Shown here: in pieces, positions 1 to 12,261 of the stretch
How positions within the stretch are numbered: the first letter of the stretch is position 1
Layout of the letters: every line of letters starts with the position of its first letter
Assembly (NCBI GenBank): GCA_024742655.1
Contig: JANSYB010000019.1
Coordinates: forward strand, 1-12,261
Source of the DNA: Paracoccaceae bacterium
Lineage (GTDB): Bacteria; Pseudomonadota; Alphaproteobacteria; Rhodobacterales; Rhodobacteraceae
Direction of reading: 5' to 3'
Length of the DNA stretch: 12,261 nucleotides
Notes under the pieces: model-generated
Told to the model about the DNA's origin: nothing
Seen by the model: the letters and a program-made list of their open reading frames with translations, nothing else
Database searches by the model: none
Translations under genes and position numbers: made by a program

Positions 1-742
1 ACTGAACGACATGGGGCGGCGCAACGCGCTGTCCGAGGCGATGCTGGAGGCGCTTGGCACGGCCTTTGCGCAGGCGGGGCAGGATCCGGCGGTGCGCGTG
101 ATCGTTCTGGCGGCCAACGGGCCGGCCTTCTGCGCGGGCCATGACCTGAAGGAAATGACCGCAGGGCGGGCCGGTGCGGATGGGGGTCAGGCCTATTTTG
201 CGCGCGTCATGGCGCAATGCTCGGGCGTGATGCAGGGGATCGTCAATTGCCCCAAGCCCGTGATCGCCGAGGTCACGGGCGTCGCCACCGCGGCGGGCTG
301 TCAGCTGGTGGCAAGCTGCGATCTGGCCGTGGCCGCCGACACCGCGCAGTTCAGCACGCCCGGGGTGCATATCGGGCTGTTCTGCTCGACACCCATGGTG
401 GCCCTGTCGCGCAACGTCGCGGGCAAGCATGCGATGGAAATGCTGCTGACCGGAGACATGACCCCGGCGGCGCGCGCCGCCGAGATCGGGCTGGTCAACC
501 ATGCCGTCGCGCCCGAGGCGTTGCGTGACACCACGATGCAGATGGCACGCAAGATCGCCTCGAAATCCAGCATGACACTCGCCACTGGCAAACGTGCCTT
601 TTACGCGCAGCGCGAAATGCCGTTGGCGCAGGCCTATGATTACGCCTCGGGCGTGATGGTCGAGAACATGCTGGCCCTTGACGCGCAGGAAGGCATCGGC
701 GCCTTCATCGAGAAACGTGCGCCGCAATGGCAGGACGCCTGA
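1..742 (+). CDS. Enoyl-CoA hydratase/isomerase family protein, ECHDC3-like, 5' end cut off
   Basis: This is a crotonase-fold protein whose N-terminus lies outside the window. The frame is open from position 2 (L-N-D before the first visible Met at 11), and LND-MGRRNALS aligns with the usual N-terminal crotonase stretch of the LNRPxxRNAL type, so Met at 11 is internal and not a start. Landmarks, counted from that Met, are the oxyanion-hole segment FCAGHDLKEM (40-49), AAGCQLVASCD (94-104) and FSTPGVHIGLFCSTP (114-128). The wording of these motifs resembles the ECHDC3 branch. The two glutamates that catalyse hydration in classical enoyl-CoA hydratase (Glu144 and Glu164 in the rat enzyme) are Gln98 and Gly118 here, so ordinary hydratase chemistry is unlikely. 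The physiological reaction of this branch is not well defined. It converges on the next gene, with only one base between the two stop codons. Family certain; substrate unknown. Confidence 0.9.
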   Translation, partial: LNDMGRRNALSEAMLEALGTAFAQAGQDPAVRVIVLAANGPAFCAGHDLKEMTAGRAGADGGQAYFARVMAQCSGVMQGIVNCPKPVIAEVTGVATAAGCQLVASCDLAVAADTAQFSTPGVHIGLFCSTPMVALSRNVAGKHAMEMLLTGDMTPAARAAEIGLVNHAVAPEALRDTTMQMARKIASKSSMTLATGKRAFYAQREMPLAQAYDYASGVMVENMLALDAQEGIGAFIEKRAPQWQDA

Positions 743-743
743 A

Positions 744-1559
744 TTAGGCCTGGCTGCCCTGGCGGTCGCGCCATTCCAGCGCGGCCTTCAGCCCGCTTTC
801 CTTGCGGATGCGGTTGAACTCCAGCCGTTCGGGCGACTGGTCGGCCTCGATCCCGATGCCGACCTCCAGCGCCTCGGCCAGTGCCTCGCGCATCCGGGCC
901 AATTCGTAACTGCGATTGACGGCGCGCTTGGTCTTTTGCACCGAAGGGGCCGACGCGCTGGTGATTTGTGCCGCCAGCGACAGCGCGGTGTCGAGCACGG
1001 AGTCCTCGGGCACCACGCGATTGAGAAGCCCCATCTCGAAACAGCGCCGCGCCGGGATGCGATCATTGCCGGTCAACAGCAGCTCCTTGGCCTGCTTGGG
1101 GCCCGTCACGTAAGGCGCCAGCATCGCCACGATGCCCGAGCCGAACCGCACCTCGGGTTCGCCCATCAGCGTGTCGCCCCCCGCCACCGCCAGATCGCAG
1201 GCCATCAGCAGTTCGAGCGCGCCGGCAATGCAGAACCCGTGCGCGGCGGCAATGGTGGGCTTGGGACTGTCCCAGAACTGCATGATGAAATCGAAATCCG
1301 TGGTCAGAACCTTGCGCCATTCCGCTTCGGTGGTGATGTTCTTGGCGGCACTTTCCTTCATGTCGAAGCCGGCCGAAAAACAACGCCCGGCGCCGTGCAC
1401 CACGATGGCCAGCACCGCCGGATCGGACTGGAATTCCTGCATCGCCGCATGCGTGGCGGTGATCAGCTCTGAATTGAACGCGTTCATCACGCGCGGGCGG
1501 TTGAAGGTCAGGATCCCGGTGCGGCCCCGGATCTCGGTCAGGATCGGCGCGTCGGTCAT
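744..1559 (-). CDS. Enoyl-CoA hydratase/isomerase (crotonase) family protein
   Basis: A complete crotonase of 271 residues, typical for the family. I chose the start at 1559 (MTDAPILTEIRG) because an AAGAGG ribosome-binding site lies seven bases upstream and the family's beta-strand begins here; a longer frame to 1676 adds Arg-rich sequence with no family match. Seen: LTFNRPRVMNAFNS (17-30), oxyanion-hole segment CFSAGFDMKES (60-70), AGALELLMACD (112-122) and GEPEVRFGSG (133-142). Both positions matching the catalytic glutamates are present, Glu116 and Glu136, 20 residues apart as in rat enoyl-CoA hydratase, so hydratase or dehydratase activity on an acyl-CoA is plausible. It is divergent from the acyl-CoA synthetase at 1778, which could supply its substrate after further oxidation. 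The exact substrate (fatty, aryl or carnitine-type acyl-CoA) cannot be read from the sequence. Confidence 0.92.
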   Translation of the reverse strand: MTDAPILTEIRGRTGILTFNRPRVMNAFNSELITATHAAMQEFQSDPAVLAIVVHGAGRCFSAGFDMKESAAKNITTEAEWRKVLTTDFDFIMQFWDSPKPTIAAAHGFCIAGALELLMACDLAVAGGDTLMGEPEVRFGSGIVAMLAPYVTGPKQAKELLLTGNDRIPARRCFEMGLLNRVVPEDSVLDTALSLAAQITSASAPSVQKTKRAVNRSYELARMREALAEALEVGIGIEADQSPERLEFNRIRKESGLKAALEWRDRQGSQA

Positions 1560-1598
1560 GGCGTGGCCTCTTGGATTTGCGTCGCCGAAGCTTAAGGC

Positions 1599-1612
1599 GT
1601 TTCGCACGAAAC
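1599..1612. promoter_or_regulatory. 14-bp palindrome, candidate operator for the crotonase gene
   Basis: GTTTCG-CA-CGAAAC is an inverted repeat with 6-bp arms and a 2-bp centre, located 40 bases upstream of the crotonase start at 1559 inside the 218-bp divergent region. This size and shape fit a dimeric repressor site (TetR- or GntR-like), but no regulator gene is adjacent in the window. The palindrome is seen directly; the operator role is inferred. Confidence 0.35.
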
Positions 1613-1687
1613 CTGAAAGACGGATTTTCGCGACACGCGGCGCGCACCGGCGATGCGCCCGATGTCGTGGCACCAAAAAACCACGCC

Positions 1688-1717
1688 ATTGCGCAATTTC
1701 GGCGGGGCGATATTTTT
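1688..1717 (+). promoter_or_regulatory. Candidate promoter of the acyl-CoA synthetase gene, with 10-bp palindrome
   Basis: A TTGCGC hexamer (1689-1694) lies 16 bases before TATTTT (1711-1716), a reasonable sigma70-like pair on the plus strand that would give a leader of about 55 bases before the ATG at 1778. The -35 hexamer sits inside the perfect palindrome ATTGCGCAAT (1688-1697), so a regulator bound there would overlap the -35 element. The rest of the divergent region 1560-1777 also holds a 5-bp inverted repeat, CGTGG (1666-1670) with CCACG (1681-1685); I see no small gene in it. Confidence 0.35.
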
Positions 1718-1777
1718 CATGGACCTACCGGGGCTTTTGTCCTTGATTGAGCCGGGCGAACAGACCGGACCCATGCC

Positions 1778-3862
1778 ATGGCGGATCACAGGCTCGACAT
1801 TCTTTTGAACCCACGCTCGGTGGCCATTGTCGGGGCGTCCGACAGGCCCGGCAGCAACGGGCTGGCCATGGTCCGGATGGCCCGTCTGGACGGGTTCGAC
1901 GGAGAGGTGCTTCCCGTCAACCCGCGGCTCAAGACGCTGGAGGGCGCGACCTGCTATCCCGACCTCGCCTCCCTGCCGCAGGTGCCCGATCACGTGGTGA
2001 TCGGGGTGGCCAGCCGATTTGTCGAGGACGTTCTGGATCAGGCGATCGCACTTGGGGTGCGGTCGGCCACGATCTTCGCGTCGCTTTACCTCGATGATGA
2101 CAGCACCCCGGCGCTGCCCGCGCGGGTGCGGCACAAGGCGCGCGCGGCTGGCATGGCGCTGTGCGGGGCCAATTGCATGGGGTTCTACACGCCGCATAAC
2201 GGGTTGCGCGTGGCCAGCATGCCCTCGCCGCCGGGTATCCGGCGGGGTGGCATCGCGTGGATCGCGCAATCGGGTTCGGCCTTCGGGGCATTGGCGCATA
2301 ACGACAGACGGCTTGGCTTTTCGCTCTGTGTCTCTACCGGGATGGAACTGGTCACGACGGTGGCCGATTACATGGACTGGGCGCTGGAGCAGCCTGAAAC
2401 AAGGGTGATCGGCCTCTTTCTGGAGACGGTGCGCGACCCGGCCGCCTTCGTGGCGGCACTGGACAAGGCGCGCGTGGCACAGACCCCGGTGGTCGTTCTC
2501 AAGGTGGGCCGGACCGAGAAAAGCGCCCAGATGGCCGTGTCCCATACCGGGGCTATCGCGGGCAACGACGCGGCCTATGACGCGCTGTTTCGCAAATACG
2601 GCGTGACCCGCGTGGCCGACATGGATGAAATGGCCGCAACGCTGGCGATGTTCGACACCCCGCGCCGGGTGGCGCCGGGCCTGCTGGGCACGGTGCACGA
2701 TTCCGGGGGGGAGCGCGAACTGGTCGTCGATATCGCGGAGGATATCGGCCTGGAGTTCGCCGAGCTGAGGCCCGCCACCTGCACCGAGATCGCCCGTCAC
2801 CTCGAACCCGGCTTGCACCCCGAAAACCCGCTGGACGCTTATGGTACCGGCAATGATCTCGTGCCCCGCAACGCCGCGATGATCGCGGCGCTGGTCAATG
2901 ACCCCGACGTGGCGATGGGGATGTTCATGTCCGACCCGCGCGACGGCTATGACTATGCCGGGCAATATGTCGAGGGGCTGGTGCAGGCCGCGGGCCGGAC
3001 CGACAAGGCGCTGGCGCTGGTGACCAACTACTCGATGACCGATGAACGCGCCTTTGCGCAGGATCTGCTGGCGCATGGCATCCCGCTTATTCGCGGCACG
3101 CGCAACGCGCTGCTGGCGGCGCGTCACGTGATGGACTGGCGCGATCATCTGGCCCGGCCCGCGCCGACACCCGTGCCCTTGCCGGAGGCGCAGCACTGGC
3201 GCGCGCGGCTGACAACCGGTGCGCCGCTGTCGGAACAGGACGGTCTGGGCATGCTGGCCGATTTCGGTCTCGACGCCCCGCGCATGGCGCAGGTCGGATC
3301 CGAGGATGATCTGGACGCCGCGCTGGCGCAGCTGCGTTTCCCCGTGGTGCTGAAAACCGCCGAGGATTACGCGCACAAAAGCGATGTCGGGGGCGTGGTC
3401 CTGAACCTTGTCGATGCGCAGGCGGCCGCGCGGGCCTATACAGAGATGGCGGCCCGGTTGGGTCCACGGGCGCTGTTCGCCGAAATGGCGCCCAAGGGGA
3501 CGGAACTGGCGCTTGGCGCGGTCTGGGATGACGGGTTCGGCCCGGTGGTTCTGATCTCGGCCGGTGGGGTGCTGATGGAACTGCTGCACGATAGCGTGGC
3601 GGCCCTTGCCCCGTTTGACGAGGCCGAGGCGCGGCGCCTGCTGACCGGGTTGCGCGTGATGCGGTTGCTCGAGGGCTATCGCGGACAGCCGCCCGCCGAT
3701 TTTGAGGCGCTCGCCGCGCGGATCGCGGCATTCTCGCGGATGGTGGCCGCCCTTGGCCCGGCCTGCCGCGAGATCGACATCAACCCGCTCGTCGTCACCG
3801 AAGAGGGCGCGATGGCGCTCGATTGTCTGGTGGTGCCGGCCGGGGCGGGCCCGGGCGACTGA
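1778..3862 (+). CDS. ADP-forming acyl-CoA synthetase (acetate-CoA ligase family), single-chain alpha-beta fusion
   Basis: Makes an acyl-CoA from a carboxylate, CoA and ATP with release of ADP and phosphate, through a phosphohistidine intermediate, as in the NDP-forming acyl-CoA synthetase/succinyl-CoA synthetase superfamily. Of its 694 residues, 1-130 form a CoA-binding Rossmann domain (LNPRSVAIVGASDRPGSNG at 10-28). Residues about 150-460 form the two ligase-CoA domains, with the family motif VSHTGAIAG placing the predicted phosphorylated histidine at His256. Residues about 480-690 are an ATP-grasp domain with HKSDVGGV (533-540), ISAGGVLMEL (593-602) and EIDINPLVV (665-673). All expected landmarks are present, so the enzyme looks intact. 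ATG at 1778 gives the normal family N-terminus, although its ribosome-binding site is weak. Divergent from a crotonase gene, it probably feeds an acid into a CoA-linked degradation route. The acid is unknown. Confidence 0.93.
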   Translation: MADHRLDILLNPRSVAIVGASDRPGSNGLAMVRMARLDGFDGEVLPVNPRLKTLEGATCYPDLASLPQVPDHVVIGVASRFVEDVLDQAIALGVRSATIFASLYLDDDSTPALPARVRHKARAAGMALCGANCMGFYTPHNGLRVASMPSPPGIRRGGIAWIAQSGSAFGALAHNDRRLGFSLCVSTGMELVTTVADYMDWALEQPETRVIGLFLETVRDPAAFVAALDKARVAQTPVVVLKVGRTEKSAQMAVSHTGAIAGNDAAYDALFRKYGVTRVADMDEMAATLAMFDTPRRVAPGLLGTVHDSGGERELVVDIAEDIGLEFAELRPATCTEIARHLEPGLHPENPLDAYGTGNDLVPRNAAMIAALVNDPDVAMGMFMSDPRDGYDYAGQYVEGLVQAAGRTDKALALVTNYSMTDERAFAQDLLAHGIPLIRGTRNALLAARHVMDWRDHLARPAPTPVPLPEAQHWRARLTTGAPLSEQDGLGMLADFGLDAPRMAQVGSEDDLDAALAQLRFPVVLKTAEDYAHKSDVGGVVLNLVDAQAAARAYTEMAARLGPRALFAEMAPKGTELALGAVWDDGFGPVVLISAGGVLMELLHDSVAALAPFDEAEARRLLTGLRVMRLLEGYRGQPPADFEALAARIAAFSRMVAALGPACREIDINPLVVTEEGAMALDCLVVPAGAGPGD

Positions 3863-3874
3863 CCGCGCGGGGCG

Positions 3875-4621
3875 TCAGCCGTCGCTGCGTCCGAGATCAA
3901 AATCCGGCAGGCTGTCCAGAGCGTCCTTGAGGGCTGCACCCCAGTCATCCGCGATCTGGCGGAAATAGGGGTCGCTCAACTCGATCCGGCCATTCGCGCC
4001 GGTGGTCAGGCTGTCGGTTTCGTAGAGGTGGAAATCGAACGGTGCCCCCACGGTCAGGTTGGCCTTGAGCGTGGAATCAAAGCTGACCAGAAGCAGTTTC
4101 ATCGCCGATTCGAAGCTCATCTTCGGGTCATAGGCCCGCACGAGGATGGGGCGGCCATACTTGGTCTCGCCGATCTGGAAAAACGGCGTGTCGCCGCCCG
4201 CCTCGATGAAATTGCCCTCGGGATAGATCAGGAACAGGCGCGGCGGCCCGCCGGCGATCTGCCCGCCAAGGATCAGTGTCGCCTTGAAGGCGCTTTCGGC
4301 CTCCTGGCCCTGCGCGTCGTGCTTGGCGATCACCTCGCGCAGGGTGTCGGCGACAAGGCGCGCGGCCTGGAACATCGACGGCACGCCGAGCAGGGAGGGG
4401 TTGCGCTCCTCATGCGATTTGGTGCGTTCCTCCAGCAGGCTGACGACCGCCTGCGTGGTGGCCAGGTTGCCCGAGGACAAAAGCGTGATGACACGGTCGC
4501 CCGGGGCGTCCCACAGGCTCATCTTGCGAAAGGTCGAAATGTTGTCCAGCCCGGCATTGGTGCGGGTGTCGGACATGAAGACCAGCCCCCGGTCAAGCAT
4601 CATTCCAACGCAATATGTCAT
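3875..4621 (-). CDS. anbu: Anbu, bacterial proteasome-like N-terminal threonine hydrolase
   Basis: A 248-residue member of the Ntn-hydrolase (proteasome beta/HslV) superfamily, Anbu branch. The start at 4621 gives MTYCVGMMLDRG. Removal of Met would expose Thr1; in that numbering Asp17, Arg19 and Lys32 sit almost exactly where proteasome catalytic residues do (Thr1, Asp17, Lys33). Family marks: SDTRTNAGLDNIST (17-30), LLSSGNLATTQ (47-57) and FFQIGETKYGRPIL (147-160). Longer upstream frames overlap the transglutaminase gene and lack homology, and a GAGG site five bases before ATG 4621 overlaps that gene's TGA. It is last in a four-gene operon, seven bases after the transglutaminase-like gene, an arrangement recurrent for Anbu. 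Known members form open, lock-washer-like oligomers, and their natural substrate is unsettled. No HslU, Mpa or other unfoldase is in the window, so it may act on small peptides or tags. Identity is secure; function is inferred. Confidence 0.93.
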   Translation of the reverse strand: MTYCVGMMLDRGLVFMSDTRTNAGLDNISTFRKMSLWDAPGDRVITLLSSGNLATTQAVVSLLEERTKSHEERNPSLLGVPSMFQAARLVADTLREVIAKHDAQGQEAESAFKATLILGGQIAGGPPRLFLIYPEGNFIEAGGDTPFFQIGETKYGRPILVRAYDPKMSFESAMKLLLVSFDSTLKANLTVGAPFDFHLYETDSLTTGANGRIELSDPYFRQIADDWGAALKDALDSLPDFDLGRSDG

Positions 4622-4628
4622 GGTCGCC

Positions 4629-5426
4629 TCACTGCTGGGATACGTCGATCTGAACCTCGAGCACCTCACCCGCGCCCCCGATCCGTGTCCCTGATACGGG
4701 CGCTGCATCGGAATAGTCCAGCCCCGTTGCAACGCGCACGTATCGCGTGTCGGGCGATATCGCGTTGGAGACGTCGAACCCGACCCAGCCAATACCCTCG
4801 ACATGGGCCTCGGCCCAGGCATGCATGGCGTCCTGCGTGGTGCGGTCGTCCAGCATCAGGTAACCCGACACGTAGCGAGAGGGAATGCCCGCCTGGCGCG
4901 CGCAGGCGATGAAGACATGGGTGTGATCCTGACAGACCCCGCGCCCCGCGGTGACGGCGTCTTCGGCACTCCAGCAGGGTTCGGAACTGCCGACCTCGTA
5001 GGCGATCGTGTCGCGGATACGGGCCGACAGGGCATGCAGCCAATCCAGCGTGGGCGCGGCGGGCACCGAGCGTGTCAGCTCGCGCAGCCCGGCGCGAATA
5101 TCCGTGCGCGGGGTCGATGTCAGATATAGCCAGAGCGGCGCAGGCCCGCGGTGGCGGCCCACCACGCCATGCGTATCGCTGAGCGTGACATGCCCGTCGC
5201 AGATCACCTCGATTTCGGTGGCATCACGATCAAAGCTGATCAACTCGGTGGTGTTGTGGTGATGGTCCTCGAAACTCAGTTCGATCTTGCCGCCGACCAC
5301 CCGTGTCGTCCAATCCAGCACCTTTTGCTGGTGCGAGGATTTGGGCGTCTTGCGCACCTGTTGCAGCGCATAGGTGACCGGCATCTCGAACCGGTAGCGC
5401 GTGGTATGATGGATTTTCAGTTTCAT
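4629..5426 (-). CDS. Transglutaminase-like cysteine peptidase family protein
   Basis: A 265-residue cytosolic protein with no signal peptide. Residues 1-80 match the N-terminal beta domain of bacterial transglutaminase-like proteins (MKLKIHHTTRYRFEMPVTYA). The papain-like core follows, with a complete catalytic triad: Cys165 in GRGVCQDHTHVF, His202 in MHAWAEAHVEG and Asp218 in WVGFDVSN. Bacterial members mostly act as amide or isopeptide hydrolases rather than cross-linkers, so hydrolysis or transfer of a peptide-like bond is expected. Two starts are possible. ATG 5438 (MSERMKLK) overlaps the upstream alpha-E stop in ATGAGTGA; ATG 5426 begins where family homology begins, and I chose it. Either way translation is probably coupled to the alpha-E gene, and anbu follows after seven bases. 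Confidence 0.92.
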   Translation of the reverse strand: MKLKIHHTTRYRFEMPVTYALQQVRKTPKSSHQQKVLDWTTRVVGGKIELSFEDHHHNTTELISFDRDATEIEVICDGHVTLSDTHGVVGRHRGPAPLWLYLTSTPRTDIRAGLRELTRSVPAAPTLDWLHALSARIRDTIAYEVGSSEPCWSAEDAVTAGRGVCQDHTHVFIACARQAGIPSRYVSGYLMLDDRTTQDAMHAWAEAHVEGIGWVGFDVSNAISPDTRYVRVATGLDYSDAAPVSGTRIGGAGEVLEVQIDVSQQ

Positions 5427-5430
5427 CCGC

Positions 5431-6372
5431 TCACTCATAGAACCTGAAATCCACCTCGATCTGGCGGGCCACTTCGGAAAGGTGGACCAGAACGCTCTGG
5501 ATGAATTCATGCAGCCCGTAATCGAAGATGGCCGAGACGTCATGGGTCAGATACCGGGTCTGCAATTCCGTCACCTTTTCAAGCGAGCGCGCGCGTGTGC
5601 GATTGCCCGCGTTCAAGTAGCGCAGGTTATCCGTCAGCTTGTCGGCGCAAAACGCAAGGCTGCGTGGCATCCGCTTGTCCAGGATCAGAAAGTGCACGAT
5701 CTGGCGCGGCCCGCCCGTGGCGCCGTATTCCATGCGGAAGCCGCCATTGGCCGACACCGCGCGCAGGATGCTTTCCCAGTGCACGTTGTCGATCTTGGTG
5801 CCGACCGCGCTGACCGAGGGCAGCAGCACATAATATTTCACATCGACGATGCGCGCGGTGTAGTCGGCGCGCTCCAGAAAGGTGCCGATGCGCAGGAAAT
5901 CGAAGATCTCGTTGCGCATCATCGTGCCGTGCATCATGCCGCGCACAAGTGCTGTGTGCTGGCGGATCGTGCGCAGCACGGCGGGCAGGTCGCGCTCGGC
6001 CAGCTTGCGGGCCAGGATACGGTTGCTGGTCATGTAGGTGGCGTTGACCGCCTCCCAGACCTCGCCGGTGATGGCGGTGCGCACCAGCCGCGCGTTCTGG
6101 CGCGCCGCGTCGATGCTGGAGCGGATCGAGGAGGGGTTGTCGCGGCTGCGCAGCATCCAGTTCAGCGCGGCCTCCTTGGTCAGGCTTTCGTTGTTGGCAA
6201 GGAACGCATCGTACACCCCGGCCGATTGCAGGACCGAGGCCCATTCCTCGTCACTGTCGCCCAACCGGGTCAGCGCGATGCGCTGGCCGGTTTCGATCAG
6301 GCGCGCGGTGTTCTCGGCGCGCTCGAGATAGCGCGACATCCAGAACAGCCCGTTGGCGGTCTTGCCCAGCAT
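5431..6372 (-). CDS. Alpha-E domain-containing protein (COG2307 type)
   Basis: A 313-residue, predicted all-helical protein of the alpha-E family, which is almost always encoded beside circularly permuted ATP-grasp proteins and often beside transglutaminase-like proteins and Anbu. The N-terminus MLGKTANGLFWMSRYLERAE is typical. A signature motif occurs twice: YLERAENTARLIE (15-27) and FLERADYTARIVD (165-177), about 150 residues apart, which suggests an internal duplication with charged, possibly ligand-binding helices. No enzymatic activity is established for the family; a role as partner or substrate-holder for the ATP-grasp protein is inference. A GGAGG ribosome-binding site lies within the last codons of the upstream gene, whose TAG is only five bases before this ATG, so the two are translationally linked. 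No membrane segment or signal peptide is seen. Confidence 0.92.
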   Translation of the reverse strand: MLGKTANGLFWMSRYLERAENTARLIETGQRIALTRLGDSDEEWASVLQSAGVYDAFLANNESLTKEAALNWMLRSRDNPSSIRSSIDAARQNARLVRTAITGEVWEAVNATYMTSNRILARKLAERDLPAVLRTIRQHTALVRGMMHGTMMRNEIFDFLRIGTFLERADYTARIVDVKYYVLLPSVSAVGTKIDNVHWESILRAVSANGGFRMEYGATGGPRQIVHFLILDKRMPRSLAFCADKLTDNLRYLNAGNRTRARSLEKVTELQTRYLTHDVSAIFDYGLHEFIQSVLVHLSEVARQIEVDFRFYE

Positions 6373-6377
6373 GGCGC

Positions 6378-7802
6378 CTAATCCTCCAGAACCCAGGTGT
6401 CCTTGGTGCCGCCCCCCTGAGAGGAGTTGACCACCAGCGACCCTTTCTTGAGGGCCACGCGCGTCAGACCGCCCGGCGTGATCTGGATATTGCCGGGGCT
6501 GACCAGAACGAAGGGGCGCAGATCGACATGGCGCGGCGTGAGGCCGCTGCGCGAAAAGATCGGGACCGTCGACAGGCTCAGCGTGGGTTGCGCGATATAG
6601 TTGGACGGGCGCGCCTTGAGCTTGCGGCGAAAGGCGGCGATCTCCTTTTTCGTGGCGGTCGGCCCGATCAGCATCCCGTAGCCGCCCGAACCGTGCACCT
6701 CCTTGACCACGAGATCCCCGAGGTTGTCGAGCACATAGGCCAGTGCGTCCGGCTCCGAACAGCGCCAGGTCTGCACGTTTTGCAGGATCGGCCGCTCGCC
6801 GGTGTAGAACTCGACGATCTCGGGCATGTAGCTGTAGATGGCCTTGTCATCTGCGATCCCGGTGCCCGGCGCATTGGCAAGGGTCAGCCGGCCCGCGCGG
6901 TAGACATCCATCACGCCCGGCACGCCAAGCGCGCTGTCGGGGTTGAAGTTGAGCGGATCGAGAAAATCGTCATCGACGCGGCGGTAGAGCACGTCGATGG
7001 GTTTGTAGCCTTCGGTCGTGCGCATCGCCACGCGCCCGTCCACGACGCGCAAATCGTGCCCTTCGACCAGTTCCACACCCATCTGGTCGGCGAGGAACGC
7101 ATGTTCGAAATAGGCCGAGTTGTAGATCCCCGGCGTCAGCACCGCCACGACCGGGTCATGGTCCAGCCCCGCAGGCGCCGTCGCCGCCAGCGACCGGCGC
7201 AGGTTGACCGGGTAGTTCTGCACCGGGCGCACCCGGTTCTGCGAGAAAAGCTCTGGAAACATCTGGAGCATGGTTTCGCGGTTTTCCAGCATGTAGCTGA
7301 CACCCGAGGGCGTGCGGGCGTTGTCCTCCAGCACGTAGAATTCGCCGGGGCCGGTGCAGACAAGGTCGATGCCCACGATATGGGTATAGACGCCGCCCGG
7401 CGGCTCGACCCCGATCATGTGCGGCAGGAAGGCGTCATTGAGGCGGATCATCTCTTCGGGGATGCGGCCGGCCTTCAGGATTTCCTGATTGTGGTAGATG
7501 TCATGCAAAAAGGCGTTGATCGCGCGCACGCGCTGCTCGATGCCGCGTGACAGCTTGGACCACTCATGCCCCGATATGATGCGCGGAATGATATCGAAGG
7601 GGATCAGGCGTTCCTCGGCCTCGGCCTTGCCATAGACGTTGAAGGTGATGCCCGTAAGGCGGAACAACTCGTCCGCCTCGCGCTGCTTGGCGCGCAGGCG
7701 GGCGGGGTCTTCCTGATCGAACCAAGAATGAAAGCCGCGATAGGGCGCGCGCAGCGTGTCCTCTTTGCCCCACATTTCATCGAAAGGCCCGGATGCGTTC
7801 AT
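6378..7802 (-). CDS. Circularly permuted ATP-grasp protein (COG2308 type)
   Basis: First gene of the Anbu operon, 474 residues from the ATG at 7802 (MNASGPFDEMWG). That start has AGGTGG six bases upstream; an in-frame Met nine codons earlier would lie beyond that site. The family carries an ATP-grasp fold with rearranged order and is predicted to form amide or peptide-type bonds using ATP. Visible marks are VLEDNARTPSGVSYMLENR (157-175), which matches the metal/nucleotide-binding strand of glutathionylspermidine-synthetase-like enzymes, GIADDKAIYSYMPEIV (315-330), the glycine-rich nucleotide loop VVKEVHGSGGYGMLIG (365-380), HVDLRPFVLV (425-434) and a C-terminal NSSQGGGTKDTWVLED (459-474). All look intact. 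Together with the alpha-E, transglutaminase-like and Anbu genes it suggests synthesis and removal of a peptide tag or small peptide, a proposal from comparative genomics that this sequence supports only by gene order. Confidence 0.93.
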   Translation of the reverse strand: MNASGPFDEMWGKEDTLRAPYRGFHSWFDQEDPARLRAKQREADELFRLTGITFNVYGKAEAEERLIPFDIIPRIISGHEWSKLSRGIEQRVRAINAFLHDIYHNQEILKAGRIPEEMIRLNDAFLPHMIGVEPPGGVYTHIVGIDLVCTGPGEFYVLEDNARTPSGVSYMLENRETMLQMFPELFSQNRVRPVQNYPVNLRRSLAATAPAGLDHDPVVAVLTPGIYNSAYFEHAFLADQMGVELVEGHDLRVVDGRVAMRTTEGYKPIDVLYRRVDDDFLDPLNFNPDSALGVPGVMDVYRAGRLTLANAPGTGIADDKAIYSYMPEIVEFYTGERPILQNVQTWRCSEPDALAYVLDNLGDLVVKEVHGSGGYGMLIGPTATKKEIAAFRRKLKARPSNYIAQPTLSLSTVPIFSRSGLTPRHVDLRPFVLVSPGNIQITPGGLTRVALKKGSLVVNSSQGGGTKDTWVLED

Positions 7803-7805
7803 CGT

Positions 7806-7867
7806 CCCCCACCTGCTGGTCGACAACAACTATTTCAATCCGGTGCGGGGATGCCAGCAGGGGCATC
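7806..7867 (-). promoter_or_regulatory. Possible RNA structure masking the ATP-grasp ribosome-binding site
   Basis: Read as minus-strand RNA, hairpin GATGCC (7867-7862), loop CCTGCT (7861-7856), GGCATC (7855-7850) presents a loop fully complementary to AGCAGG (7817-7812), which runs into the AGGTGG ribosome-binding site of the gene starting at 7802. The longer match is CCTGCTGG (7861-7854) with CCAGCAGG (7819-7812), 8 bp. A competing pairing is CCCCGCACC (7850-7842) with GGTGGGGG (7813-7806), with one bulged base. These alternatives exclude each other as simple nested stems. The complementarity is seen; a regulatory role is inferred, and the high GC content raises the chance of coincidence. 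Confidence 0.35.
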
Positions 7868-7868
7868 A

Positions 7869-7892
7869 GGGCCGCCACTGTTTGGACGGCCC
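7869..7892 (-). terminator. GC-rich hairpin between the dehydrogenase gene and the Anbu operon
   Basis: GGGCCG and CGGCCC form a 6-bp stem, extendable to 9 bp (CCA with TGG) with one bulged base and a loop of about five bases. It lies 65 bases past the dehydrogenase stop and only one base from the next hairpin (7850-7867). It has no T-run, so it may be a weak terminator, an RNA-stabilising element or part of the leader of the Anbu operon. Confidence 0.3.
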
Positions 7893-7900
7893 ATGCAGGA

Positions 7901-7945
7901 ATTAGCGCAATTATTAGGCGATACGCATAAAAAATAGGCGACTTG
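7901..7945 (-). promoter_or_regulatory. AT-rich candidate promoter region of the Anbu operon with a 20-bp-spaced direct repeat
   Basis: This is an AT-rich patch in an otherwise GC-rich window. On the minus strand it contains AATAAT (7915-7910), five of six matches to a -10 box, but no convincing -35 at the right distance. The heptamer TAGGCGA (plus strand) occurs at 7915-7921 and again at 7935-7941, start-to-start 20 bp, two helical turns, as expected for a protein contacting one DNA face. It would control the four-gene operon starting at 7802. Promoter inferred; repeat seen directly. Confidence 0.35.
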
Positions 7946-7957
7946 AGAAGTGCCAGC

Positions 7958-8719
7958 CTAAAGTTGAACACCCTTGGTGAGCGCGCCGTCGATCACCAGG
8001 TTGGTCCCGGTGGTAAAACTCGACGCGGGGCTGGCAAGGAACACCACGCCGCGCGCGATCTCGTCCGGGCCTGCCATGCGTCCCGTGGGGTTGAGGCCAA
8101 GCGCCTCGGCAAAGAGGTCGGGGATGTTCTGTTCGATCGACTGCCAGATGCCGCCGTCGAAATATGTGTTGCCGGGTGAAACGGTGTTGGCGCGGATGTT
8201 CTTGTCGGCCAGTTTCATCGCCAGGCCCTGCGCATAATGCACCAGCGCGGCCTTGAAGGCGCCATAGGCCGGGCCGGTAAAGTCGATCTCGCGGCCCGAG
8301 ACCGAGGAAATCAGCGTGATGGAGGCCGCGTCGGAGGATTCCAGATGCGGCATGGCGGCGTTCACCATGCGCACCGAATGCATCATGTCGACGGCAAATC
8401 CCGCCTCCCAGGCGGCCTCGTCATCCTCGACGGCAAGCGCGGAGACATTCGCCACGATCATGTCGATCCCGCCAAGCGCGCCGCCCGCGTCGGCAACCCA
8501 GCCCTCAAGCGCGGCCTTGTCGGCCACATCCACCGCGCGCCCGAAGGCATTGACGCCCTTGGCCTTTAGCGTCTCGACCGTGGCCTCCACCTCGTCGGCG
8601 TTGCGCGCGCAGATCGCCACATCGGCGCCCTCATCGGCGAAAATCTCGGCGCAGCTGCGCCCGATGCCCTTCGTGCCGCCGGTGATCAGCGCGCGGCGTC
8701 CCTTCAATCCAAGATCCAT
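7958..8719 (-). CDS. Short-chain dehydrogenase/reductase (SDR), FabG-like
   Basis: A classical SDR oxidoreductase of 253 residues, the usual length. The NAD(P)-binding motif TGGTKGIG is at 13-20, the adenine-contacting region CARNADEVEATVETLKAKG at 37-55, and the NNAG-equivalent NVSA at 91-94. The catalytic residues are Ser139 (TLISSVSG), Tyr152 and Lys156 (YGAFK), with the usual 13-residue Ser-Tyr spacing. C-terminal LVIDGALTKGVQL matches the family end. Arg39 just after the second beta-strand may favour NADP(H). ATG 8719 has an AAGGA site about seven bases upstream and begins 11 bases after the formamidase-family stop, so the two are co-transcribed. Substrate unknown: a hydroxy- or oxo-intermediate of the neighbouring amide pathway is possible, and the FabG resemblance should not be read as fatty acid synthesis. 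Confidence 0.92.
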   Translation of the reverse strand: MDLGLKGRRALITGGTKGIGRSCAEIFADEGADVAICARNADEVEATVETLKAKGVNAFGRAVDVADKAALEGWVADAGGALGGIDMIVANVSALAVEDDEAAWEAGFAVDMMHSVRMVNAAMPHLESSDAASITLISSVSGREIDFTGPAYGAFKAALVHYAQGLAMKLADKNIRANTVSPGNTYFDGGIWQSIEQNIPDLFAEALGLNPTGRMAGPDEIARGVVFLASPASSFTTGTNLVIDGALTKGVQL

Positions 8720-8730
8720 GGGGTGTCCTT

Positions 8731-9714
8731 TCAGTCTATGTAGGTTTTGAGCATCGAGGCGCCCAGCGTGTATTTGGGGTCGACCATGTTGCCGACGCGC
8801 ATCTTGCCGGCCTGCGTGGCCAGGAAATAGGCCTCGGATTCCTCGAACGCGTAATCCTCCACCAGCCAGCGCACCAGATCGCGATAGGCCAGCCGCGCGG
8901 CATCCTCCATCGGTCGGGCGGAGCCGACGGACATGATGAATTCCTCGGTTTCAAGGCGCACGCCGGGGATCGACCAGCCCTTGATCAGGTCGATCTGCAG
9001 GACCACCGCGGCCGGGATCTCGACGGCCACGCCGCACAACTCGCCGTCACCCTGCCGGCCGTGGCAATCGCCGACAAAGAAATGCGCCTCGTCGCGCTGC
9101 ACGGGGAAATAGACGACCGCGCCGGGGGCCACGTCAGGCAGGTCCATGTTGCCGCCCCAGTAATCGGGCTGCAGCGAAGACACCGCCTCGATCTCGGGGC
9201 TGATGCCCATCGTGCCGATGAAGGGCTCATAGGGCAGGGTGACCCGGTCCGAGAAGATCACGCCGTCCTCGGTCACCTGCATCTTCTTGACGCGCTCGGG
9301 CGTGGCGGGGTTGAGATACATGTTGGCATCCGCCACCAGTGCGCCGAAACTGGGGATCAGCGCGGTCGTGCCGGCCGGTTGTGGCCCGCGCGGCAGGACC
9401 GAATGGATATGCACGGCCAGGACATCGCCCTTTTCGGCACCTTGCACGGCAATGGGGCCGTTCTGCGGGTTCACGAAGGGCATGTTCAGCTTTTGCGACG
9501 GCAGGTCGTCCTCGGTCTTGATGACGCCGCCGAAGGCATCGAGGGTTTCGACCTCGACCACGTCGCCGGGCGCGATGCGCAGGACCGGCTCGGCGTAGGG
9601 GCCATAGACATAATGGAACTCGCCCTGATCCTCTTCGCTGAGATGGTGGCGCGCGCCGGTTTGGCCTTGGGCCACGGCCTTGCGGCCCATGACCGAGTTC
9701 GAAATCCAGGACAT
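8731..9714 (-). CDS. Acetamidase/formamidase family amidohydrolase
   Basis: A 327-residue member of the FmdA/AmdA family, which hydrolyses short aliphatic amides such as formamide or acetamide to the acid and ammonia. Family landmarks: a beta-rich start with VLRIAPGDVVEVET (44-57), NPQNGPIAVQGAEKGD (82-97), AVHIHSV (100-106), PFIGTMGISPE (164-174), WGGNMDLPDVAPGAVVYFPV (186-205) and GDCHGRQGDGELCG (215-228), with His102/His104 and Asp216/His218/Glu225 as likely metal or active-site residues. It lacks the longer C-terminal tail of classical methylotroph formamidase and is close in size to the shorter bacterial homologues. The start at 9714 has GGAG about ten bases upstream. It lies 91 bases after the glutamine-synthetase-like gene and 11 before the SDR. 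The natural amide is unknown; linkage to a glutamate ligase suggests nitrogen recovery. Confidence 0.92.
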   Translation of the reverse strand: MSWISNSVMGRKAVAQGQTGARHHLSEEDQGEFHYVYGPYAEPVLRIAPGDVVEVETLDAFGGVIKTEDDLPSQKLNMPFVNPQNGPIAVQGAEKGDVLAVHIHSVLPRGPQPAGTTALIPSFGALVADANMYLNPATPERVKKMQVTEDGVIFSDRVTLPYEPFIGTMGISPEIEAVSSLQPDYWGGNMDLPDVAPGAVVYFPVQRDEAHFFVGDCHGRQGDGELCGVAVEIPAAVVLQIDLIKGWSIPGVRLETEEFIMSVGSARPMEDAARLAYRDLVRWLVEDYAFEESEAYFLATQAGKMRVGNMVDPKYTLGASMLKTYID

Positions 9715-9759
9715 GGCAGGTCAACTCCGTTTGCTGTGATGTCGTTTATCTAGGCGGGA

Positions 9760-9793
9760 CGGGGCGCAAGGGTAGAAAAATCCGCACGCCCCG
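9760..9793. repeat. 7-bp inverted repeat in the gap between the GS-like and amidase genes
   Basis: CGGGGCG (9760-9766) and CGCCCCG (9787-9793) are perfect complements separated by 20 bases, within the 91-bp gap 9715-9805. The loop is long and there is no T-run on either strand after the stem, so a true terminator is doubtful. I see no convincing promoter in the gap, which leaves co-transcription of both genes most likely. Confidence 0.25.
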
Positions 9794-9805
9794 CGGGTGT
9801 GGCGA

Positions 9806-11116
9806 TCAGTACGTGTCTTCGTAGGCGGCGCAGCGCGCGGCGGTGTCCAGCCCCTCGAGATGCGCCAGCTCGCCCTCCTTGTGGGCGCGGTAGACGGCGG
9901 CGAAATCCTTGGGGAACCAGCCGGTGACGACGGGTTCTGAGGTGAACGCCTCCAGCGCGGCCTCCAGGGTTTCGGGCAACCGTACGAAGCCGCGCGCCTG
10001 CAGGTCGGCGGGCGGCAGTAGCGACAGATCCTCTTCGGTGGGGGCGGGGGCCGTCAGGTCGTCCTCGATGCCCTGCGCCCCGGCATGCACGATTGCGGCC
10101 AGGGCCAGGTAGGGCGAGGCGGCGGCATCCGCCGCGCGGTATTCGATATTGAACTGGCGGGCGATCGACGCAGGATCCCGGACCGTGACCGGGCAGACCC
10201 GCAAAGACGCCTCGCGGTCGCGGAAGCCGAGGTTGTTATAGGCCGCCGACCAGCGATGCGGGGTCAGCCGTTCATAGGATATCGCCGAGGGCGCGGTCAG
10301 CGCGACGATGTTGGGCAGGTATTTCAGCACGCCCGCGGCAAAGGCATCGGTCAACTTGGACATCCCGCAGGGGCCGGCCTCGTCATAGGTGAGGGGGGTG
10401 CCTTCGTCGTCCACGAAACTCATGTGGATATGCACGCCGTTGCCCACGCTGGCGACATCGCGGATCGGCGTGAAGGTCGCCGCCTGGCCGAGGTGCCGGG
10501 CGGTCGACCGGGTCAGTTCGCGCAGGATCACGGCGTGATCGGCCGCCCGCACGCCCCGGGCCGGGGCGACAACGGCCTCGTACTGGCTGGGGCCGTATTC
10601 CTTCATGATGCTGTCCGGCTCGAGCCCGGCGGATTTCAGCGCCCCCATCAGAACCTCGCAGAGGTCGCGCTGACGCTCGAATCCTTCGCGGCTATAGGCC
10701 TGATTGACCAGTGGGGCGTCGGACTTGATCTGGAACTCATGCTCGAACGCGCAGACAAGATGGGCGCCGGCCACCGCATGCAGACGTGCCAGCGCGGATT
10801 TCAGGGCCGAGCGCAGGCAGAAATCCCACGGCTCGCCCTCCAGCGTGGTGATATCGCTAAGGATCAGGCGTTCGCGCTGCCCGTTGGGAAAGGTCACATC
10901 CAGATCGGCCTTGGCATCGGGGATCATCAACAGGTCGCCAAGGGCGCCGAACGGCGTTTCCGCGATCCTGTCGAAACAGGTGATCTGCACATTGGTCGGG
11001 GTCCATCCCAGTCCGCGCTGCAGGCGCTTGTTCATCTGGTCGGCCGGAAACGCCTTGCCGCGCACCCGTCCGGCGATGTCGCAGGTGGCAGCAAAAATCA
11101 GCGGCATGGAACTCAT
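9806..11116 (-). CDS. Glutamine synthetase-like glutamate-amine ligase
   Basis: A 436-residue member of the type I glutamine synthetase superfamily. Catalytic-barrel marks: FEHEF with Glu125/Glu127, KEYGPSQYE with Glu173/Glu180 (metal ligands), GNGVHIHMS with His229/His231, SYERLTPHRWSAAYNNLGFR (280-299), ASLRVCP (303-309) and EYRAADAAASPYLALAA (325-341). The fold and ATP/glutamate sites therefore look complete. The N-terminal domain is short and lacks the DGSS-type ammonia-site motif of housekeeping enzymes, and the C-terminal loop reads DLSLLPPAD with no tyrosine where GlnA is adenylylated. It is thus more like gamma-glutamyl-amine ligases (PuuA/IpuC type) than GlnA; the amine partner is unknown. 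The start at 11116 overlaps the regulator stop as ATGA, with AGGGA nine bases upstream, indicating coupled translation and control by that RpiR protein. Confidence 0.9.
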   Translation of the reverse strand: MSSMPLIFAATCDIAGRVRGKAFPADQMNKRLQRGLGWTPTNVQITCFDRIAETPFGALGDLLMIPDAKADLDVTFPNGQRERLILSDITTLEGEPWDFCLRSALKSALARLHAVAGAHLVCAFEHEFQIKSDAPLVNQAYSREGFERQRDLCEVLMGALKSAGLEPDSIMKEYGPSQYEAVVAPARGVRAADHAVILRELTRSTARHLGQAATFTPIRDVASVGNGVHIHMSFVDDEGTPLTYDEAGPCGMSKLTDAFAAGVLKYLPNIVALTAPSAISYERLTPHRWSAAYNNLGFRDREASLRVCPVTVRDPASIARQFNIEYRAADAAASPYLALAAIVHAGAQGIEDDLTAPAPTEEDLSLLPPADLQARGFVRLPETLEAALEAFTSEPVVTGWFPKDFAAVYRAHKEGELAHLEGLDTAARCAAYEDTY

Positions 11117-11961
11117 GTCGGATCATCCCTCGGTGTCAGTCTCAGTGTCTCCCACGCCTCCATCCGGGCGCGGGTGTTGTCCCAGTCATGTTCGGCGATA
11201 TGCGTGACGATGGCCTCGGTCACGGCCAGTGCTGCCGAATATGTATCCCAAAGCGTGCCGCTGTCGATGGGCACGGGCATCACCTCGTGCGCATGTTTGG
11301 CGATCGGCGAAATCCATTTGTCGGTCATCAGCAGGACGCGCGCCTGACGTGTCTGAAGCGCCTGGTTGGCCAGCCGGTCCAGCCGGGCCTCGTATCGCCG
11401 GAAATCCACCAGGTACAGGATGTCGCCCTGCCGCATGCGCAACAGGTAATCGGGCCATATCTCGTCATCGGCGGGCAGGTGATAGACATCCTTGCGGATC
11501 AGGCGCAGGTGAAAGGTCAGATGCTTGGCGATGGTGTCGCTGATACGCCCGCCAAGAATGTAGATGCGCCGTCTTGGGTCGGTCAGCAGGTTGCAGATGC
11601 GGATGAACTGTTCTTCGGTGATCGCGTCGGCGGCCATCGCCATCTGCGAGGTAGATTTTGCGATGAAATCCTTCAGGAACCCGCCTTCGACGGGGCGGTC
11701 GGGCGCATGCAGGTCCAGAGGCGAGCGCAGACCCTGCTTGAGTTCGGAAATCAACTCGCGCTGGAATTCCTGATAGCCGTCCAGCCCGATCTTGGTGACA
11801 AACCGCGAGATGGACGGGGCCGAGACCTCGGAATGGCGGGCCAGCTCGTGAATCGGCGACAGGCCCGAAAACGGGTAGTCCGACAGGATTGTGGCGGCCA
11901 GCTTGCGCTCTCCGGTGGTCAGGGTGTCAGCCGCCTTCACGATGCGTTCGCGGATCATCAT
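11113..11961 (-). CDS. MurR/RpiR family transcriptional regulator (HTH plus SIS domain)
   Basis: A 282-residue cytoplasmic DNA-binding regulator. Residues 1-75 form the RpiR helix-turn-helix domain (TTGERKLAATILSDYPF at 15-31; recognition region SEVSAPSISRFVTKIGLDGY at 44-63). After a linker, residues about 105-265 form a SIS domain (RRIYILGGRISDTIAKHL at 131-148; DILYLVDFRRYE at 180-191; RQARVLLMTD at 205-214), which normally binds a phosphosugar but in related regulators senses other small ligands. Two adjacent ATGs (11961 and 11958) are possible; AAAGG lies 12-15 bases upstream, a rather long spacing. It heads the operon with the GS-like ligase (ATGA overlap) and is divergent from a cysteine hydrolase gene, so it probably controls both directions from the 196-bp region between them. 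Repressor or activator mode and ligand are unknown. Confidence 0.93.
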   Translation of the reverse strand: MMIRERIVKAADTLTTGERKLAATILSDYPFSGLSPIHELARHSEVSAPSISRFVTKIGLDGYQEFQRELISELKQGLRSPLDLHAPDRPVEGGFLKDFIAKSTSQMAMAADAITEEQFIRICNLLTDPRRRIYILGGRISDTIAKHLTFHLRLIRKDVYHLPADDEIWPDYLLRMRQGDILYLVDFRRYEARLDRLANQALQTRQARVLLMTDKWISPIAKHAHEVMPVPIDSGTLWDTYSAALAVTEAIVTHIAEHDWDNTRARMEAWETLRLTPRDDPT

Positions 11962-12007
11962 GGGTGATGCGTTGCCTTTCGTTTAGGCAAGGGTGTTTGA
12001 ATTGAGG

Positions 12008-12060
12008 TTTCAGGTCAACAATTTTCATTGACATTGAAATTCCAGTTTCGTTTCCTTTCA
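12008..12060. promoter_or_regulatory. Candidate RpiR operator and hydrolase promoter in the divergent region
   Basis: TTTCA (12023-12027) and TGAAA (12035-12039) form an inverted repeat with a 7-base centre. The centre overlaps a perfect TTGACA (12028-12033), a -35 hexamer for the plus-strand hydrolase gene at 12158; the matching -10 (about 12051-12056) is poor. Further TTTCA copies lie at 12008-12012 and 12056-12060. On the minus strand TTGACC (12018-12013) could serve the regulator gene. A protein bound to the repeat would cover the -35. The rest of 11962-12157 shows a weak hairpin (12099-12118) and no gene I trust. Confidence 0.45.
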
Positions 12061-12157
12061 CGCATGACTCCTGCTGCCGCTGCCACCGGCCCTGTGCCCG
12101 GATCGACGCTTTGGTCCGACCGGAAACCGGGCCTTTTCACACGGAAGAGTGCACTAC

Positions 12158-12261
12158 ATGCCTGAAGCCACCCAAGCCGTCTTGACGCGCGACGTGCCCC
12201 TTGTGCCCGATCAATCGGCGCTTCTGTTCATCGACGTCCAGAATTTCAGCGCCAAGCGGAA
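12158..12261 (+). CDS. Isochorismatase-like cysteine hydrolase, 3' end cut off
   Basis: Only 34 codons are visible. The sequence MPEATQAVLT...VPDQSALLFIDVQNFSAKR has the typical first beta-strand of the isochorismatase/cysteine hydrolase superfamily, with Asp26 in FIDVQN as the first member of the usual Asp-Lys-Cys triad. This superfamily includes N-carbamoylsarcosine amidase, ureidoacrylate hydrolase (RutB) and nicotinamidase, mostly C-N bond hydrolases. ATG 12158 has GGAAGAG eight bases upstream. It is divergent from the RpiR gene, so it is likely part of the same regulon as the GS-like ligase and the amidase. The specific substrate cannot be told from this fragment, and the rest of the catalytic triad is outside the window. 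Confidence 0.85.
   Translation, partial: MPEATQAVLTRDVPLVPDQSALLFIDVQNFSAKR

Follow-up and report, generated by a model that had tools for sequence, protein, structure and literature searches.

A four-gene Anbu operon of a Paracoccaceae bacterium and the probable NtrC-type palindromes upstream of it

We consider it moderately probable that the four-gene Anbu operon of a Paracoccaceae bacterium is one module under the control of nitrogen status, in which a product made by an ATP-grasp ligase and its alpha-E partner would be processed by a transglutaminase-like (TG) protein and the proteasome-like hydrolase Anbu. The operon lies in the window, the whole stretch of 12,261 nucleotides analysed here. 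Its gene content, order and catalytic residues, the distribution of the genes, the dependence of Anbu on alpha-E, and upstream sites in common with glnB, dusB-ntrBC and glnII were established by sequence comparison. Structures of Anbu have been solved; its substrate, partner and role are not established in the available text of the cited work. The shared distribution of the four genes names the unit to study, and the upstream sites indicate that its product should be sought under nitrogen limitation, with NtrC as regulator. This opens the long-standing question of the role of Anbu to direct tests in operon-carrying roseobacters.

The operon and its four proteins

The window locus is an intact example of a four-gene set whose content and order have already been published (Fuchs 2017, PMC5666114; Piasecka 2018, PMC6376114; with Iyer 2009 and Valas and Bourne 2008 as cited in them). 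Table 1 lists the four genes and two upstream palindromes. The genes run head to tail on the minus strand from 7802 to 3875 in the order circularly permuted (CP) ATP-grasp, alpha-E, TG-like and Anbu; the initial annotation of this DNA had their coordinates, strand and order right. The ATP-grasp and alpha-E genes are separated by 5 bases, and the TG and Anbu genes by 7. If the TG gene starts at 5438, at an ATG inside the alpha-E gene, the two overlap by 8 bases; with a start at a second in-frame Met, at 5426, 4 bases would lie between alpha-E and the TG gene. The source contig belongs to a genome that is 85% complete in 745 contigs, and the nearest named relatives of the ATP-grasp protein are from Roseovarius and other Rhodobacteraceae.

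Table 1. Operon genes and upstream palindromes in the window
Feature	Position	Strand	Basis
Probable NtrC-type palindrome 1, CGCATAAAAAATAGGCG on + strand	7924..7940	.	15.8 bits, best in window
Probable NtrC-type palindrome 2, AGCGCAATTATTAGGCG on + strand	7904..7920	.	13.9 bits, second in window
CP ATP-grasp type 2 protein (probable amide ligase), first operon gene, 474 aa	6378..7802	-	Pfam, 3n6x
Alpha-E protein (313 aa), internally duplicated, model all-helical	5431..6372	-	PF04168 E 5.9e-85
Transglutaminase-like (TG) protein, Bact_transglu_N + core, Cys-His-Asp	4629..5438	-	Pfam, conservation
Anbu, proteasome-like Ntn hydrolase, 248 aa, Thr1/Asp17/Lys32	3875..4621	-	PF00227, solved Anbu sequences

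All four gene families scored over the curated cut-offs in a Pfam scan. The ATP-grasp protein matched CP_ATPgrasp_2 (PF14403, E 9.5e-167) and PF04174 (E 7.7e-149), and its residues 5-474 matched the solved structure 3n6x (E 8.5e-193). The TG-like protein matched Transglut_core (PF01841, E 1.9e-21) and Bact_transglu_N (PF08379, E 4.7e-17). The Proteasome family match of Anbu (PF00227) had an E value of 2.1e-07, and five distinct solved Anbu sequences were matched (5loy, 5nyj, 5nyf, 5nyw and 5lox), 5loy being the best (E 1.4e-91).

Conservation was read from alignments of two partly overlapping sets, one of 58 loci from the genomes and one of 80 named loci, leaving out rows with no usable ORF or with identity below 35%. 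In the ATP-grasp alignment 178 columns are conserved in 99% of 137 rows. C168, H205 and D221 of the TG protein are present in at least 99% of 138 aligned rows. The Anbu ORF starts with MTYCVG, so the mature enzyme would begin at Thr1; T2, D18 and K33 of the ORF then correspond to mature Thr1, Asp17 and Lys32, which are present in at least 99% of 132 rows and agree with the solved Anbu proteins in the alignment. The key residues had been described as intact, and the Anbu and TG catalytic residues that we checked are indeed present.

Within alpha-E, an hhalign comparison (probability 98, E 1.5e-13) shows residues 1-97 to be homologous to residues 151-253. The protein is therefore an internal duplication, each half with an LERA motif. 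A model predicted from 67 sequences is all-helical with a mean pLDDT of 90.3, and no convincing match to a solved structure was found for it.

The window operon thus has the same four families, order and Anbu catalytic residues as the published one, and like it no AAA+ partner. No AAA+ domain was detected by Pfam scan in ten window proteins (the partial ORF 2-742 lay outside the scan), which bears out the initial statement that no such gene is near. The window Anbu matches the Proteasome family as HslV and 20S proteasome beta subunits do, and these subunits have Thr/Asp/Lys residues like those of Anbu (PMC6376114). The locus differs from an HslUV-type protease, since no AAA+ unfoldase was found beside Anbu among the ten proteins scanned. 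Anbu also differs from HslV and the 20S proteasome in its published form as an open split ring (PMC8665760); PMC5666114 likewise describes the Anbu ring as open.

Distribution of the module and its possible product

The first genome set held 81 genomes, all of the window's family and all but the window's own at least 90% complete. ATP-grasp, alpha-E and Anbu are all present in the same 58 genomes and all absent from the same 23. The TG query matched 59 of the 81, the extra genome (G004) having distant matches only (best E 3.7e-14). Presence and absence of the module are both found within seven genera, so the module has been gained or lost whole several times. The four-gene order is kept in 56 of the 58 positive genomes (five of these 56 loci have a gap of more than 600 bases somewhere in the operon) and in 79 of 80 named loci, a set that partly overlaps the first; Anbu is located elsewhere in G044 and G052, and the single exception among the named loci, L143, shows no Anbu in its 21 kb of sequence. 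An arrangement kept this widely is not due to chance. Frequent separation of the genes in close relatives, which would have spoken against the initial reading, was not observed. A recurrent fifth partner, for which a search had been suggested at that stage, did not emerge in the flanks of the 58 loci, searched to about 6 kb each way; the commonest neighbour cluster was found at 13 of them. Taken together, the comparisons support the view that the four genes form one module.

A second set of 150 genomes was drawn from the phylum, a few of them in common with the first. Anbu was found in 59, alpha-E in 86 and both in 58. Only one genome (G172) has Anbu without alpha-E, whereas 28 have alpha-E without Anbu (Fisher p 9.5e-19 for the association, with phylogeny ignored). 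In 52 of the 59 Anbu genomes, no more than 7 kb separates Anbu from an alpha-E gene. By its distribution, Anbu is dependent on the ligase module ATP-grasp/alpha-E. This asymmetry suggests that Anbu acts on something made by ATP-grasp/alpha-E. ATP-grasp and alpha-E also occur fused, in proteins of about 800 aa, which suggests a direct partnership.

Such a fusion is found in a sister cluster (as in L091), together with a TG protein and a large TG protein of about 1100 aa; the fused ATP-grasp is 27-32% identical to the window protein. In Burkholderia cenocepacia, I35_5080-83 encode ATP-grasp, alpha-E, TG and large TG proteins and are under nitrogen control (PMC5491218). The sister clusters share the ATP-grasp, alpha-E and TG families with the window operon and differ from it in having a large TG protein and, as listed, no Anbu.

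From family knowledge we infer the enzyme chemistry and the nature of the product. ATP-grasp would activate a carboxylate as an acyl phosphate and couple it to an amine, with alpha-E as its partner or as a substrate-holding subunit. The output would be a peptide-like or isopeptide-linked product. The TG-like protein, by thiol acyl chemistry, and Anbu, a split-ring hydrolase acting through Thr1, may then transfer, trim or recover it. The initial annotation had interpreted the operon in much this way: its single module stands on the shared distribution and order, and its single product, made and then trimmed, is a conjecture. The peptide system it referred to is the published proposal (PMC5666114, PMC6376114). 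According to the available text of PMC6376114, pull-downs of the Yersinia operon proteins gave no specific interaction with Anbu, assays of Anbu on three standard peptide substrates showed no cleavage, and ATP-grasp released phosphate from ATP with no stimulation by glutamate or glutamine; in the assays described there, ATP-grasp was used on its own or combined with Anbu, HslV, glutamate or glutamine. The missing interaction, cleavage and stimulation count against a reading in which the operon makes and then processes a product.

A published proposal, cited in PMC6376114, is protein tagging, in which ATP-grasp/alpha-E would add a small amide-linked tag to proteins and TG/Anbu would remove it in the manner of deubiquitinases. 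That one operon encodes both amide-chemistry enzymes and hydrolases fits this proposal; however, no acceptor or tag gene of at least 100 aa is found repeatedly next to the operon across the 58 loci (shorter tags fall below this cut, and a tag may be encoded elsewhere), and we regard tagging as unlikely.

Palindromes upstream of the operon and nitrogen control

We divided the loci into two types by ATP-grasp identity to the window protein: type A (identity of about 70% and above), which includes the window operon, and type B (50-64%). A dyad search without prior motif found GCCT-N8-GGCA in 14 of 56 type A upstream regions (background 0.6), and dyad counting in these regions led to the AT-centred palindrome GCC-N9-GGC. 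The strict palindrome occurred 13 times in eight genomes, seven of them chosen because their operon had a perfect or nearly perfect site, and the reversed-pattern control gave 0. Six strict sites precede the Anbu operon, two lie about 380 bp before glnII, one lies before dusB-ntrB-ntrC, two are at the uvrC place (one of them, in the window's genome, placed by shared neighbours only) and two are by genes without assignment. With one mismatch allowed, 16 sites were found in four of the eight genomes (control 2): three at Anbu operons, two at glnB (glnA adjoining, as judged by eye), two at dusB (ntrBC seen in one), three at the uvrC place and six by genes without assignment.

A matrix was built from nine non-Anbu sites (two glnII, two dusB, two glnB and three at the uvrC place); it is partly circular, as Anbu operons had supplied the seed for the search pattern and three of the nine sites come from the uvrC place. 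The two window palindromes are the top two matches to this matrix in all 12,261 bases. They are 20 bp apart within the 155-base gap before the ATP-grasp gene, beginning 138 and 118 bases before its start codon, and the best score within 300 bp upstream has a p value of 0.0015. Matrix sites at p<0.05 were found in 40 of 57 type A upstream regions (2.9 expected) and not in the other 17, as well as in 10 of 13 type B regions of the family and 5 of 28 other type B regions. Scanning of the 80 named loci (1.51 Mb) gave 23 matches scoring at least 13.8 bits. In the 76 with enough sequence, the 300 bp before ATP-grasp reached at least 13.8 bits in 20 and at least 10 bits in 40, and stayed under 10 bits in 36. 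Close Roseovarius loci are among the latter (L122, 3.4; L123, 7.9; L134 and L135, 5.0 each), while L154 (16.3 bits) and L136 (12.1 bits) do have a site. A second site 19-21 bp away and above 3 bits is rare (4 of 57 loci). No sigma-70-like promoter was detected upstream of the operon by a simple scan. The initial annotation contained neither the paired upstream palindromes nor the published nitrogen link, and the palindrome before Anbu operons was not named in our literature search results.

Genes adjoining the sites include those for P-II, DusB, NtrB, NtrC and GlnII, most of which belong to the core NtrC regulon (PMC5343134). In the window's own genome, dusB-ntrB-ntrC has two palindromes directly upstream (15.8 and 11.1 bits). 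The window operon thus has an upstream site in common with glnB and dusB-ntrBC, a feature of NtrC-regulon membership that is read here with a partly circular matrix. NtrC of this genome has no GAFTGA, which we take to be the mark of a sigma-54-independent, Rhodobacter-type NtrC, and the NtrC box of Rhodobacter capsulatus presumably has the form GCC-N9-GGC. NtrC of R. capsulatus works with RpoD rather than sigma-54 (PMC6925177). The shared sites, the host NtrC without GAFTGA and the use of RpoD in R. capsulatus point to the palindromes as probable NtrC operators. From this comparative sequence evidence, which carries the regulatory part of the model, we infer NtrC binding and sigma factor use: at low nitrogen, active NtrC would bind both upstream palindromes and recruit housekeeping RNA polymerase, not the sigma-54 form. 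Anbu was reported to be raised in nitrogen-limited Pseudomonas putida (PMC5666114), and PMC6376114 gives the same rise for nitrogen starvation.

The nitrogen link could also be taken to mean that Anbu degrades proteins in bulk to recycle nitrogen, the other three genes being loosely linked to it; this is among the ideas listed in PMC6376114. We find it very unlikely, as Anbu shares its distribution with ATP-grasp and alpha-E, alpha-E occurs without Anbu in 28 of 150 genomes, and the published Anbu has an open ring and, in the available text, no peptidase activity on standard substrates (PMC6376114, PMC5666114). It is also improbable, in our estimate, that the module makes a specialised metabolite, a diffusible peptide with biological activity, of which the nematode-active agent of a metagenomic clone would be an example. 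Clone jj117 from a Ulva australis library is listed as nematode-active in PMC7764037 (citing a 2019 thesis), with its genes given as 'ATP-grasp protein/alpha-E protein/transglutaminase protein/protease'. If its protease is Anbu, this would be the sole phenotype we met for the four-gene set. The available table, however, does not name the protease as Anbu and gives neither compound nor mode of action; the neighbourhoods of the 58 loci show no recurring transporter or tailoring gene, and the sites in common with glnB and ntrBC suggest core physiology. A nitrogen-controlled module with a processed ligase product is the reading that we carry forward.

Two operon types and sigma-54 sites

A broader proposal, plausible rather than probable in our judgement, is that the Anbu module serves as a core system for nitrogen starvation, whose two divergent operon types came under nitrogen control by different routes. 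Many Pseudomonadota would use sigma-54 promoters, and the window's family, with some further genomes of its class, would use NtrC operators that do not involve sigma-54; copies of the sigma-54 type within the family would have gone over to the NtrC operator. The product, an amide compound of nitrogen stress, would be made by ATP-grasp/alpha-E and recovered by the TG-like protein and Anbu.

Sigma-54-type sites with 9 or 10 of 10 consensus positions were found in 16 of 28 type B loci outside the family (about 0.4 expected), some of the loci compared being close relatives of one another. No site with at least 9 of 10 positions was found upstream of ATP-grasp in 12 type A loci outside the family or in 58 family loci, and the best -24/-12 element before the window ATP-grasp gene matched 7 of 10. 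The window's lineage therefore differs from the published Anbu operon in that no sigma-54-type site was found and GCC-N9-GGC palindromes are present instead. In what follows, COG3484 is taken by us to be Anbu. COG3484 appears in predicted sigma-54 regulons (PMC12316311), a Bradyrhizobium CP_ATPgrasp_1 gene carries a sigma-54 site (PMC13207237), and expression of the B. cenocepacia sister cluster is lowered in an ntrC mutant (PMC5491218). The sigma-54 sites of the type B loci agree with these published sigma-54 and NtrC links.

Anbu as the proteasome-family member, and its separation from partners

In the window's genome (85% complete), a whole-genome search for the proteasome family gave one match, which is Anbu, and no separate match to HslV. 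G172 is the sole genome with Anbu in which alpha-E was not matched (1/59). In another genome, G044, Anbu adjoins a cluster of fused ATP-grasp/alpha-E, transglutaminase-like (TG) and large TG genes, and the remaining three operon genes are found on a different contig.

Locations of the Anbu genes of two genomes and of the glutamine synthetase (GS)-like gene
Feature	Location	Remark
Anbu, G044	L091 12339-13094	strand opposite to adjoining fused cluster
Anbu, G172	L202 6035-6775	
GS-like protein	window 9806-11116	nearest family gamma-glutamylputrescine synthetase (NCBIfam)

The RpiR-headed gene run

The third-ranked window match (11973-11989, 13.0 bits) to the matrix of the palindrome GCC-N9-GGC, a probable NtrC operator, lies immediately 5' of an RpiR-type regulator gene. 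This gene heads a same-strand run (GS-like, FmdA/AmdA-type, SDR) that stops short of the Anbu operon. The run with its site is possibly a second unit under nitrogen control. The GS-like protein scored 249.5 bits against its nearest family (NCBIfam cut-off 650), and the adjoining formamidase-like protein fell far under its family cut-off.

The palindrome at uvrC

The palindrome was also found 5' of uvrC in two Rhodobacteraceae genomes (loci across these two and the window's genome: L255/L262, L276, L254/L268), uvrC being an unexpected companion to nitrogen genes among the palindrome-preceded genes. The window's genome carries it at the equivalent position, as matched via shared neighbours.
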